A stretch of DNA of 64,000 nucleotides, taken from assembly GCF_033060595.1 (NCBI RefSeq), contig NZ_CP133038.1, forward strand, positions 1 to 64,000, in the 5' to 3' direction. This document shows, piece by piece, positions 1-64,000 of the stretch (position 1 is its first letter; every line of letters starts with the position of its first letter). The notes under the pieces are model-generated. The model worked only from the letters and a program-made list of their open reading frames with translations. It was not told where the DNA came from and did not search any database. The translations under genes were made by a program, and so were the position numbers. The stretch comes from Pyramidobacter sp. YE332 (GTDB taxonomy: Bacteria > Synergistota > Synergistia > Synergistales > Dethiosulfovibrionaceae).

Positions 1-828
1 TGCTGAGCGAAACGCCCACGTTCCCGGAGACGCTGGACTGCTTCACCAAATCCGGCGCGCGCCTCGCAGGCGTCTCCATGGATGCCGGCGGCCGCTGCCC
101 GACGAGCTCGAACGCCTGGCGCAAAAGTGCCGGCCGCGCTTCTTTTATGTCATCCCCAACTTTCAGAACCCCACGGGGCGCTGCACCTCGCCCGAACGCC
201 GCCGCGCCGTCGCGGAGATCGCGCGCCGGTACGGCTTCTTCATCGTCGAGGACGATCCCTATCGCGAGCTGAGCTTCGACGCCGCGCCGCCGCCTTCCTA
301 TCATTCGCTGGCGCCCGACTGCACGATCTCCATGGGCAGCCTCTCCAAGACCATCGCGCCGGGAATGCGCATCGGCTGGCTGGTGCTGCCGGACGAGCTG
401 GTCGAGCGCGCCGTGATGACGCTCAAGGCCACGGCGCTGTGTTATCCCGCCCTGCTCCACCGCGCCGCCGCGCGCGTGCTCGAACATCTCATTCGACGCT
501 CACGTCGCCGAGTTATGCCGCGATCTGAAGCGACGTTACAGCTTTTGACTGGATTGATGAGCGCACAGATCCAACGGGATGGCTGACGTGGGAACGCGCT
601 GGGGGGAATGTTCTGTGGTGCCGCCTGCATGACGGCGTCTCGGCCATGGACTTCGCCGTGCGCGCCCGCGATCGTTGGCACGTGGCTTTTTCCCCGGCGT
701 GTGTTTCACACCCAACTACGAAGGGGAAGATTCTCGCTGCGCCTTACCTTCGCGCGCCAGACCGACGCCCAGATGGCGAAGGCGTACGCCGCATCGCCGC
801 GGCGCTGAAGAGCTTCGCCGCGAACTGA
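1..828 (+). pseudogene. PLP-dependent aminotransferase (fold type I), 5'-truncated by window edge and frameshifted
   Basis: C-terminal part of a MocR/2-aminoadipate-type aminotransferase. The PLP-binding core is clear in one frame between about 137 and 480: FYVIPNFQNPTG, then VEDDPYRELSF, then SMGSLSKTIAPGMRIGW, in which the lysine of SLSKT is the expected Schiff-base residue. Upstream (3-90) the protein continues in another frame, joined if one C is restored in the run near 89-93 (expected PLPDELERLAQK). Downstream of about 480 the frame changes again several times (HVAELCRDLKRRY, then FAVRARDRWHVAF, then GVRRIAAALKSFAAN), ending at the TGA at 826-828. Such enzymes transfer amino groups between amino acids and 2-oxo acids in the cytoplasm; the substrate cannot be told. 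Multiple indels mean either a decayed gene or poor sequence here. Confidence 0.8.
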
Positions 829-953
829 CGCAGAGTTTCGGCGCCGTGGGGACAGGACTCGCATAAACATGCGTCGCGCGGTTTGCGGCACAGCCCTGTG
901 AAAAGGACGGACGTACGGTCTCTATTCAACGGGAAACGATGAAGCGCTGCTTC

Positions 954-982
954 TTGACATATTCATAAAATATATGTTAGAT
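954..982 (+). promoter_or_regulatory. sigma70-type promoter for the C69 dipeptidase
   Basis: TTGACA at 954-959, a 17-base spacer and TTAGAT at 977-982, in a locally AT-rich patch about 40 bases before the gene start. Confidence 0.6.
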
Positions 983-1021
983 TCATTGCACTTGTTTCAC
1001 AAACGAAAAGGAGGCAATGCA

Positions 1022-2624
1022 ATGTCGAAGAAATTTTTAAGCGTTCTGCTCCTTCTGATCGGAATCACCTGTGAAGCGGCTCTGGGCTGCACCGTTTTTG
1101 GCGTCGGAAAGAATGTGTCCGCGACGGGGCACGCCATGGTTTCGCATTCCTGCGACTCCATGTCGGACACGTTTCAGCTGCACCTGATTCCCGCCGCGTC
1201 GCATGAAGCGGGCGCTGAGCGCTTTTTGCTCAAAGAAGGCAAAGGCTGCGACGCCGGCGCCGATCCCGGCGTGATCGGCAAAATCCCCGAAGTTCCGCAG
1301 ACCAATCAGTATCTGACCAGCCGCTACTCGTTCTCAACGACAAGGGACTGGCCATGGGCGAATCGACCATGACGATGACCGCCGACGACAAACGCAGCGA
1401 AAAAGTGCTGGAAGTCATGGAACCAACGCTTTCGGCATGACGAACTGCCATATCGTTCAGGACATCGCCCTCGAACGCGCCGGCACCGCCGCGAGGCCGT
1501 AAAGGTCATCGGCGATCTGATCGACGAATACGGCTGGTACGAGGCCGGCGAGACCATGCCGATCACCGACGGCGACGAAGTATGGATCGTCGAAGCCTAC
1601 GGCAACAAGATGTGGGCCGCCTGGCGCGTGCCGACGACGAGATTTTCGTGGCCGCGAACCGCGCCCGTCTGCGCGAACTCGACCTGACCGATACGGAAAC
1701 GTCGCCTACGCTCCCGGCATGGTCGAGTACGCCGTCGAGCAGGGCTTCATCGACGCCAAAGACGTGAACATGAAGAGCTTCAGCCCCGCCGACGTGTTCT
1801 ATCCCACGCTGCGCCTTTACTCCGCGCTGCGCGAATGGCGCGCGCTCACCCTCTTCGCACCCTCCCTCAAACTCGATCCTACGCCCACTATTTCCCCAAG
1901 TCGGTCAAGCCCGACAAACCGTCACCGTCGCCGACCTGTTCCGTATTTACGGCGACTGGTACGAAGGCACCGAGTTCGACCTCAGCAAAGGCCCGCCGCC
2001 GGTCCTACGGCAATCCCAACGCTACCGCAAAGAGATCAAACTGGGCTGGAACGACAACGAATTCCCCGCGCCATCAACGACTACCGCCACACCTACGTGC
2101 AGATCTGCGAGGTCGATCCCACCCTGCCCGAAGCCGTGCGCGGCATCGTCTGGTTCGGTTACGGCGCCGCCGACACCACCTATCTGACGCCCTTCTGGGC
2201 CAGCATGAAAGCTCTGCCCGAGCCCTTCACCACCGGCACGCGCAAAGGCCCCTTCGACCCAAGTCCGCCTGGTGGGAGTGCATCCGCGTGCAGCACATCG
2301 CCGAACTGCGCTACCAGACATCCGCAAGGAGATCATCGACTACCGCACGCCCCTCATGGAAGCCGATTACGTCAAGGCGCACGAGATTCAAAAGCAGGCG
2401 GCCGAGCTGATCAAAAACGGCCAGAGCGACAAAGCTCTCGACTTGATCACCGACTACGCCTGCGGCAACGCCGTCGCCCGCCACAAGGGCTGGAACGAAC
2501 TGGGCAACCGTCTCTTCGCCAAATACTGCCTGAACGGCACCAACATGGAGTACAAAACCTATCCCGAAGAGTGGAGCCGTCTGATCTGGAAAGGCCCTTC
2601 CTCCGTCCCGACGGCACCAAGTAA
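1022..2624 (+). pseudogene. C69-family dipeptidase, secreted; several frameshifts
   Basis: Starts at ATG 1022 behind AAAGGAGG with a signal peptide (MSKKFLSVLLLLIGITCEAA) followed by GCTVFGVGKN. The Cys after the signal region is the expected N-terminal nucleophile of peptidase family C69, Ntn hydrolases that cut dipeptides. The rest of the family is present in pieces: LTSRYS to 1335, then AMGESTMTM, CHIVQDIALERAG, IGDLIDEYGWYEAGETMP, DEVWIVEAYGNKMWAAWRV, VEYAVEQGFIDAKDVNMKSF, VRGIVWFGYGAADTTYL and NELGNRLFAKYCLNGTNMEY, ending FLRPDGTK at TAA 2622-2624. Each join needs one extra base, usually a C in a CC or CCC run (near 1335, 1492, 1630). The gene is full length apart from these indels, so it may be intact in the organism. 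Role: peptide utilisation at or outside the cell envelope. Confidence 0.8.
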
Positions 2625-2689
2625 CCTAAGAACGCAACGGAGAAACGAAGACACGGAGAAAAGCGAAAACGAAGACGACAACCGACACA

Positions 2690-2726
2690 AATCCCTGACG
2701 GGCGACGACCGTCAGGGGATTCTTTG
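2690..2726 (+). terminator. Rho-independent terminator after the dipeptidase
   Basis: Stem AATCCCTGACGG / CCGTCAGGGGATT with a 7-base loop, then TCTTT. One arm has CCC against GGGG, another place where a base may have been lost. Confidence 0.75.
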
Positions 2727-2733
2727 AGCAATG

Positions 2734-2770
2734 AAAAGAGCCGATGGTCACGTTGATCATCGACTCTTTT
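2734..2770. terminator. Second hairpin, probably bidirectional terminator
   Basis: AAAAGAGCCGATG pairs with CATCGACTCTTTT (one G-U). It lies between the dipeptidase and the convergent alcohol dehydrogenase, with A and T runs on both sides. Confidence 0.6.
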
Positions 2771-2853
2771 CTGTAATTGATCATTCAATTTTCGCTTTCT
2801 CCGCTTCGCCGCTTCTCCGCAGTCGGTTCCGTTTAAAACTGACTGCGCCCGGC

Positions 2854-4011
2854 TCAATAACATTCGGTGAGGATGTCGAAAATCTCGCCGACGGTGAGCT
2901 GGCGGCAGCAGCCTTCCTTGATGTTGGTGCTGCGGGCGACGGCGTTGTAGAAGGAGCGGTCGGCGATGCCCATCTTGCGGAAGCTGTTGGGCAGGCCGAC
3001 GTCAATCACGAACTGTTCCAGCGCGGCGATGCCGGCCAGCGCGGTCTCGCGGTCGTCGCCGCGGTCGGCTACGCCCCAGACGTTTTTCGCCCAGCGCGCG
3101 AAACGCTGCGGCGCGGCCTTGTAGAGGTGACGGTAGAGGATCGGCTGGATCACGGCCAGCCCCATGCCGTGGTTGCAGTTGGTGTACGCGCCGACCTGAT
3201 GCTCGATCTGGTGGGCCTGAAAGTCGGTGACTTTGCCGATCTTGAGCAGACCGTTTTCGCTCACGGCCGCCGCCCACATCAGCTCGCCGCGCACGCGCAG
3301 ATCGCCCGGATCTTTCACGAGGGCGCGCGTGCTGCGGATGACGTGGCGCATCATGGCCTCGGCGATCTCGTCGGTGAGGTTGTCGTCGAGCGGCTTGCCG
3401 AAGTAGCTCTCCATGCAGTGCGAGAGCGTGTCGAACGCGCCCGAAAGGACCTGCGCCCTCGGCGCGGAGAGCGTATAGGCGGGATCGAGCGCCGCGAAGG
3501 ACGGCGCCGCGCCGGTCATGCTGCCCTTGATCTTCTTCTCTTCGTTGGTGATCACGGCGATGTCGTTTTGCTCGGAGCCGGTACCGGCCACGGTAACGAC
3601 GACGCCGAGGGGGATGAACTGCGCCGGGGCGGCCTGAAAGCGGAACTTCATCTCCCACAGGTCTTCGTCGGTCAGGGCCTGAGCGGCCACGACCTTGCAA
3701 CAGTCGCTCACCGAACCGCCGCCGACGGCGAGGATCAGGTCGACGCGCTTCTCGCGGGCCAGGCGCGCGCCCTCCCGGACTTTGGCGTACGTCGGGTTGG
3801 GCATGATGCCGCTGAACTCGACCACGTCTTTATTGGCTTCGCCCAGAAGCTTCATGACCGTACCGTAGACGCCGTTTCTTTTGACGGAGCCGCCGCCGTA
3901 GGCGAGCATCACCGTACGGCCGTACTTGGGGAGTTCGGCCCGCAGCGCGCGGACGGCGGCGTCCGCGCCGAAATAGGTGACGGTCGGATAGGAAAAGACA
4001 AAATCGCGCAT
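2854..4011 (-). CDS. Iron-containing alcohol dehydrogenase (BDH/YqhD type)
   Basis: 385 residues, usual length for group III Fe-dependent alcohol dehydrogenases, which reduce aldehydes such as butanal to alcohols with NAD(P)H. The nucleotide loop GGGS is at 97-100. The four metal ligands expected from YqhD are in place and at the same numbering: D194 and H198 in GAFDTLSH, H267 in HQIEH and H281 in NHGMG. No membrane segment, so cytoplasmic. Starts at ATG 4011 behind AAAGGAGG. It stands alone, convergent with the dipeptidase and co-oriented with the CDF gene upstream. Physiological substrate unknown; redox balancing in fermentation is the usual role. Confidence 0.9.
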   Translation of the reverse strand: MRDFVFSYPTVTYFGADAAVRALRAELPKYGRTVMLAYGGGSVKRNGVYGTVMKLLGEANKDVVEFSGIMPNPTYAKVREGARLAREKRVDLILAVGGGSVSDCCKVVAAQALTDEDLWEMKFRFQAAPAQFIPLGVVVTVAGTGSEQNDIAVITNEEKKIKGSMTGAAPSFAALDPAYTLSAPRAQVLSGAFDTLSHCMESYFGKPLDDNLTDEIAEAMMRHVIRSTRALVKDPGDLRVRGELMWAAAVSENGLLKIGKVTDFQAHQIEHQVGAYTNCNHGMGLAVIQPILYRHLYKAAPQRFARWAKNVWGVADRGDDRETALAGIAALEQFVIDVGLPNSFRKMGIADRSFYNAVARSTNIKEGCCRQLTVGEIFDILTECY

Positions 4012-4264
4012 GAGAAAGACCTCCTTTGCAGATCGGGATCGTTTGCACCTATCGTCAGTTTAAGGGGAAAGCCGCGCAAAGTCCACCGCCAGGATGTCGC
4101 GGCGTGAAGAAAAAATCGCCGCCGTCTGCGGCAAAAGAGGAAACGTTTTTAGCGTTCCACGTGGAACATTTTTCTTCGTTCATGTATTTACAACGAGTCA
4201 AAAAGCATGTCATACAAATGATATCTTTTTCGCGGCTTAGCGGCGACTTTTATTCCGCGAGGAC
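4012..4264. other. Intergenic spacer containing a parS-like site
   Basis: No gene seen. Holds the RBS of the alcohol dehydrogenase, the palindrome listed at 4153-4168 and AT-rich sequence around 4190-4230 that may hold the dehydrogenase promoter. Confidence 0.5.
4153..4168. promoter_or_regulatory. parS-like ParB-binding site 1
   Basis: CGTTCCACGTGGAACA, one base from the perfect 16-base palindrome seen at two other sites in this window. It matches the conserved bacterial parS consensus (TGTTNCACGTGNAACA). Intergenic. Confidence 0.65.
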
Positions 4265-5169
4265 TCAAAGCGGATTGACGTGGACCATCACGTGCTTGAC
4301 CTGCGGAAAGTTCGTTTCGACCGCGTCATGGACCCTTTCGGCGACGGCGTGGGCGGCGGCCAGCGAACAGCGGCCGTCCACGCCGATCTCGATGTCGACG
4401 TAGACGCGGCTGCCGAACTCGCGCGTGTTCATCAGGTCGATGCGGCGCACGCCCGCCTGAGCGGCCACGCACTCGCGCAGCGCCCATTCGGTAGCCTCGT
4501 CGCAGGCGTGATCGACCATCTTGTCGGTGGCGTCCTTGAAGATGTCGATCGCCGCTTTGACGATGAACAGACAGATGACGAGGCTGGCCGCCGGTTCCAG
4601 CACCGGAGATCCCATGCGCGCGCCGCCGATGCCGATCAGAGCGCCCACCGACGACAGCGCGTCGGAGCGGTGATGCCACGCTTCGGCTTTCAGCGCCGTG
4701 GAGTCGATGCGCCGCGCCCGCAGCCACGTGTACCAGAACATCGACTCCTTGACGGCGATCGACAGGGCCGCCGCGAAGAGCGCGATGCCGCCCGGCTGCG
4801 GCATGTTCCGGTACGCGCCGCTCCAGATCTTTTCCACGGCGCCCCAGCCGATCAGCAGTCCGACCGCCGCCAGGATGCCGCCGAGGATCAGCCCCGCCAC
4901 GCATTCGAGCCGCTCGTGCCCGTAAGGATGCGAGCGGTCCGACGGCCGCGCCGAGACCTTGACTCCCGCGACGACGATGACGCTGCCGAGGATGTCGGAC
5001 GTAGAGTGGACGGCGTCGCTGATCATGGCGCCGGAATGCCCGATCGCGCCGGATGCGAACTTGAACGCCGCCAGCAGCAGATTGCCCGCGCCGCAGACGA
5101 CGGAGACGCGCGTGGCGATTTTTCGAACTGAGTTTTTTCCGGCGCGTCGGCGCGCGTTTCCCGATTCAT
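4265..5169 (-). CDS. Cation diffusion facilitator family metal exporter
   Basis: CDF antiporter of about 300 residues with the family signature SDAVHSTSD in TM2, HPYGHERLE in the TM2-TM3 loop, HHRSDALSS in TM5 and a C-terminal metal-binding domain (VYVDIEIGVDG, HVMVHVN). These inner-membrane proteins export Zn, Co, Ni, Fe or Mn in exchange for protons; the metal is not readable from sequence. The best start is ATG 5169, behind AGGAGG at about 5178-5183, giving MNRETRADAPEK and then NSVRKIATRVSVV. As given, that start is out of frame by one base, restored if the A6 run (T6 at 5133-5138) had seven bases. The open frame itself runs on to 5224 but without an RBS. A terminator-bearing leader precedes the gene. 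Confidence 0.85.
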
Positions 5170-5224
5170 GACAATTTCCTCCTGAACGGATGGTTTCATG
5201 AGATCCGCCCGCCTCGCGGAGCAC

Positions 5225-5330
5225 GAAAAAATCCGCGGGACGCGCTCGAATCGCTTCCGTCCCGCGGATCGTCGTCCGCTGCCGCGCCGCGGCGGCCCGG
5301 CCCGCTCCCGAGGGACGGCCTGTTCAGTTT
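5225..5330 (-). promoter_or_regulatory. Leader attenuator upstream of the CDF gene; NiCo (czcD-type) riboswitch candidate
   Basis: On the minus strand a GC-rich leader ends in a perfect intrinsic terminator (CGCGGGACG, loop, CGTCCCGCG, then TTTTTT, about 5270-5226) before the CDF start, so transcription would normally stop short. The arm GGGACGG can instead pair with an upstream CCGTCCC near 5311-5317, giving a mutually exclusive antiterminator. In 5'-3' order the leader shows ACTGAACAGGC, GAGCGGG, GCCGGGC, CAGCGG and GGGACGG, which resembles, from memory, the conserved blocks of the NiCo riboswitch found before czcD/CDF genes. The P1 helix is weak, so the class is uncertain; the attenuator is clear. 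Possible promoters are TTGACT-17-TTAAGA and TTGACA-17-TAAACT. Confidence 0.5.
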
Positions 5331-5413
5331 ATGCTGTGTTGAAGGCCGTGTCAAAGCCTTGAATAAATCTTAACAACCGGCCTCGGGATTAGTCAAGGCA
5401 TATCGCCGCGCGC

Positions 5414-5442
5414 TTGCCGGAACGAGGGGGCGCCGCTATAAT
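5414..5442 (+). promoter_or_regulatory. Promoter of the GNAT pair
   Basis: TTGCCG at 5414-5419, a 17-base spacer, TATAAT at 5437-5442, about 58 bases before the first GNAT start. Confidence 0.65.
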
Positions 5443-5499
5443 GAACGACAAAATCCCGCCGCGCCGCGGCGCGGACATCGCCCAGAGGAGGGGCCCCTT

Positions 5500-6033
5500 A
5501 TGAACAGATTGAAACTGATCCGTCCGGACGCGGCGCACGAAGCGCAGGTCATGGACTACCGCCGCGTTTTTCTGGAAAACGGCGAATATTTCGCCGGCTG
5601 CGCCGGGCTCGAAGACGTCGAAAACTACGCCGAGTGGCTCGACTTCGAAAACCGTCTTTCGAAAAAGTACGGCGACGGCTACGTCCCCTCCTCGGTGTTC
5701 CTCGCCGTGAGGACGGAGGACGAAACGCTCGCCGGCATCCTCGAGATCCGCCACCGCCTTACCCCTTTCCTGCTCCGCTACGGCGGGCACATCGGCTACA
5801 GCGTCCTGCCCTCGCAGCGGCGCCGGGGCTGCGCCACAGAAATGCTCCGCCTCGCCCTGGAAGAGTGCCGGAAGCTGGACCTCGATCGCGTGCTCCTCAC
5901 CTGCGACAAGGCCAACGTCGCCTCTGCGCGCACGATCGCCGCCAACGGCGGCGTGCTGGAAAACGAGATCGAAGACGACGTCGGCATGGGGCGCTCGGGC
6001 ACGATCCAGCGCTACTGGATCGCCGTCGAGTGA
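5500..6033 (+). CDS. GNAT-family N-acetyltransferase
   Basis: 177 residues. Acetyl-CoA binding motif A is IGYSVLPSQRRRGCATEML (residues about 105-123), where the R-R-x-G-x-A loop holds the pyrophosphate. A C-terminal NVASARTIAANGGVLE follows the usual N-x-x-S/A layout of motif B. Cytoplasmic. Starts at ATG 5500 with AGAGGAGG upstream. Resembles the RimJ/RimL-like group acetylating amines or protein N-termini, but the acceptor is unknown. First gene of a two-gene unit; the next GNAT starts 28 bases later. Confidence 0.85.
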   Translation: MNRLKLIRPDAAHEAQVMDYRRVFLENGEYFAGCAGLEDVENYAEWLDFENRLSKKYGDGYVPSSVFLAVRTEDETLAGILEIRHRLTPFLLRYGGHIGYSVLPSQRRRGCATEMLRLALEECRKLDLDRVLLTCDKANVASARTIAANGGVLENEIEDDVGMGRSGTIQRYWIAVE

Positions 6034-6061
6034 CGCCCGTTCGCCGGGAAGGAGACCGCCC

Positions 6062-6589
6062 ATGCTCGACCATATACGCACCGCCGGCACGGAAGACTTC
6101 GGCGCGCTCTGGCGCTTTTACGAAGACGTCTGCCGCGCCCAGGAACGCGACGAATACGGGCCCGACTGGCACCTCGGCGTCTATCCCGCCGCCGCGGACC
6201 TGAAAGGACACGTCGCCGCCGGCGAGATCCTCACCGGCTGGAAAGACGGCCGCCTCGCCGCCGCCATGGCCGTTACCGGCGGCGAGGACGAGATGTACCT
6301 CGGCGTGCCGTGGCCGCTGGGCGCGCCTCCCGAACAGGTCGCGGCGCTGCACCTTTTCGCCGTCCACCCGGACTTTCGCGGCCGGGGCGCGGCGCGGGAA
6401 ATGCTGGCATCCCTGTTCGAGCGCGCCCGCGCGCGAGGCCTGCGCGCCGTTCACCTCGACGTGATCGAAGGCAACCTGGCCGCCGAAAAACTCTACCTCG
6501 AAGCCGGCTTCGCCTTTGCGGGAACCCGGCGCGTCCACTACGACGACCTCGGCGACACCATCGTGCGCCTCTTCGAATACGCGCTGTAA
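6062..6589 (+). CDS. GNAT-family N-acetyltransferase
   Basis: 175 residues with motif A LHLFAVHPDFRGRGAAREML (about 98-117; RGRGAA is the CoA loop) and motif B VIEGNLAAEKLYLEAGF (about 137-153), a textbook GNAT C-terminal half. RBS GGAAGGAG before ATG 6062. Probably co-transcribed with the preceding acetyltransferase, with which it shares only the fold. Acceptor unknown. Confidence 0.85.
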   Translation: MLDHIRTAGTEDFGALWRFYEDVCRAQERDEYGPDWHLGVYPAAADLKGHVAAGEILTGWKDGRLAAAMAVTGGEDEMYLGVPWPLGAPPEQVAALHLFAVHPDFRGRGAAREMLASLFERARARGLRAVHLDVIEGNLAAEKLYLEAGFAFAGTRRVHYDDLGDTIVRLFEYAL

Positions 6590-6597
6590 AACAAAGG

Positions 6598-6630
6598 CCG
6601 CCACGAAGACGCGGAGGCACGGAGAAAAAC
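6598..6630 (+). repeat. Dispersed short repeat, copy 1
   Basis: Contains GCGGAGGCACGGAGAAA followed by AACAAAAG. An inverted, very similar copy is at 6779-6816 and a diverged copy (ACACGGAGAAAAGCG) at about 2650-2665 after the dipeptidase. All three follow stop codons. Function unknown. Confidence 0.5.
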
Positions 6631-6693
6631 AAAAGAAAGGGCGGGACTGTCGCTTCGCGGCAAAGTCACCATAATTGAAGATCAGTACCGACA

Positions 6694-6728
6694 AAAAGGC
6701 ACGACGCCCAATCGAGCGTCGTGCCTTT
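6694..6728. terminator. Bidirectional terminator between GNAT pair and OmpH gene
   Basis: AAAGGCACGACGC / GCGTCGTGCCTTT perfect 13-bp stem, 8-base loop, with A and T runs on the two sides; genes converge here. Confidence 0.8.
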
Positions 6729-6778
6729 GACGCAATGTCAAGCCAGTTCCGTTTTTCGCGGTGAAGCCGCGGTAAGGT

Positions 6779-6816
6779 CTTTGACTTTCTCCGTGCCTCC
6801 GTGGCAGCTTTTGTTT
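6779..6816 (-). repeat. Dispersed short repeat, copy 2 (inverted)
   Basis: On the minus strand reads GCCACGGAGGCACGGAGAAA, the inverted partner of the copy at 6598-6630. Confidence 0.5.
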
Positions 6817-6838
6817 CCGCCGTTCGGTTTTGACGAAG

Positions 6839-7234
6839 CTACTTTCTTTCCCCCGACGATGGTTTAGTCACCGTCACTACCGGCAGCTTGGGGAATTTCG
6901 GCGTCTTCCGGTTCATCTCTCTCATCACCGCAGAAGTGAAGTCAAGCCGCGGATCGACCGTGAGGAACAACTGCCGCCCATCACCGCCTGATACCTGGCG
7001 TTCTTCTTGCGCCAGATCTCCGCCTCCGCCGTGTTCTCGCGGCCGCGGTACAGTTCCCGCAGATCATCGTACCCCTTCTGCAGCACCTTCTGCACCGCCT
7101 TCAGATGCTCCTGCCCTTCCTGCCGGGGAGCGACTGATCGAGAATCCGCTCCGCGTTCACCACGGCGATCTCAGTACCCCGCGCCGTTCCGGCCATAGCC
7201 GCCACCAACAGAACGAGAAACGCCAAACGTTTCA
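6839..7234 (-). pseudogene. OmpH/Skp-like periplasmic chaperone, two frameshifts
   Basis: Begins MKRLAFLVLLVAAMAGTARG (signal peptide, ATG 7234) and TEIAVVNAERILDQSLPG, the usual OmpH start (secreted protein beginning with a VN-x-x-R/K strand). It then continues in another frame with QEHLKAVQKVLQKGYDDL and ENTAEAEIWRKKNARYQAV (coiled-coil, typical of Skp tentacles) and in a third frame with LFLTVDPRLDFTSAVMREM to a TAG at 6839-6841. Both joins are repaired by one added base (near 7124 and in a G run near 6972). About 131 residues when repaired. Skp-type chaperones carry unfolded outer-membrane proteins across the periplasm. It lies directly downstream of, and co-oriented with, a trimeric autotransporter, a sensible client. 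Confidence 0.65.
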
Positions 7235-7409
7235 TGTCACGCAACCGCCTTTTGCCTCGGCAAAACGTGCTGCGGCGCCGCACGGCGCCGCTCCCGTCGG
7301 AAAAAGGCAAACATTCCTTCCGCTTCCCGAAAAAACAGAACTCGTTCCCCATACCACAAGAAAGGCGGCAGGCCATGACGCCGCCGCCCTTCGCATCCGA
7401 CGATAAAGG

Positions 7410-9182
7410 TTACTTTCTTCTGGAGTCCTCCAGCATGCGCTCGAGTCTCTCCACGCGCTCCTGCATCGTCGCCTTCAGCTCGGCAATCTCGTGAGCCTGT
7501 GACGCCACCTGAGCCTGCAGTTCGGCGTTCTCCTTCTGCATCACGTAAATGCTGCTGATCGGGCCGGAACGGTAGCGCTCCGGGATCGCATCGCGCTCCG
7601 CCTTGCGCCCGATCTTCCAGGTAAAGCCGGCGTTGGCCATCGACTCGCCGTGGTCGGCGATTGCCACGCCCGCGTGCACCATGAAATCTTCTTTGAGATA
7701 ATGGGCAAAGCCAAGCGCCAGAGCCCATTCGCCCCGGTAGCTGCCGAAGCCCGCCATCAGCTGGCTGGGAGCGATCGGGTCAAACTGCATCGGCTTCAGC
7801 CCCGACAGCGCGGAGCTGAGCGCGCCCACGTTCTTGATGTCTTTTCTCAATTCGCCCATCTGATTATAGACATTGTCGAAGTTGTCGTATACTTTGCCGA
7901 ACTCACGGTCCACGGCGCTGAGCGCGTCGCCGACATTGTCGTAAGCGCCGCCGCGGATGATGTAGCTCGGCGCGGAAACCGTGCCGTCGGCGTTGACCGC
8001 GGAGCCGCCGCCGAAGTGGTTGGAAACGCTCGACGAGAGGCCCCAGAGCTGGGAACCGTTGATCGCGTCGGTACTTGTCTCGCTAACGTCCCCGGCTTTG
8101 ACGTTTTCGATCTTATTGCCCGCGGCGTCGAAGCCTTTGGCCGTTACCCTGCCGGCGAATACGGGCGCTTCCGCCATCCGAAGCTCGAGCCTGCCGTCTG
8201 TCGCCGCCGTCTTGAGATTGTTGCCGCTGTACTCCCCCGCCGTCGTGGCGCCGCCGTAGATCTTGAGCTTCTCGCCCAGTTTGCGGTCAAGCTCGTTCCC
8301 TTCGTTGTCAATAAAGGTCAGCGGCGTGTCGGCCAGAACCTTGAGCTGGTCTTCCGTCGCCGCCTGGCCGCGCACAATGGCGCTGGGATCCCAGGTCGTG
8401 TTGCTCAGCCCGGTGATCGTGCCAGCAGTCCCCGTACCATTAATCGTGATGCCGCCGATCTTTGCCGTACCGTCGCCGATGGTCGTGTTGCTGCCAATCT
8501 TCAGACCATCCTCATCCAACGTATTGATACCGGCCTTCAAACTACCCTCGGGAGTCAGGTCGACGTTTTTGGCCAGAGCGATGGTAACATTGCCCGTCTT
8601 CGCTCCGCCGCCGATAGATTGATTCAATCCAATCGTAAGATTGGAATCCGATGATGTGAAATTAACATTGTCACCGTTTTTCACATCAAACGATTGATTG
8701 CCAACCCTCAGCTTCCAGCTCTGCATGGCGCTGCTGGCCTTGTCCTCGACTGCCTTGAGCTGGGCATAGTTAACCGCGTCGGTGTCTTCCGTACCGGCGA
8801 GCACATTGACAATCTTATTGTCGGTAGCGTCGAAGCCTTTGGCCGTCACTGTACCGTCAAAAGTGGGAGCGTCAACAACGTTGATCTTGTTGTCGCCGAT
8901 GGTAATATTCTTCCCCGCATTGGCCGAGCTGATGCCGCCGCCCAGGCCGCTGACTGTGACATCACCATTCGGGGCCTGTGTTACCGTGGCACCCTCAAAG
9001 ATCAGCTGCGCAGATGGATTGCCGCTCGTCAACAACTCCTTCGAGGTAGAACCACCAACAATATAAATACTATTATTCGCATATCCTGCGCCGACCGTGA
9101 GTAGAGCCGAGCTCAGGGCCAATGCGGCAACAATGCCGGCTTTTCGCTGCCTGTTTCTGTAAATCCTTGTATTTTCTGCCAT
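7410..9182 (-). CDS. YadA-like trimeric autotransporter adhesin with C-terminal coiled-coil tail
   Basis: 590 residues. Residues 1-36 form an extended charged-then-hydrophobic signal peptide ([20 protein letters not shown]). The passenger is rich in G, N, T and D with head-repeat features: two related blocks [16 protein letters not shown] and [16 protein letters not shown], each followed by a D-A-[IV]-N-x-x-Q-L neck-like motif. The YadA membrane anchor is at about 455-525 ([41 protein letters not shown]). Unusually, 65 residues follow the barrel, ending in heptad-rich sequence ([34 protein letters not shown]) that would lie in the periplasm. RBS AGGAGGAAG before ATG 9182. Role: surface adhesion as a homotrimer. 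Confidence 0.9.
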
Positions 9183-9421
9183 GTGTTCTTCCTCCTGAAA
9201 GTTCTTCCAACTCAGCGTCGCGGTGTTGGCGCGGCGTTGTTTCCACGCGGACGGGCCGCGGTCTTCCCAAAGAGCGTCCTGCGGCGCGGCGCCGAAGGCC
9301 GAAGCGAAGGGGCCTTCCGGCGGCGCAGTGCGTAAGCTGGCTGTATGGTTGCGGCATCGCCTCCTTGCAGCGCATGATGACGAACTCGCCGCACGGGGCG
9401 GCGTTTTTTCGACCGTTTTCG

Positions 9422-10393
9422 CTACGAGAGGGTTTCGCGCCGGATCACGGCGACGGCGTCGCCCTGGCTGCGCAGCCAGAAGTCGATGCCGGAGCCGAAC
9501 GCTTCGGCGGCGATGGTATATACGCCGTCTTTCTGCTTCAGGACTTTTGCCGTGGGCAGACGGTCGAGGGCGGCTTCCGCGCCGGAGGTCCGGCAGGTGA
9601 AAATGACGCGCTGCAGGCGACCGCCGGACATAAACTGAATACGCTTGCGCAGTTTGTTCTCTTCAAAGCGGTCTCTGTAGGGAACGCCGAAGGTCCCTCC
9701 GAGGACCTTCAGATTGATGATGCGGTCGACGCGGTAAATGACGGGAAAATTTTCGCGAGGCCCGCCCAAGTCGCGGCGGATCTCTTCGTCGTCGATGAAG
9801 ACGGCCACGTAGAAGTAGTATTCGGAGAACATGACGGCCACGGGGCGCAATTTGCGCGTAACGAAAGTTTTATCTTTAGGGAGTCGATACTCGATTTCGA
9901 TGTAATGCCGGTCGCGGATAGCCTCGCCGATGGCCCAAAGTTTGTCGATAAAAGCGCGGCGATGACGCAGCTCGACATAATGAAGGGCCTCGTTACGGAT
10001 CAAGTCCTCGATCCGTTTGCGCTCTTCCTTCGGAACGGAACTGTCGATCAACTTCTGCAGCACGGCAAGCATCTCGCGCCGGGCAAAGGCGCGGCTGTCC
10101 AGCAGAATTTTGCAGACGGCAAGGATTTCGCTGTTGCTCAGTTTGATGTTTTCGCTCCGTCGCAGGCGATAGCCTTTGCTGCGCCGGTCATATACAACGT
10201 CGTTGAGTATCTCGCCTTCGGCCGCCGCGTTGGACAGATAGGCTCTGAGATCGTCGATGTCGCGCTGAATGCTGCGTGCGTTGACGCAGAAGCGCTTGGC
10301 CTCGTCGTTCTTGTTGACGGTGGAGCCGCCCATCAGGCGTTGGTAAAGGCTTAATACGCGCTGTATCTTGTTTCGACTTCCTGACTGTTCCAT
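9422..10393 (-). CDS. WYL-domain transcriptional regulator (YafY-like)
   Basis: About 323 residues from ATG 10393 (AAAGGAG 6-12 bases upstream; an in-frame GTG five codons earlier overlaps that RBS). N-terminal helix-turn-helix around [17 protein letters not shown], then a WYL domain about 140-240 ([46 protein letters not shown]) and a WCX-type C-terminal extension. WYL proteins bind nucleic acid or nucleotide ligands and are often found near defence or stress genes. Here the nearest gene on the same strand is the adhesin 240 bases downstream, which it might control. Target unknown. Confidence 0.8.
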
Positions 10394-10944
10394 GCCCTCT
10401 CCTTTCACGGAACTCTTTTTTCGCCATTATAGTGTTTCGCTATGACAGCTTCTGTCACTTAAAATTGAAATAAAAATTTTCCGCTGAGTTTTTGCGAAAC
10501 ATGCGCCGGAACAAGAAAGGCACGTTCTCGATTCTTACGGCAAGCCAGCGCCGCGGCTCTGGGCAACATAAGGTTTTCTGGAGAAGGAAAGCGCGGAACA
10601 ACGGTTTCTTCGTCACGGATACGGTCGTGAATCCGGCCCGGAAAGGGAGAAATAGAAATTGCGATTCTGCCGGAGAAGAAACCGCAAGGGATTGTGAGAA
10701 CGCAAGAGGCGTTTTTAGAAGTTCCGCCATTCGGCCGAGAACGCGTTTTCGCATTGGAAGCGTCGGCGCTGGCCCCAGGCGCTATGCCAAGAATGCCCTT
10801 CTTTATTATTGCCGGGCACGACATAACGCCTGATACGACGCGGTTGGGCGGCACGGCGATAAAAAACGAAAAAACACAGCGCCCTGACAGTGTCTGTCAG
10901 GGCGCTGTGTGATGACGCGCGCTTTTTTCGCGGCGGCTGAAAAA
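10394..10944. other. 551-base region without a confident gene
   Basis: Open frames exist on both strands (minus 10459-10854; plus from about 10652 to 10912) but neither has a usual start codon with RBS, and the plus frame runs through the terminator at 10875-10909. The plus-frame sequence EIAILPEKKPQGIV...FIIAGHDI looks protein-like, so a small or broken gene is possible. The WYL regulator promoter probably lies near 10430-10480 (AT-rich). Confidence 0.4.
10875..10909 (-). terminator. Terminator of the formiminoglutamate operon
   Basis: CACAGCGCCCTGACAG / CTGTCAGGGCGCTGTG perfect 16-bp stem with a TGT loop, followed on the minus strand by TTTTTT, 35 bases after the cyclodeaminase stop. Confidence 0.85.
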
Positions 10945-11574
10945 TCAGCCGAGTCTTTTTTCCATCAGCTCAGTCAGCTCGGCCATGGCGGCGTCGATGG
11001 CGCTCAGGGCGGCGTTCATGGCGGCGCGTTTTTCGGCGGCGTAAGCCTCGTCCTTGATGCCGAGCAGGTTGATGCGCACGTTGTAAGCGGCGCAGGTGCC
11101 GGCGGCGCGGGCGAACTGGCCGGCGGTGCCGGCGTCGCTTACGGCGTTGACGTTGCCCTCCCGCACAGCCACGAGCGCCAGCTTGGCCACCTCGGCGCAG
11201 AGGTTCAGCGTGCGCAGCGGCACTTCTACGGTGCTCTTGGCGGCCTCCTGCATAGCGGCCCTGCGGGCGGCTTTCTGTTCGTCGGTGTCCTTGGGCAGTT
11301 TCATGGCGGCCATGAAGTCGTTGAAGGCCGCGGTGTCCTCGTCGATCAGCTTCAGCAGCGTTTCGGCGTATTTCTTGCCCTTGGCGCAGAGCGCGTCCAT
11401 GTCGGCCTGGACGGCGGCGTACTTTTCGCGGCCGCGGGTGAGCTCGCCGACCATGGAGACGAGGCCGGCCGCCAGCGCGCCGCCGAGCGCGGCGATGCTG
11501 CCGCCGCCGGGCGCAGGCGAGTTGGAAGCCAGTTCCGTGACGAAAGCGGGAAGAGTCATCTCATGAAGGATCAT
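10945..11574 (-). CDS. Formimidoyltetrahydrofolate cyclodeaminase
   Basis: 209 residues of the FTCD_C family, with the signature SPAPGGGSIAALGGALAAGL at about 19-38 forming part of the folate site, and NVNAVSDAGTAGQFARA near 140-156. It converts 5-formimino-THF to 5,10-methenyl-THF plus ammonia in the cytoplasm. ATG 11574 has GGGAGGC upstream. It follows the formimidoyltransferase by 14 bases; in animals the two activities are fused, here they are separate neighbours. Together they recover a one-carbon unit from histidine breakdown. Confidence 0.92.
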   Translation of the reverse strand: MILHEMTLPAFVTELASNSPAPGGGSIAALGGALAAGLVSMVGELTRGREKYAAVQADMDALCAKGKKYAETLLKLIDEDTAAFNDFMAAMKLPKDTDEQKAARRAAMQEAAKSTVEVPLRTLNLCAEVAKLALVAVREGNVNAVSDAGTAGQFARAAGTCAAYNVRINLLGIKDEAYAAEKRAAMNAALSAIDAAMAELTELMEKRLG

Positions 11575-11588
11575 CGCGGGAGCCTCCC

Positions 11589-12503
11589 TTAGTCCTGCTG
11601 CATCAGGTCGAGCAGCTTCAATTCGAGCACCTGCTCGTTGTGGAAGTCGTCGACCTGCAGGTAGTAGGCGGCGCTGTCGAGCATGGCGCCGGCGGGGATC
11701 ATGCCGTAAACTTCGGTGCCGTTGACGGTGACGCCCCAGCGGGCCGCTTCCATGCGGATGAACTCGAGCACGCGGTACATGGCCGTTTTCTCGTAATCGA
11801 CGAGATTCATGGAGACCTGAACGAGGCCTTTCTCGGGCAGGTCGACGCCCATGCCCTTGACGCAGGAGAAACCGCCGTTGCTGGCGCGGACGCGCTTGCC
11901 GATGATCTTGGCGATTTCCACGTTGGTGGTGTTGAGGTTGACGTTGAAGGCGACCAGGAACTTGCGCGCGCCGATGGCGGTGCCGCCCGCGGTGGGATGC
12001 AGCTCGTTGGGGCCAACGTCGGCGGCGCGGGTCGGGTCGGTCTTGACGAGCTCTTTCAGAGCTTCGTACTGGCCCTTGCGCACCTGCTCGAGGCGGGTGC
12101 GGTCGGGGCGCACGGACGACGCTTCGTAATAGAACACAGGCACTTTCAGCTCGTCGTAGAAGCGCTGCGCGAACGTGTGCGACAACTCGACGCATTCGTC
12201 CATGGTGATGCCTTTGATAGGCGTGAAGGGGATCACGTCGACGGCGCCCATGCGAGGATGCGCGCCCTTGTGGGTGTTCAGGTCGATGTTGGCGACGGCA
12301 ACTCTGCCGGCCTCGATCAGGGCGTCGCAGATGGCGTTCGGTTCGCCGCAGAGCGAGACGACCAGACGGTTGTGGTCTTCGTCGGCACGGTAATCGAACA
12401 GATAGCAGCCTTTGCGGTTCTTGAACGGGGCGACGATCGCCTCGATGACGTCCTTGCGCCGTCCTTCACTGAAATTGGGGACGCATTCGATCAGTACAGA
12501 CAT
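11589..12503 (-). CDS. Glutamate formimidoyltransferase
   Basis: About 304 residues starting MSVLIECVPNFSEGRR (ATG 12503, GAGGAGG 11 bases upstream; a TTG three codons earlier is too close to that RBS). The sequence follows the FTCD N-terminal domain throughout: NRLVVSLCGEP, NTHKGAHPRMGAVDVIPF (active-site His in the HKGAHPR loop), VFYYEASS and AFNVNLNT. It transfers the formimino group of N-formimino-L-glutamate to tetrahydrofolate, releasing glutamate. First gene of the pair with the cyclodeaminase, 70 bases after the amidohydrolase on the same strand. Confidence 0.93.
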   Translation of the reverse strand: MSVLIECVPNFSEGRRKDVIEAIVAPFKNRKGCYLFDYRADEDHNRLVVSLCGEPNAICDALIEAGRVAVANIDLNTHKGAHPRMGAVDVIPFTPIKGITMDECVELSHTFAQRFYDELKVPVFYYEASSVRPDRTRLEQVRKGQYEALKELVKTDPTRAADVGPNELHPTAGGTAIGARKFLVAFNVNLNTTNVEIAKIIGKRVRASNGGFSCVKGMGVDLPEKGLVQVSMNLVDYEKTAMYRVLEFIRMEAARWGVTVNGTEVYGMIPAGAMLDSAAYYLQVDDFHNEQVLELKLLDLMQQD

Positions 12504-12573
12504 GTGTGACAAAACCTCCTCGATTTTTACGAAAATACCTCCCGCCGTCGCGGGACGGCTGATTCAACCGATA

Positions 12574-13845
12574 TTACACCTCCGGCTCGGCCGCGGCCGC
12601 CGTCATCGCGGCGACTTCCTCGCGCAGCGGGCGCTCCACGTCGCGCTCCACGTCCAGCCCGAGCAGACGGCCGTCTTCCATGGTTTTGCGCCCGCCCACG
12701 TACACGTCGCGTACCATGCCGCTCCTGACGACTTGCAGGTCGGCCCAGCCGCCCACGCCGAGGGCGCCGATATATCCGGCGCCGAAGTCGAAGCGCTGGC
12801 GGCCGAAGCCTTCGATCACCCGCGGATCGATCTCGCCGCGGTAGCGCGCCTTGAGGAACTCGCGCTCGCCCTGCACGTTCAGATCGTCGTTGCTGGCCTC
12901 GCCGTCGGTGCCGCACCACAGAGGGATCCCCGAGGCCAGCAGCGCCGGCACGTCGGGGAAGCCCGTCTTGACGCGCGCGTTCATGCGCGCGTCGAGCACG
13001 ACCTTCATGCCGTTGCGGGCAATGAGGCGGCGTTCTTCGTCGTCGAGCCAGCAGCAATCCGACAGGATCACGTGCGACAACGACGGCACGCGCCCCTCGT
13101 CGAGCAGGCGCTGCAAAAACACCATCGGCCGGCAGCCGTGCCGCTTCAGCGACAGATCCACGTCGCCCCGATCCTCAGAAAGATGGAACTGCACGGGACG
13201 GCGCAGTTCCCAGCCCAGCGCGATGCCGCGCGCGATCGCGGCTTCCGTGGAGGCGTGCATGCTGTGCAGCGCCGGACAGATCATCAGCGCCTCGTCTTCG
13301 AGCGCCGTCAGCTCGCGCAGATACCGCTCCGCCGTTTCCGGCGTCTCGTAATAGGAGCGCTGCGAGGCTTTTTTGCCCGCGGAGGCGTCTTCGTTGACGA
13401 CGTCGTAATTCATGCGGCCGAAGACCAAACGGATGCCTACCGACCGCGCCGCCGCCAGCACCTCGCGGTCCAGCTCGTTGCCGCGCCCGCCGTGCAGATA
13501 ATAACTCGCCATCACGCTCGTCGTACCGAAAGCCATCATGCGCGCGAAGGCCCGCTCGCAGGCCAGACGCACCCGCCGCGGCGTCATCGCCGTGGAATAG
13601 CGGTAGATCGTGTGCCGGCACCACGTCCCGAGATCCCAGCTTTTGTCGGCGATATCGGTGTAGATCGACTGCTCGGGATGAGAATGGGCGTTGAAAAGCC
13701 CCGCCCGGATCACGGCGGCGTCCGACGGGCATTTGCCCGCGCCGCCGAGCGGCGTCAGTTCGGTCACGAGGCCGCGCTCGTCCCACCCGATCCGTCCGTA
13801 AAAGACCGACGCGCCGTCGTCGATCCAGCCCGTGAGCTGAACCAT
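12574..13845 (-). CDS. Metal-dependent amidohydrolase, HutF-like (formiminoglutamate deiminase or related deaminase)
   Basis: About 423 residues of the amidohydrolase superfamily (cytosine deaminase/HutF/TrzN group). Metal ligands: NAHSHPEQS (H-x-H, about 54-62), FHLSED (about 200), SHVILSDC (about 232) and WCGTDGEASND (catalytic Asp). N- and C-terminal beta-sandwich ends are present (VQLTGWIDDG; DVYVGGRKTMEDGRLLG). ATG 13845 sits 9 bases after AAGGAG; upstream in-frame GTG and ATG overlap the RBS. Its place in front of the formimidoyltransferase and cyclodeaminase suggests a role on formiminoglutamate or another histidine/purine-derived formamidine, but no HutH, HutU or HutI is in the window, so the substrate is an inference. 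Confidence 0.75.
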   Translation of the reverse strand: MVQLTGWIDDGASVFYGRIGWDERGLVTELTPLGGAGKCPSDAAVIRAGLFNAHSHPEQSIYTDIADKSWDLGTWCRHTIYRYSTAMTPRRVRLACERAFARMMAFGTTSVMASYYLHGGRGNELDREVLAAARSVGIRLVFGRMNYDVVNEDASAGKKASQRSYYETPETAERYLRELTALEDEALMICPALHSMHASTEAAIARGIALGWELRRPVQFHLSEDRGDVDLSLKRHGCRPMVFLQRLLDEGRVPSLSHVILSDCCWLDDEERRLIARNGMKVVLDARMNARVKTGFPDVPALLASGIPLWCGTDGEASNDDLNVQGEREFLKARYRGEIDPRVIEGFGRQRFDFGAGYIGALGVGGWADLQVVRSGMVRDVYVGGRKTMEDGRLLGLDVERDVERPLREEVAAMTAAAAEPEV

Positions 13846-14076
13846 GGTCATCACTCCTTCGAAAAAATCTTTTTACGAAGTTCCGTTTTCCCGCGGCCGC
13901 CCTGAAATTTTTCGGTCAGGCGCGCCGCCGACACGTCCCTGTTGTCATTTAAACATTTTATTATCAACTATGCAAGTCTCCGGCCCTGCGCGGCTTTCCG
14001 CAACGAATGGCGTTTTCCTCGCCGGCGGCGCGGCGCGTTACCGCCTTTCAAGTGATTTTATGCCGTGAATTTTCCA

Positions 14077-14105
14077 TTGTATTGAATCTAACAATATGAT
14101 AAAAT
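14077..14105 (+). promoter_or_regulatory. Promoter of gltS in a 336-base divergent spacer
   Basis: TTGTAT at 14077-14082, 17-base spacer, TAAAAT at 14100-14105. The rest of the spacer (13846-14181) contains no gene. A minus-strand candidate promoter for the amidohydrolase is TTGCAT-17-TTAAAT near 13950-13980. Confidence 0.55.
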
Positions 14106-14181
14106 TTTTTTCGATTTCAAGATTTCGATCCATTCGGACCGTGCGGCCCGAAAAATATCTTTTGATCCAGGAGTGATGTCA

Positions 14182-15441
14182 ATGTCGTGGAGTTTTGCCG
14201 AAAACGTTTTATCGCTCAAGTTCGACGCGCTGTGGACCACCGCCGTCGCCCTGCTGCTGCTCATCGTCGGCTATGGGCTGCGCCGCCGCCTGCGCTTTTT
14301 CGAAACGTTCTGCATCCCCGCGCCGGTCGTCGGCGGCCTGCTCATGGCCATCCTCGCCCTGGTCCTGCATCATAACGGCGGCGCCAGCGTCAAGTTCACC
14401 ACCTCGCTGCAGTCGCCGATGATGCTGGCCTTCTTCACCACCGTCGGCATCGGCGGCAGCTTGGCGCTGCTGCGGCGCGGCGGCAAGGCGCTGATCGTCT
14501 ATCTGGTCTTCTGCTGGATCCTCGCCGTCGTCCAGAACGGCGCGGGCGCGGCGCTGGCAAAGCTCTTCGGCATCCATCCCGCCCTCGGCGTCATGGCCGG
14601 AGCCGTCTCGCTCGAAGGCGGACACGGCGCGGCCGCTTCTTTCGGCCCTCTCACCGAAAATCTCGGCGTCGCCGGCGCGGCCGCCGTCGCCATCGCTTCC
14701 GCCACTTACGGCCTGATCGCCGGCGGCCTGCTCGGCGGCCCGATCTGCAAATGGCTGATCGACAAAAACCACGTCGACATCCAGGCCAGCGACGACGCCA
14801 TCTATCAAAAGAGCGCCGCCGAAGTCATGCACGAGGGCGGCAACAGCGAGGTCACCGCCGACGGCTTCATGAAATCGCTGTGCCTCGTGCTCGTCATCAT
14901 GGCGCTCGGCTCGCTGCTTTCCGGCTATATCGCCCGCTTCACCAAGGGAACGAACTTCAGCCTGCCCGGTTACGTCACCGCCATGTTCGTGGCCGTGATC
15001 TTCCGCAATCTCAACGATCATCTCCATCTGGTCAAGATCAACACCCGCTGCGTCGACCTGATCAGCGACGTCGCTCTCGGCGTGTTCCTGACCATGGCGA
15101 TGATGAGCCTGCGCATCTGGGATCTGTACGATCTGGTCCTGCCGCTGATGGGCATCCTGCTGTTCCAGACGCTGCTGATCGCGACGCTCGGCGCCCTCGT
15201 GCTGTTCCCGCTGCTGGGCAGGGATTACGACGCCGCCGTCATGTGCGCCGGCTTCGTCGGCCACGGTCTGGGCGCCACGCCCAACGCCGTCGCCAACATG
15301 GGGGCCGTCTGCGAACGCTACGGCGTGATGTCGCACAAGGCGTTCCTGATCGTGCCGCTCTGCGGCGCGGTGCTGATCGATCTGGTCGGGCTGCCCAACA
15401 TCGTCTGGTTCATCAACTGGTGCACGGCCGCGGCCAAGTAA
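14182..15441 (+). CDS. gltS: Sodium/glutamate symporter GltS
   Basis: About 419 residues, the normal GltS size, with some ten hydrophobic helices in two inverted halves. Recognisable stretches are CIPAPVVGGLLMAIL, FFTTVGIGGSLALL, SLEGGHGAAASFGP (pore-loop 1) and VMCAGFVGHGLGATPNAVAN (pore-loop 2), as in the E. coli protein. It takes up glutamate with Na+ across the inner membrane. Start chosen at ATG 14182, 8 bases after CCAGGAG; in-frame GTG 14173 and ATG 14176 overlap that RBS. Divergent from the formiminoglutamate cluster, whose end product is glutamate. Confidence 0.93.
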   Translation: MSWSFAENVLSLKFDALWTTAVALLLLIVGYGLRRRLRFFETFCIPAPVVGGLLMAILALVLHHNGGASVKFTTSLQSPMMLAFFTTVGIGGSLALLRRGGKALIVYLVFCWILAVVQNGAGAALAKLFGIHPALGVMAGAVSLEGGHGAAASFGPLTENLGVAGAAAVAIASATYGLIAGGLLGGPICKWLIDKNHVDIQASDDAIYQKSAAEVMHEGGNSEVTADGFMKSLCLVLVIMALGSLLSGYIARFTKGTNFSLPGYVTAMFVAVIFRNLNDHLHLVKINTRCVDLISDVALGVFLTMAMMSLRIWDLYDLVLPLMGILLFQTLLIATLGALVLFPLLGRDYDAAVMCAGFVGHGLGATPNAVANMGAVCERYGVMSHKAFLIVPLCGAVLIDLVGLPNIVWFINWCTAAAK

Positions 15442-15528
15442 CTCGGAATTTTTGGAATCCTGCAAGCACGCTTCGGCAGCAGAGGCACCTATGTCGGGTC
15501 TGGGTGACCCAAAAAGGAGATCGTCCAA

Positions 15529-16476
15529 TTGAGAAAAGCGGTATTTGCGATCCTGTCAGTCGTCATGTTCTGTCTGCCGGCATGCGGAACGGAGGAAGCC
15601 CCGAGGCATGCAGAGGCGCGCGCTGGGTTGAAGCCCAACGGCATCTGGCTGACTCCTTTCTATTATAAGAACAGCATCGACGGCTTCCACTCAAACGCTG
15701 GAACTTGGGACTCCGACACCAAACTCTATGGCGTCACGTTGGGCTACAGCAAGCTCACTCCCGCAGGTCTGCTGGGGGCCGTTCTCAACCTCGGCAGGTA
15801 CGACGCTCAAGGGAAAGGCAGGCTGACGGGCAGCAGCGCGGAGGGCAACGTCGCCGGCTTCGGTACGTTTTTCGGCACGCGGCTGGGCACGTGGAACGTC
15901 ACGGCCAGCCTGTCGCATCACTGGCTGGACGGCAATCTGCGCGGTTCGGTGCGCGGCATTCCTTTTCAGTCCGACGCGGTGAAGGCGCGCATTTTCACGG
16001 CGGGGCTGAAGGGGTCGTTTTTGGGGCTGCATCGTACAGGCAGTCTCAAGGTTACGCCATTTCTCGGCGTCAACTACGCCCATTACGGCGAGGACGCCTT
16101 TACTGTCTCGATAGCGGCTCGTCCCCTGATCGACACGGGCAGCGGCTCATTCAGCCAATGGACATTTCCTCTCGGGCTGCATTTGGACTGGGATGCCGCG
16201 CATACGCCGACGGGCTGGTCGCTCAGACCGTCGCTCGAGCTGGCTTACGTGCGCGCGGCCGGCGATGTGGACTTCCGCACCAAGCTGCGCCGCATATCGG
16301 GCGGCGCAGGCGCAGTGGATTTCAACACGGCGATGGCCGACGAGAACAGTTTCCGCGCCTCTTTAAACCTCGAAGCTCAGAAAAAATGGTTTTCGCTGGG
16401 CGTCAAACTAAGCGGCACGCTGAGTTCCCACCAGCACAGCTTCGGTGCCGCTCTGACGGGGAAGTGGCAGTTTTAG
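15529..16476 (+). CDS. Outer-membrane beta-barrel protein (autotransporter-barrel-like)
   Basis: 315 residues from a TTG start at 15529, seven bases after AAAGGAGAT. Signal sequence MRKAVFAILSVVMFCLPACG, with a possible lipobox LPAC. The rest alternates hydrophobic and polar residues as in amphipathic strands (WLTPFYYKNSIDGF, KLYGVTLGYSKL, TWNVTASLSHHWLDG, VTPFLGVNYAHYGE, LRPSLELAYVRAAG) and ends in KWQF, a terminal aromatic as recognised by the Bam complex. About 280 residues match a 12-strand autotransporter barrel without its passenger, so it may be a stand-alone barrel or a passenger-less autotransporter. Function unknown. Confidence 0.75.
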   Translation: MRKAVFAILSVVMFCLPACGTEEAPRHAEARAGLKPNGIWLTPFYYKNSIDGFHSNAGTWDSDTKLYGVTLGYSKLTPAGLLGAVLNLGRYDAQGKGRLTGSSAEGNVAGFGTFFGTRLGTWNVTASLSHHWLDGNLRGSVRGIPFQSDAVKARIFTAGLKGSFLGLHRTGSLKVTPFLGVNYAHYGEDAFTVSIAARPLIDTGSGSFSQWTFPLGLHLDWDAAHTPTGWSLRPSLELAYVRAAGDVDFRTKLRRISGGAGAVDFNTAMADENSFRASLNLEAQKKWFSLGVKLSGTLSSHQHSFGAALTGKWQF

Positions 16477-16540
16477 TTTTTCGCTTCCCGGCTGAAAAAC
16501 AGACGACGGGCATCGTTTTCCAAGACCCGTGAAGCACTGA

Positions 16541-16670
16541 TACTAATTCTTGATAGAAAGTATTAACATAGTTTCCCGGGCGCTGCGGGGGAGTTCAGTC
16601 GCTCAGGACTATTTCGACCGCTGTACGGTCTGCGCAGCTCGCTTTATGAATCTCCCCCGCAGCGCCTCTG
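16541..16670 (+). repeat. Structured inverted repeat, copy A
   Basis: About 130 bases, nearly the inverse of 18984-19104. The outer end ACTAATTCTTGATAGAAAG and the following ATTAACATAGTTT are identical. The inner part can fold into a long hairpin (GGCGCTGCGGGGGAG against TCTCCCCCGCAGCGCC) with smaller stems inside. Between copies most differences lie in loops or keep pairing. Confidence 0.75.
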
Positions 16671-17068
16671 TATTCGGCATTTTAATTGAGAAATAGTATG
16701 GGGATCTTTGATTGGATCAAGAACCGCGAGTCCTTCGCCGTTTCCGCCGCGCCTCGGGACTCCTCCCGTCACATGACAAAAATGCCCGGCGCTAACGGTT
16801 GACATGTTAGCGTCGGGCATTTATTTCACTCCGCGCGGAAAGAAAAACTTTCCGCCGCCTCTTTTTTTCATGGCGGCGTCCCGTGGGACGTGGGAGGCCG
16901 CTCTTGTTTTCGATTTACTCGGTGTTCAGCAAAACCGCGGTGGCGCGCTCGGTCACTTCCGCCTCGAGCGGGTTGTTCGGCGCGTCGTCAAAAACCGCGC
17001 CGGCGCCATTTTTCGGGGAGTTGCTCTTGGCCTGAAAAATGTTTTTATGTCTTGGCAGATACGACGAA
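16671..17068. other. 398-base intergenic stretch with gene remnants
   Basis: Contains a 34-codon frame at 16698-16802 beginning MGIFDWIKNRESFAVSAAP without RBS, overlapping the terminator at 16780-16822, and on the minus strand a frame ending SNSPKNGAGAVFDDAPNNP...VLLNTE at 16915, directly downstream of the M15 peptidase. Both read like ends of real proteins but neither is complete; likely remnants. Confidence 0.35.
16780..16822. terminator. Terminator hairpin
   Basis: AAATGCCCGGCGCTAAC / GTTAGCGTCGGGCATTT, 17-bp stem with one G-U pair and a 9-base loop. Confidence 0.75.
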
Positions 17069-17554
17069 TCATCTTTCTCTTTTTGCAGAAAATTCCCGCA
17101 GCGCCTCCAGCGACAGATGTACATAATTCCGCCGCGGATCCGGCAGCACGGAACGAAAACCAAGCCGCCGCGCCAGCGCGCAGAAACGCGCTTGTTCGCG
17201 GGCGCCGATCGCCACGTCGGCCGCCTGGCCGGTCAGATGCCGGCTATGCGGCACGCCGCCGACGCGGGCGTTATGGCGGGGGCAGCGCCGCCCGCTGGTA
17301 AAGGTCAGGCGCTTTTTCCAGCTCGCCTGAAGCTCTGCCAGCTTCTTCAAAAAAACGGCGTCCATGCCTGCCGCGCCACAGCAGCGGCAGCACAGCGATT
17401 CCATCTGGCGGGCGTCCAGTTCCGCCAGAGCCGGCAGCATGCGGCTCGCTTCCGCTGTCGCCTTCGGGCGGCGCCCCGGCGTGCCGCCCGATTCTCCCGT
17501 CAAAAGCGGGACCACGAGCGCCGCCAGAGCGACCAGCAGCTTCCACACCTCCAT
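17069..17554 (-). CDS. M15-type (DUF882-like) peptidase with N-terminal membrane anchor
   Basis: 161 residues from ATG 17554 behind GGAAGGAGGTG. Residues 4-20 (WKLLVALAALVVPLLTG) are a membrane anchor or signal. The catalytic zinc motif of the Peptidase_M15A family is complete: TSGRRCPRHNARVGG, then SRHLTGQAADV (S-x-H-x-x-G-x-A-x-D), and a final YVHLSL supplying the last His. A Cys cluster LCCRCCG precedes it. These enzymes cut peptidoglycan peptides and are common as phage endolysins or envelope-remodelling proteins. It sits alone inside a segment bounded by inverted repeats, so a mobile or phage origin is plausible. Confidence 0.75.
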   Translation of the reverse strand: MEVWKLLVALAALVVPLLTGESGGTPGRRPKATAEASRMLPALAELDARQMESLCCRCCGAAGMDAVFLKKLAELQASWKKRLTFTSGRRCPRHNARVGGVPHSRHLTGQAADVAIGAREQARFCALARRLGFRSVLPDPRRNYVHLSLEALREFSAKRER

Positions 17555-17726
17555 CACGATCACCTCCTTCCGCGTGAAGTCCTCGCACGAGGGCAATATA
17601 AAAGAGTGCATTTCGAACGATATAAATACAAACAGATCGATCAAAACGACGCGAACCGACAGTGCCGCACAAGGCAAAACGCGGCGAAAGCCCGGAGATG
17701 AAAGGCGGGGGAACGGATTTCTTGCG

Positions 17727-17755
17727 TTGATTTTTTCGCCATCATCAGGTATCAT
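17727..17755 (+). promoter_or_regulatory. Promoter of the Ntn hydrolase gene
   Basis: TTGATT at 17727-17732, 17-base spacer, TATCAT at 17750-17755. Confidence 0.45.
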
Positions 17756-17847
17756 CACTTTCAAATAATACAGAGCCGCCGTGCAAGCCGTTTTTACGGT
17801 GGCGTGGCGCGCGGTGGGAAATCAAATATGACCAAGGGGGAATCAGG

Positions 17848-18937
17848 ATGAAAGGACTCAAAAGGCAGCTACTGATAGGGGCGGCACTCGTCGTTGTGCT
17901 CGCCGGCGTCGCCGGAGGCGTTTACGGCACACGGCTGAAGACGGTCGCGTCGATCCGGCGCATCACTTCTTACGACTCCGGCTACAATCTCTACCGTATG
18001 AACGTCGCGTACGACTACCGTCTCGACGATGTCATCGCGTCCGGCATCGCCGACGACCAATCGATCGTCGACGCTACGATGTCGGAAGCGCTTCCTTTCC
18101 TGCCGCTGCGCCTCAAGGCGCCGAATGCGCTTTCAGCGTCAAGAGCGCCGACGGCGACGCGCTGATGGGGCGAAACTACGATTTCAAAAACAACACTTCG
18201 GCGATGCTGGTCTACGCAACGCTGAAAGACGGCTACAAATCGGTCGCTTTCGCCGCGCTTGACAACCTCATGGCCAATGCTCCCGATCAAAGCCTCAAAG
18301 CCAAACTCTCATGCCTGGCCGCTCCCTTCGTCTGTCTCGACGGCGTCAACGAAAAGGGCGTCTCCATCGCAGTGCTGACGCTCGACAGCCCGCCGACGCG
18401 CCAGCACACCGGCAAGCCTGTCATCGCCACCACGCTGGCCATTCGCCTCGTGCTCGACAAGGCGGCCAGCACCGCCGAGGCGGTCAAGCTGCTGGAAGCT
18501 TACGACATGTTCGCCACCAGCGGACGCGATTATCATTTCTACATCACCGATGCCGCCGGCGACGGCCGCGTCGTCGAGTTCGACTGTCTCGACGAAAAGC
18601 GTCCGCTTGTCGCCACGCCCATGCGCGCCATCACGAATTTTTACGCGCTCTACAAGGACAAAGTGCTGCCCTATCAGAAGAACGGCGTATTCGGACGCGG
18701 CCGCGAGCGCTACGACACCATCGAGAAGATCCTTACCGAGCACGAGAACAACGTCACGCCGCAGATCGCCTGGAAAGCCCTCATCGACGCCTCGCAGGCT
18801 CCCAAAGAGGGGACGTGACCAGCAACACGCAGTGGTCCGTCCTTTACAACAACACGCAGTTGACCGCCGAGATCGCGATCCGCCGCGACTGGCAGACCGT
18901 ACACACCTACAGTCTGAAGACAAACGAACTCCAATAA
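17848..18937 (+). pseudogene. Choloylglycine-hydrolase/penicillin-acylase-like Ntn hydrolase, two frameshifts
   Basis: About 362 residues when repaired. It begins MKGLKRQLLIGAALVVVLAG (ATG 17848, AAGGGGGAAT upstream), a signal anchor. The Ntn core is CAFSVKSADGDALMGRNYDF, where the Cys would be the nucleophile, followed by VFGRGRERYDTIEKIL and QWSVLYNNTQLTAEIAI, a typical linear-amide C-N hydrolase layout. The frame breaks at about 18125 (expected GAA TGC, one G lost) and at about 18815 (expected ACG GTG ACC, one G lost), ending at TAA 18935-18937. Such enzymes hydrolyse bile-salt conjugates, penicillin V or acyl-homoserine lactones; the long N-terminal extension argues against a bile salt hydrolase. 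Substrate unknown. Confidence 0.7.
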
Positions 18938-18983
18938 CCTGCCGACGGAGCCTGATATTATTTCTTACTTAAAAAGCCGAACG

Positions 18984-19104
18984 CAAGAGCGCTGCGGGGA
19001 GAGATTCACAAAGCGAGCTGCGCAGCAGTCGAGCTCCTTCTGAGCGACTGAATTCCCCGCGGCGCCCAGAAAACTATGTTAATACTTTCTATCAAGAATT
19101 AGTA
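18984..19104 (-). repeat. Structured inverted repeat, copy B
   Basis: Inverse partner of 16541-16670; the first 34 bases from the outer end (104 back to about 19071) are identical. Together the copies bound a 2.56-kb segment with the M15 peptidase and the Ntn hydrolase. Confidence 0.75.
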
Positions 19105-19145
19105 CGAAGGATTATGAAGGGCTTCTTTATCCGTGCCTGAAAACG

Positions 19146-19190
19146 AACGCAGGGCGGAGCGAACGGGTATCGTTCGCTCCGCCCTGCGTT
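19146..19190. terminator. Strong bidirectional terminator
   Basis: AACGCAGGGCGGAGCGAACG / CGTTCGCTCCGCCCTGCGTT, perfect 20-bp stem with a 5-base loop, AAAA before and TTTT after. Confidence 0.85.
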
Positions 19191-19223
19191 TTCGGAAGGT
19201 CGGCAGATTCTTCGCAGCGGCGG

Positions 19224-19239
19224 CGTTCCACGCGGAACA
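19224..19239. promoter_or_regulatory. Degenerate parS-like palindrome
   Basis: CGTTCCACGCGGAACA differs from the perfect site at two positions, one in the central CACGTG, and is embedded in a longer stem (GCGGCGGCGTTCC...GGAACACCGCCGC). Probably weak or inactive for ParB. Confidence 0.3.
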
Positions 19240-19290
19240 CCGCCGCTCGACGTTTCTGTTTTTCCCGGCGCCGCGGCGGACTGATTTCCT

Positions 19291-19653
19291 CTATCGGCCG
19301 AAGAGCGCCGCAATCTGCTTGACGGTGTCGTCGAAAACGACGCTGAAAGGTTCGCCGGCGAAGAGGCGCTGGAAGGGGACTCGGCTTGCGGGGAAGAAGT
19401 AGCCCACCGCGGCCACGGCAACGACAACGACAGCCAGCCAGAACCAGAAGCGGCTCTTCCGCGGCGCTGTGTCCTTTTTCGGCGCCACGACCGCGGCGGC
19501 TTCGTCAACGCGCACGCGCTTGGGATCGGTCTGCAGAGGCGTCTTCACGACGGGCTTGGGCTGTTCGACGGGACGGGTCGCACCGCAGTAGGGGCAAAAG
19601 TGCTGCTCGTCGTTTTCGAACTTCTTTCCGCAGGATGTGCAGTAAATTGCCAT
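19291..19653 (-). CDS. Zinc-ribbon membrane protein
   Basis: 120 residues. The N-terminal zinc ribbon is MAIYCTSCGKKF...HFCPYCG (two CxxC pairs, residues 5-26), followed by a Pro/Lys-rich linker, one transmembrane helix about 72-92 (FWFWLAVVVVAVAAVGYFF) and a short tail of about 28 residues. ATG 19653 is 8 bases after AAAGGAG; an ATG two codons upstream is too close. Such zinc-ribbon/TM proteins are widespread and of unknown function. Downstream of and co-oriented with another zinc-ribbon protein. Confidence 0.7.
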   Translation of the reverse strand: MAIYCTSCGKKFENDEQHFCPYCGATRPVEQPKPVVKTPLQTDPKRVRVDEAAAVVAPKKDTAPRKSRFWFWLAVVVVAVAAVGYFFPASRVPFQRLFAGEPFSVVFDDTVKQIAALFGR

Positions 19654-19693
19654 TCTCATCTCTCCTTTGAAGTGATGCCGGCCAAACTGGCTT

Positions 19694-20461
19694 TTAGTTT
19701 TTATGATCCGCCCGCGATGCGTCCAGCAAGGACCGGATCAGCGCGTGCATTTCGCAACAGCGGTCGCACTCGTCCAGCTCCTGCCGGGTGCGATAATCGA
19801 GCGCGACGGGCGCGTTGAGGCCGAGGTCGGTAAGAAGCCCGGCGGGAGGCAGCTCAATGTGCGCTTTTACCTCGTGATACGCGTCGAGATGGGGCTGACG
19901 GCGCGCAATGCCTTCGGCGTGCAGCGGCAACGAAGGACCGTTGAGACGGAAGCGGATCCGCTTCGCCCATGGGTGGCTGGTCGTGATGACCTCCCAGAAA
20001 TCGAAGTAATGAAGAAAACGCGGCGGTTCGTAACTCTGCTTCTTGCCGTCGATCATGCGCTTCTCCTCGTGGCTGATGTGCTCAACCTCCAGCTCGACGC
20101 GCTCGACCTGCGCCAGAGAGACGAGGTCGGGATTGACGGCCAGCAGGTCGTCATCGGCATCTTCGAGCACGACGAAGCGTCCCCCCGCTTCGTCGATCAT
20201 CAGCCGCCCACCGTTACCGACTTCGCGCGAGCTCGAGAAGCCGCGCAGTTCCTCGAGGTTACGTTCGCGGTCCCGAAGCTGTTCGTCGATCTGCGCCACC
20301 GTGCTCTCGCGGCGCTCATCGAACCATGGCGAAAGCTTCTGTGCGCACTTCTTGCACAGATTGCCGTCCGCCAGCCTGCGATTGCCAAGCAGGCCGATCT
20401 CGCCGCCGCAGATGGAACAGATCTTTTTCTCGAAAAGTTTGCCGAAGAGTCCCATCCCCAT
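19694..20461 (-). CDS. DUF4428-type zinc-ribbon protein
   Basis: About 255 residues. MGLFGKLFEKKICSICGGEI and NLCKKCAQKLSPWF give the four Cys of a DUF4428 treble clef in the first 45 residues. Next comes a charged helix (RESTVAQIDEQLRDRERNLEEL), then a beta-rich domain with VVLEDADDDLLAVNPDLVSL and FDFWEVITTSHPWAKRIRFR, resembling short SHOCT/PH-like proteins. Several ATGs are close together; 20461 has the best spacing from AAGGGGAG. A -10 like TATAAT on the minus strand is at 20533-20538. Function unknown. Confidence 0.7.
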   Translation of the reverse strand: MGMGLFGKLFEKKICSICGGEIGLLGNRRLADGNLCKKCAQKLSPWFDERRESTVAQIDEQLRDRERNLEELRGFSSSREVGNGGRLMIDEAGGRFVVLEDADDDLLAVNPDLVSLAQVERVELEVEHISHEEKRMIDGKKQSYEPPRFLHYFDFWEVITTSHPWAKRIRFRLNGPSLPLHAEGIARRQPHLDAYHEVKAHIELPPAGLLTDLGLNAPVALDYRTRQELDECDRCCEMHALIRSLLDASRADHKN

Positions 20462-21008
20462 CTCCATCTCCCCTTGTCTTCCAGTTTTGAAAGCTCCGCA
20501 CATTCGCGCCGCGGACGATCTTTCATAGTCGCATTATACCCTATCCGCCGCCATTCCACATCGCCCGATCGGGTGAAATGCGAAAGATCCGCAAAAGACG
20601 CTCGAGATCGAACGCAACAGCAGGAATCAACCACAACTGGTAAATCAGCCCAGCTAAATTCGCGCGTCCGTGAGGGTGCGACACAGCGGCGTTTTGTCGG
20701 CCCATTCGTCGTCGTTGCTGCTTCAATTCGCGCGCTCCTCACGGAGCGCGACGCGTTGTAGACCGCCAGCGGCGACAGTCGTTCGCAGTGTTTCAATTCA
20801 CGCGCTCCTCGCGGAGCGCGACCCTCCGGAATCAGGCACGGCGCAAGCTCGGGCTTGCGTTTCAATTCACGCGCTCCTCGCGGAGCGCGACCTGTCAATA
20901 GCCAATAAAAAAGTCACCATAACTGCTCATTGAAAAAGTCACCCCATCACACTCTCATCACAGCAAGACACCTCGAAAGAACTCCCCATCGTGCCGCCAT
21001 AACAACGT

Positions 21009-22392
21009 CTACGCGAACGTACATTTATCCCGACATGTGCTATGATATCCCTGCCTTTTGACGACGCCACGCCGCCATGGGTGGTCCGGAGCGGGCTTGT
21101 GCGCTTTCACAAGCCCGCTTTTCCGTTTCTTTGCCGATGCCTCATCGGAGTCGACTCGTTTTTGACTTTCAACCTCCTTCATCTCGATCCGTCTGCCCTT
21201 GGAAACACCCCAGATCCGCCCGGTCGACGTTTCACGCACCTCAACCGTCGTTTGGGCCATCCCGAGGCAATCGTCCGCCGCCGGAACGTACCGACGACCT
21301 CCGTAGGAGATCATGCCGCCGTGATCCGTCCTGCGAGATTCGCGACGCGCAAAGAGAAAATCCAAATCGACTTTTCCTTCCGGCTTCACATAAACGTCCT
21401 CTCCCTCAGCCGGATTGACGGCAAACTTCCGATTGTGCCTGGCGATGAGCTTGGGCAAAACCTCGTTGGCCGCCGTGATATCCGAGACGCCAAGCAGCCT
21501 CAGCTCCCCGGCAGCCTGTCCTGCATCGTGTTCCAAAGACGTTCGACACGCCCCTTCGCCTCCGGCGTCAAGGCAAAGATCTGCCCGATCCCAAGATCCT
21601 TCAGCCCCCGTCCGAAACAACTTAACGGCTCCTCCTTCCCCGCCTCATTCCCTTCATTTTCTTCATTCCTTTCATTCCTTTCATTCCTTTCATTCCCTTT
21701 AGTTCTTTCATTCCCTTCGATCCGATCCTCATCATCCTGCGCCCGTGCCTTTGGAGAGCGGAAAATCGTATGCCGGTCGCTGTAAATCGCCATCGGCAGC
21801 CCATACCCCTCGATCCCCATCCCCAGCGCGGCGACATAGCCCGCCATACATTCGTTCTCAGTGAAATAGGCGCCAGTCACCATCCCCGTCGCATCGTCAA
21901 TATAAGCGTGCAGCGTCGCACGCCCGTTCCCCTGCCAAACCATTCAAACGACGTGGCGTCAGTCTGCCACAACATCCCCGCGGCCACCTTCCGCGGTCGG
22001 GAACGGTGAAGCTTCGGCCGTCGCCGCACACTCTTCTTGCTCCTGATCCCCTCGTCCTTCAGGATGCGGACGACACTCGAACGGCTGATCCTGATCCCCT
22101 CCCGTTCGTTCAGGCATTCCGCAAAGTGAGAGAAGTTGAAATCGTAATAGACCTCCTCATACGCCTTCAGCACCGACTCCCGAACCTCATCTCCGATCCT
22201 GCGCCGAGACGTTCTGCCGCGGTTGCCGTGAACAAGCCCCGCCGCCCCTTGAGCGACGAACCTCTTCTTGATCCTGATGATTTGCCGTTGACAGAGCCCC
22301 AGCTTTTCCGCCGCCTCCCTGTTCGTCATGCGTCCGTCGACAAGCGCTCCGATAATCCTGATACGATCCAGTTCCTTTTGTGACAATGTCAT
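21009..22392 (-). pseudogene. ISNCY/IS1202-family transposase, two frameshifts
   Basis: N-terminal helix-turn-helix MTLSQKELDRIRIIGAL, NREAAEKLGLCQRQIIRIKK and GLVHGNRGR; then a DDE core with QTDATSFEWFG, AYIDDATGMV, YSDRHTIFRSPKA and AKGRVERLWNTMQDR; and a C-terminal APDHPWRR tail, the usual layout of this family (about 460 residues). ATG 22392 follows CAGGAGCG. The frame breaks near 21940 (GG-CAGGGG, one C lost) and near 21505 (CCGGGG, one G lost). Between the second Asp region and the catalytic Glu it carries an unusual Asn/Glu/Arg-rich linker made by a 9-base tandem repeat. Confidence 0.8.
21650..21725 (-). repeat. CATTCCTTT microsatellite inside the transposase core
   Basis: Tandem copies of CATTCCTTT and one-mismatch variants (plus strand) encode GNERNERNERNEENEGNE on the minus strand, just after SPKARAQDDEDRIE. 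Confidence 0.85.
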
Positions 22393-23775
22393 TCGCTCCT
22401 GTTTCATGAACGGTATTATCTCAGAGTGACATTTTCTTGGAACAGTTATGGGTGACTTTATCACTGAACAACGACACTCGCGGAGCGCGACCTTGACAGT
22501 CAATTTCCTGTATGCTAAGATTCATGTTTCAATTCACGCGCTCCTCGCGGAGCGCGACCGCCGCTTTGAGGGTTATTCAGCGCGTAAGCGACGTTTCAAT
22601 TCACGCGCTCCTCGCGGAGCGCGACCGATCTTTCAGGTTATCCACGTGCGACGCCGATGTTTCAATTCACGCGCTCCTCGCGGAGCGCGACCGCTTTTTG
22701 CCGGGGCTGGACGCCGAACGGCTGACGTTTCAATTCACGCGCTCCTCGCGGAGCGCGACCACAACGCCGAGACCCCCGGCGCGTCGCCGAAGTCGTTTCA
22801 ATTCACGCGCTCCTCGCGGAGCGCGACGAGACCAACGGCCCGCAGCGGGACCGCGTCGTCGTTTCAATTCACGCGCTCCTCGCGGAGCGCGACTCGCCGA
22901 AGAGCTACCTGCTGAAGACGTTTTTCACGAGTTTCAATTCACGCGCTCCTCGCGGAGCGCGACACGGCGCGCGCTTCGTCCATATCGTCGAGACTCAGTT
23001 TCAATTCACGCGCTCCTCGCGGAGCGCGACCCTGGCGATCTCCGAGGGGCGCCTCACGTCCATGCGGTTTCAATTCACGCGCTCCTCGCGGAGCGCGACA
23101 CGGGGCGGATGTGGTCTTCGTCGATCCTCCGTGGTTTCAATTCACGCGCTCCTCGCGGAGCGCGACGGGCACAAGCTGGAAATTGACGCCAGCCGCTACG
23201 GTTTCAATTCACGCGCTCCTCGCGGAGCGCGACACGCCTCGTGGCACAGGCGCAGCAAGCGCTCGCAGTTTCAATTCACGCGCTCCTCGCGGAGCGCGAC
23301 GTCATGCCGTTTCCCCGCCTTCCTTTTCAGCTTCCGCGTTTCAATTCACGCGCTCCTCGCGGAGCGCGACACGCTATCGTTCGGAACATCGGTTCCGCTT
23401 GCTGCGGTTTCAATTCACGCGCTCCTCGCGGAGCGCGACGCGGTGAAGGTCGCAAGCATCTTTTGCAGCCACTCGTTTCAATTCACGCGCTCCTCGCGGA
23501 GCGCGACGGACGTGAGCACCACCAAGTTCAGACTTTCTCCGGTTTCAATTCACGCGCTCCTCGCGGAGCGCGACGATCAGCTTCGCGACGTCGCGAAGCT
23601 GCATCAGAGTTTCAATTCACGCGCTCCTCGCGGAGCGCGACCAACGCCGTTGAGGACCATGCCCGCGCCCATGGTGTTTCAATTCACGCGCTCCTCGCGG
23701 AGCGCGACAGCTGTTCGAAGATGGTCGTGCGGTTACTCATTTGTTTCAATTCACGCGCTCCTCGCGGAGCGCGAC

Positions 23776-24000
23776 AGTGGTACTTTTGAGACGGGTATTT
23801 CCCCGCTTTCTCGAAGCGTTCCCGCGAAGTTCGTCGCAAGCTCTATTTCCTTGTGGCTTTCACAGTGTATCTTACAGGGATTTTCCGTGTTCCCATTAAC
23901 CGCGACGGCCTAGGGAATAGTATGACGAATTTTCTTCACAGCTGAATGGTTGGGCGTGCGTTTGCCGGATCACCGATTTTTGCGCGCTTGGGGTTCGCGC
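23776..24000 (-). promoter_or_regulatory. I-C CRISPR leader
   Basis: 225 bases between cas2 and the first repeat, without a gene. It contains several A/T-rich patches (TTTTCTTCACAG, GTGTATCTTACAGGG). By position this is the leader where new spacers enter and from which the array is transcribed leftwards. Confidence 0.65.
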
Positions 24001-24291
24001 TTACAGAATGAGTGCCGATTCCGGGTTGTAACTTTTCTTCGCGCCTATGTGTTCCACTCGTTTTTCCCAGTTGTTGCCGAGGAGGTAAAAACGCAGACTG
24101 TCCACTTCTGGATCGATTTGGGCGATCAGCTGGGCTTTCAGGGTAATCCACTGGGCCCAGTCGAGTTTGCATTCGAACACGGAGAACTGGACGCGGGCGC
24201 CGTGGTTCTCGCACAACCTGGCGACGCGGCGCAGGCGTTTGGCTCCGCCGGCGCTGTCGGTGCTGACGTCATACGCGATGACTACGAGCAT
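24001..24291 (-). CDS. cas2: CRISPR-associated endonuclease Cas2 (I-C)
   Basis: 96 residues, starting MLVVIAYDVSTD, with the conserved first-strand Asp of the YDV motif, followed by RLRRVARLCENHGARVQFSVFEC, the standard Cas2 ferredoxin-like fold. It forms the core of the Cas1-Cas2 integrase that inserts spacers. Ten bases after cas1, last gene of the leftward I-C operon. Confidence 0.95.
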   Translation of the reverse strand: MLVVIAYDVSTDSAGGAKRLRRVARLCENHGARVQFSVFECKLDWAQWITLKAQLIAQIDPEVDSLRFYLLGNNWEKRVEHIGAKKSYNPESALIL

Positions 24292-24300
24292 GGCAAGCCC

Positions 24301-25344
24301 TCATTTGAGAAAGAACGGCGGATAACCGTCCAGATCGCCGCGCAGAAAACGGGCAAGAAGCATCGCCTGGACGTAGGGGAGCAAGCCGAGGGGGATTTTT
24401 TCCTGCAAATAGGGGTGAGTAATTTCTTCTTGTTTGCGATTTTGCCAATTTTGCAGGAAGGTTTCTTTGCGGGGCGTTTCGTTGAGGAGAACGGCTCCGT
24501 TTTCCCGGACGGTAAAGTCGGCGGCAGCGATTTTTCTGAGGTTGACGAGGCTGAGGACAAAGCGGTCGACGAGGTAGGCGCGTAGTTCTTCCATGAGGTC
24601 GAGGGCCAGGCTGGGGCGACCGGGACGGTCGCGGTGGAGAAAGCCGACACAGGGGTCGAGGCCGACGGTTTCGAGGGCGCTGGTTATTTCCGAGGCGAGC
24701 AATGAATAACCGAAGGAGAGGAGGGCGTTGATTCGGTCCGTCGGAGGACGACGGTTTCGGCCGTGGAAGTAGAATTGTTCTTTTTCGCCGAGGATCATGT
24801 GGTCGAAACAGCTGAAGTATTCTCCGGCGCTGTCGCCTTCGATTCCGCGGATGGTGTCGAGATCCGGTTTTGCATGGACGCGGATTTTCTGGAGCTGGAC
24901 GGCGAGGTTTCTGATCGGCTGTTCGTAGGGTTCTGATTCTTTACCGTCGCGGGCGGCGCGCTGGAGAACGGTACGGCTGTTGGCGATTTTGGCGGCGATG
25001 ATGGCTCGCGCGATTTGGGCCGACTGAATGGGATCGTCGGCCTTTCGATATTGCAAACGGCGCAGCAGGACGTTGCCATGTACGGGAGCAGTCAGTTTGG
25101 CGATGAAGCGGCCGTAGACGCTCATGAAGGAGACGGCGACGCCGTGATCGGCGCACAGTTGCATGGCTCCGGGGCTGAGGCTGACGCGGCCGAAGCAGAC
25201 GATGTTTTCGAACAGGTGGATGGGGAATTTGCGCAGAGTCCGCCCTTCGCTACGGATGTCGACGGTTTCCCCGTCGCGGGCGACGTAGGCGCCATCAATG
25301 TTGAGGTAGAGGGTATTCAGCAGGTGTCTCATGCAGTGTCTCAT
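24301..25344 (-). CDS. cas1: CRISPR-associated endonuclease Cas1 (I-C)
   Basis: About 347 residues. MRHLLNTLYLNIDGAYVARD is the usual I-C Cas1 start. The metal-site motifs follow: GIEGDSAGEYF (Glu), GFLHRDRPGRPSLALDLMEE (His, then D/E). A full-length integrase. ATG 25344 is 8 bases from GAGGAG; the next ATG 25332 would also give a complete protein, because a 12-base duplication (CATGAGACACTG) has added one unit MRHC. The start overlaps the end of cas4 by about 50 bases. Confidence 0.95.
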   Translation of the reverse strand: MRHCMRHLLNTLYLNIDGAYVARDGETVDIRSEGRTLRKFPIHLFENIVCFGRVSLSPGAMQLCADHGVAVSFMSVYGRFIAKLTAPVHGNVLLRRLQYRKADDPIQSAQIARAIIAAKIANSRTVLQRAARDGKESEPYEQPIRNLAVQLQKIRVHAKPDLDTIRGIEGDSAGEYFSCFDHMILGEKEQFYFHGRNRRPPTDRINALLSFGYSLLASEITSALETVGLDPCVGFLHRDRPGRPSLALDLMEELRAYLVDRFVLSLVNLRKIAAADFTVRENGAVLLNETPRKETFLQNWQNRKQEEITHPYLQEKIPLGLLPYVQAMLLARFLRGDLDGYPPFFLK

Positions 25345-25993
25345 GCAGTGTCTCCTCAATATGTTTTTTCAGGTAGTTTTCCACGGTGCGGCTCATTTTC
25401 GGCTGGCAGATGTCGCTGATGGAACAGCTCTTGCAGTGGGGCAAAAGCACAGCCGGCGGGATGACGCCAGCGTCGAGGAGTTGATGAGCCTGGACGCAGG
25501 CGTTTTCCATCTCGGCGCGAAGCTGAGGCGTGAAGGCGACTTCTTCACGGCGGCGCGGGGTTCCGTAAAAGAGGGCGCCTGTTTCGATGCGGCAGCCGAG
25601 CATTTCTTCGAGGCAGGCGGCCTGAGCGCAGAGTTGGATGCGGTCGCAGTCTTTTGCCTTAGGGCGGCCGTGTTTGTACTCTACGGGGTAAGGGCGCCAT
25701 GTTCCTTTCTGTCCCGGCAGAAGCACGCCGGCGTCGTCCTGATGGAACTCGACGACATCGGCCACGCCGGAGATCTTCAGGCGCTCGCAGCGCAGGGGCA
25801 GGCCGCGGGCGACGTGCAGGCCGGGGCGGTTCTCGCTCTCGTCGGAATGGGCTTTTTCGTGAAGCAGGCGGCCCTGCGCCGTGAAGATGTTTTCCTGCCA
25901 CTGCCGCTCGATGTGGATCAGCGCCCACTGGCGCGGACAGAACAACAGATGCTGAAGTCCGGAGATCAAAATGTACTCGTCGGAGAGAGGCAT
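25295..25993 (-). CDS. cas4: CRISPR-associated exonuclease Cas4 (I-C)
   Basis: 232 residues of the RecB-like Cas4/Csa1 group. Iron-sulfur cysteines are in FCPRQW (one, near residue 19) and CKSCSISDICQP (three, near 190-200). Nuclease residues are in VADVVEF and VEYKHGRPK (D, E, K motif). Cas4 trims prespacers and defines the PAM end. Its C-terminus LHETLHETPAEYP contains a duplicated LHET from the same 12-base duplication seen in the cas1 start. Two bases after cas7. Confidence 0.93.
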   Translation of the reverse strand: MPLSDEYILISGLQHLLFCPRQWALIHIERQWQENIFTAQGRLLHEKAHSDESENRPGLHVARGLPLRCERLKISGVADVVEFHQDDAGVLLPGQKGTWRPYPVEYKHGRPKAKDCDRIQLCAQAACLEEMLGCRIETGALFYGTPRRREEVAFTPQLRAEMENACVQAHQLLDAGVIPPAVLLPHCKSCSISDICQPKMSRTVENYLKKHIEETLHETLHETPAEYPLPQH

Positions 25994-25994
25994 G

Positions 25995-26861
25995 TCACTC
26001 CACCGCGCTGTATTCCTCTGGGTTCAAACCATCAAGCGGTTTCACTTCGACTCTGTACTCCTTCCAGCTCGTCGCATCCTCAGGAGCCGTGACCGACAGG
26101 CTTCTGTGCACCTGCGCGGAACTATATTGCCCTGTCTTGCAGTTGTGCTTCCACCAATAGACGCGCTTCACTTCCATGCTGCCGTCCGGACGAGCTGACG
26201 ACGCGTCGTTTTCAAAGAGCGTGATCAGCGCTTTATGAAGCAGTTCCGCATCTTCCTCGGAAAAACCCGTCTTTTCGGCCAGCTGACAGTTGATGCTGCC
26301 GTAGAAAACATAGACACTGTGTGCGACACGGTGCTTCATACCCATGGTATCCGGCGATTTGGAACCGTCCTTGGTCGGCTCTCCATTGACGCTTTTCGTG
26401 ATCTGCATGCTGTCGATATTAACCGGCAAAACGGTCATGGCCGATTGAACGGTTACGGGCCCGCGCACGCCGACGGAAACGCCTTTGCTCTTTTCTTCGT
26501 CGCCGCTTTTGTTGCCGAAGGCGAACACCTGCCCGAAACTTCTTACATCGAGCCACTTCTTACAGGCCTCGCGCGCATAGCGCTCGCGATCTTTCCTGTC
26601 GTCTTCGCTCAACTCTTTCTCCGCGCGTTCTTTCAGACTGTTATAACCGTCGTCCGTGCGTTCAGCCGCCTGAACGAAAATTCTTTGTCCAAGGTCCTGC
26701 CAGCGGTTGCGGATTTTGCGTTTCAGACAGACGTCAGAAATCTCGCCATATCCGTCGTAATTCTCGCGGGGGCGATTGCCATTCAGCGGATCGCCATTGG
26801 GGTTGGCATTATTCACAGATAGTATCACGGCAAAATCGATTTTGTTCTGCAAAACTGACAT
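25995..26861 (-). CDS. cas7: Cas7 (Csd2) backbone subunit, I-C Cascade
   Basis: 288 residues, starting DFAVILSVNNANPNGDPLNG with the family G/N-rich turn, and containing RSFGQVFAFGNKSG, VRGPVTVQSAMTVLPVN and KHRVAHSVYVFYGSINCQ, all typical of Csd2/Csh2. Six or seven copies coat the crRNA spacer in the effector. ATG 26861 lies behind CGGAGGAG. Between cas8c and cas4. Confidence 0.95.
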   Translation of the reverse strand: MSVLQNKIDFAVILSVNNANPNGDPLNGNRPRENYDGYGEISDVCLKRKIRNRWQDLGQRIFVQAAERTDDGYNSLKERAEKELSEDDRKDRERYAREACKKWLDVRSFGQVFAFGNKSGDEEKSKGVSVGVRGPVTVQSAMTVLPVNIDSMQITKSVNGEPTKDGSKSPDTMGMKHRVAHSVYVFYGSINCQLAEKTGFSEEDAELLHKALITLFENDASSARPDGSMEVKRVYWWKHNCKTGQYSSAQVHRSLSVTAPEDATSWKEYRVEVKPLDGLNPEEYSAVE

Positions 26862-26882
26862 CGTTATCTCCTCCGTTGTTAT

Positions 26883-28958
26883 TTATTCTCCAGAATCTTG
26901 CTGCTCAGCGGCTTTTTTCTCGCGTTCCTTTTGCGCTTTCGCTTCTGCGGCAGCTTTCATATCCTGCTGGAATTTTTCCAACTGGCAGCGGTACCCGAGG
27001 ATAAAAAGTTCCGTCAGAGGTTTGTCCAAATCATCTGTCCATTCAGACAAGCCCGAAACGATCTCATTTATTTCCGCTATAAGTCTTGCTTTTAGTCCGA
27101 ATCTTGAGCTCTGTAACTTTCCAGTGTACGGCTGCAGCTGCGATTCCAAAATCTGCCATGTTTTCATGGGACGCTTGGAGAACTGATGCATCAAACGCTC
27201 TGCATTGGTCTGCCTGTTCTCTCCGTCGAGCTTGTTCACATAACTTTCGATATTCTCAGCATACGCCAGCAAGCGGCCGAACTGATAACTGCGATCCGGA
27301 TAATCGGGTTGAAGCGCCACCGTTATCTCCTCCTTTTGTCCTCGATCGTTATAGTATTTTCTTACAAGCGCGCAGGTGACCGTCATAATCATTTCTCGAT
27401 CGGAGTCTTCCTTTACAGCCGCCGGATTTGAAGCACGCCTGAACAGCGTCTTGACAAGATCCCCCGGTAACGGCCGGCTTTCCAAAATGCAGGGGATCAG
27501 CCGGTCCATTGTGGCATGAAGCAGATGGTCGGGGACGGGGTGTTGGGGCTTAGGCCTGGGATCGGCCGGAGAAATCTGGTATGCCGCCTTGATGATATCC
27601 AGAGGAGCGGGGGCTCCGAAAAAGGCATGAGTTTTCTTTTCGTCTTTCTTGTCGTGCTTATACGCATGAAGCCATTGGCAGGTATTGTGCCAGTTTTCGA
27701 TTCGACTCAAGAAATCAGAACCAGATATCTCCTGATAATAGGTTACGGCCAACCGACCGTCTGTAGCTGAATTCAGCCCCAGCACGACAACTTGCGAAGC
27801 CCCATCCAGCTCTTTTTTGTATCCCTGCATGACAAGAATCAGACGCTTCGCAAATCCCTCACGGGTATCAATATCGCCGTCAAAAGCCGAATTATCCGTT
27901 GGATCCTCTGTCAAAAGGTCTGCGCTGTCATCGTCAAAGGCCGGGATTCTCTGGTTTTTCGTTCCCCAGATGACATAAATCTGCCCTTTCTCATGCCAAC
28001 TCTGTTTCTGTACCAACCATCGCAGAGCGTTAAAAGCTTTTTGCGAAGTCTCATACCCCACACACATAGCCTGCTTGGACGTAGCGAAGCGGCCTCGATA
28101 GGTAAAGTTTTCAGAATCATTTGAGGAGATCAGTTTCGACTTTGAGTTCGTAAATGGGATACGACAAAGATGTTTCAGCCCGGGGACAACTTCCCGCCCC
28201 TGTACATAACATAAGTCCGTACTGCGTTCAGCCTCCAATTTTTCCAGATAGTATTCTTTATAGGACTGCCAGAAATCCGGCACCTCCCAAATTTTGTCTC
28301 TCACTTCTCCCGGGTAATGAACGCAAATTCGGACAAAAGCCTCAGATACATCAGGGACGATTTTTCTATTGTAAAGAGGATATTTTACGATTTCTTTACG
28401 AGGAACCTGCACAGCCACAATATGCTCCGGAATACTGCCACTGAGGATATTCCGTGCAATGAGGTCCGATACCAGAGTATTCCTTTTTAAATAAGCCACG
28501 ATTACGTCAAGATGCTTTTTGACAATTCCATTACATCGTGCCGCCAGCTCATTCAGGCGTTGCATATAAAGTGTACGGGCTTCATGGAATTCCTGGCGGC
28601 TTTCTTCATTCTTCTTACGAAGTTTATCTGATGGTTCCTCGCTGCTTTTGAGCCAAAGGTAATCATAGTAGTCACCAGCCATATACTTAAGCTTGTCGAA
28701 GAGCACATGCGCGCATGCACCGCTCGTTCGATTCTGAGAATCTTCCGTACATGGAATGAACGTGCTCTGTTCTTCGTGTCCTTCTATTACTCGTGCATTG
28801 ATAATCTTTCCTCCGGCATCAAGCGTCAGTTCGACCTGAACGGATTGAATCATCTGCCCTACAGGTGCAAGCATTGGAGCATCGACAATCTCTCGATTCG
28901 ATTTAAGTACCTCCGCACAGTTGTCGTAGGTATCATACAGTTTTTGCAACCAACTCAT
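26883..28958 (-). CDS. cas8c: Cas8c (Csd1) large subunit, I-C Cascade
   Basis: 691 residues, start [14 protein letters not shown] as in most Csd1 proteins. Later landmarks are [31 protein letters not shown] (split in two here as FTYRGRF and [10 protein letters not shown]), [20 protein letters not shown] and [15 protein letters not shown]. The large subunit recognises the PAM and recruits Cas3; in I-C an internal start can also yield a Cas11-like small subunit from the C-terminal part. ATG 28958 overlaps the cas5c stop (ATGA). Confidence 0.93.
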
Positions 28959-29688
28959 GCTTGTATCACATCCCTGCACAGATCTTCCACAGGTTGGCAG
29001 TTGCGCCTCAACATAAAGGATTCTTTCTCCCAATCACACAGTTCTCTGACCTCGGTGCATTGATATGGCAACATAAAGTTAATAATTCCATACGCCATTG
29101 CAGGACGCCAAAGTCTCAGTTCCAGCTTTTCCCTGCCAGTATCAGAAGGATAATTGAATCCATGATACATCATGCCAAAGCCCAGTTCAGGCGTCTGATC
29201 GTAAGCCCCTCTTCCTTCTCCAAACGTACACGGTTCGACATATCCCTGGCATTCACGCGTGCCGAGAAAGATATCCCGCCGTCCGCCTCGTTTGATCATT
29301 CGCTGCGCGATCTGAAAATGTTTGTCTTCGTTGCGATCCGGAGCAAGGTCGGGCATGTTCGGATTCCATTCGAAATGGGCTTCGACCTGATAACGGACTT
29401 TGTACAGATACGTGTAGTACGAAAGCGTGTTCGCAGCCGCATTCGGTCCATGCGCATACAATATCGGCTTAACTCCTTTCGTCTGCATTCTGATGGGATT
29501 CATCACGCGCACTCGGTCGATGTACCAGATGAACGTCGGCTTCCAATAGATGCTCTCCGTAATGCCGACAAGCGCCTGATACGTCGGGATCGGGTAGGTG
29601 CTTTTCTCGCCTCCGACCCGCGTCAGGGGATCGCTGAACAGCGCATACTCCCCCAGACTTGATAAGCAACCCTGTTGGCTTTTTGCAT
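28955..29688 (-). CDS. cas5c: Cas5c (Cas5d) crRNA-processing subunit; apparent one-base deletion near the start
   Basis: About 244 residues when repaired. It should begin [23 protein letters not shown] in the pattern of all Cas5c proteins (ATG 29688, AAGGAGG 7 bases upstream). As given, the frame shifts at a C5 run (29650-29654) after QVWG and needs a sixth base. Everything after GEYALF is intact: [50 protein letters not shown]-like and [11 protein letters not shown] frame open from 29725 exists but replaces the conserved first strand. In I-C systems this protein, not Cas6, cuts the pre-crRNA, so a real deletion would cripple the system. Confidence 0.85.
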
Positions 29689-29718
29689 GCGTTCGCCTCC
29701 TTGTTCTTTTTTGCCGAT

Positions 29719-32196
29719 TCAGCAAATATACTTGGCCGGATCGACGCCGCCCTCAAAAACTATACCATATTCGTCATCATAAGACTCTTCGTCCAGCAAA
29801 CAATAAATTCCCAAGTTCTCAAAGAAACGCAGTTTGTGGTCTTTTTCCAGTTTCCTCAGGCCGTCCGGATAGACACTGACCGAATACCGCTGCAACTCGC
29901 GAAAGAGCGTCTTTTTATCAAGATAATCCGAAGCGGAAAGCAGCTGCCGCTGCAATTCGATCCCTTTGCCGTACGGGACAAGGATCCCCGTCGTGTTCTC
30001 GTCGATGACGCGAAACTCCCTGCCAGCTGTGCGAAACGCCTGGTGCAGGATTCCATGGTGCGCCCTTTCGTGCCTGCTTTCATATCCTACCAGCGCTTTT
30101 CTGTTCGCCGCGAGGTAATCGAAAAGCGTCCGTCCGGCGTCATGAGGCGCAGGATAGTCCATCGATCCGCGCTGCTCATGGTAATAGTAACGATAATACG
30201 CGCGAAGCGTTTCTTCAGAAAAGTAATCCTGCACGGGAAAAAACGACATATCGGAAAGAACGAGGGTCATCGCATCCTGCGCCCTGCGCAGATCGGGCAG
30301 CATGGCAAGACCGGTCTCTTGGTAACGGATAAAATAGACATAGCCGCGCTCCACAAACTTGTTCCGGTTGCAGCGGCCGGACGCCTGCGTCAAACTGTCC
30401 AGCCCTGTCTTGGAACGGATCACCGCGTCGAAAGAAATATCGACGCCGGCCTCGATCAGATTGGTGCTGACGCAAATCACTGCTTTATGCTGAGCCAGGA
30501 GCGAATTCATCTCGGTGATCTTCGCCAGACGGTGAGCGCCGCACATGTTGGTGCTCAGATGGAAGAGAGCGACGCCGGCGCGGCCTTTCGCCTTCAGCTG
30601 CGCGTGAACTTCTTTCACCGCTTTCTTCGTATTGAGAACGATCAGGACGCTTTTGACCTCACGGGGAAGTTGAAGAACGAATTCGGAAAGAGTTTCTGCC
30701 GTATAAGGTTCTTCCTGTGTCTTATCAATGATCTGAATGCGATCAAAGACGGGGAAACGTTTTCTGACGTCCCGAACCAGATCGGCGGGTTCCGAAAGGC
30801 GCAGCGGACGGGCGATTTCTTCCAAAGCGGGCTGAGTCGCCGAACAGAGGACCGCCGTGCAGCCGCAAAAGCCGGCAAGGAAATTCATCGCCAGATTGAA
30901 CATGCTGATACACTTGACGGGAATGCTCTGCACTTCGTCGAAAATCAGCACCGAATTGCACAGCTGGTGCATGCGGCGCACGCACTGCCCGCGGCCGGAA
31001 AAAAGGGCGTCGAGGAACTGGACCTGAGAGGTGAGAATGAGCGGGATATCCCAACGCTCCGCGAACGTGTCCAGCTGGTCTTCTTTTTCGCGCTGCTGTT
31101 TCTCGTTTTCGTTTTCATCCTTGCCGTAGCTGATAAGATTCGAGTGATGCTCAAGAAGGATGTCGCCGCGGCCGAACGTCTCGCGCAAAATCTGCGCTGT
31201 CTGATCGATAATCGTCGTGAAAGGCGCCACATAAAATACGTGATCTTTTCCAAACTTTCGTGCCAGATACAGAGCGCTTCTCATTACAGCTAACGTCTTG
31301 CCGCCGCCGGTGACGACATTGAGACGGTAAATGCCGGACGGTTCCCGCATCTTCTTCACCGATTCCAGGCATTCATCGGAGATCTGACGGCGCGCCGTGT
31401 TTATCGGAGAATCGGGAAAACCGTCAAGGCGTTTTTCAAGTTTTACCGCCAGTTCCCCCCAAAGCTTCGGATCCGTTGTGTACGTCGCCGCCTCAAGACG
31501 ATTTTCCCAGCAGGCCGAAGCGTACCTGTCGCCGTCGCAAAGGCAGGAGAACGCCATTCGCGTCAGCAGACCCTTGAAAAATTCCCGTTTTTCCAAGCGG
31601 CGCTGCAATATTTTTCGTTTTTCTCCAGAGGAACGGTTTTCTTGTCTGACGTCTTCTGGATAAACGTCGGCATTGCAGCGTTCCGTAAAAACTTTCATTA
31701 TCGTTCGCAGTTCTTCGGCAGCCGACTCGAGCAGTTTACGGATATCGTCTTGCGGAACAACCCCTTGCTGAAATCGCGCGAGCGCTTCCGCTTGAACCGC
31801 GTCGGGAGGCTCTTGAAGACGCTCTTCATAGGAAGCCGCCCCGTCGGGTTCGATCACGTCAGAAAGTCCGCTGTGGTGGCCCCAAACAACCAGCTCGGCA
31901 ATCTCGGCCGCATATTGCTCATACGATGTTTCCGAAAATTCCTGCGCCGTCCGGCGGATCAGTTTTGCCCCCGTCGGCGCGTGAGGAATCATTTCATCCC
32001 GTTCATCATTCAGCAGATATCGCTGCCATTGTTCGGAACTCTTTCCCGCGTCATGAACGAGCCCCACCAGACGTCCCAAAGATGGTATGCCGATTTTTCG
32101 ACAGTTTTGCTCGCATAAGTCTGCAACCAGCCGAACATGATCTGCAAGAGCTTCTCTCCGGTCTGATCCGTCACGGGCTTTTCGGGAATAAAGCAT
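29719..32196 (-). CDS. cas3: Cas3 helicase-nuclease (I-C)
   Basis: 825 residues. N-terminal HD nuclease: [33 protein letters not shown]. Then a superfamily 2 helicase: [15 protein letters not shown] (Walker A), [10 protein letters not shown] (DEAD-box equivalent), LCSATQP (motif III), [17 protein letters not shown] and QASGRCNRN (motifs V-VI). It unwinds and degrades target DNA after Cascade binding. First gene of the I-C operon (ATG 32196, AGAGGTGAAAAA upstream), 30 bases before cas5c. The operon promoter should lie within 32197-32319, but no clear -35/-10 pair was seen. Confidence 0.95.
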
Positions 32197-32319
32197 TTTT
32201 TCACCTCTTCATCCGCAGATTTGTGTGCTTTACAAGAACCACAAAAGCGAGGCCCACCAATAAGCCTTGGCGGTACACCCTTTGTTCTTTTCGCTTTCCA
32301 TAGTGGTTTTTACTTGAGC

Positions 32320-32889
32320 TTACCGCTTGATATCGCCGCCGGAGAGCGCGTCGTCGTAGACGGCCCGCGCGCCGCCGATGAACTTGGGGCGCGTGCGCGC
32401 GCAGACCAGGTTGGCCGCTCCGATCTTCTTCACGGAGACGCGCACGGGCACGGCCACGTCGCGCAAGTGCATGCCGATCAGCGTATCGCCGATGTCCATG
32501 CCTGCGGCGGCGCGAAGGTGTTCGACGGCGGCGGGGCATTCGCAGTTTTCGTAGACGGTCGTCGCGAACGCACCGCCGGCGTGCAGCTGCGGCACGACGT
32601 TGCAGATTTCCGCGCCGGGCAGCAGCGCCGCCCTTTCCACGATCAGGGCGCGGTTGAGGTGCTCGCAGCACTGCGCCGCCAAAAAGAGCCCGCGCTCGCG
32701 CAACGCCGGCATCACGCCCTCGTAAACGGCCTTGGCGATCTCCGCGTTCGACCCTTTGCCGATGCGAAAACCGCCGATCTCGCTGGTGGAACAGCCGACC
32801 ACGAAAATTTCGCCGGGTTCCGTGCGCGCGACGGCCAGCAGTTCGCCGACAGCCTGTGCCGATAGAACCCTGATTTCTTCATAGGACAT
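32320..32889 (-). CDS. UPF0340 / TIGR01440 family protein (YwlG-like)
   Basis: 189 residues with the whole-family pattern: VVGCSTSEIGG near 31-41, LAAQCCEHLNRALIVER near 71-87, VVPQLHAGGAFAT near 98-110, and DIGDTLIGMHLRDVAVPVR near 131-149. Length is standard. Cytoplasmic; no established function, though the fold resembles acetyl/amidase-like thiol enzymes and QCCEH is its most conserved block. ATG 32889 is behind GGGAGG. Stands alone before the I-C cas operon on the same strand. Confidence 0.85.
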   Translation of the reverse strand: MSYEEIRVLSAQAVGELLAVARTEPGEIFVVGCSTSEIGGFRIGKGSNAEIAKAVYEGVMPALRERGLFLAAQCCEHLNRALIVERAALLPGAEICNVVPQLHAGGAFATTVYENCECPAAVEHLRAAAGMDIGDTLIGMHLRDVAVPVRVSVKKIGAANLVCARTRPKFIGGARAVYDDALSGGDIKR

Positions 32890-32960
32890 CGTTCAGGACC
32901 TCCCTTTTTTGGTTGGAGCGTTCACTGTTTCTCATTCTAGCACTTCGCGTTCCGCCGCGA

Positions 32961-32976
32961 TGTTCCACGTGGAACA
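32961..32976. promoter_or_regulatory. parS-like ParB-binding site 2
   Basis: TGTTCCACGTGGAACA, perfect 16-base palindrome equal to the parS form known from Pseudomonas. It is extended by CCGCCGCGA / TCGCGGCGG flanks to a palindrome of about 34 bases in a divergent promoter region. Confidence 0.75.
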
Positions 32977-33055
32977 TCGCGGCGGCCAAACCGCCGCTGC
33001 GCCGCTGTGATACAATCAGTTCGGAGCGTTTTTGGGAAGGACGAGTCAGAAGACC

Positions 33056-33934
33056 ATGCTGAAAAAACTGTTGCTGCTCTGTGCCGCCGCGCTGACGTTG
33101 GCCGTCAACGAAGGTCCCTTCGCGGCAGACCGCGGTCTGGCGGCGTTGAAAGACGGCGGGCGGAATCCGCACGATCGTCCGCTCGAATCGTTGCGGGGCA
33201 TGCCGACTGTATCCGAAAAAGAAGGCTCTGCCGAACCGCATGAGCGCCTGCGGGCCACCGATGTGCGCGGCGATTACGACAGCGACGCCGTTTTCGCCAA
33301 CTTTCGCGAAGTTCGCGGCGGCCGCCTGAGGCGCGGTTCTCTGTACCGCTCCAGCATTCCCTCGAGCACGGAGCGCCCGCGCGCGCCCTACGCCGACCAG
33401 CTGGCGCGAGAAGCCGGCATCCGCACCGTGCTGAATCTGGCCAACTCGCCCGAGCGTCTGAAGAAGAACATGGAAAGCCCCGCCTGCCGGTCGCCGTATT
33501 ATCGCATGCTCTGGCGCGGCGGCAACGTGATCGCCCGCGCCTTGCCCGCCGCGCCGGAGCACGCGACCTTTCGCGCCGGTCTGGCCGAAGAACTGCGCTT
33601 CATGACGAAGCGCCCCGCCCCGTATCTGGTCCACTGCGCCGAGGGCAAGGACCGCGCCGGCTTTGTCAGCTTTCTGCTGGCCGCGTTGCTGGACGCTTCC
33701 TTGGACGAATTGAAGGACGACTACGGCCAAAGCTTCGTCAACTATTATCATTTGAAACGCGGCGAGCCCCGTTACGTCACGCACGTGGACGACGGCATCG
33801 AATCCTTTTGCCGTGCCATTGCCTGGACTCCGAAAGAGCCGCTTCGCCGGGGCGCTGAGCGTTATCTGCACAGCATCGGCCTCACCGTCGCCGAGATCGA
33901 AACGCTGAAACGCCGCCTGGCGCACGACGGCTGA
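33056..33934 (+). CDS. Secreted protein-tyrosine-phosphatase-like protein
   Basis: About 292 residues from ATG 33056 (GGAAGGACGAG upstream) with signal peptide MLKKLLLLCAAALTLA. The catalytic loop is VHCAEGKDRAGFVSFLL (Cx5R, with the GKDR variant), and an upstream Asp-bearing region FREVRGGRLRRGSLYRSS matches the Y_phosphatase3/lipid phosphatase layout. The C-terminal YLHSIGLTVAEIETLKRRL is the usual end. Predicted to act on phosphotyrosine or phosphoinositides outside the cytoplasm. The spacing to the next gene (HD protein) is 82 bases and they may be co-transcribed. Substrate unknown. Confidence 0.8.
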   Translation: MLKKLLLLCAAALTLAVNEGPFAADRGLAALKDGGRNPHDRPLESLRGMPTVSEKEGSAEPHERLRATDVRGDYDSDAVFANFREVRGGRLRRGSLYRSSIPSSTERPRAPYADQLAREAGIRTVLNLANSPERLKKNMESPACRSPYYRMLWRGGNVIARALPAAPEHATFRAGLAEELRFMTKRPAPYLVHCAEGKDRAGFVSFLLAALLDASLDELKDDYGQSFVNYYHLKRGEPRYVTHVDDGIESFCRAIAWTPKEPLRRGAERYLHSIGLTVAEIETLKRRLAHDG

Positions 33935-34016
33935 GAGCGAATTTCGTTTGCGGAACAGGGGGCGCTGTTTTACCCGTCGCGTACCATCGGCGCATCACAC
34001 CGCAGGAGGTGTTGGC

Positions 34017-34538
34017 ATGAATTCGAAGCACGCGCGCCTGCTTGCTGCGGCAATTCGTTATGACCGCGGCGACGCCCGGCGCATCCAGCATTTCGTCAAG
34101 GTCCACGATCTGGCCGCGGCGATCGGCGCGCTGGAAGGGCTGGACGAGGAGACGCAGTTCATTCTCGAGACGGCGGCCATTCTCCACGACATCGGCATCC
34201 ATCAGGCCGAAGCCAAGCACGGCAACGGCCACGGCACGTATCAGGAACGGGAGGGCCCCGGCGTCGCCGAGGCGATCTTGCGCGAACTGGGCGGCTACAG
34301 CGAAGCGCAGATCGAGCGCGTCAAATATCTGATCGCCCATCATCACACCTACAGCGACATCGATGGCGTCGATTACCAGATCCTCGTCGAGGCCGACTTT
34401 CTCGTCAACCTTTTCGAAAGCCCCGATCGCTACGGTCCCGCCGCAAAGGTCAGCGAACGCATCTTCAGGACGGCCGCCGGAAAGCGCCTTCTCGACGACA
34501 TGTTCGTCGCCGGCGCTTACCATCCCCTCACGTCCTGA
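34017..34538 (+). CDS. HD-domain phosphohydrolase
   Basis: 173 residues from ATG 34017 behind GCAGGAGGTG. Metal-binding HD motif: RIQHFVKV (first His), AAILHDIGIHQAE (His-Asp), LIAHHHTYSD and EADFLVNL (final Asp). It resembles YedJ/YpgQ-like small HD proteins acting on nucleotides or related phosphates. Cytoplasmic. Follows the phosphatase gene and is followed by a strong terminator. Substrate unknown. Confidence 0.82.
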   Translation: MNSKHARLLAAAIRYDRGDARRIQHFVKVHDLAAAIGALEGLDEETQFILETAAILHDIGIHQAEAKHGNGHGTYQEREGPGVAEAILRELGGYSEAQIERVKYLIAHHHTYSDIDGVDYQILVEADFLVNLFESPDRYGPAAKVSERIFRTAAGKRLLDDMFVAGAYHPLTS

Positions 34539-34550
34539 AAGATTTTCATA

Positions 34551-34606
34551 AACGAATCGCGGCAGTCCGCCGGAAAAGATCCGACGGACTGCCGCGATTC
34601 GTTTTT
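34551..34606. terminator. Terminator between HD gene and solute-binding protein
   Basis: AACGAATCGCGGCAGTCCG / CGGACTGCCGCGATTCGTT, 19-bp stem, then TTT; genes converge here. Confidence 0.85.
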
Positions 34607-34612
34607 CAACGG

Positions 34613-35680
34613 TTATTTCTGCAGAACCGAGGCGCTTCGTACCGTGTCCTGCGAGTCTTCCAGCCGATCGCTCCGCGCCACTTCGCTGGTCCAGCGGTCG
34701 ATCAGGCGCAGGCGATTCTGGCTTTTCCACGGCACGCTGCACTGGAGCAGCCTGATCGAATTCAGATCGAGCAGCTTGTTGAGCTCCCGCAGCTCAGGGC
34801 GAGCGGGAAGGTAACACGGCTTCAGCTCCATACGGCTGCGTGCGAAATCCGGCGACGCCAGCCACTGCAGCAGATACTTCGCCTCCTCGGGGTACGCCGC
34901 GCCGTCGAGCAGCGCGCAGCCGTCCACCGCATACGTCACGCCCTCCTTGGGAAAAACGATTTCCACGGGATAACCTTCCAGCTTCAGGCTCATCGCGTCC
35001 ACGTAATAGAACACGCCCGCCGCCGCCTGTCCCAAGGCGACGGGCGTGGCGCCGCCGACGCCGTTTCCGGCGTATGCGCGCACGTTTTCCGCCAGCTTCT
35101 TCTGGTACTCGAAAGCCTCTCTCTCGCCGTAGATGCGCACGAGCGAATAGATTTGTTCCGAGGCCGTCGCCGACGCGCGGGGGTCACCCATCTGCAGCGC
35201 CCCGCGATACGCAGGGTCAAGCAGATCCTGCCAGGAATCGGGCATCCTCAGCCCGTTTTTCTCGATAAAATTCCTGTTGACGAGAAAACACAACGGCGTC
35301 ACGCCGATGCCGAACCAACGATTGTCAGGATCGCGATATCCGACCGGCATCGCTTTGGCCGCTTCGGGAACGTACCGGGCCAGCGCGCCTTCGCGTTTGG
35401 CGGCATCGTAAATGTCGGCCGGGCCGCCAATGATCAGGTCGGCCTGCGGACACACCTTTTCGGCGATGACGCGCCGCAGCATCTCGCCCGACGAGAGCCG
35501 TGAAAAGTTGACCTGCAAACCGGTATAATCGGTAAAGCGTTGAAACAGGACCGCTGCATCCCTTTCCGGGATCGTCGTGTACACGCGGATCACCGGCGGC
35601 GCGGCAAACTTCCGATACAGCCATAATCCCGCCGCCACGGTCAGCACGGCTGCAAGAGCAAACACACTTCTTCTGCGCAC
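34613..35680 (-). CDS. ABC-type extracellular solute-binding protein (iron/2-aminoethylphosphonate class)
   Basis: About 355 residues from GTG 35680 (AGGGGGG upstream). N-terminal anchor MRRRSVFALAAVLTVAAGLW, then IRVYTTIPERDAAVLFQRF, RLSSGEMLRRV, ADLIIGGPADIYDAAKREG, WFGIGVTPLCFLVNRNFIEK and SWQDLLDPAYRGALQMGDPR, a type II periplasmic binding fold like FbpA/AfuA/PhnS. It would bind ferric ion or a small anion in the periplasm. No permease or ATPase gene is next to it, so its partners lie elsewhere or it serves as a sensor ligand. A TATAAT (minus) at 35767-35772 is its likely -10. Confidence 0.82.
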   Translation of the reverse strand: MRRRSVFALAAVLTVAAGLWLYRKFAAPPVIRVYTTIPERDAAVLFQRFTDYTGLQVNFSRLSSGEMLRRVIAEKVCPQADLIIGGPADIYDAAKREGALARYVPEAAKAMPVGYRDPDNRWFGIGVTPLCFLVNRNFIEKNGLRMPDSWQDLLDPAYRGALQMGDPRASATASEQIYSLVRIYGEREAFEYQKKLAENVRAYAGNGVGGATPVALGQAAAGVFYYVDAMSLKLEGYPVEIVFPKEGVTYAVDGCALLDGAAYPEEAKYLLQWLASPDFARSRMELKPCYLPARPELRELNKLLDLNSIRLLQCSVPWKSQNRLRLIDRWTSEVARSDRLEDSQDTVRSASVLQK

Positions 35681-36033
35681 GGAAAATCCCCCCTGCACTG
35701 GAACGTTCCTGAGATACTGTCAGCGCTTGTTCGTTCTTTTCGGAGCTTTCTCCAGGACTTTCAAATATTATACCCGCTCATTGCCTCTTTTTGCAGGAGA
35801 CAACGTAGAAAAAAAGACGAATTTGCTCTCTGCTTCAGAATACTTTCCAAACCGGCCGACAAAGCGCGCTGAACGGCGGCGCGTCGTCTTGAAAGTGGAA
35901 CCGGAAAATAGCTTGACCGTTCGTTTCACCAGAGACGAAAAAAGACGGAGCGAAACCGTTCGATCTGTTTCGAACCGGTTTCGCTCCGTCTTTGCCGTAT
36001 TTTTATCCGCCGCCCGTTTCCGTCGCGCCAGGC
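35681..36033. other. 353-base intergenic region with promoter and terminator
   Basis: Holds the -10 of the solute-binding gene (35767-35772) and the terminator at 35941-35993. A minus-strand frame (35768-36037) overlaps the terminator and has no RBS; no gene called. Confidence 0.5.
35941..35993 (-). terminator. Terminator of the MBL-fold hydrolase gene
   Basis: AAAGACGGAGCGAAACCG / CGGTTTCGCTCCGTCTTT with an inner GTTCG/CGAAC stem; TTTTTT follows on the minus strand. Confidence 0.8.
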
Positions 36034-36831
36034 TCAAAGCACCAGTTCATCGCCCGCCGCCAGATAGCGCAGCTGCTCGCCCATCCTCTGCCGCAGGTAA
36101 TCATACTGGGGCACCCCTGTGCAGTGGCAGGTGTAGTACGTCACGGGCCAGCGTTTCAGTTCGGCCGCGGCCGCATCCATACGGCGGAACCGATCTTCCG
36201 GCACGTCCTTGAAGTGAAAGCCGCCGACGACCGCCTGAGCCCCTTCTTTCGAAGCCCATTCCATGATGTTGAGAATACCGCGGTGACTGCAGCCGCTGAT
36301 CAGGACCTTTTTCGCCCCTTCGCTGACCAACAGATACTGTTCGTGGCCGAACTGTTCCGGCACCAACACGCCGCCGGCCTCCATCATCATGCCGCAGGTA
36401 TCGACGGGCCACTCGCAGGGCTTGCCCGCGTAGCTGGCGATGGTCAGCTCGTTGTCGAGGCGCAGACGATCCTCGCCGACGACCACGATCCGGGGATGAC
36501 CGATCAGCCGCGGTTCCACGCCGATGTATTTGCCGTCGCGGTTGTAGCGCGGCCGGTCGTAAGTCGCGCGCGCGTAAAGTTTGGCGTGATCGTTCAGGCG
36601 GAAAAACGTCGTCATGCCGCCCGAATGGTCGCTGTGGCCGTGAGACAGCACGGCCGTATCCACGGCCGCGAGGTCGACGCCCAGCGCCAGCGCGTTTTTC
36701 GCGAACAGGCCGCTGGCGCCCGCGTCGAACAGCACTTTGTGGCGATCCGTCTCGATGTACAGACTCAAACCGTGCTCCGCGCGGCAGCATTCTCTCCCTG
36801 AGGTGTTCTCCATCAAGGTCACAATCCGCAT
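36034..36831 (-). CDS. MBL-fold metallohydrolase (dihydropterin phosphate synthase-like)
   Basis: About 265 residues from ATG 36831, 7 bases after AAGGAGG. The metallo-beta-lactamase motif is LSHGHSDHSGGM (H-x-H-x-D-H), followed by GCSHRGILNIM and GGFHFKD supplying further ligands, and a final YTCHCTG. LMENTSG and LFDAGASGLFAKNA place it in the family annotated as 7,8-dihydropterin-6-yl-methyl-4-(beta-D-ribofuranosyl)aminobenzene 5-phosphate synthase, an archaeal methanopterin enzyme. In bacteria the role is unknown. Cytoplasmic. Confidence 0.82.
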   Translation of the reverse strand: MRIVTLMENTSGRECCRAEHGLSLYIETDRHKVLFDAGASGLFAKNALALGVDLAAVDTAVLSHGHSDHSGGMTTFFRLNDHAKLYARATYDRPRYNRDGKYIGVEPRLIGHPRIVVVGEDRLRLDNELTIASYAGKPCEWPVDTCGMMMEAGGVLVPEQFGHEQYLLVSEGAKKVLISGCSHRGILNIMEWASKEGAQAVVGGFHFKDVPEDRFRRMDAAAAELKRWPVTYYTCHCTGVPQYDYLRQRMGEQLRYLAAGDELVL

Positions 36832-36877
36832 GAACAATCCTCCTTAATGTGTTGTTTTCCCCCTGATGAGCTTTTTC

Positions 36878-36905
36878 ATTATACCGTGATATGATTAAAA
36901 TACAA
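36878..36905 (-). promoter_or_regulatory. Promoter of the MBL-fold gene
   Basis: Minus strand TTGTAT (36905-36900), 16-base spacer, TATAAT (36883-36878). The rest of the 352-base spacer up to 37183 shows no gene. Confidence 0.65.
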
Positions 36906-37183
36906 TTATCATGAATTCCGCTTCTCCATAGAAACCTATTTCTCCTTTGGTGCAAAGATCGCGAACGCAAAATTTTTAATATGACGGATGGGGATTTGCC
37001 GCGACACACGCCCCGCTTTCCCCGTTTGCCGGATTGCCGGCGCGGCGGCCGAATGAAGCTTCGAGAAACATAGTACTGTCACGACGTTTGTGTCATCTTG
37101 CGCGCCGGAAGAAAATGCTTTAAGCTGTATACGTCGGCCAACGGCCGCGAGACGATCCATGAACGCGAAGGGAGCCGGAAAAG

Positions 37184-38353
37184 ATGACTCGCTCTATTTC
37201 AAAACGGAAGCTGGACTTTCTGCGGGAAGAACTGCAGGTCTGGCAGCAGGAAGGTCTGATCGGCGCGGACTCGGCGGCGCGGATCGCGTCGCTCTACTCG
37301 GCGCGCTCGCGCAGTTTCGCGCAAACGCTGCTCTGCGCGGGCGCGGCGCTGGTCGGGCTGGGAACCATCAGCGCGGTGGCGGCCAACTGGTGGACGATCC
37401 CGCGCCTGCTGCGGACGGCGCTGGTCCTCGCGGCGTACGCGCTGTCGATGGGCGCGGCCTGCTTCTGCGAAAAAGATTCGCCGTCCGGCGCCCGGGCGCT
37501 GCGTCTGCTGGCCGGGCTGATCTTCGGCGGCGGCATCTTCCTGGTCGCGCAGATGTACCACCAGGACGGACACTGGTCCACGGCGTTCGGCTGGTGGGCA
37601 CTGGGGCTGATCCCGGCGGTGCGGCTCTTCCGCGACGCCTGGCAGATGTACCTGCTGCAGGCCGTTTCGCTGTTTTACGTCGGCGGTCGGGGAATGTTTT
37701 TCTGGGGAAGAACGCCCGATCTCGCGCCGTTCCGCGGCGACGCCTTGCCTGGAGCGCTGCTGTTGGCGCTTTGGTGGCTGTGGCGGCAGACGCGCGGAAA
37801 CCTGCGCGCGTTCAATTTCAACGTGCAGCTGACGATTCTTTTCCTGTTCACGCGGCTGCTATGGTATTTCAGCCTGACGGAAGCGCTGCTGGCGTTCCTC
37901 GCCGCGGGGGTCGCATTGACGGCGTGGCCGCGCGCGGACGCCGCGGCCGGCTGGCGAACTTCGCTGTCGCGCTGGGGGATTCTGATAACGGGCGTCGCCG
38001 GAGTCGCGCTATCGGTCCCGGAGGTCTGGTACGACTTTCCTTACCTGCGCGTTTTGGACGGAACGGCGGCTCAGGAACTGAACGCGCTGCGCCTGGCGGC
38101 GAACGGCGCGGCCGCGCTGACGGCCGTCGTCATGGGCTGGCGTCTTTACCGGGGCTCGCGGCTGGGCGGCGTGTTCCTCGGCCTGCTGGTCCTGCGTTAC
38201 TTTGTAGACCATTTCTTCGGCTTCATGTCCAAGGCGGCGGCGTTCTCGGGACTCGGTCTGCTGTGCCTGATCGCCGGATTCTGGTGGGAACGCTCGGCGC
38301 GCCGCAAAAAGGCGAAACGCGGCCAGGAGGGCGGCAGCCATGAAAACGTTTAA
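37184..38353 (+). CDS. DUF2157 multi-pass membrane protein
   Basis: 389 residues. The cytoplasmic N-terminal helical part (RKLDFLREELQVWQQEGLIG, AARIASLYS) is the DUF2157 signature, then about ten hydrophobic helices beginning FAQTLLCAGAALVGLGTISA with AANWWTIP. RBS GAAGGGAGC before ATG 37184. Overlaps by 14 bases with the next gene, a GDYXXLXY protein; these two families are very often adjacent and are thought to work together in the inner membrane, but no function is established. Confidence 0.8.
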   Translation: MTRSISKRKLDFLREELQVWQQEGLIGADSAARIASLYSARSRSFAQTLLCAGAALVGLGTISAVAANWWTIPRLLRTALVLAAYALSMGAACFCEKDSPSGARALRLLAGLIFGGGIFLVAQMYHQDGHWSTAFGWWALGLIPAVRLFRDAWQMYLLQAVSLFYVGGRGMFFWGRTPDLAPFRGDALPGALLLALWWLWRQTRGNLRAFNFNVQLTILFLFTRLLWYFSLTEALLAFLAAGVALTAWPRADAAAGWRTSLSRWGILITGVAGVALSVPEVWYDFPYLRVLDGTAAQELNALRLAANGAAALTAVVMGWRLYRGSRLGGVFLGLLVLRYFVDHFFGFMSKAAAFSGLGLLCLIAGFWWERSARRKKAKRGQEGGSHENV

Positions 38354-38903
38354 ATATCTGGCGGCATCGCTGCTGCCCGTGCTGATCCTGCTGGCGCTGC
38401 CGCTGCGCCCCGCCTGCGTGTCGCGCTTCGGCGCGGAGGTCGTGCTGGCGGGGCGCCCCGTGGACCCGCGCGACCTGTTCCGCGGTGATTACGTGGCGCT
38501 CAGCTTCGAAGCCGAATCGGTGCCGCTGGAGTTGTTTCCGGCTCCCGACGAAAAAAAATCGGAATACGCCGCACTGGACCTCAGCACATGGTTCGTGGCG
38601 CTGGCTCCGGACGAAAAGGGGCTGTGGGCTCCCAGCGGCGTTTTCGCGGAAGTTCCCGAAGGGCCGTACCTGAAGGGAACGGTAAAGTATCTGGCCGAGC
38701 GCGCCGACGGCTCGATGACGGCGGAGATGGACTACGGCGAGGGACTGAAACGTTTTTACGTCAAAGAGGACACCGGGCGCGAGCTCGAAGAATCGGCGCG
38801 GCAGTCCCGCCTGCGGGCGACCGTGAAAGTCTGGCGCGGCATGGCCGTGATCCAGTCGCTGGAAGTCGTTCCGGATGCGGCTCAGCCGCACGTTCTCCAC
38901 TAA
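38340..38903 (+). CDS. GDYXXLXY-domain protein
   Basis: 187 residues. N-terminal hydrophobic segment ASLLPVLILLALPLRP, then VDPRDLFRGDYVALSFE (about 41-57), the family motif G-D-Y-x-x-L, followed by FVALAPDEKGLWAP and GSMTAEMDYGEGLKRFYVKE. Length and motif fit the family. Translationally coupled to the DUF2157 gene by overlap. Predicted membrane-anchored with its main domain outside the cytoplasm. Confidence 0.82.
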   Translation: MKTFKYLAASLLPVLILLALPLRPACVSRFGAEVVLAGRPVDPRDLFRGDYVALSFEAESVPLELFPAPDEKKSEYAALDLSTWFVALAPDEKGLWAPSGVFAEVPEGPYLKGTVKYLAERADGSMTAEMDYGEGLKRFYVKEDTGRELEESARQSRLRATVKVWRGMAVIQSLEVVPDAAQPHVLH

Positions 38904-38982
38904 GCGGAAGCGAACGTCGGTCCCGCGGCGAAAAAAACATAGGATTTGCGCTGATTTCATCGGAAGAGAAAAAGTCAGTTTG

Positions 38983-39041
38983 CAACAATGACGCGAAGGC
39001 CGCCTCGAGCAATTCTCGAGACAGCCTTCGCGTCCGTTGTT
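38983..39041. terminator. Bidirectional terminator
   Basis: AACAATGACGCGAAGGC and GCCTTCGCGTCCGTTGTT pair, with an inner CTCGAG/CTCGAG stem; genes converge here. Confidence 0.75.
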
Positions 39042-39105
39042 ATTCGATTTTGTTTTTGCGGCCGCGGCAGCCCGTTTTTTTACGGCGTGCACGCTTGCTC
39101 TTTGC

Positions 39106-39798
39106 TCAGTCGCAGACGTTGAAGTTTGTGTTCTTCCACGCGCGCAAGGCGTCCGCCATTTCCTTTCCGTAGTCTTTCGCGAAATCTTCGAGGATTTTTG
39201 CGTTTATCGTCTCGCCTTCGTTTTTGAAGATCGCGGCGGTCACTTCGTTGTACGCCCAATAAGAATGCGCGCAGTGAAATTCGAAATCTCTCATGTTTTC
39301 GGGAGATTTCGCCAGCCGCTTCCCTGCGTAATCGGCGTCTTTCAGATAATGCTCGCAATGATCGCCCGTCTGCAAAGTTTCCGGCACCCTGTATTCGAGA
39401 CAAGGATTGAATCCGTTTACGATCGCAACGTCCAGATGCTTGCAATATTCGGCGCCGGCGGTCTTGTCGAGCCCCATCTCCTTAAACTGCTGGTTCCACG
39501 GACAGCGCGAAATGAATATGACTGCGTCCGGGCCGAGCTGTTTCATTTCAGCTTTGACGTCACTGCCTTCGTCGATCATTTCCTGGCTGCTCGCCCACTC
39601 GCCGTAGCAAGCGTAGGTCGCAAAATCGAGTTCTTTCCCGTCCCGTATCGCGCGCTGCGCCATGCGCCGGCCGCGCTGCCCGGCGTAATACTGTGTGGCG
39701 TGGACGAAAGCCTTCCGCCCTCTTTCCCCGAAAGTCTGCGTGAGATACGCATAGTACTTCGCCGCGATATAAGCGTGGACTTTCTCGTTGAACGCCAT
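39106..39798 (-). CDS. L-2-amino-thiazoline-4-carboxylate hydrolase-like protein
   Basis: About 230 residues from ATG 39798 (GGGAGG upstream). It matches the ATC hydrolase family along its length: GERGRKAFVHATQYYAGQRG, FISRCPWNQQFKEMG, YCKHLDVAIVNGFNP and FEFHCAHSYWAYNE, with the conserved Cys and His residues in RCPW, YCKH and FHCAHS. The founder enzyme opens the thiazoline ring on the way to L-cysteine in Pseudomonas; in anaerobes these proteins often sit beside uroporphyrinogen-decarboxylase-like methyltransferases, as here, and the real substrate is unknown. Confidence 0.75.
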   Translation of the reverse strand: MAFNEKVHAYIAAKYYAYLTQTFGERGRKAFVHATQYYAGQRGRRMAQRAIRDGKELDFATYACYGEWASSQEMIDEGSDVKAEMKQLGPDAVIFISRCPWNQQFKEMGLDKTAGAEYCKHLDVAIVNGFNPCLEYRVPETLQTGDHCEHYLKDADYAGKRLAKSPENMRDFEFHCAHSYWAYNEVTAAIFKNEGETINAKILEDFAKDYGKEMADALRAWKNTNFNVCD

Positions 39799-39921
39799 AT
39801 ATCCTCCCCCCATTGTCAGGCGATTTTTTTCATCGGGAGCCAGCATGATAGACAACGCGTCCGCGTCCGGGCTTCCTGCCTTGGTTCATCTCCGGCGAGC
39901 AAGACGCTTGCCTACCGGAAA

Positions 39922-40426
39922 TTATTTCCCCGCGTCGCGGATCGCGCAGAGCCGCGCGTAGTCGATATCGCTTGGTATCGTGCAATCGGCGCCGATGATC
40001 AGACCTTCCCTGCCCGCATCCTTGATGATGTCCTTTGTGTATTGTGTCAATTCCTCAATCGTTCCTTTGTCGATCAAGACCCCTTTGTTGTTGTCGAACC
40101 CTCCGCACACGCAGGCCGCGAAAATTTCCTTTCCTTGTTTCATCGTGATGTTGTCCGTATGTGTCGCCCAGTTATACGCCTTACAGGGATACTTCGCATA
40201 GAAGCACACATTGTTGTGGTAATGCTCGTACCCGCAGATATGGAGCATGTTGTACTTCCAAAGCTGGTTGATATGGTTCAGGATCGCAAGGTCGCTGGGG
40301 ACGATCCATTTGTCGTGGAAAGCTTCATCCGCTTCGGGATGCTGCAACATCTGAACGCTGTAGTAGACGCCGTCGATCCCCGTATTTGCCTTGAGTTCGT
40401 CGAGAAGCCTCTGAATGTCCTCTTCC
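39922..40426 (-). pseudogene. Uroporphyrinogen decarboxylase-family (methyltransferase-like) protein, N-terminus missing
   Basis: Only the C-terminal half (about 168 of some 340 residues) remains: EEDIQRLLDELKANTGIDGV, YSVQMLQHPEADEAF, LHICGYEHYHN, YNWATHTDNITMKQGKE, VCGGFDN and GLIIGADCTIPSDIDYARL. The frame is cut at a TAG within a 14-base sequence ATCAAGAATTAGTA (40429-40442), which is also the outer end of the structured repeats at 16541 and 19104. Such proteins act with corrinoid proteins in methyl transfer or in porphyrin decarboxylation. A broken partner of the ATC-hydrolase-like gene 123 bases downstream. Confidence 0.75.
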
Positions 40427-40500
40427 TAATCAAGAATTAGTATAACATCGAGGAGAGATTTTCTCTTTGTGCAACGCCGTATTTATCGTTCTATTCGGCG

Positions 40501-40845
40501 TCAATCGGCCGCGCAGCTTTCGGCGGCCCCTCGGGGGCTGAGGGAGATGAAGCGCCGGCATTCTTCGAGACGTCCGTAGCCGAGCATGATGCCGAGGATG
40601 AAATCTTCTTCTTTCGTGAAGTCGCAGAGGTTGTTTTTGCCGATGATCTCGAGCACGCGAATGCAGTCCGAGCTGCCGAAAAAAACGTTGACGTGGCCGT
40701 TTTTCAGGTAGGCCAGACGATAGGCGATGCCTTGCGCCTGAAGGGTGCGCTCGATCTCCGGCACGTCGCCGAGAGGCGCCGTATGGAGGATCAGATTTCT
40801 CAGTCCTTTTTTGAACTCGTAGATATGGTGGCGAAAAACTTCCAT
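40501..40845 (-). CDS. DUF2023 family protein
   Basis: 114 residues from ATG 40845 (AAAGGAGCG upstream). MEVFRHHIYEFKKGLRNLIL and VFFGSSDCIRVLEII with EDFILGIMLGYGRLEECRRF follow the DUF2023 pattern. Cytoplasmic, no known function. It is divergently transcribed from a flavodoxin; DUF2023 genes are commonly next to flavodoxin genes. Both start regions carry a TTAG-N6-CTAA element, so shared control by the DtxR-like regulator nearby is likely. Confidence 0.78.
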   Translation of the reverse strand: MEVFRHHIYEFKKGLRNLILHTAPLGDVPEIERTLQAQGIAYRLAYLKNGHVNVFFGSSDCIRVLEIIGKNNLCDFTKEEDFILGIMLGYGRLEECRRFISLSPRGAAESCAAD

Positions 40846-40891
40846 ACGCCGTCGCTCCTTTCTCCCACAAACTGCCGCGGCACGCTTTTGA

Positions 40892-40905
40892 TTAGTTAAA
40901 GCTAA
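40892..40905. promoter_or_regulatory. TTAG-N6-CTAA operator upstream of the DUF2023 gene
   Basis: TTAGTTAAAGCTAA, an inverted repeat also present in the flavodoxin promoter; resembles DtxR/MntR-family boxes. Confidence 0.5.
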
Positions 40906-41075
40906 TTCAGTCACGAAAATTCTAAAGCAACTTGGATGCGATGTCAACGGGATTTGGCGGAGTTAATTTCAGCGGGAGGAAAATGATGAATCGTTTTTTT
41001 CGAGCGGCCGAAACCTCGAAAATACTCTCTAAAATGTTGTTGTAACTGGCCTTGAAGAATTTTTAAAATAGCCTC

Positions 41076-41119
41076 TTGACAGAATGAAATTTCCGGCTAA
41101 AATAGTTAGCGTAATCTAA
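41076..41119 (+). promoter_or_regulatory. Flavodoxin promoter with overlapping operator
   Basis: TTGACA at 41076-41081, 16-base spacer, TAAAAT at 41098-41103. TTAGCGTAATCTAA at 41106-41119 covers the expected transcription start, the place for repression by a DtxR-type protein. Confidence 0.7.
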
Positions 41120-41156
41120 CACAGTACGAAAGTTTCTCATGCAGGAGGTTATAGAA

Positions 41157-41651
41157 ATGTCCACAGCAGTTGTTTACGGCAGCACGACGGGTATGACGGA
41201 AGAAGCCGCGTCGAAGATCGCGTCGATCCTTCAGGCTGATTGTCTGAACGTTGCGGAAGTTTCTCCCGAGCAGCTGGCGGGGTACGACGCGCTGATCCTC
41301 GGTTCCTCCACATGGGGCGCCGGCGACCTTCAGGACGACTGGGACGCGTTCCTCCCCAAGCTGGAGGGCATGGATCTGAAGGGCAAGAAGGTCGCCGTGT
41401 TCGGCACGGGCGATCACGAAGGTTTCGCCGACACGTTCGGTCTCGCTCTCGTCAAGCTGCGCGAAGCGGCCGCGGGAGCCGGCGCGACCCTGATCGGCGA
41501 AGCTCCGGTGGAAGGCTACGACAGCATCGACTCCGAGATCGTCACGGACGGAAAGTTCGTCGGCCTGGCGCTGGATTCGCAGAATCAGCCCGAACTGACC
41601 GACGCGCGCATCGAAGCGTGGTGCGGCGTTCTCAAGAGCGCGCTCGTCTAG
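41157..41651 (+). CDS. fldA: Flavodoxin
   Basis: 164 residues from ATG 41157 (CAGGAGG upstream; in-frame codons before it overlap the RBS). The FMN phosphate loop is YGSTTGMTEE (7-16); the isoalloxazine loops are GSSTWGAGDLQDDW (about 50-63) and FGTGDHEGFADTFG (about 84-97). Long-chain flavodoxin size. It carries electrons in place of ferredoxin, often under iron limitation, which agrees with an operator of DtxR type at the promoter and a DtxR-like gene downstream. Confidence 0.93.
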   Translation: MSTAVVYGSTTGMTEEAASKIASILQADCLNVAEVSPEQLAGYDALILGSSTWGAGDLQDDWDAFLPKLEGMDLKGKKVAVFGTGDHEGFADTFGLALVKLREAAAGAGATLIGEAPVEGYDSIDSEIVTDGKFVGLALDSQNQPELTDARIEAWCGVLKSALV

Positions 41652-41824
41652 CGGTAAGATTCCTTTCCGGCGGCGCTGGAAGTTTTCCCTGAAGGCAGAA
41701 AGAGCGGTTTCTTTTCCCAAAATCTGTTTTTACCTCTAACTGCAAATTTTTCAGGTGCCGCAAGGTTTTTGTATGTTCTTTCGCGGTGATGGTACTTGCA
41801 AAACTCGCCCTTTAATGGCATCAT

Positions 41825-41838
41825 ATAAGTTAGCTTAT
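41825..41838. promoter_or_regulatory. Palindrome in front of the DtxR-like gene
   Basis: ATAAGTTAGCTTAT (arms extend by one base each side), 23 bases before the start codon; shares the GTTAG core with the two operators upstream and could serve autoregulation. Confidence 0.4.
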
Positions 41839-41861
41839 AAGAATGAAAGCGAGGGGTAGAC

Positions 41862-42230
41862 ATGCAAATACATCAGTCTGCGGAGGATTATCTGGAAAAG
41901 ATCTTGATGCTCCACGAACGGCTGGGTTATGCCCGCTCGGTGGACATCGCTACGGAGCTGAACGTGACGAAACCGAGCGTAAGCGTCGCGATGAAACGCC
42001 TGCGTGAGAACAATTACATTCTCATGGACAAGGACGGTCTGATCACTCTGACCCCCGCGGGCAGGGAGATCGCCGATCGGATCTATGACCGTCACAAAGT
42101 GCTTTCGGCCTTTTTCAGGGAACTTGGAGTGGACAGCAAAGTCGCGGCGGAAGACGCCTGTAAAGTGGAACACGTCATTTCCGACGAAAGCTTTGCGGCG
42201 GTGTGCCGTTTCGTTCATAAGTCGCTCTGA
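41862..42230 (+). CDS. DtxR/MntR-family metal-dependent repressor
   Basis: 122 residues: winged helix 1-70 (SAEDYLEKILMLHERLG, VTKPSVSVAMKRLRENNYI) and dimerisation/metal domain (DRHKVLSAFFRELGVD, AAEDACKVEHVISDE). Aligned with MntR the metal residues are D9, E12, H78, C100, E103 and H104. MntR has Glu at the fifth position, whereas iron-sensing DtxR has Cys there, so the site is a hybrid and may prefer iron. No SH3-like third domain, as in MntR. ATG 41862, GAGGGG upstream. Probably controls the flavodoxin and DUF2023 genes. Confidence 0.82.
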   Translation: MQIHQSAEDYLEKILMLHERLGYARSVDIATELNVTKPSVSVAMKRLRENNYILMDKDGLITLTPAGREIADRIYDRHKVLSAFFRELGVDSKVAAEDACKVEHVISDESFAAVCRFVHKSL

Positions 42231-42609
42231 GCCTATTCTTTTCATTGGATGTTCGCCGCCTCCCCCCGGCGGCTTATGTCACGGATTTCCCTTTTCTCTT
42301 GCCTGCTCGGCAGCGGGCGCGACGGGCCGCCACCCCCCTTAAAAAATTGGCTGTCCATGCAAAGCTTTCGTGCGTTTTCGCATCTCCCCCCAGATGCGCT
42401 GGAACGCCGTGGCATGCCGGCAGAAATGCAGTACAGCACTTCCAACACACAAACACCCCATAAGAATGCCGCCGGCCTGCCCCCCAGGCCGGCGGCATTC
42501 TTATGTCTGCCGAGGATCGTCGCGGATGCGAAAGAGGCGGGGCTTCCAATTTCAACGTCCATGTTTTAAAATAACCTTAATTCAGTATAGAATGAAAGGA
42601 AGATTCTCT
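42231..42609. other. 379-base intergenic region with large hairpin
   Basis: No gene seen; frames on both strands lack RBS and conserved sequence. Holds a perfect 21-bp hairpin at 42459-42505 (CATAAGAATGCCGCCGGCCTG and its complement around a C-rich loop, no T run) and a smaller GCCGCCTCCCCCCGGCGGC hairpin near 42250. Confidence 0.5.
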
Positions 42610-43746
42610 ATGAAAAAACTGTTGTTAGCGTTTCTTTTCTGCGCGTTCTGCGCCAGCGGCGTTTCGGCGAAAGTGCTCGACGAACCGGTCTTGCTTGTCA
42701 CGGCGAAAAGCGGCACCGAGTTTTTTCTTGATGAATACGACTACAACGAGTCCAACTCCCGCATGACCGTCGTCATCAACGGGCATTACAGCGACGCCGA
42801 AAAGCTGAAGACGATTGAATGGCTGACGAAAAAGAAGGGCGTGCCGTTCGTCAAAGCCCGCAAGCTGAGCAACAACGTGTTCTGCTTCCGCTTCGACGAA
42901 AACGGCGACAAGTTCCAGCGCGTGTACGACCGCTATTTCGACGAAGACGGCGAACTGGTCGCCGACGTGCCCGTCAACAAAAAGAAATGGGAACCTGTCA
43001 AGCCTCAGCTCACTTCCGGGAAAGCCTACTCCGTCGCGCTGGAATTTCTGGAAGCCGGCACCGAACCCGACCCAGACGCGCCGCCGGAGAATCCCGCCGT
43101 CGGTGACTCCAACAAGGGAACCGCCGGCGACGATCAACCTTTGGACTGGGCGAAGAGTTCCTACGTCGCCGTCGCGGCCGCCATCAAAAAGGGCGCCGAC
43201 GTCAACGCCTTTATCCCCTACACTGACTCCGAAGGCAACGAGCTGGAAGGATACGCCGTCGCCGTCGTGGCTCTGCGCACCGACAAGGACGCGGCGCGCA
43301 TCCTCGGGCTGATGCTCGATTCCGGCGCCGATCTCGAGAACGAGCCTCGAGCGCTGGCCAACTACATCCGCGCGCAGGGCAGCAAGCTCGACATGGCCGT
43401 AGTGGACCGCATGGCCAGGTTGAAAGCGCAGCTCAATCTGGCCCTGCTGGCCTGTTCCGTCAACCCCTATCCCGGCGACGCTCTAGCGCGGAAGCTGATC
43501 GAAGCGGGCGCAAGCGTGAACGACATCGCCGATCAGAACAGCTCCATGCTGCTCGAAGCGCTGAACGCCAAGGCCGACCCGCGCCTGATCAAACTGCTGG
43601 TCGCCAACGGCGCCGACATCGAGCTCGAAGGCGAGATCTGGGAAGGCGACATGGAAAACGGCGAGACCGTCCGCGGCACGCCGCTGGATATCGCCAAACG
43701 CCGCGGCTACGGCCAGGATATCCTCGACCTGCTCGCGGGCAGATGA
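42610..43746 (+). CDS. Secreted protein: novel N-terminal domain plus ankyrin repeats
   Basis: 378 residues from ATG 42610 (AAAGGAAG upstream), signal peptide MKKLLLAFLFCAFCASGVSA. Residues about 25-130 form a domain (PVLLVTAKSGTEFFLDEYDY, NNVFCFRFDENGDKF, RVYDRYFDEDGELV) shared with the next gene. After a Pro/Asp-rich linker (about 150-172) come ankyrin-like repeats: VAAAIKKGADVNAF, ILGLMLDSGADLEN, ARKLIEAGASVNDIADQN and IKLLVANGADIELE. Periplasmic by prediction; ankyrins suggest protein binding. Function unknown. Confidence 0.72.
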   Translation: MKKLLLAFLFCAFCASGVSAKVLDEPVLLVTAKSGTEFFLDEYDYNESNSRMTVVINGHYSDAEKLKTIEWLTKKKGVPFVKARKLSNNVFCFRFDENGDKFQRVYDRYFDEDGELVADVPVNKKKWEPVKPQLTSGKAYSVALEFLEAGTEPDPDAPPENPAVGDSNKGTAGDDQPLDWAKSSYVAVAAAIKKGADVNAFIPYTDSEGNELEGYAVAVVALRTDKDAARILGLMLDSGADLENEPRALANYIRAQGSKLDMAVVDRMARLKAQLNLALLACSVNPYPGDALARKLIEAGASVNDIADQNSSMLLEALNAKADPRLIKLLVANGADIELEGEIWEGDMENGETVRGTPLDIAKRRGYGQDILDLLAGR

Positions 43747-43756
43747 AAGACATTTG

Positions 43757-43785
43757 GAGCTCCGGTTTCGACCGGGGCTCTTTTT
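43757..43785 (+). terminator. Terminator of the ankyrin gene
   Basis: GAGCTCCGG / CCGGGGCTC around TTTCGA, followed by TTTTT. Confidence 0.8.
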
Positions 43786-43812
43786 GTCCCTTAGTTCGCG
43801 TCATGCTATAAT
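43784..43812 (+). promoter_or_regulatory. Promoter of the paralogous secreted protein gene
   Basis: TTGTCC at 43784-43789, 17-base spacer, TATAAT at 43807-43812 with a TG extension; starts directly in the terminator tail of the preceding gene. Confidence 0.65.
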
Positions 43813-43850
43813 TGACCACGTCACAAATCCATTTGAAAGGACCGTGAGCT

Positions 43851-44717
43851 ATGAAGAAACTGATCTTTACGCTTCTGTTCATTATGAGCTGCACCGCGGC
43901 TTTCGCCGCCGTGCCCGCCGAGCCGGTTTTGCTCGATACGACCCGCACGGGAAATAATTTCTACCTCAACGAATACTCCAAAGACGCCGAAAGCGGCATG
44001 ATCTCCGTCGTGATCCGCTGCGTCCTCTCGGAGAGCGAGATCCAGCGGCTCTCCGCGCTGATGGTGAAGCAGGATATTCCCGCCGACCAGGCAGCCGGCG
44101 TGAAGTACAACGACTTCTGCCTGCGCTATTCCAACGATGGCGCCCGATACCAGCGCCGCTACGACCGCTACGCCGACGTCAACGGCGCTATCATCCGCCG
44201 CCTGCGCGTCAATCCCGACGATTGGTTCGATACGACCAACCCCGCGGCGCTGCTGCCTGCAAAAGCGCTGGCCGAAGCCAGCCGCTTGCTGGATCAACCG
44301 GATCCGTTGCCCAAGTCCGCGCTCGAACTGACGCCCGTCGAACCGGCGGACGCCAATTCGCCGCAGTCTTCCTCGCCCAAGAAAGCCGAGAAAGTCGACG
44401 CGATGATAGAAGCCTACCGTGCCAACGTGGCCCGCTTCGAGGCCCAGTACGAAAACGCGCTTACGCAAGTGCAGGGACGCATGGGCGACATGGGCGTGTC
44501 CGGCGACCTGTACACCGTGCTCCTGCAGTCCGAGAAAGAGGGCGGCGAATCGATCCTCTGCTACTTCGACGCGGACGATCGCGGCGACCTGGCCAAATGC
44601 AGCAAAGGCGACCTGCTGATCATCGAGGGCGCCTACCGCCGCACCAAAGTCCGCAACGCCGTCTTCGCGCTGGACCGCTGCAGCGTGATCAAAAACATCA
44701 CGGCCGGCGGGAAGTGA
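43851..44717 (+). CDS. Secreted paralogue with OB-fold-like C-terminus
   Basis: 288 residues, signal peptide MKKLIFTLLFIMSCTAAFAA. Residues about 25-130 (EPVLLDTTRTGNNFYLNEYS, YNDFCLRYSNDGARYQRRYD, RYADVNGAIIRRLRVN) align with the N-terminal domain of the preceding gene over some 100 residues. The C-terminal part (LYTVLLQSEKEGGESILCYF, LAKCSKGDLLIIEGAYRR, AVFALDRCSVI) looks like a tRNA_anti-like OB fold, between a helical charged linker (KAEKVDAMIEAYRANVARFE). RBS GAAAGGACC before ATG 43851. Periplasmic. Function unknown. Confidence 0.7.
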   Translation: MKKLIFTLLFIMSCTAAFAAVPAEPVLLDTTRTGNNFYLNEYSKDAESGMISVVIRCVLSESEIQRLSALMVKQDIPADQAAGVKYNDFCLRYSNDGARYQRRYDRYADVNGAIIRRLRVNPDDWFDTTNPAALLPAKALAEASRLLDQPDPLPKSALELTPVEPADANSPQSSSPKKAEKVDAMIEAYRANVARFEAQYENALTQVQGRMGDMGVSGDLYTVLLQSEKEGGESILCYFDADDRGDLAKCSKGDLLIIEGAYRRTKVRNAVFALDRCSVIKNITAGGK

Positions 44718-44738
44718 GTTTTTCTCTTGCTAAAAATA

Positions 44739-44775
44739 AAGCCCAGGGAGAGATACAGTCCTCTTCCCTGGGCTT
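44739..44775. terminator. Terminator before the I-E cas locus
   Basis: AAGCCCAGGGAG / CTTCCCTGGGCTT, 12-bp stem, 12-base loop, A-rich before and T-rich after. Confidence 0.75.
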
Positions 44776-44822
44776 CATTGTTCGCCGGCGTCGTTGCCGA
44801 GCTCCTTGTCTTTTCTATGCGG

Positions 44823-44851
44823 TTGTCTCTTCTAAAAATAAGATTTATAAT
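44823..44851 (+). promoter_or_regulatory. Promoter of the I-E cas3 gene
   Basis: TTGTCT at 44823-44828, 17-base AT-rich spacer, TATAAT at 44846-44851. Confidence 0.75.
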
Positions 44852-44894
44852 TTAAAGCGTATTTGAATTCCTGCCTATTGAGGAGCCGATCTCT

Positions 44895-47627
44895 ATGAGC
44901 CAGAATGAACTGAGTAAAGTTTGGGGCAAGTTTGACGTAGAAAGCGGTAAAAAGCAGCCTCTGATCGCCCACTTGACTGACGTTGCCGCGGTATTCGAGC
45001 AGATCATGAACGGCCCCCTTTTCCAGCGTCACTTCCAGCGTGTCCTCGGGCAGCCGCTGTCGGAGACGCTGCGTGAACGTCTCTGCGTTCTGGCGCTTTG
45101 GCACGATTACGGGAAAATATCGCCGAAATTTCAGCTGAAATATCGCGAAAAAATCGAAAAACTGAAAAAGAAGACTTCGATCAACCATATCGACACGGCG
45201 TTCAATCTCTCTTCGATCCGCTACAAGGGAAAGATCTGGAATGAGCTGCTGAACGCGATGCATTTCTGGGAAAACGAGGAACAGAAAAAGATCCTGCACG
45301 ATTACCTCACGTGGGTGCTCCTCGCCCATCACGGAGCGGTCCCCACGCAGAAACGCTGCGACATGGCCCAGGACAACTCGTCGAAGAAATGCTGGGAGTG
45401 CAGCGTTGACTTCGACCCCCACAAAGCGCTCAGTGAGCTGGCCGATCTTTCGAAACGCTGGTATCCGGCGGCTTTTGTCGCCGGCGGAGGGCTGCCGGAG
45501 GAGCCCTGCTTCCAGCATCTTTTTGCGGGGACGCTGATGCTCGCAGACTGGATCGCTTCCGACCGCAGTCTGTTTCCCTACTGCGGAGAATGCGACGCCC
45601 GGGACGAGCGGCGTCCGGCGCCGGAAGAGGAAGATTCGCTTTCGTATTCGCGCCGTCAGGCGGAAAAAGTCCTCGCTTCTCTTGTCTGGAAGCTCGGCGA
45701 CAAACGCCCCGACCGAGCGCCCGATTTTGCGGAACAATTCGGTTTCTCTCCCAACGGGATCCAGCGGGCGGTCGACAAGCTCGTCCTGCATCCCGACGGC
45801 GGCCTGTATATCCTCGAAGCGGAGACCGGCAGCGGCAAGACCGAAGCGGCGCTGCGCCTCTACACCCGCCTCCTGGCGGCCGGGTATGTGGACGGCCTGT
45901 ATTTTGCCAATCCGCTCCGGTTCGCCGCCACGCAGCTTTTTGAGCGCATGGTGAAATTTTCCGCCTCGTCCTTCGGACAAGGACAGATCCCCGTGACGCT
46001 GGCCGTGCCTGGATATCTGCGGGTCAATGACCGAGAAGGGCTTCGCGTCGGGCGTTTCGAAGTGGACTGGCGGGAAGTGAACGACCGGGCCGTCGGCTGG
46101 TACGCCGAACAGCCCAAGCGCTTCCTCGCATCTCCGATCGCTTCCGGCACCATCGATCAGGCGCTGCTGGCAGGGCTGCGCGTGCCCCATGCCCACATGC
46201 GGGCGGCGGCTCTTCAGCGCTCGCTGCTGGTCGTCGACGAGGTCCACTCCAGCGACGCCTACATGAGCGCCCTGATCTGCGGACTCATCGAACTGTTTCG
46301 CCGCGTCGGCGGCCATGTGCTGCTGATGTCGGCAACGCTGGGTTCCGAGAGCGCCGAGCGCTATCTCAAGGTGTGGAACGAGAATGGGCCGCAACGGTCG
46401 AAACAGACGGAAACGAAGCGTCTATCGCTGACGGAGGCTGTGAAAGTCCCCTATCCGCTGCTGACGCCTTCTGCGGAACCGCCGTTGACGGTGCCTTCCC
46501 CGCCGCGGGGCAAACGCGTGTCCAGGCAATGCGAGAGAATCCAGCAGGATCCGTGGGCCGTCGCGCAGCTGGCGGCACAGTGCGCCGCTCCCTTCGGAGA
46601 AAAAGGGCCCTGCATCCTTATCCTGCGCAACAGCGTCCGCCAGGCGCGGAGGACCTTCCGCGAACTGCGGAAGATCCTGCCGGCGGAAAAGATTTTCAGC
46701 GTCAACGATATTCCGACGCTTCATCACAGCCGTTATTCTCCCGAAGACCGACGGCTCCTTGATCGCGAAGTCGAGCGCCGTTTCGGTAAAGAGTTCGTGC
46801 CTTTGGATCAGCTGCGCGACTGCTGCGTTCTGGTGGCGACGCAGACGCTGGAGCAGTCGCTGGACGTAGATTTCGACCTGATCATCACCGATCTGTGCCC
46901 CGCTGACGTGATGCTGCAGCGGATCGGGCGTCTTTTTCGGCATCAGCGCCGGCGCCCCGTGGGCTTTGAGCGGCCGCGCTGTGTCGTTTTGCTGCCGAAT
47001 ACAGACTGCAACTGGCTGCTCGGCGCAGAAGCGCGCTCGTATGGCTACGGGGCCGAGCGAGCTTATGTCGATCTGCTTTCGCTGGCGGCGACCTGGCGTC
47101 TGCTCGAAGAAAACGAGGTGTGGAACCTTCCGGAGCAAAACCGATTTCTCGTGGAGCAGAGCACTCATGCAGAAGCGCTGCGGCGTCTAGCGAACGAGTT
47201 AGGCGCCGAAAAATGGCAGAACGCGCTGAACGAAGTCGAGGGGCTCAAACTGGCTCAGGGCTGGATCGCCAGGACGGCCCGGCTGAGATGGGGGGAGGCG
47301 TTCAAGGACGTCAAGATCGCCTGGGGCAAAGAGATGGAACGCATTGCAACCCGTTTGGGCGCGATGGATCTCTCCGTCGAATGCGACAAGCCGGTTGCCA
47401 GCCCGCTGAAAGGGGAAAAACTGAAAAGCTTTTCGATCCCCGCCTGGCTCCTAGGAACCGACGCTGCCGCACTGGAAATGCAGAAGAAAAAAGAAGACGG
47501 AACGTATCTGGTAGAACCACGGCCGGAGAGCGGTCTGCTGTCTTTCGCGCTTGGCAGCCGCAAGTACTTTTATGATTCCGAGGGACTGCTTTCGCAGTTC
47601 GATCTCAATGAAAGAGATAAAGAATGA
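44895..47627 (+). CDS. cas3: Cas3 helicase-nuclease (I-E)
   Basis: 910 residues. HD nuclease first: LIAHLTDVAAVFEQ, LALWHDYGKISPKFQ, LAHHGAVPT, MLADWIASD. Then helicase: AETGSGKTEAALRLYTRL (Walker A), LLVVDEVHSSDAYMS (DEVH), LLMSATLG, and motifs V-VI in ATQTLEQSLDVDFDL and QRIGRLFRHQRR. The best resemblance is to I-E Cas3 with its C-terminal extension. ATG 44895 behind GAGGAG. It has its own promoter and a strong terminator after it, so it can be expressed apart from the Cascade genes that follow. Confidence 0.95.
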   Translation: MSQNELSKVWGKFDVESGKKQPLIAHLTDVAAVFEQIMNGPLFQRHFQRVLGQPLSETLRERLCVLALWHDYGKISPKFQLKYREKIEKLKKKTSINHIDTAFNLSSIRYKGKIWNELLNAMHFWENEEQKKILHDYLTWVLLAHHGAVPTQKRCDMAQDNSSKKCWECSVDFDPHKALSELADLSKRWYPAAFVAGGGLPEEPCFQHLFAGTLMLADWIASDRSLFPYCGECDARDERRPAPEEEDSLSYSRRQAEKVLASLVWKLGDKRPDRAPDFAEQFGFSPNGIQRAVDKLVLHPDGGLYILEAETGSGKTEAALRLYTRLLAAGYVDGLYFANPLRFAATQLFERMVKFSASSFGQGQIPVTLAVPGYLRVNDREGLRVGRFEVDWREVNDRAVGWYAEQPKRFLASPIASGTIDQALLAGLRVPHAHMRAAALQRSLLVVDEVHSSDAYMSALICGLIELFRRVGGHVLLMSATLGSESAERYLKVWNENGPQRSKQTETKRLSLTEAVKVPYPLLTPSAEPPLTVPSPPRGKRVSRQCERIQQDPWAVAQLAAQCAAPFGEKGPCILILRNSVRQARRTFRELRKILPAEKIFSVNDIPTLHHSRYSPEDRRLLDREVERRFGKEFVPLDQLRDCCVLVATQTLEQSLDVDFDLIITDLCPADVMLQRIGRLFRHQRRRPVGFERPRCVVLLPNTDCNWLLGAEARSYGYGAERAYVDLLSLAATWRLLEENEVWNLPEQNRFLVEQSTHAEALRRLANELGAEKWQNALNEVEGLKLAQGWIARTARLRWGEAFKDVKIAWGKEMERIATRLGAMDLSVECDKPVASPLKGEKLKSFSIPAWLLGTDAAALEMQKKKEDGTYLVEPRPESGLLSFALGSRKYFYDSEGLLSQFDLNERDKE

Positions 47628-47682
47628 CGACGCCGCAGGGGACTGAAAACGCGTAAAAGTTTTCAGTCCCCTGCGGCGTCGT
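47627..47682. terminator. Strong terminator between cas3 and cse1
   Basis: ACGACGCCGCAGGGGACTGA and the following AAAC pair with GTTTTCAGTCCCCTGCGGCG and TCGT: 24-bp stem with an 8-base loop. Confidence 0.85.
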
Positions 47683-47915
47683 TGCCTCGAAACGATCCTT
47701 CGCTGCGGAAGGAGAGCGTTCAGCCAGCGCTTCGCGCGGGGATTTGTTTTTGGGCGATTAACGCACTGGGTACATCCCCGCGTGGCGAAGCTGGATCCAT
47801 TATAAATGATCCCACGCGTTTTTTGTAAAAGCGAAAAAAAGCGCTTGACAAATTTTAATTGCCATATAAACTTTGTGTTGGATAGAAAAAATAAACAGTG
47901 CATTAATAAGGTGGT
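47683..47915 (+). promoter_or_regulatory. cse1 promoter region
   Basis: Promoter TTGACA at 47845-47850, 16-base spacer, TAAACT at 47867-47872. Upstream is an inverted repeat GGATCCATT-ATAA-ATGATCC (about 47793-47813) that could be an operator, and an imperfect hairpin between about 47729-47745 and 47772-47789. No gene. Confidence 0.6.
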
Positions 47916-49532
47916 GTGAATGTGGAGAACAACCTTTTGACAGAACGATGGCTGAGCGTCGAAAACCCGCAGGGCGCCGTGCGGCGGCTTTCCTTGCCGG
48001 AACTTTTCTCCGCGCTCGAACGGAACGAGGTCGCCGCGTTCCCGGCGCTGCTGCCGCATCAGGCAGGTCCATGGCATGTGTTTCTCGTTCAGTTGGCATG
48101 TCATTGTCTTGAGACAGCGGGACAGATTGAAAACCTGCCCCCCCCCGACCCCAAAAGCTCGTGGGCGATGCTGGGGCGTCATTCTCCCGACGAATGGCGG
48201 GAGATGATCCGCGGCGTCGTGCCGGACTATTCGCGAAAATTTCCGCTCGACGAACCGTGGTGCCTTGTCACGGACGATCTGAACAAACCCGCGTTTATGC
48301 AGGTCCCCGCGCCGGACGGAGACTTTGCCGATTACAGGGGCGAGGCGCCGCTCCCCGACGATCTGGATCTGCTGATATCCGCCAAGAACTTTGACGTCAA
48401 ATCCGGCGTTATGAAGCGCCCCTCCGCGGAAGAGTGGATCTTCGCGCTGATCTCGCTGCAGACGAACAGCGGTTTTTTGGGAAGAGGGAATTACGGCGTG
48501 GCTCGCCAGAACGGCGGATGGTCCATTCGCCCGATTCTGACGCTGCAGAGCAGTTCTTCGCCTGGAGCGAGATGGGGGCGGGACGCCCGCGTCATTCTGA
48601 ACTGCCCCCCCGACTGGGAACTTTACGCCTTTTGCCGCAGCGAAAAAGAAACGCGGCTCTTGTGGCTGGAGCCGTGGAATGGGAAAACGTCCTCCGCGCT
48701 GCGCGACCTTCATCCGCTCTTCATCGAAATCTGCCGCCGCGTCCGCGCAGTACGTTCCGGAAATTCGGTGAGCGTGAAAAAAGCGGCTTCGGCGTGCGCC
48801 CGCGTGAACATCGAGAAAACGGGCGGCAACCTCCGCGACCCGTGGGAACCGGTCGTTTTCGACAAACAAGGCAGCCATGTTTTCGGTTCGAACCTCAACT
48901 ACGCCAACCTCGCCAGGATCCTTGCCGAGGCCGAGGGAATGCAGAAACCGCTGCTGTTGCGCTATCACAAAGGAATCGACGATCCCGAGGCGACGCAGGC
49001 ATGGTGCAGCGCTCTCAGGAAGGGACAGGGAAAAACGGAGGGTTACGAGGAACGGCTGATTCCGGTAAGCGTCGCCGGCGTGAGCGATAAATTTACCCTG
49101 TGGCGCGCTGCCGGCGCCATGATCACCCTGGTGAAAACGGCTAAAAACACCGTCCTGGGAGTAGCTCTGGCGCGATTCATGCAGTGCGGAAAAAGCGCCG
49201 ATGGCAACGGGACGATCGACTGGAACTCGTCTGCCGTAAAAAACTGGATCCCTGTCGTCAAGAACAAAATGGAAGACAAGGTCGAGACGCTGTTTTTCCG
49301 GTACCTCTGGGATACGTGTTCCCGCATGACAGACGGCGAGATCACCGACGAGAGCTGGCTCGTTCCATGGAAAACGTGCCTGCGGCGGCTGGTTCGAAAA
49401 TACTATGAAATCGGCGTCTCGTCGCTGCCCGGCAGCGTCAGTCAATCCGTAAAAGCTCGGGCGCTCAGCGAGCTTACGTTAGGCCGTCTGCTCGCGATTT
49501 ACCTGAAAATCGCTGAAGAGGAGGAAGGATAA
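47916..49532 (+). CDS. cse1: Cas8e (Cse1/CasA) large subunit, I-E Cascade
   Basis: About 538 residues, starting NVENNLLTERWLSVENPQG in the usual Cse1 manner (N-L-L-x-x-x-W). Other landmarks are LALAxH-like VFLVQLACHCLE near 51-62, DKPAF-like DDLNKPAFMQVPAP, and LQTNSGFLGRGNYGVARQNG, the region before the PAM loop. It binds the PAM and recruits Cas3. Start is GTG 47916 or GTG 47922, both behind AAGGTGG. First gene of the Cascade operon; the stop is directly followed by cse2. Confidence 0.92.
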   Translation: MNVENNLLTERWLSVENPQGAVRRLSLPELFSALERNEVAAFPALLPHQAGPWHVFLVQLACHCLETAGQIENLPPPDPKSSWAMLGRHSPDEWREMIRGVVPDYSRKFPLDEPWCLVTDDLNKPAFMQVPAPDGDFADYRGEAPLPDDLDLLISAKNFDVKSGVMKRPSAEEWIFALISLQTNSGFLGRGNYGVARQNGGWSIRPILTLQSSSSPGARWGRDARVILNCPPDWELYAFCRSEKETRLLWLEPWNGKTSSALRDLHPLFIEICRRVRAVRSGNSVSVKKAASACARVNIEKTGGNLRDPWEPVVFDKQGSHVFGSNLNYANLARILAEAEGMQKPLLLRYHKGIDDPEATQAWCSALRKGQGKTEGYEERLIPVSVAGVSDKFTLWRAAGAMITLVKTAKNTVLGVALARFMQCGKSADGNGTIDWNSSAVKNWIPVVKNKMEDKVETLFFRYLWDTCSRMTDGEITDESWLVPWKTCLRRLVRKYYEIGVSSLPGSVSQSVKARALSELTLGRLLAIYLKIAEEEEG

Positions 49533-50168
49533 ATGCCCGCGGAGAAAAACGCGCTTCATGTGATGTCGCGGTACGAGAAATTCTTTGAAAGAACCGGCGA
49601 GCTCCTTATGCGCATGGCGCCGACAGCCGAGGAAGAACAGAAGAAAGGTTACACGCTGACTCGAGGCGAGCGAGCCGAACTTCGCCGCATGAACCCGACG
49701 AAGAACGACATCCGTCCCCCCGTCTTCTGGAGGCTGCTCTGCGAGTACGGGATCCTCGGCGATGCGGAAAACTCCCTGAGCGAAGGCGCGGAGAAAGCCT
49801 GGGCCGCTGTCCTTCAGGGCATGGCCATGACGGCGCAAAATTGCCGCGGCGCGCAAGACGACTTCGGCGCAGCCCTGGGCAGCCTGGAAGACGCCGGCGA
49901 CGCGCTGGCACGGCGATTCGACCTGCTGATGCGGACGGACGGCGACCGTTTTTTCGACCTGCTCCGTCACCAGCTGAAACTGGCGTGTTCGAAGGATTGT
50001 GCCTTTTCGTGGACGGCTCTGGCGTGCCTCTGCGTAGCACCGGAAGAAAACGAACGCTCGAAAGTGCGTTCGGCATTGACCAAATCCTTTTACCTTGCGC
50101 TGTGGAAGTCTCAAAACACCGCCGGAGAAAACGGCGAATCGATCGTGAAGGAGAATGAATCAGAATGA
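49533..50168 (+). CDS. cse2: Cas11 (Cse2/CasB) small subunit, I-E Cascade
   Basis: 211 residues, all-helical, with RGERAELRRMNPTKNDIRPP (the R-x-x-L-R-R signature), FWRLLCEYGILG and DLLRHQLKLACSKDCAFSWT. Two copies stabilise the R-loop in Cascade. RBS GAGGAGGAAGG lies inside the end of cse1; the stop overlaps the cas7 start (ATGA). Confidence 0.9.
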   Translation: MPAEKNALHVMSRYEKFFERTGELLMRMAPTAEEEQKKGYTLTRGERAELRRMNPTKNDIRPPVFWRLLCEYGILGDAENSLSEGAEKAWAAVLQGMAMTAQNCRGAQDDFGAALGSLEDAGDALARRFDLLMRTDGDRFFDLLRHQLKLACSKDCAFSWTALACLCVAPEENERSKVRSALTKSFYLALWKSQNTAGENGESIVKENESE

Positions 50169-51391
50169 CAATGCTGCCCCGCTTCATCCAGATCTCGACG
50201 CTGACGACCTACCCCGCTTCGCTGCTGAACCGCGACGATTCCGGCCTTTCCAAGAGGATCCCCTTTGGCGGCGTCAGCCGGACCCGAGTGAGTTCTCAGT
50301 GCCTGAAACGTCACTGGCGCATGGCCGACGGGCTGTGGAGCCTGCAGAACGTGGACAAGGATATCGCCACATCGATCCGTTCCCGCAGGATTTTCCCCGA
50401 GAAAATCGAGAAACCGTTGATCGAAAAGGAAGGCCTTGACGCAGAAAGAGTCGTCGCCGCGTCTCAGGCGCTGCAGAGCGAGCTTTACGGCGAGAAGGGA
50501 ACCGCAGCGGCCGCCAAAAACAAAAAAACTGCCAAAGACGATGCCGACGCCCTGAATCCGAGCATCGATGCCCAGTTGAGCCCGGAACGGAGCGAGCTGG
50601 TCGTGCTGGGACACCCGGAGATCCAGTTTTTGTCCAAGATCGTTCGTGAAATGGCCTCCGCCGACGGCAGTGCCGCGGATGTCAGCAAAAAAACGGGCGA
50701 GTGGTTCAAAAAACACAAAAAAGATTTTCAGGCGTTGAAATGCGGCGCCGGCCTTGACGCCGCCATGTTCGGACGCTTTATTTCCGGCGATACCGACGCC
50801 CGCGTTTCCGCGGCCGTTCATGTGGCGCATGCCTTTACCGTCCACGCCGAGGAGTCCGAGACGGATTATTTCACGGCCGTCGACGACCTGAACAATTCCG
50901 GTTCCGCCCACATCAACGCGGCCGAACTGACCAGCGGGATCTTTTACAATTATGTCGTCGTCGACGTTCCTCAGCTGGTTTCGAATATCGAAGGCTGTCC
51001 GTCCAAACAATGGCAGACAGCACCGCGGGATGTGGCGGGACGCCTGGTCAAACATCTGCTGCATTTGATCGCCACCGTAACGCCCGGCGCCAAGCTGGGG
51101 GCGACCGCGCCCTATGCCCGTCCCTGGTTTGTCATGGCCGAAGCCGGCGAGAGCCAGCCCCGCACGCTGGCCGACGCTTTTTATCTGCCGGTTCCGCTCC
51201 GCGGCGACATGCGCGCTCAGGCGCTGCGTCAGCTGGAGGACTACGTCGGGAAGAGCGATGAAATGTACGGAAGCGACGAGCGGCGCTGGATCGCTTCCAT
51301 GTACGACGTCAGCATCCCGCGGGGCGAGAACTCTTCTCTCGATCAAATGGGCGAGAGCCTGGAGCGCGCGGTCGTCTCTCTGGAGCTTTAA
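50165..51391 (+). CDS. cas7e: Cas7e (Cse4/CasC) backbone subunit
   Basis: 408 residues, starting MLPRFIQISTLTTYPASLLNRDDSG and then RTRVSSQCLKRHWRMA, the classic CasC opening. It contains LKCGAGLDAAMFGRFISGDT, VHVAHAFTVHAEESETDYFTA and LTSGIFYNYVVVDV. Six copies form the crRNA-binding spine. An Ala/Lys-rich insertion KGTAAAAKNKKTAKDD at about 110-125 is longer than in E. coli. ATG 50165 overlaps cse2. Confidence 0.95.
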   Translation: MTMLPRFIQISTLTTYPASLLNRDDSGLSKRIPFGGVSRTRVSSQCLKRHWRMADGLWSLQNVDKDIATSIRSRRIFPEKIEKPLIEKEGLDAERVVAASQALQSELYGEKGTAAAAKNKKTAKDDADALNPSIDAQLSPERSELVVLGHPEIQFLSKIVREMASADGSAADVSKKTGEWFKKHKKDFQALKCGAGLDAAMFGRFISGDTDARVSAAVHVAHAFTVHAEESETDYFTAVDDLNNSGSAHINAAELTSGIFYNYVVVDVPQLVSNIEGCPSKQWQTAPRDVAGRLVKHLLHLIATVTPGAKLGATAPYARPWFVMAEAGESQPRTLADAFYLPVPLRGDMRAQALRQLEDYVGKSDEMYGSDERRWIASMYDVSIPRGENSSLDQMGESLERAVVSLEL

Positions 51392-51392
51392 A

Positions 51393-52202
51393 ATGGACGC
51401 GCTGATCCTGCGCCTGCGGGGTCCGCTGATGGCTTTCGGCGACGTCGCCGTCGACGAGATCAGGCCGACGGATCTCCTGCCCGGCCTGTCGGAGATGACG
51501 GGCTTGATCGCCAATGCCCTGGGGTGGACTTTTCAGGATGTCGAAAAACTCCAGCGCCTTCAGGAGCGTCTGCGTCTTGCCTCGCGCGAAGATCGGGCAG
51601 GTGCTCCTTTGCGGGATTACCAGACGGCGCGTCTGAGCAGTGAAGACGCGCTCTGGCGTACGGACGGCATCGTGGCCGAACGCGGCGGCGGTTCCAAAGG
51701 AGAATTTACGGTCCAGCGCTACCGTCATTACCGGGCCGACGCCGCCGTCACCGCTTTGATCGCCCTCGAGCCCGCGGACGAAGCCCCTGCGCTGGAAGAG
51801 ATTCGCGACGCCCTGCGTCATCCGGCCCGTCCCCTGTTCATCGGGCGCATTGGCTGTCCGCCCTCACAGCCGCTCTGTTTCGAACCGGAAGGGCGCGAAA
51901 TCATCCATACCGACAGTTTAAAAGAGGCTATCATGCATATTCCGCCGCGCCCGCCTCTTGGCGCGCGGACAAAAAGGGAGCCTGCCTCTTGGAACAAGGC
52001 GCTCGTCGAATGGCCGCTCACGCCTGCCGAAGCCCTCAGTGTACACGGAGACGACAGCGTTCACGTGATCGAACGCTGCGACTGCCGGAATTGGGTTGCC
52101 AACACTCACGGCGGACGGCGCTATGTGTGGCGCGACACGACAGCGCAACACTCGGCGATGCCCGTTGACAGCGGAAAGGAGGGGACTCCCGTTGAGCCTT
52201 AA
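51393..52202 (+). CDS. cas5e: Cas5e (CasD), I-E Cascade
   Basis: 269 residues from ATG 51393, two bases after the cas7e stop. MDALILRLRGPLMAFGDVAV is the family start (beta strand plus G-P-M-x-x-F-G), followed by PTDLLPGLSEMTGLIANALG, LRDYQTARL, RHYRADAAVTALIAL and RPLFIGRIGCPPSQPL. It caps the 5' handle of the crRNA. The 3' end overlaps the cas6e start. Confidence 0.93.
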   Translation: MDALILRLRGPLMAFGDVAVDEIRPTDLLPGLSEMTGLIANALGWTFQDVEKLQRLQERLRLASREDRAGAPLRDYQTARLSSEDALWRTDGIVAERGGGSKGEFTVQRYRHYRADAAVTALIALEPADEAPALEEIRDALRHPARPLFIGRIGCPPSQPLCFEPEGREIIHTDSLKEAIMHIPPRPPLGARTKREPASWNKALVEWPLTPAEALSVHGDDSVHVIERCDCRNWVANTHGGRRYVWRDTTAQHSAMPVDSGKEGTPVEP

Positions 52203-52956
52203 TATGATCTGCCTCGATCTGAATCTGCGGGCACTTTCGATTTGGGGACATCAGCGTCGTCTGGGCGATGATCCCGGTTACCTAGTGCATGCGGCGACTC
52301 GCAAGATTTTTGGAGAACTGGGACCGCAGCCCTTCTTCGTTCAGAGCGAACGGTCGCAGGTGCTCGGCTATACGTCGGCCGACGAAACTTTTCTGCTCCG
52401 GAGTCTTGAAAATTTCCGCTCCGATGAAGGTCCCGATTCGTTGCTGTCCACGGTCTTCAATCTGCCGGAAATTTGTTCCCGCGTCATGCCTGAACAGTGG
52501 AGCAAAGGCAGCCGCTATCATTTCAGCGTCTATTGCCGTCCTACTATAAGGCGCGGCAAAGTGGAGAGCGACGTGTGGCTGATGAAAAATTACTTTGCCT
52601 GTGAAGAAGCCAGGAAAAATGGCACATTTGACGGAACGATCCATGAGTTTCGCCAACTCCACAAAGGCGAGATCGAGGAAACGTACCGTCAGTGGCTCCA
52701 ACGCCGCTTCGCTCCCGCGGCGGAACTACGGAATGTCGTCATCGCCGGCAGCCGCAGTTCCTATCTGACCACGCGGAGCGCGAAGGACCACCGCGGCGCG
52801 CCGACTCATTCCGAACGGCGCAGCTATCCCGAGACAACATTTGTCGGCGAACTCTGCGTGACCGAGCCGCAGGCCTTTGAACGCCTTGTCCGTCACGGCG
52901 TAGGGCGCCACTGTGCTTTTGGCTTCGGTATGCTGCTTTTGAAGGCAGTTCAATAA
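52192..52956 (+). CDS. cas6e: Cas6e (Cse3/CasE) crRNA endonuclease
   Basis: About 254 residues from TTG 52192 (AAGGAGGGG 7 bases upstream) or ATG 52204. It opens MICLDLNLRALSIWGHQRRL and continues with HAATRKIFGELGPQPFFVQS, whose His in the first ferredoxin fold is where CasE keeps its active-site residue. It ends VRHGVGRHCAFGFGMLLLK, the Gly-rich RNA-binding loop of Cas6 proteins. It cuts the repeat hairpin to make mature crRNA. Confidence 0.92.
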   Translation: MSLNMICLDLNLRALSIWGHQRRLGDDPGYLVHAATRKIFGELGPQPFFVQSERSQVLGYTSADETFLLRSLENFRSDEGPDSLLSTVFNLPEICSRVMPEQWSKGSRYHFSVYCRPTIRRGKVESDVWLMKNYFACEEARKNGTFDGTIHEFRQLHKGEIEETYRQWLQRRFAPAAELRNVVIAGSRSSYLTTRSAKDHRGAPTHSERRSYPETTFVGELCVTEPQAFERLVRHGVGRHCAFGFGMLLLKAVQ

Positions 52957-52957
52957 C

Positions 52958-53833
52958 ATGGCATTCGTAAGATTGGGACTGGAAAGCGCCAACGTTCCTC
53001 ACGCGGATCGTTACGGACTGCTCTGGCTTGAGCGGGGCAACCTGTTCGTCGAGAAAGGAACGCTTCGCTTTCTTTCAGCCGGCAGCGTCAATCTCGAAGC
53101 CGGGGCCTATGACATCCCCTATCAAACCCTGTCAATGCTTCTGCTCGGACCGGGGACGACCGTCAGCCATGACGTATTTCGTCTCGCCGGCAGCCACGGC
53201 GTGGGACTTGTCGCCGTAGGACAGGGCGGCGTGCGCATGTACACCGCCCCTCCGCTCAGTCCCGACCGCAGCACACTCGCCCGCCGGCAAGTCACACTCT
53301 GGTCGTCGCCGAAAGAACGGCTAAGAACCGTTCTTAAAATGTACGAACTGCGCTTTGGCGAACAGTTGCCCACCACAAACGTGGAAGAGTTGCGGGGCAT
53401 TGAAGGGGTACGAGTGCGTTCCAGCTACAAACTGCTGGCGCAAAGATACGGCATTCCCTGGCAGCAGCGGAAATTCGACCGCGCTCATCCCGAAAAGAAC
53501 GACGACATAAACAACGCCGTCAACCATGCGGCGACCGCAGTTTATGCGGCTGCAAGCATTGCCGTCGCCGCGACGGCAACGATCCCGCAGCTTGGTTTTA
53601 TTCATGAAGCGGCTTATGACGCGTTTGGTCTTGACATCGCCGATATTTTTCGTATGAAGATCACCATTCCCATCGCTTTTCAAGGGCTGAGACGCAATCT
53701 GGAAGAACCGCAAACGGGTATCGAACGGCACGTAAGAAAAATGGCAGGTTCCGTTTTTGCCAGGGAACACTTCATCCATCAGATGATCGAAACGATCAAG
53801 ACGCTCTTGGCTGACGAAGACGAGGAATCTTAA
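52958..53833 (+). CDS. cas1e: Cas1e integrase
   Basis: 291 residues, I-E type: SANVPHADRYGLLWLERGNL, FVEKGTLRFLSAG, LLGPGTTVSHDVFRLAGSHG, LRGIEGVRVRSSYKLLAQRY (Glu motif), NAVNHAATAVYAAASIA, LGFIHEAAYDAFGLDIADIF (His, then Asp). All metal ligands are in place. One base after cas6e. Confidence 0.95.
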   Translation: MAFVRLGLESANVPHADRYGLLWLERGNLFVEKGTLRFLSAGSVNLEAGAYDIPYQTLSMLLLGPGTTVSHDVFRLAGSHGVGLVAVGQGGVRMYTAPPLSPDRSTLARRQVTLWSSPKERLRTVLKMYELRFGEQLPTTNVEELRGIEGVRVRSSYKLLAQRYGIPWQQRKFDRAHPEKNDDINNAVNHAATAVYAAASIAVAATATIPQLGFIHEAAYDAFGLDIADIFRMKITIPIAFQGLRRNLEEPQTGIERHVRKMAGSVFAREHFIHQMIETIKTLLADEDEES

Positions 53834-53836
53834 GAC

Positions 53837-54208
53837 ATGCCGATGACCGTTGTGATAACTAACAATGTCCCCATGAAGTATCGGGGATTCCTCGCCTCTT
53901 GCATGCTAGAGCTGGCTCCGGGCGTCTACAGTCATCCTAAGATGTCCGCCGGAATTCGCCAGCGGATGTGGAGTGTTATGGAAAAGTGGTACAATGAACA
54001 AGAGATCGGAAACAGTTCTATTATGCTGATTTGGAGTGATTCCTCCCGATCTGGCGGACAAGGAGTAGAATGTCTTGGAATACCAGTTCGGACTGTTCTC
54101 GACTGCGACGGGATCCTGCTGAGTCGCCTCGGCGATCAAGAAACGGAGCAGCAGAAACAGCAGCTTCGAAAGATCGTGGATAAAAAATATGAATATTCTG
54201 ATAAATAG
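53837..54208 (+). CDS. cas2e: Cas2e
   Basis: 123 residues of the I-E (ygbF) Cas2 family: MTVVITNNVPMKYRGFLASC, ELAPGVYSHPKMSAGIRQRM, NSSIMLIWSDSSRSGGQGVE. The C-terminal tail is long enough to lock onto Cas1e. Three bases after cas1e; last gene of the operon. Confidence 0.94.
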   Translation: MPMTVVITNNVPMKYRGFLASCMLELAPGVYSHPKMSAGIRQRMWSVMEKWYNEQEIGNSSIMLIWSDSSRSGGQGVECLGIPVRTVLDCDGILLSRLGDQETEQQKQQLRKIVDKKYEYSDK

Positions 54209-54345
54209 GCGATGCGTCTTTTATGAATAACTCATAGAAATCAATCATATCTATTCTCCTTAACACTTTATATATCAATTAAATGCTGATAAATTACGTT
54301 TTAGGAAGATATTAAGACTTGTCCTAATAATGTACAACAGGAAGA
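54209..54345 (+). promoter_or_regulatory. I-E CRISPR leader
   Basis: 137 bases, strongly AT-rich (TATATATCAATTAAATGCTG and neighbours), between cas2e and the first repeat. By position the leader and array promoter; a possible IHF-like bending region. Confidence 0.7.
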
Positions 54346-54546
54346 CAAAACCCCGCACATGCGGGGATGAACCCGCGGTTTTAGTCCGCTTCTGGCTTCG
54401 CGGCTGCAAAACCCCGCACATGCGGGGATGAACCTCTGTTGGATTGACGCGCGAACAGCTTGCGGAACAAAACCCCGCACATGCGGGGATGAACCTCGCT
54501 GTCGGCGAGCCCGTTCCAGCGATGCCCGCAAAACCCCGCACATGCG
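54346..54546 (+). CRISPR. Type I-E CRISPR array, truncated after three spacers
   Basis: 28-base repeat CAAAACCCCGCACATGCGGG followed by GATGAACC at 54346-54373, 54407-54434 and 54468-54495, and a fourth copy broken off after CAAAACCCCGCACATGCG at 54529-54546. Spacers are exactly 33 bases (54374-54406, 54435-54467, 54496-54528). The repeat palindrome and ATGAACC end are typical of I-E. The missing part is replaced by the IS200-like element, and no repeat remnant was found beyond it. Confidence 0.95.
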
Positions 54547-55295
54547 ATGAAAGGCAAAATTTAATCATAACCACCGGCCGTGCCGGTGGTTTGCACAAGC
54601 CCCCTTGGGGCATCTTCCCAGCCGAGCCTATAGGCTCATCGAAAAGTCTGTCAGCCGCACAACTCTCACAGGCTGCCCCTAAAGGGGCTCTCTACTTGCC
54701 TTCCTGTGCCGGCTTACCCGTAAACGGGTCAACGTACTCTTTGATCGTCAGCTGTTCCTCGGCATGATCTTCCTGTAATTGATTCCTGATGGAGGTCTCT
54801 ATTGCATTCTTGTTGCGTCCTACCGTGCTTACGTAATAACCGCGGCACCAGAAATGTCGATTGCCATATTTGTACTTCAGATTCGCGTACTTCTCGTAAA
54901 TCATCAGACTGCTTTTACCTTTCAAGTAACCCATCACCTGTGATATGCTGTATTTGGGCGGTATACTCAGGAGCATGTGGACGTGATCTTTACATGCTTC
55001 CGCCTCCAATATTTCAATTTCTTTGTACGCGCACAGTTTTCTCAGCATCAAACCAATGTCTTGTTTGATCTTCCCGTAGATGATCTGGCGGCGATACTTC
55101 GGCGCAAATACCACGTGATACTTACACTCCCACTTCGTGTGTGCTAAACTACTTATGTCAAGTTTCATCAGGACTTGATCCTCCTTTGGTTTGGCTTGGC
55201 GGCTGACAGACCGTTCTTACTTTACCAAAGGAGGAGTCCTTTTTCTCCATAGCTAAAGCCTTTTGGAACCACCGGCACTGCCGGTGGTTTTCGTT
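54547..55295 (-). mobile_element. IS200-like element in the I-E array
   Basis: About 750 bases with only a Y1 transposase. Subterminal hairpins at both ends: AACCACCGGCCGTGCCGGTGGTT at 54569-54591 (shown in part as ACCACCGGC/GCCGGTGGT) and the same arms around ACT at 55267-55289. No terminal inverted repeats or target duplication, as expected for IS200/IS605. Exact ends are not certain. Confidence 0.82.
54692..55168 (-). CDS. tnpA: IS200/IS605-family transposase TnpA
   Basis: 158 residues, intact. The HUH motif is ACKDHVHMLLSIPPKYSIS and the catalytic tyrosine lies in GYYVSTVGRNK near the C-terminus; HTKWECKYHVVFAPKYRR is the usual start. Tyr-HUH transposases move as single-stranded DNA. ATG 55168 behind AAAGGAGGAT. 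No TnpB or IscB accompanies it. Confidence 0.93.
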   Translation of the reverse strand: MKLDISSLAHTKWECKYHVVFAPKYRRQIIYGKIKQDIGLMLRKLCAYKEIEILEAEACKDHVHMLLSIPPKYSISQVMGYLKGKSSLMIYEKYANLKYKYGNRHFWCRGYYVSTVGRNKNAIETSIRNQLQEDHAEEQLTIKEYVDPFTGKPAQEGK

Positions 55296-55301
55296 TTACA
55301 A

Positions 55302-55340
55302 CAAGAGGCCGCCTCAATACTCGATTGAGGTGGCCTCTTG
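55302..55340. terminator. Bidirectional terminator
   Basis: CAAGAGGCCGCCTCAAT / ATTGAGGTGGCCTCTTG, 17-bp stem with one G-U, 5-base loop, then GCTGTTTTT. Confidence 0.8.
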
Positions 55341-55383
55341 GCTGTTTTTCTCCGTATCCGCATTTCTTCGTGAAAGTCTCTGC

Positions 55384-57108
55384 CTACAGTCCCCAGTTTT
55401 GGCTTTCGGTCTGCAGGCGGGCCATGCGTGCGAACGGGCCGCCGCGGCGCAGCAGCTCGCCGGGCGCACCCTGCTCGGCAACGGCGCCGCCGGAGAGCAC
55501 GACGATCTTGTCGGCGCTGGCGACGGTGCGCAGGCGATGGGCGATGACGAGCACGGTCTTGTCGCGGATCAGGCGCGACAGGGCGGCCTGGATCTGCGAT
55601 TCGTTCTCCACGTCCAACGCGGCGGTCGCCTCGTCGAGCAGGACGATCGGTGCGTCTTTGAGGATGGCGCGGGCGATGGAGATGCGCTGGCGCTCGCCGC
55701 CCGACAGCTCGCGCCCGTTTTCGCCGATCATGGTCCGCCAGCCCTCGGGCAGCTTGTCCACAAACTCATCGCAGTGAGCCAAACGAGCGGCGGCGATCAC
55801 CTCTTCATCGCCGGCGCCGCGGCGGCCGATGCGGATGTTTTCCATGACGGTGTTGTTGAACAGCGTCACGTCCTGGAAGACGATCGAAAAGAGCGAAAGC
55901 AGCCTTTCCGGGGCGATCTCCGCCACGTTTTCGCCGCCCACGGTGATTCTCCCCGCCGTCGTGTCCCAGAAACGTGCGGCCAGGCGGGACGCCGTGGTCT
56001 TGCCGCCGCCCGATGGGCCGACGAGGGCCGTCACTTCGCCCTGGCGGGCCGTGAAGCTCACGTCTTTCAGCACGGACACGCCGCTTTCGTAGGCGAAGTC
56101 GACGTGCTCAAAGACGACGTCGTAGCCGCAGGGGTCCATTTCCTCACGTCCGTTCTGTATGGGGCCGTCGAGGATCTCGTTCATGCGCTCGATGTTGGTG
56201 CGCGTGGCAATGGCCGCGACCAAGTTCTGCAGCGCGCCTTCGAGCGGCGCGTAGACCCTCGAGGCCGCCATGAGAAACATGAAAAACGTCATGGCGTCCA
56301 GCGCTTTCCGCTGCATCAGCAGCGCGCCGGTCAGCGCCGTAGAGGCGACGCCCAGCCGCAGCAGCAGCGTGGCCAGCGTCACGAAGCAGGCGCTCAGAGA
56401 TTCGGAGACGACGGCGCGGTGCTCGACCGCCCTGATTTTTTCGTCGAGACCGTCGAGATAGGCGTCTTCGGCGTTGTTCGACTTGAGGTCGCGCAGGCAT
56501 TCCAGACATTCCTGAATGCCGTCGGCGCAGGCCATTTTCGCCGCCATGGACTTGCGGTCGAGCGCCTGCTGAACCCGCGCGGAAAAGGCGACGACGGCGA
56601 AAGCCGGCGGCAGCACCCAGAGGACGGCCAGCGCCATGCGCCAGTCGAAGGCGCACAGCCCCGCCGAGACGACGGCGGCCGACAGCATCGCCCCGGCCAG
56701 CGCCGGCAGATAATGGGACTGGCTCTTTTCGAGCACGGCGCAGTCGTTCATGATCGAGCTGGAAAGATCGGCCAGATCCTTCCGTCCGAAGAAGGACAGG
56801 GGCAGGCGGCGCAGTTTTTCGGCCAGAGCGGTACGGCGCACGCCCGATTCCACATAGGTGGAGAGATAGGTGCCGTCGTACTGCAATCTCGTGGCGGCGG
56901 CGATGAAGAGCAGACAGCCCGCGCAGGCGAGCGCGTAGATCAGGCCCCGTTCCGCGGCGATCCCGGCGGAAAGGTCGCGCACGAAGGCAAAAAGCAACCC
57001 GGCGGGGGCCATGAAGGAGATGTTCTGAAGCGTCTGCGCCAGACAGGCTCCGACGAACGCGCGCGCCCCCTGTTCGGAAAGGGCGAAACGGCGCTGCAGT
57101 TTTTTCAT
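55384..57108 (-). CDS. ABC exporter, ATPase-permease fusion, second subunit
   Basis: About 574 residues from ATG 57108, whose A and TG overlap the stop of the partner gene (TGATG). Six TM helices in about 20-310, then an ATPase domain: VGPSGGGKTTASRLA (Walker A), VFQDVTLFNNTVMENIRIGR (Q-loop), ELSGGERQRISIARAIL (signature), IVLLDEATAALD (Walker B) and VIAHRL (switch His). Both catalytic residues are normal. Pairs with the upstream gene as a heterodimer; substrates of such pairs include drugs, lipids, peptides and siderophores. Confidence 0.9.
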   Translation of the reverse strand: MKKLQRRFALSEQGARAFVGACLAQTLQNISFMAPAGLLFAFVRDLSAGIAAERGLIYALACAGCLLFIAAATRLQYDGTYLSTYVESGVRRTALAEKLRRLPLSFFGRKDLADLSSSIMNDCAVLEKSQSHYLPALAGAMLSAAVVSAGLCAFDWRMALAVLWVLPPAFAVVAFSARVQQALDRKSMAAKMACADGIQECLECLRDLKSNNAEDAYLDGLDEKIRAVEHRAVVSESLSACFVTLATLLLRLGVASTALTGALLMQRKALDAMTFFMFLMAASRVYAPLEGALQNLVAAIATRTNIERMNEILDGPIQNGREEMDPCGYDVVFEHVDFAYESGVSVLKDVSFTARQGEVTALVGPSGGGKTTASRLAARFWDTTAGRITVGGENVAEIAPERLLSLFSIVFQDVTLFNNTVMENIRIGRRGAGDEEVIAAARLAHCDEFVDKLPEGWRTMIGENGRELSGGERQRISIARAILKDAPIVLLDEATAALDVENESQIQAALSRLIRDKTVLVIAHRLRTVASADKIVVLSGGAVAEQGAPGELLRRGGPFARMARLQTESQNWGL

Positions 57109-58874
57109 CAGCACGAGGAGGCCTCCTTCGCCACTTTCCAGCTGGCGGCGCGCAGCGAGTCGCGCCACATGCGCGCGAACAGCCCGCCGCGTTCCGCGAG
57201 CTGGCCGAAAGCGCCCTGCTCGACAATCTTTCCGTTCTCGAGCACGCAGACGAGATCAGCGCGCTTCACGCTGCTCAGCCGGTGGGCGATCATGATCACG
57301 GTCTTGCCCTGCGACAGCCGCGACAGCGCCGCCTGGATGCGGGATTCGTTGTCGGGATCGGCAAAAGCCGTGGCCTCGTCGAGGATGAGGATGGGCGCGC
57401 TCTTAAGCATGGCCCGCGCGATGGCCAGTCGCTGCATCTCGCCGCCGGAAAGATAGACGCCCTTCGCGCCGATCTCGGTATCCGCGCCTTGCGGCAGCTT
57501 GGCGAGGATGTCGCCGCACTGTGCCGCCTCGAGCGCGGCGAACACTTCCTCGCGCGAGGCCGCGGGACGGCCGAGGCGCACGTTGTCGAAAATCGACGCC
57601 TTGATCAGCCGGCTGTCCTGAAACACGAACGAGACGAAGTCCGTCAGCTCCTTCTTGGCAATGTTACGGACGTCGACGCCGCCGATCAGCACGCGACCTT
57701 CCTGCGGGTCGAAGAAACGCGCGATCAACTGCGCCAGCGTGCTCTTGCCGCTGCCCGACGGTCCTACCAGCGCCGCCCGCATCCCCGCTTCGATGCGCAG
57801 CGACAGGCCGTCGACGGCCTTCTTGCCGGGAGCGTAGCTGAAGCTCACGTTTTCCAGCGTCACCGAGGCGTCGTGCGGATGCTCGCCGTGCTCCGGCTGA
57901 GACAGGGGTTTTAAGGCCAGCACGCCGTCCACGCGGCGCAGCGCGTCGGTCACGGTCATGCGGTTCTCGACCAGGTACATGATCTTTTGAAAATTGACGG
58001 CGACGGCCGGCGTGACGACGACGTAGAAGATCAGGTCGCTCAGCAGCCCCGGCGTGACGCCGCCGCGCGCCAGCCACAAGCCGCCGCCGATCAGGAACAG
58101 GAACGCCGACTGCACCAGCGCCGTGAAGAGGATCATATGGGGGCGCATGGCTTTGGTGTAGCCGATGACCCACTTTTCGTAGCGTTCGATGGCGCCGCGG
58201 AAGCGCTTGAAGGAGAACACGCTCTGCCCGAACGTCTTCACCACGGGGATGCCGCGGATGTACTCGACCGCCTCGTTTTCCATGTCCTTGAGGGCATTCT
58301 GATAATCGCCCATCTGCCGCTGCATGTCGGGCCCCACCATGGCGCGCATCGACAGCGCCGCGAGAAAGGCCGGCAGCAGGCTGAGCAGTCCCAGCCGCCA
58401 GTCGAAAAACAGGATCAGCGCCCCCAGCCCCGCCGTGGAAGCAAGCGTCGCGCTGGCGTCGGGCAGCTGGTGAGCCAGATAGTTCTCCGTCGCCGCCGAA
58501 CAGTCGGTGACAATCGAGCGCAGCTTGCCGGTACCCAGGTTTTCGGCGCTGCCCAGCGGCAGCCCGGCGATGTGGCGCATGAGGCGGATACGCATGTTGA
58601 CCGCCACGCGGAACGCCGCCAGATGCGAACACATCAGCCCGAGGACGAAGACGACCAGCGACAGCGCCGCCGCGGCCACGGCTTTCCAGCCCCAGGCGGC
58701 CATGTCCGCCGAGGCGCCGCCGCCCAGCGCCGCGGCGCAGATCTTCCAGATGAAGACGAACGGCGCCAGCCCCAGCAGGGCCGACAGCGCCGACAACACC
58801 CACGAAGCCCGCGTCAGGCGGCGGTAGCTTCCGGCATACTCCATCAGCCGAGGCAATATTCGCTCTCCTCTCAC
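57108..58874 (-). CDS. ABC exporter, ATPase-permease fusion, first subunit
   Basis: 588 residues from GTG 58874, 7 bases after AAAGGAGG. Six TM helices in about 20-320, then VGPSGSGKSTLAQLIARFFD (Walker A), FVFQDSRLIKASIFDNVRLG (Q-loop), YLSGGEMQRLAIARAMLK (signature) and ILILDEATAFADPDNES (Walker B with an AFADPDNES D-loop, as seen in the yersiniabactin/IrtAB-like and similar exporters). Likely an inner-membrane heterodimer with the next gene. A TetR gene lies 70 bases upstream in the same direction and probably controls it. Confidence 0.9.
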   Translation of the reverse strand: MRGERILPRLMEYAGSYRRLTRASWVLSALSALLGLAPFVFIWKICAAALGGGASADMAAWGWKAVAAAALSLVVFVLGLMCSHLAAFRVAVNMRIRLMRHIAGLPLGSAENLGTGKLRSIVTDCSAATENYLAHQLPDASATLASTAGLGALILFFDWRLGLLSLLPAFLAALSMRAMVGPDMQRQMGDYQNALKDMENEAVEYIRGIPVVKTFGQSVFSFKRFRGAIERYEKWVIGYTKAMRPHMILFTALVQSAFLFLIGGGLWLARGGVTPGLLSDLIFYVVVTPAVAVNFQKIMYLVENRMTVTDALRRVDGVLALKPLSQPEHGEHPHDASVTLENVSFSYAPGKKAVDGLSLRIEAGMRAALVGPSGSGKSTLAQLIARFFDPQEGRVLIGGVDVRNIAKKELTDFVSFVFQDSRLIKASIFDNVRLGRPAASREEVFAALEAAQCGDILAKLPQGADTEIGAKGVYLSGGEMQRLAIARAMLKSAPILILDEATAFADPDNESRIQAALSRLSQGKTVIMIAHRLSSVKRADLVCVLENGKIVEQGAFGQLAERGGLFARMWRDSLRAASWKVAKEASSC

Positions 58875-58931
58875 GATAAAACCTCCTTTTGCTTCTTCAT
58901 TTAATTAGAAATAACTAACTCACACGGCGAT

Positions 58932-58953
58932 AAAAAAAGGGCTGTTATAGCCC
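58932..58953 (-). terminator. Terminator overlapping the tetR stop
   Basis: Minus strand GGGGCTATAACAGCCC then TTTTTTT. The stem starts in the last codons (ATG GGG CTA TAA) of tetR, so readthrough to the ABC genes is only partial. Confidence 0.65.
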
Positions 58954-59559
58954 CATCAGCTTCGCCCAGCCGGCGCGGTGAAAATCGCAGAGTTGGTCGA
59001 TGCATTTCAGCGCTTCTTCGGGCGGCACGTCGTGAACGACCAGCTCGGACAGCGCCGTGAAAAGCCCGCTGACGACGATGTGCTCGAAGAACGGACTGGG
59101 CGTTCTCACGGCGCGCCCGCGCGCCGCCATGACCGACATGAAGCCGTGCGTTTCGGCGATCTCGCGTTCCGTCAAGCGATGGACGAAGCCGCCGCATTTC
59201 GACGACTCCGGCGCCGCGAGGATCAGCCGGAAGGCGTCGCGGTGGGCGCGCGCGTATTCGTACATGGCCTTCATGCACCGGCGCCCCACTTCGCCCATGG
59301 CGTGGATCTGCTCTTCCGGCGCCATTCTTTTGAAATCCGCCGCGCCCGCTTCGTACAGTTCCATGAGACGCCGCGCGTGCGGCAAAACCAGCGCGTCGAA
59401 CAATTCTTCCTTGCTCGCGTAGTAGCGGTAAAACGCGCCCGTCGTCACGCCCACGCTTTTGACGATCTGCCGCAGCGACGCGCCGCGAAACCCCTTTCGC
59501 AAAAACTCCGCCGTCGCCGCCGCGAGGATCTTCGCCTGCGTTTCCGACTCCCGTTCCAT
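58945..59559 (-). CDS. TetR-family transcriptional repressor
   Basis: 204 residues from ATG 59559 (GGGAAAGG upstream). N-terminal helix-turn-helix: TQAKILAAATAEFLRKGFRG, SLRQIVKSVGVTTGAFYRYY and ASKEELFDALV, the standard TetR_N pattern. The C-terminal ligand domain (MAPEEQIHAMGEVGRRCMK, FRLILAAPESSKCGGFVHRL) is divergent as usual. The palindrome around 59575-59602 in its own promoter is the likely operator. Presumed regulator of the ABC exporter pair downstream, responding to a ligand not identifiable here. Confidence 0.85.
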   Translation of the reverse strand: MERESETQAKILAAATAEFLRKGFRGASLRQIVKSVGVTTGAFYRYYASKEELFDALVLPHARRLMELYEAGAADFKRMAPEEQIHAMGEVGRRCMKAMYEYARAHRDAFRLILAAPESSKCGGFVHRLTEREIAETHGFMSVMAARGRAVRTPSPFFEHIVVSGLFTALSELVVHDVPPEEALKCIDQLCDFHRAGWAKLMGL

Positions 59560-59574
59560 TCCCTTTCCCCCGTG

Positions 59575-59602
59575 GATAACAATGTTATATAACGATGTTA
59601 TC
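59575..59602. promoter_or_regulatory. Putative TetR operator
   Basis: GATAACAATGTTATATAACG followed by ATGTTATC: two overlapping ATAACNATGTTAT-like halves forming an imperfect 28-base palindrome, 16 bases before the tetR start. Confidence 0.6.
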
Positions 59603-59659
59603 TTAGAGCGGAACGAATTCCCTGTCAAGCCCCGTCCCCAAAATGGGGGGAAACGGCGC

Positions 59660-59675
59660 TGTTCCACGTGGAACA
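59660..59675. promoter_or_regulatory. parS-like ParB-binding site 3
   Basis: TGTTCCACGTGGAACA, identical to the site at 32961-32976, in the spacer between tetR and the ankyrin gene. Confidence 0.75.
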
Positions 59676-59679
59676 ATTG

Positions 59680-59727
59680 AAGCGGGCGGAAGCCGATGAT
59701 CCCGATGCCATCGGCTTCCGCCCGCTT
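59680..59727. terminator. Terminator of the ankyrin gene
   Basis: AAGCGGGCGGAAGCCGATG / CATCGGCTTCCGCCCGCTT, perfect 19-bp stem, 9-base loop. Confidence 0.75.
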
Positions 59728-59755
59728 TCCGTTTTTCGAGCGCCGGCGAACGGAT

Positions 59756-60427
59756 TCAGCGATATCGATCCAGGCGGTCCGGCCACAGCGAACCGCGCAG
59801 GACCGGATTGGCGCGGGCGTAATCGGCGGCGCGGCGGCCGGAGGCGTCTTTCGGCCGGAGATCGGCGCCCTTTTTCAGCAGCAGGTCAATTATTTCCGCC
59901 CGGCCGCTTTCGGCCGCGGCCATCAGCGCCGTGACGCCCGAGGCGCTGGCCCGGTTCAGCGTGTCGGGGGCGGCTTCGATCAGCGCGGCCAGCACGGCGG
60001 CGCTGGGATTGCCGCGCGCGGCGAGGATCAGCGCGGTGCTGCCGGTCATGTCGGTCAGGCGCGGATCGGCGCCGCATTTCAACAGCGCCCGCGCGATGCG
60101 GGCGCGTGGGTTGCGCAGGGCGGCCACCATCAGCGGCGTCAGTCCCTGAAAGTTGGCCTTGTTCACTTCGGCGCCCTTTTTCACCAGATATTCGATCACG
60201 CGCGGGTCGTCCTGCTCGCCGGCGGCGCAGATCAGCGGGCTCTGGCCCGTGGCTTCGAGGCGGTTCACGTCGGCGTTGCGGCGCACGCCCTTGCCGACCT
60301 GCGAGAGTTTGCCGCGGGCGCAGCAGGCGAGAAATTCGTCCTGCGGCATCACGCCGCGCGCCGCCGCCCCGGCGGCACAGGCCAACGTCAGTACGGCGGC
60401 CAGCGCAAAGATCAATTTTCTGCTCAT
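59756..60427 (-). CDS. Secreted ankyrin-repeat protein
   Basis: 223 residues from ATG 60427 (AAAGGGAGCG upstream), signal peptide MSRKLIFALAAVLTLACAAG. About five ankyrin repeats fill the rest: RNADVNRLEATGQSPLICAA, YLVKKGAEVNKANFQGLTPL, LLKCGADPRLTDMTGSTALI, IEAAPDTLNRASASGVTALM and LLKKGADLRPKDASGRRAAD. Protein-binding, probably periplasmic. It resembles the ankyrin half of the gene at 42610 in design but lacks that gene's N-terminal domain. Confidence 0.82.
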   Translation of the reverse strand: MSRKLIFALAAVLTLACAAGAAARGVMPQDEFLACCARGKLSQVGKGVRRNADVNRLEATGQSPLICAAGEQDDPRVIEYLVKKGAEVNKANFQGLTPLMVAALRNPRARIARALLKCGADPRLTDMTGSTALILAARGNPSAAVLAALIEAAPDTLNRASASGVTALMAAAESGRAEIIDLLLKKGADLRPKDASGRRAADYARANPVLRGSLWPDRLDRYR

Positions 60428-60632
60428 GACAAACGCTCCCTTTGCCGGAAGATTTTTCGAATCCATTATCTCATTTTTCCGCGCCGGCGCATCGGTGATT
60501 TTGCCAACCGCACGACCGGCGCTTGACGTGAAGGGCACTCGAGGCTGTAACATTTTATACGGACGGCCGGGCAGGGAGCGCAGGCCGCCAGGCACAACGC
60601 ACGTGAATTCATGATGAAAGAAGTGATTCAGG

Positions 60633-61586
60633 ATGAAGAAATTCATGCGTTCCGCACTGTTGGGTTTAGTGGTTCTGGTCTCGTTCGTCTCGTCCGTTTT
60701 CGCCGCGGCACCCAAGGAGATCCCCGTCGTCTACATGACGAAGAGCATCACGCCGGAGGGAATGGTGCGGGCCTACCAAGCTCTGAACTGGAAGCCGTCG
60801 GGACGGGTCGCCGTCAAACTGAGCACCGGCGAGCCGCCGGCAAGCAACTATCTGCGTCCGCAGCTGATCGCCGACGTGGTCCGCCTCGCGGGCGGCACCA
60901 TTGTGGAGTGCAACACGGCGTATGGAGGATCGCGCGCCGAGTCGGCCATGCACTATCAGGTCGCGAAAGATCACGGCTTCACGGCCATCGCCCCTTTCAC
61001 GATCCTCGACGAAAAAGGCGACGCCTCTCTGCCCGCAGCGGGCGTCCATTTGAAAGAAAACCTTGTCGGCAAAGCTTTCGCCGATTTCGATTCCTATCTG
61101 GTGCTGACGCACTTCAAGGGTCACGCCATGGCCGGGTTCGGCGGCGCGATCAAGAACATTTCCATCGGCCTCGCCTCGCACACCGGCAAGTGCCTGATCC
61201 ACTCCGCGGGAAAGAGCCGCACCAATCCCTGGGGCGGCGTGCAGGATCATTTCCTCGAGTCCATGGGCGAAGCCGGCAAATCCGTCTCCGACGCGCTCGG
61301 ACAAGGAGCGCGCATCGCCTACATCAACGTCATGAACCGCCTCTCGGTCGACTGCGACTGCGACGGCCATCCCGACGAACCCGACATGCACGACGTCGGC
61401 ATCCTTTCCTCAAGCGACCCGGTGGCGCTCGACCAGGCCTGCGTCGACCTCGTTTACGCGCAAAAGGACGGCGAGGGCGCCTCGCTGGTAAACCGCATCG
61501 AGTCGCGCCATGGCCTCCACACGCTGGAAAACGCCGAGAAGATCGGCCTCGGCCGCCGCAAGTACAGGCTGGTCTCCCTTGATTGA
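60633..61586 (+). CDS. Secreted DUF362-family protein
   Basis: 317 residues, signal peptide MKKFMRSALLGLVVLVSFVS. The DUF362 core is clear: GRVAVKLSTGEPPASNYLRP, LIADVVRLAGGTIVECNTAY, SYLVLTHFKGHAMAGFGGAI, KNISIGLASHTGK, DCDCDGHPDEPDMHDVGIL and SSSDPVALDQACVDLVY. No ferredoxin domain. The DCDC cluster may bind metal. Function of the family is not settled. The RBS is weak (AAAGAAGTG). Its end overlaps the start of the permease gene. Confidence 0.82.
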   Translation: MKKFMRSALLGLVVLVSFVSSVFAAAPKEIPVVYMTKSITPEGMVRAYQALNWKPSGRVAVKLSTGEPPASNYLRPQLIADVVRLAGGTIVECNTAYGGSRAESAMHYQVAKDHGFTAIAPFTILDEKGDASLPAAGVHLKENLVGKAFADFDSYLVLTHFKGHAMAGFGGAIKNISIGLASHTGKCLIHSAGKSRTNPWGGVQDHFLESMGEAGKSVSDALGQGARIAYINVMNRLSVDCDCDGHPDEPDMHDVGILSSSDPVALDQACVDLVYAQKDGEGASLVNRIESRHGLHTLENAEKIGLGRRKYRLVSLD

Positions 61587-62478
61587 CGTCCTGCAGCGGG
61601 AGTCCGTCTACGTCAGTTACTATTTCACCGTTCAGTTCCGGCAGATCTTCCGTTACTGGCTGCTGGGCATGCTGATCGGTTCGGCCGTGGCGGTCTTCGG
61701 CAAACAAAGGATCCACGGCGCTTTCAGCCGGCTGCAAGGACAAAAACTCGGCCTGCTCGGCATCGTTCCCGCCTGCCTGCTGGGGATCGCTTCACCGCTG
61801 TGCATGTACGGCACGATCCCCGTCGCCGCGTCGTTTTCCGCACAGGGCATGCGCGACGACTGGCTGGCCGCCTTCATGACGGCCTCGGCGCTGCTGAACC
61901 CGCAGCTGCTCGCGTACAGCGCCGCGCTGGGGACGACGATGCTGGCCGTGCGCGCGCTGTCGTGCTTTCTCTGCGGCGTCGCCGCGGGATTGCTGGTCCA
62001 TTTTTTCTGCCGGAAGGGAGTCTTCAACTTCGCGGGCTTTTCCGCGCCGGAGAACCGCGACGCCGATCCCAGCGTCCTGCTCCGCTTCGCCAAAAACTTC
62101 GGCCGCAACGTGCGCGCCACCGGCGGCTGGTTCCTGACCGGCATTTTGCTGTCGGCGCTCTTTCAGCGCTACGTGCCGGCCGACGCTTTCGCCAAACTCT
62201 TCGGAAAACATGAAGGCTTCGGCGTGCTGATGGCTGCCACGGTCGGCGTGCCGCTCTACGCCTGCGGAGGCGGCACCATCCCCCTGCTTCAGAACTGGCT
62301 CGCCGACGGCATGAGCGCCGGCAGCGCCGCTGCTTTCATGATCACCGGTCCGGCGACGAAGATCACCAACCTCGGCGCGCTCAAGATCGTCTTGGGACCG
62401 CGCAGTTTTTCGCTCTACCTGGCCTTCGTGATGCTCTTCTCGCTGCTGACGGGGCTGCTGGTGAATCTGGCGGTTTAA
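61579..62478 (+). CDS. Permease (PF03773/DUF318, ArsP-like)
   Basis: About 299 residues from a TTG start at 61579 that overlaps the DUF362 stop by 8 bases; no strong RBS, so translation is probably coupled. Eight or so TM helices with two matching motifs, ASPLCMYGTIPVAASFSAQG and VGVPLYACGGGTIPLLQNW, each with a conserved Cys and G-T-I-P, then ITGPATKITNLGALK. Members export organoarsenicals or are linked to metal and thioredoxin-like proteins. With DUF362 it forms a two-gene unit ended by a strong terminator. Substrate unknown. Confidence 0.82.
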   Translation: MIDVLQRESVYVSYYFTVQFRQIFRYWLLGMLIGSAVAVFGKQRIHGAFSRLQGQKLGLLGIVPACLLGIASPLCMYGTIPVAASFSAQGMRDDWLAAFMTASALLNPQLLAYSAALGTTMLAVRALSCFLCGVAAGLLVHFFCRKGVFNFAGFSAPENRDADPSVLLRFAKNFGRNVRATGGWFLTGILLSALFQRYVPADAFAKLFGKHEGFGVLMAATVGVPLYACGGGTIPLLQNWLADGMSAGSAAAFMITGPATKITNLGALKIVLGPRSFSLYLAFVMLFSLLTGLLVNLAV

Positions 62479-62493
62479 AGCCTGGACGCAGTT

Positions 62494-62549
62494 AAGACAC
62501 AACGAGCCGCCAGCCTGTTTTACAGCAGGCTGGCGGCTCGTTGTGTCTT
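62494..62549. terminator. Bidirectional terminator
   Basis: AAGACACAACGAGCCGCCAG then CCTG pairs with CAGGCTGGCGGCTCGTTGTG then TCTT: perfect 24-bp stem, 8-base loop. Confidence 0.85.
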
Positions 62550-62567
62550 GTGTGGCGATCGTGATTT

Positions 62568-63038
62568 TCAATTCCGCAGCGTCGCTCTGAGGCGGTCGGG
62601 TTTGAGGAGCAGGTCGAGGCCTTCGGCGGCGGTTCTGACAAGCACGTCGGCGTGAGGCAGCAGAGCGGCGCAGAGCCCTTCGCCTTCGAGCACGGCGACG
62701 GAGAGGGCGGCGAGGTCGAACATGGGAATATCGTTGAAGCCGTTGCCGAAGCAGGCGACGCCGCCGCGCAGCCCGGCGACGATCTCTTTCTTGCAGGCCC
62801 CCGCCCCCGCGCGCGGAAAGGCGTGCACCTCCACGCCCAGCGGTTCGCACTGAGCGCGCACGGTACCGTATGTGTCGGCGGTGAGCACGTGGACGCCGAC
62901 GAGTTCCAGCAGTTCGGGCAGGCGCGATCTGACGCTTTCAAGCACTCGTCCGTCGACGGCGACGGTGCCGTTGTAGTCGAGCGCGACGTGGGCGATTTCC
63001 AGCGGCTCGGCACGGCCGGGGATCTCGATGCGGATCAC
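62568..63038 (-). CDS. HAD-family hydrolase (soluble P-type ATPase-like phosphatase)
   Basis: 156 residues from GTG 63038, six bases after the coaX stop. Motif I is LDYNGTVAVDG, with Asn in place of the usual second Asp (DxD), as known in the soluble P-type-ATPase-like HAD group; motif II is VLTADTYGT, and motif IV is CFGNGFNDIPMF (GNGxND). It has no cap domain. Mg-dependent phosphatase of the cytoplasm; the N substitution may change or reduce activity. Co-transcribed with coaX. Confidence 0.8.
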   Translation of the reverse strand: MIRIEIPGRAEPLEIAHVALDYNGTVAVDGRVLESVRSRLPELLELVGVHVLTADTYGTVRAQCEPLGVEVHAFPRAGAGACKKEIVAGLRGGVACFGNGFNDIPMFDLAALSVAVLEGEGLCAALLPHADVLVRTAAEGLDLLLKPDRLRATLRN

Positions 63039-63044
63039 GGCGGC

Positions 63045-63824
63045 CTACCCGCGCGGCCTGTCTTTGTTCTTCGCGTAGAGCGCGCGCAGGCCGTCGAAGA
63101 GCAGATATTCGTCGAGGACGATGGGGCGGCGGCACAGCGGCGCCACTTTGGCGGCCAGCCCGCCGGTGATGACGGCGGTGCACTTTTGGCCGAGATGTTC
63201 TTCCATGCGGTCGATGAAGCCGTCGATCATGCCGGCGTGCCCGTACATGACGCCGGAGCGGATGCAGTTTTTCGTGTTGGTGCCGATGAGCTGATCGGGC
63301 GCGTCGAGGCTGACGTAGGGCAGCTGCGCCGTGCGCGAACCGAGCGCGTCCACGGAGATGCCGAGCCCCGGCGCGATCATGCCGCCGCGGTAGCGGCCGT
63401 CCTTGTCGATGACCGAGCAGGTGGTGGCGGTGCCGAGGTCGAAGACGAGGATCGGACAGGAATATTTGACTTTCGCGGCCACGGCGTCGACGATCAGATC
63501 CTTGCCGAGTAGTTCGGGCGCGTCGGTCATGATCGTCAGGCCGAGGTCGAGCGCCGTGGTCACGGCCATCATGCGCTTGTGCCAAAGCAGCTGAAAGGCG
63601 CGGTCCAGCGCCTGCGTGACGACGGGCACGACGGAGCTGATGACGCCGTCTTCCACGTCGCCGAGCGCATAACCGTGCATGCGCAGCACGCTCTCGACGA
63701 TCATGGCGTACTCGTCTTCGGTCCTGTGCCGGTCGCTGGCCACGCGCCCCGTGAATAGGCGGCGGTCGCCGTCGTAGCCGCCGATGGTGACGTGGGTGTT
63801 GCCCACGTCGAACAGAAGAAGCAT
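63045..63824 (-). CDS. coaX: Type III pantothenate kinase
   Basis: 259 residues from ATG 63824 (GGGAGG upstream). MLLLFDVGNTHVTIGGYDG is the ATP phosphate-binding start; GSRTAQLPYVSL follows the conserved S-x-T-A-x-L-P/F pattern; ILVFDLGTATTCSVIDKDG is the second ASKHA motif, and GYGH-like MYGHAGMIDGFI and VITGGLA are family hallmarks. It phosphorylates pantothenate, the first step of CoA synthesis, is insensitive to CoA feedback and needs a monovalent cation. First gene of a two-gene unit with the HAD gene. Confidence 0.95.
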   Translation of the reverse strand: MLLLFDVGNTHVTIGGYDGDRRLFTGRVASDRHRTEDEYAMIVESVLRMHGYALGDVEDGVISSVVPVVTQALDRAFQLLWHKRMMAVTTALDLGLTIMTDAPELLGKDLIVDAVAAKVKYSCPILVFDLGTATTCSVIDKDGRYRGGMIAPGLGISVDALGSRTAQLPYVSLDAPDQLIGTNTKNCIRSGVMYGHAGMIDGFIDRMEEHLGQKCTAVITGGLAAKVAPLCRRPIVLDEYLLFDGLRALYAKNKDRPRG

Positions 63825-63884
63825 GTTTTTTCCTCCCGCAATATGTGTCGTGCCGCGAATTCCTCGCGGCGATCGTGCGCTTTC

Positions 63885-63912
63885 AGTATAACGGCCGAGC
63901 AATTTTTCGCAA
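63885..63912 (-). promoter_or_regulatory. Promoter of coaX
   Basis: Minus strand TTGCGA (63912-63907), 16-base spacer, TATACT (63890-63885). Confidence 0.6.
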
Positions 63913-64000
63913 GGGCGAGGGCGCGGATTTTTTTCGCGCGCCGTCCGCTTTTTGGTATACTTGGCGCGGGAACGGCAACTCATCTTCGCCTTGTGAAGGA

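Follow-up and report, generated by a model that had tools for sequence, protein, structure and literature searches.

The RUP repeat of Streptococcus pneumoniae is described as inserting at TA-containing sites, and its movement in trans by IS630-Spn1 has been proposed (PMC2229807, PMC3049150). ISY100 moves by a cut-and-paste mechanism and duplicates TA (PMC2170065). The locus described here belongs to a Pyramidobacter species, a gut bacterium, and was analysed within a 64,000-nucleotide stretch of its genome, hereafter the window. Two inverted repeats in the window bound a 2.56-kb interval containing two hydrolase genes. The repeats are very probably two independent older insertions of a non-autonomous MITE, probably moved by an IS630-family transposase at TNA triplets, and the interval between them is not mobile.

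Limits and family of the repeats

The first-pass annotation of this DNA described an inverted pair of 125-base repeats with 34 identical outer bases and a GC-rich inner hairpin. The inverted pair is borne out, with near-identical 34-nt outer ends. A 55-copy alignment with flanks and a profile support the outer ends that had been assigned and add the far end of each element, which had been missed. The MITE starts with TACTAWTTCTTGATA and ends with ...AATTGAGAAATAGTA, and its ~15-bp imperfect terminal inverted repeats (TIRs), TACTAWTTCTTGAT / TACTATTTCTCAAT, flank the GC-rich hairpin. The features of the two copies are as follows.

16541 to 16698, plus strand: copy A of the MITE, full length, 158 bp (55-copy alignment with flanks; profile positions 1-158; covariance model, 189.9 bits)
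16541 to 16555, plus strand: left TIR of copy A, TACTAATTCTTGATA (alignment, TIR pattern, profile)
16684 to 16698, plus strand: right TIR of copy A, TACTATTTCTCAATT on the minus strand (zero-mismatch TIR match at 16680-16698; profile)
16578 to 16667, plus strand: GC-rich hairpin of copy A, the core stem of the MITE family (folding, covariation)
16538 to 16540, plus strand: TGA on the left of copy A as target-site duplication (TGG on the right, at 16699-16701, with one mismatch; profile)
18956 to 19104, minus strand: copy B of the MITE, full length, 149 bp (alignment with flanks; profile; covariance model, 150.8 bits)
18987 to 19067, minus strand: GC-rich hairpin of copy B (folding)
19105 to 19107, minus strand: TCG, read on the strand of copy B, as target-site duplication (TCA on the other side at 18953-18955, one mismatch)

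Copy B is without a 9-bp inner stretch that is present in copy A. The predicted hairpin is more stable than shuffled sequences in both copies, with z = -5.9 for copy A and z = -2.5 for copy B. Relative to the same-species genome G061, the window carries single-base deletions at 16495, 17707, 18809 and 19055 that are probably sequencing errors.

A blastn search with copy A, a check proposed in the first-pass annotation, returned 43 matches in the window's genome and revealed a dispersed family. With a covariance model of 158 positions, 69 matches were obtained in this genome, 61 and 59 in two congeners and one, marginal, in another congener. The counts take in both-strand matches and assembly duplicates, so that ~60 loci is a fair estimate for this genome. 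With more than 40 dispersed genome matches and ~60 loci by covariance model, the window pair is far beyond chance. The covariance model had no match in 36 genomes of other genera, blastn had none in 56 genomes of other genera, and plasmid and phage collections contained no match. The MITE family is genus-restricted in the genomes searched. Copies confined to this locus and lacking conserved structure, the outcome named beforehand as contrary to a repeat family, are not what was found.

Identical triplets flank 37 of the 71 full-length MITEs from four genomes, a set that includes orthologues between two same-species genomes and is not made up entirely of independent insertions. Every one of these triplets is TNA (TTA 12, TAA 12, TCA 8, TGA 5), and all four middle bases occur. 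Control frames shifted by 1-8 bases gave identical triplets in 0-5 of 71. Among 60 further copies, mostly more diverged, 19 have exact duplications. The search for target duplications at the window pair succeeded in part; each copy has its own 3-bp duplication, and each duplication is imperfect by one mismatch (TGA/TGG for copy A and TCG/TCA for copy B). The element is non-coding, is 149-158 bp in length (below the ~200 bp typical of MITEs), is dispersed over ~60 loci, carries terminal inverted repeats at both ends and generates a target-site duplication of constant length, the 3-bp TNA. These properties identify the window repeats as MITEs with very high confidence. A family of structured repeat elements, one option in the first-pass annotation, was the right kind of answer, and the MITE is the specific one. 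The REP option from the same list was rejected: REPs are 20-40-bp palindromes associated with a RAYT (Y1) transposase, and the length, TIRs and DDE-type duplication of this element point to a MITE.

The interval between the repeats

The interval contains two genes, which match the M15-like peptidase and Ntn amide hydrolase on opposite strands that had been recognised from the sequence alone.

17069 to 17764, minus strand: Peptidase_M15_3 gene (Pfam; synteny conserved in two congeners that lack the repeats; outside the mobile element)
17848 to 18937, plus strand: C45/AAT-type Ntn hydrolase gene (domain searches, congener comparison; lineage-specific, frameshifted before the Ntn domain; outside the mobile element)

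The Ntn hydrolase frameshift (17848-18165) lies just before the presumed catalytic Cys and is common to both genomes of the species; the gene is either a pseudogene or a recoded gene. The 18809 deletion falsely truncates the C-terminus of this protein. Farther along the window, a CRISPR-like array occupies 22450-23910, where open frames have a recurring VSIHALLAERD / FNSRAPRGAR translation, and broken transposase-like frames adjoin it at 21009-22503 on the minus strand.

Two congeners, G001 and G003, have the gene order glutamate symporter, M15 gene, zinc-ribbon gene, with the M15 gene in the same orientation and neither repeat. The stretch 15442-16864, which holds an autotransporter beta-domain gene and copy A, has no counterpart in these congeners, and the G001 sequence resumes at 16864. 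The stretch from about 17632 to 19291, which holds the Ntn gene and copy B, has no counterpart either. Material was therefore gained or lost on both sides of the M15 gene. This comparison bears on the suggestion that the repeats are the ends of a composite transposon-like unit of 2.56 kb carrying the M15 and Ntn genes. The copies are inverted, and the outer flanking triplets, TGA and CGA, differ by one base, an ambiguity that lets a duplication around the whole pair fit equally well. Because of this ambiguity, synteny carries the argument. The M15 gene is in place in two congeners without either repeat, which makes the pair a coincidence rather than a unit; the repeats also occur singly about 60 times, and no second copy of the segment exists except as assembly duplicates. 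The composite unit is thus highly improbable.

The duplicates were considered as extra segment copies (at 2741781 and 2767605/2770054) and rejected as assembly redundancy, arising from a 26-kb end overlap at 99.96% identity and another repeat at 99.2%. Positions 2725241-2777081 of the contig (C1) repeat its start twice, an untrimmed circular-assembly redundancy in which 2751065-2777081 equals 1-26016 at 99.96% and the part starting at 2725241 aligns at 99.2%, with numerous gaps of a single base. Duplicate matches in this region are therefore not real copies.

An invertible switch was also proposed, with the segment turned around by recombination of the two inverted copies. The geometry is suitable, with 2.3 kb between the inverted copies and ~50 bp at 94% complementarity. 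The segment encodes no recombinase, and no flipped orientation occurs in G061 or the two congeners, where the M15 gene has the orientation seen here, which leaves a switch hardly credible. A rare homologous inversion may be compatible with a single assembly. The reading of two separate MITE insertions treats the 2.56-kb interval as a by-product of MITE density, about 60 copies in 2.7 Mb.

A resident IS630-type element and recent movement

A blind search of the genome with the MITE TIR pattern returned 166 sites, compared with 6 when the pattern was reversed; several of the 166 were the ends of an insertion sequence (IS). This partner IS is 1,116 bp long and is present in nine ~99-100% identical copies in the window's genome. 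The IS and MITE have common ends; their interiors are not common. Two overlapping frames, which meet at a stretch of seven A, encode the IS transposase. Its open reading frames match Pfam HTH_33 and DDE_3, the HTH plus DDE_3 combination of the IS630 family, and the DDE part scores 138 bits against NCBIfam NF033545 (IS630; cut-off 100). Described members of the family are characterised by a 2-bp TA duplication with the TA outside the element, whereas all nine IS copies have perfect TNA duplications. Duplication of TNA in place of TA is the sole unusual point of the MITE/IS system. A narrow literature search found no report of a Pyramidobacter MITE or of an IS630 element with a TNA or 3-bp duplication, and we know of no report of TNA duplication for IS630. 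Homologues on Caballeronia and Paraburkholderia plasmids have TTA on both flanks, an arrangement that, given an asymmetry of one base, is also compatible with TA; a search for the ends of Rhizobium and Acidithiobacillus homologues did not find them.

Each congener that has IS relatives (G001 and G003) carries ~60 MITE loci, and the two incomplete congeners in which the transposase had no match carry 0 and 1. The IS at 2613375 and the MITE at 2614492 lie directly next to each other and share a TCA.

Empty sites were sought by joining the flanks of each insertion with a single TNA and matching the product to the same-species genome G061. Six single-copy IS sites, a compound site holding one IS and one abutting MITE, and the site of MITE 2672925 are uninterrupted in G061, and MITE 1440742 is absent from it at an exact TCA. 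Each empty site contains a single TNA without an extra TA, which assigns the TA seen at either end of an insertion to the element itself. At the level of sequence comparison, these precise empty sites show recent movement of both the IS and the MITE. The young 149-bp MITEs at 1440742, 1452341 and 2614492 have equal covariance-model scores and have no counterpart among the G061 MITE copies compared. The site of IS 1606481 has no match in G061 and that of MITE 2099809 has a split match. The G061 matches of MITE 1452341 and IS 849945 fall in elements that are multicopy there and therefore do not represent orthologous sites; in the window's genome (C1), MITE 1452341 lies inside an apparent multicopy IS30-like transposase gene. 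Copies A and B are both present in G061, where the whole arrangement is 99.9% identical, and are older than the MITEs that are polymorphic between the two genomes. No transposase match was found in G061, a draft genome; the uninterrupted sites are independent of its draft state. Since G061 has MITEs without the IS, its copies were inherited or the IS was lost.

Shared ends, a shared TNA duplication, filled and empty sites within one species and a MITE-typical structure can each be read from the sequences. The IS is resident, has ends and a duplication that match those of the MITE and has moved recently, and we infer with high confidence that its transposase moves the MITE in trans. In the proposed mechanism, the IS630-family transposase, encoded elsewhere in the genome by the 1,116-bp IS, would recognise the shared TIRs and excise or copy the MITE, which would be inserted at a TNA triplet with duplication of the three bases. 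Movement would be by cut-and-paste, by analogy with ISY100.

Some IS5-group elements (IS1031) duplicate TNA. An IS5-type origin of the MITE was suspected from the triplet and then dropped once the IS630-like partner emerged. The window's genome does contain a 24-copy IS5-like element, and a different transposase of this sort, making TNA duplications, could mobilise the MITE. This is very unlikely: the IS5-like element has different ends (GGGCTTGTTTAAAAAAC) and uses those of the MITE as insertion sites, and it is the IS630-like element that has ends, duplications and recent activity in common with the MITE. The IS5-like element encodes DUF4096 and DDE_Tnp_1 domains. It has inserted into the ends of MITEs, at CTAA or a similar sequence, at C1 positions 308816, 956467, 1011805, 1353103 and 2342103; three of the MITEs that it hit are uninterrupted in G061.

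The hairpin and comparison with known systems

The first-pass annotation noted that the hairpin arms stay paired despite differences and proposed a covariation check. In a 41-copy alignment, the consensus structure is paired in 96.8% of cells, and 7 pairs are changed on both sides, a level reached by 1 of 500 shuffles. With 60 further copies, compensations in the core stem number 78 versus a shuffle maximum of 64. Covariation thus exceeds shuffles, though pairing declines with copy divergence, and core pairing drops from 98% in the least diverged copies to 77% in the most diverged. The covariation may also owe something to the relatedness of the copies, to misalignment of old ones and to template-directed palindrome repair. 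We read this pattern as constraint on the mobile lineage that is followed by decay.

A transcript-processing role has been proposed for NEMIS/Correia repeats, and the MITE could likewise be a structured RNA or transcript-processing element that the host has domesticated, with a hairpin selected for a cellular role. Core-stem covariation in well-preserved and decayed copies alike, with its 7 two-sided pairs, is consistent with such a role, as is the interruption of long open frames by 25% of MITE copies versus 56% of random points. The loss of core pairing with divergence is what post-insertion decay predicts, MITE sites are polymorphic within the species, and relatedness of copies alone can surpass shuffles. 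Rfam covariance models gave no relevant match to 16000-20000 up to E = 1. Domestication is unlikely on this evidence, and the hairpin is probably important for the element and not for the host. A wider reading, offered tentatively, is that an IS630-type lineage making 3-bp TNA duplications drives a current MITE burst in Pyramidobacter, with a covarying hairpin that would be required for mobility and lost once copies become immobile.

An apparent gene cassette resolves into two ordinary insertions, and Pyramidobacter is shown to have a MITE/IS pair whose filled and empty sites occur within one species. If biochemically true, TNA duplication would depart from the TA rule of IS630/Tc1/mariner elements and would help show what sets target and stagger. 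Decay of the hairpin with copy age can be used to examine whether the folding of MITEs benefits transposition or the host.

The Pyramidobacter MITE/IS is a RUP/IS630-Spn1 kind of system, ordinary in kind with one variant feature. Like NEMIS/Correia and ERIC, the MITE is a small (<200 bp) structured repeat bearing TIRs; unlike them, it has no Rfam sequence match, and its TIRs and hosts are different. The IS resembles IS630 and ISY100 in its HTH plus DDE_3 transposase, ~1.1-kb length and short terminal inverted repeats, and differs from described members, which duplicate TA, in that TNA is duplicated and the end TA is part of the element (PMC2170065). ISY100 has one transposase gene, and the Pyramidobacter IS has two overlapping frames with the run of seven A (PMC2170065). 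The MITE shares with RUP a length of ~100-160 bp, dispersed intergenic positions, high copy number, a tight fold that includes the TIRs and ends that resemble a resident IS630-family IS. It differs from RUP in sequence, host and the triplet TNA duplication, and in Pyramidobacter both the IS and the MITE have precise empty sites within the species.
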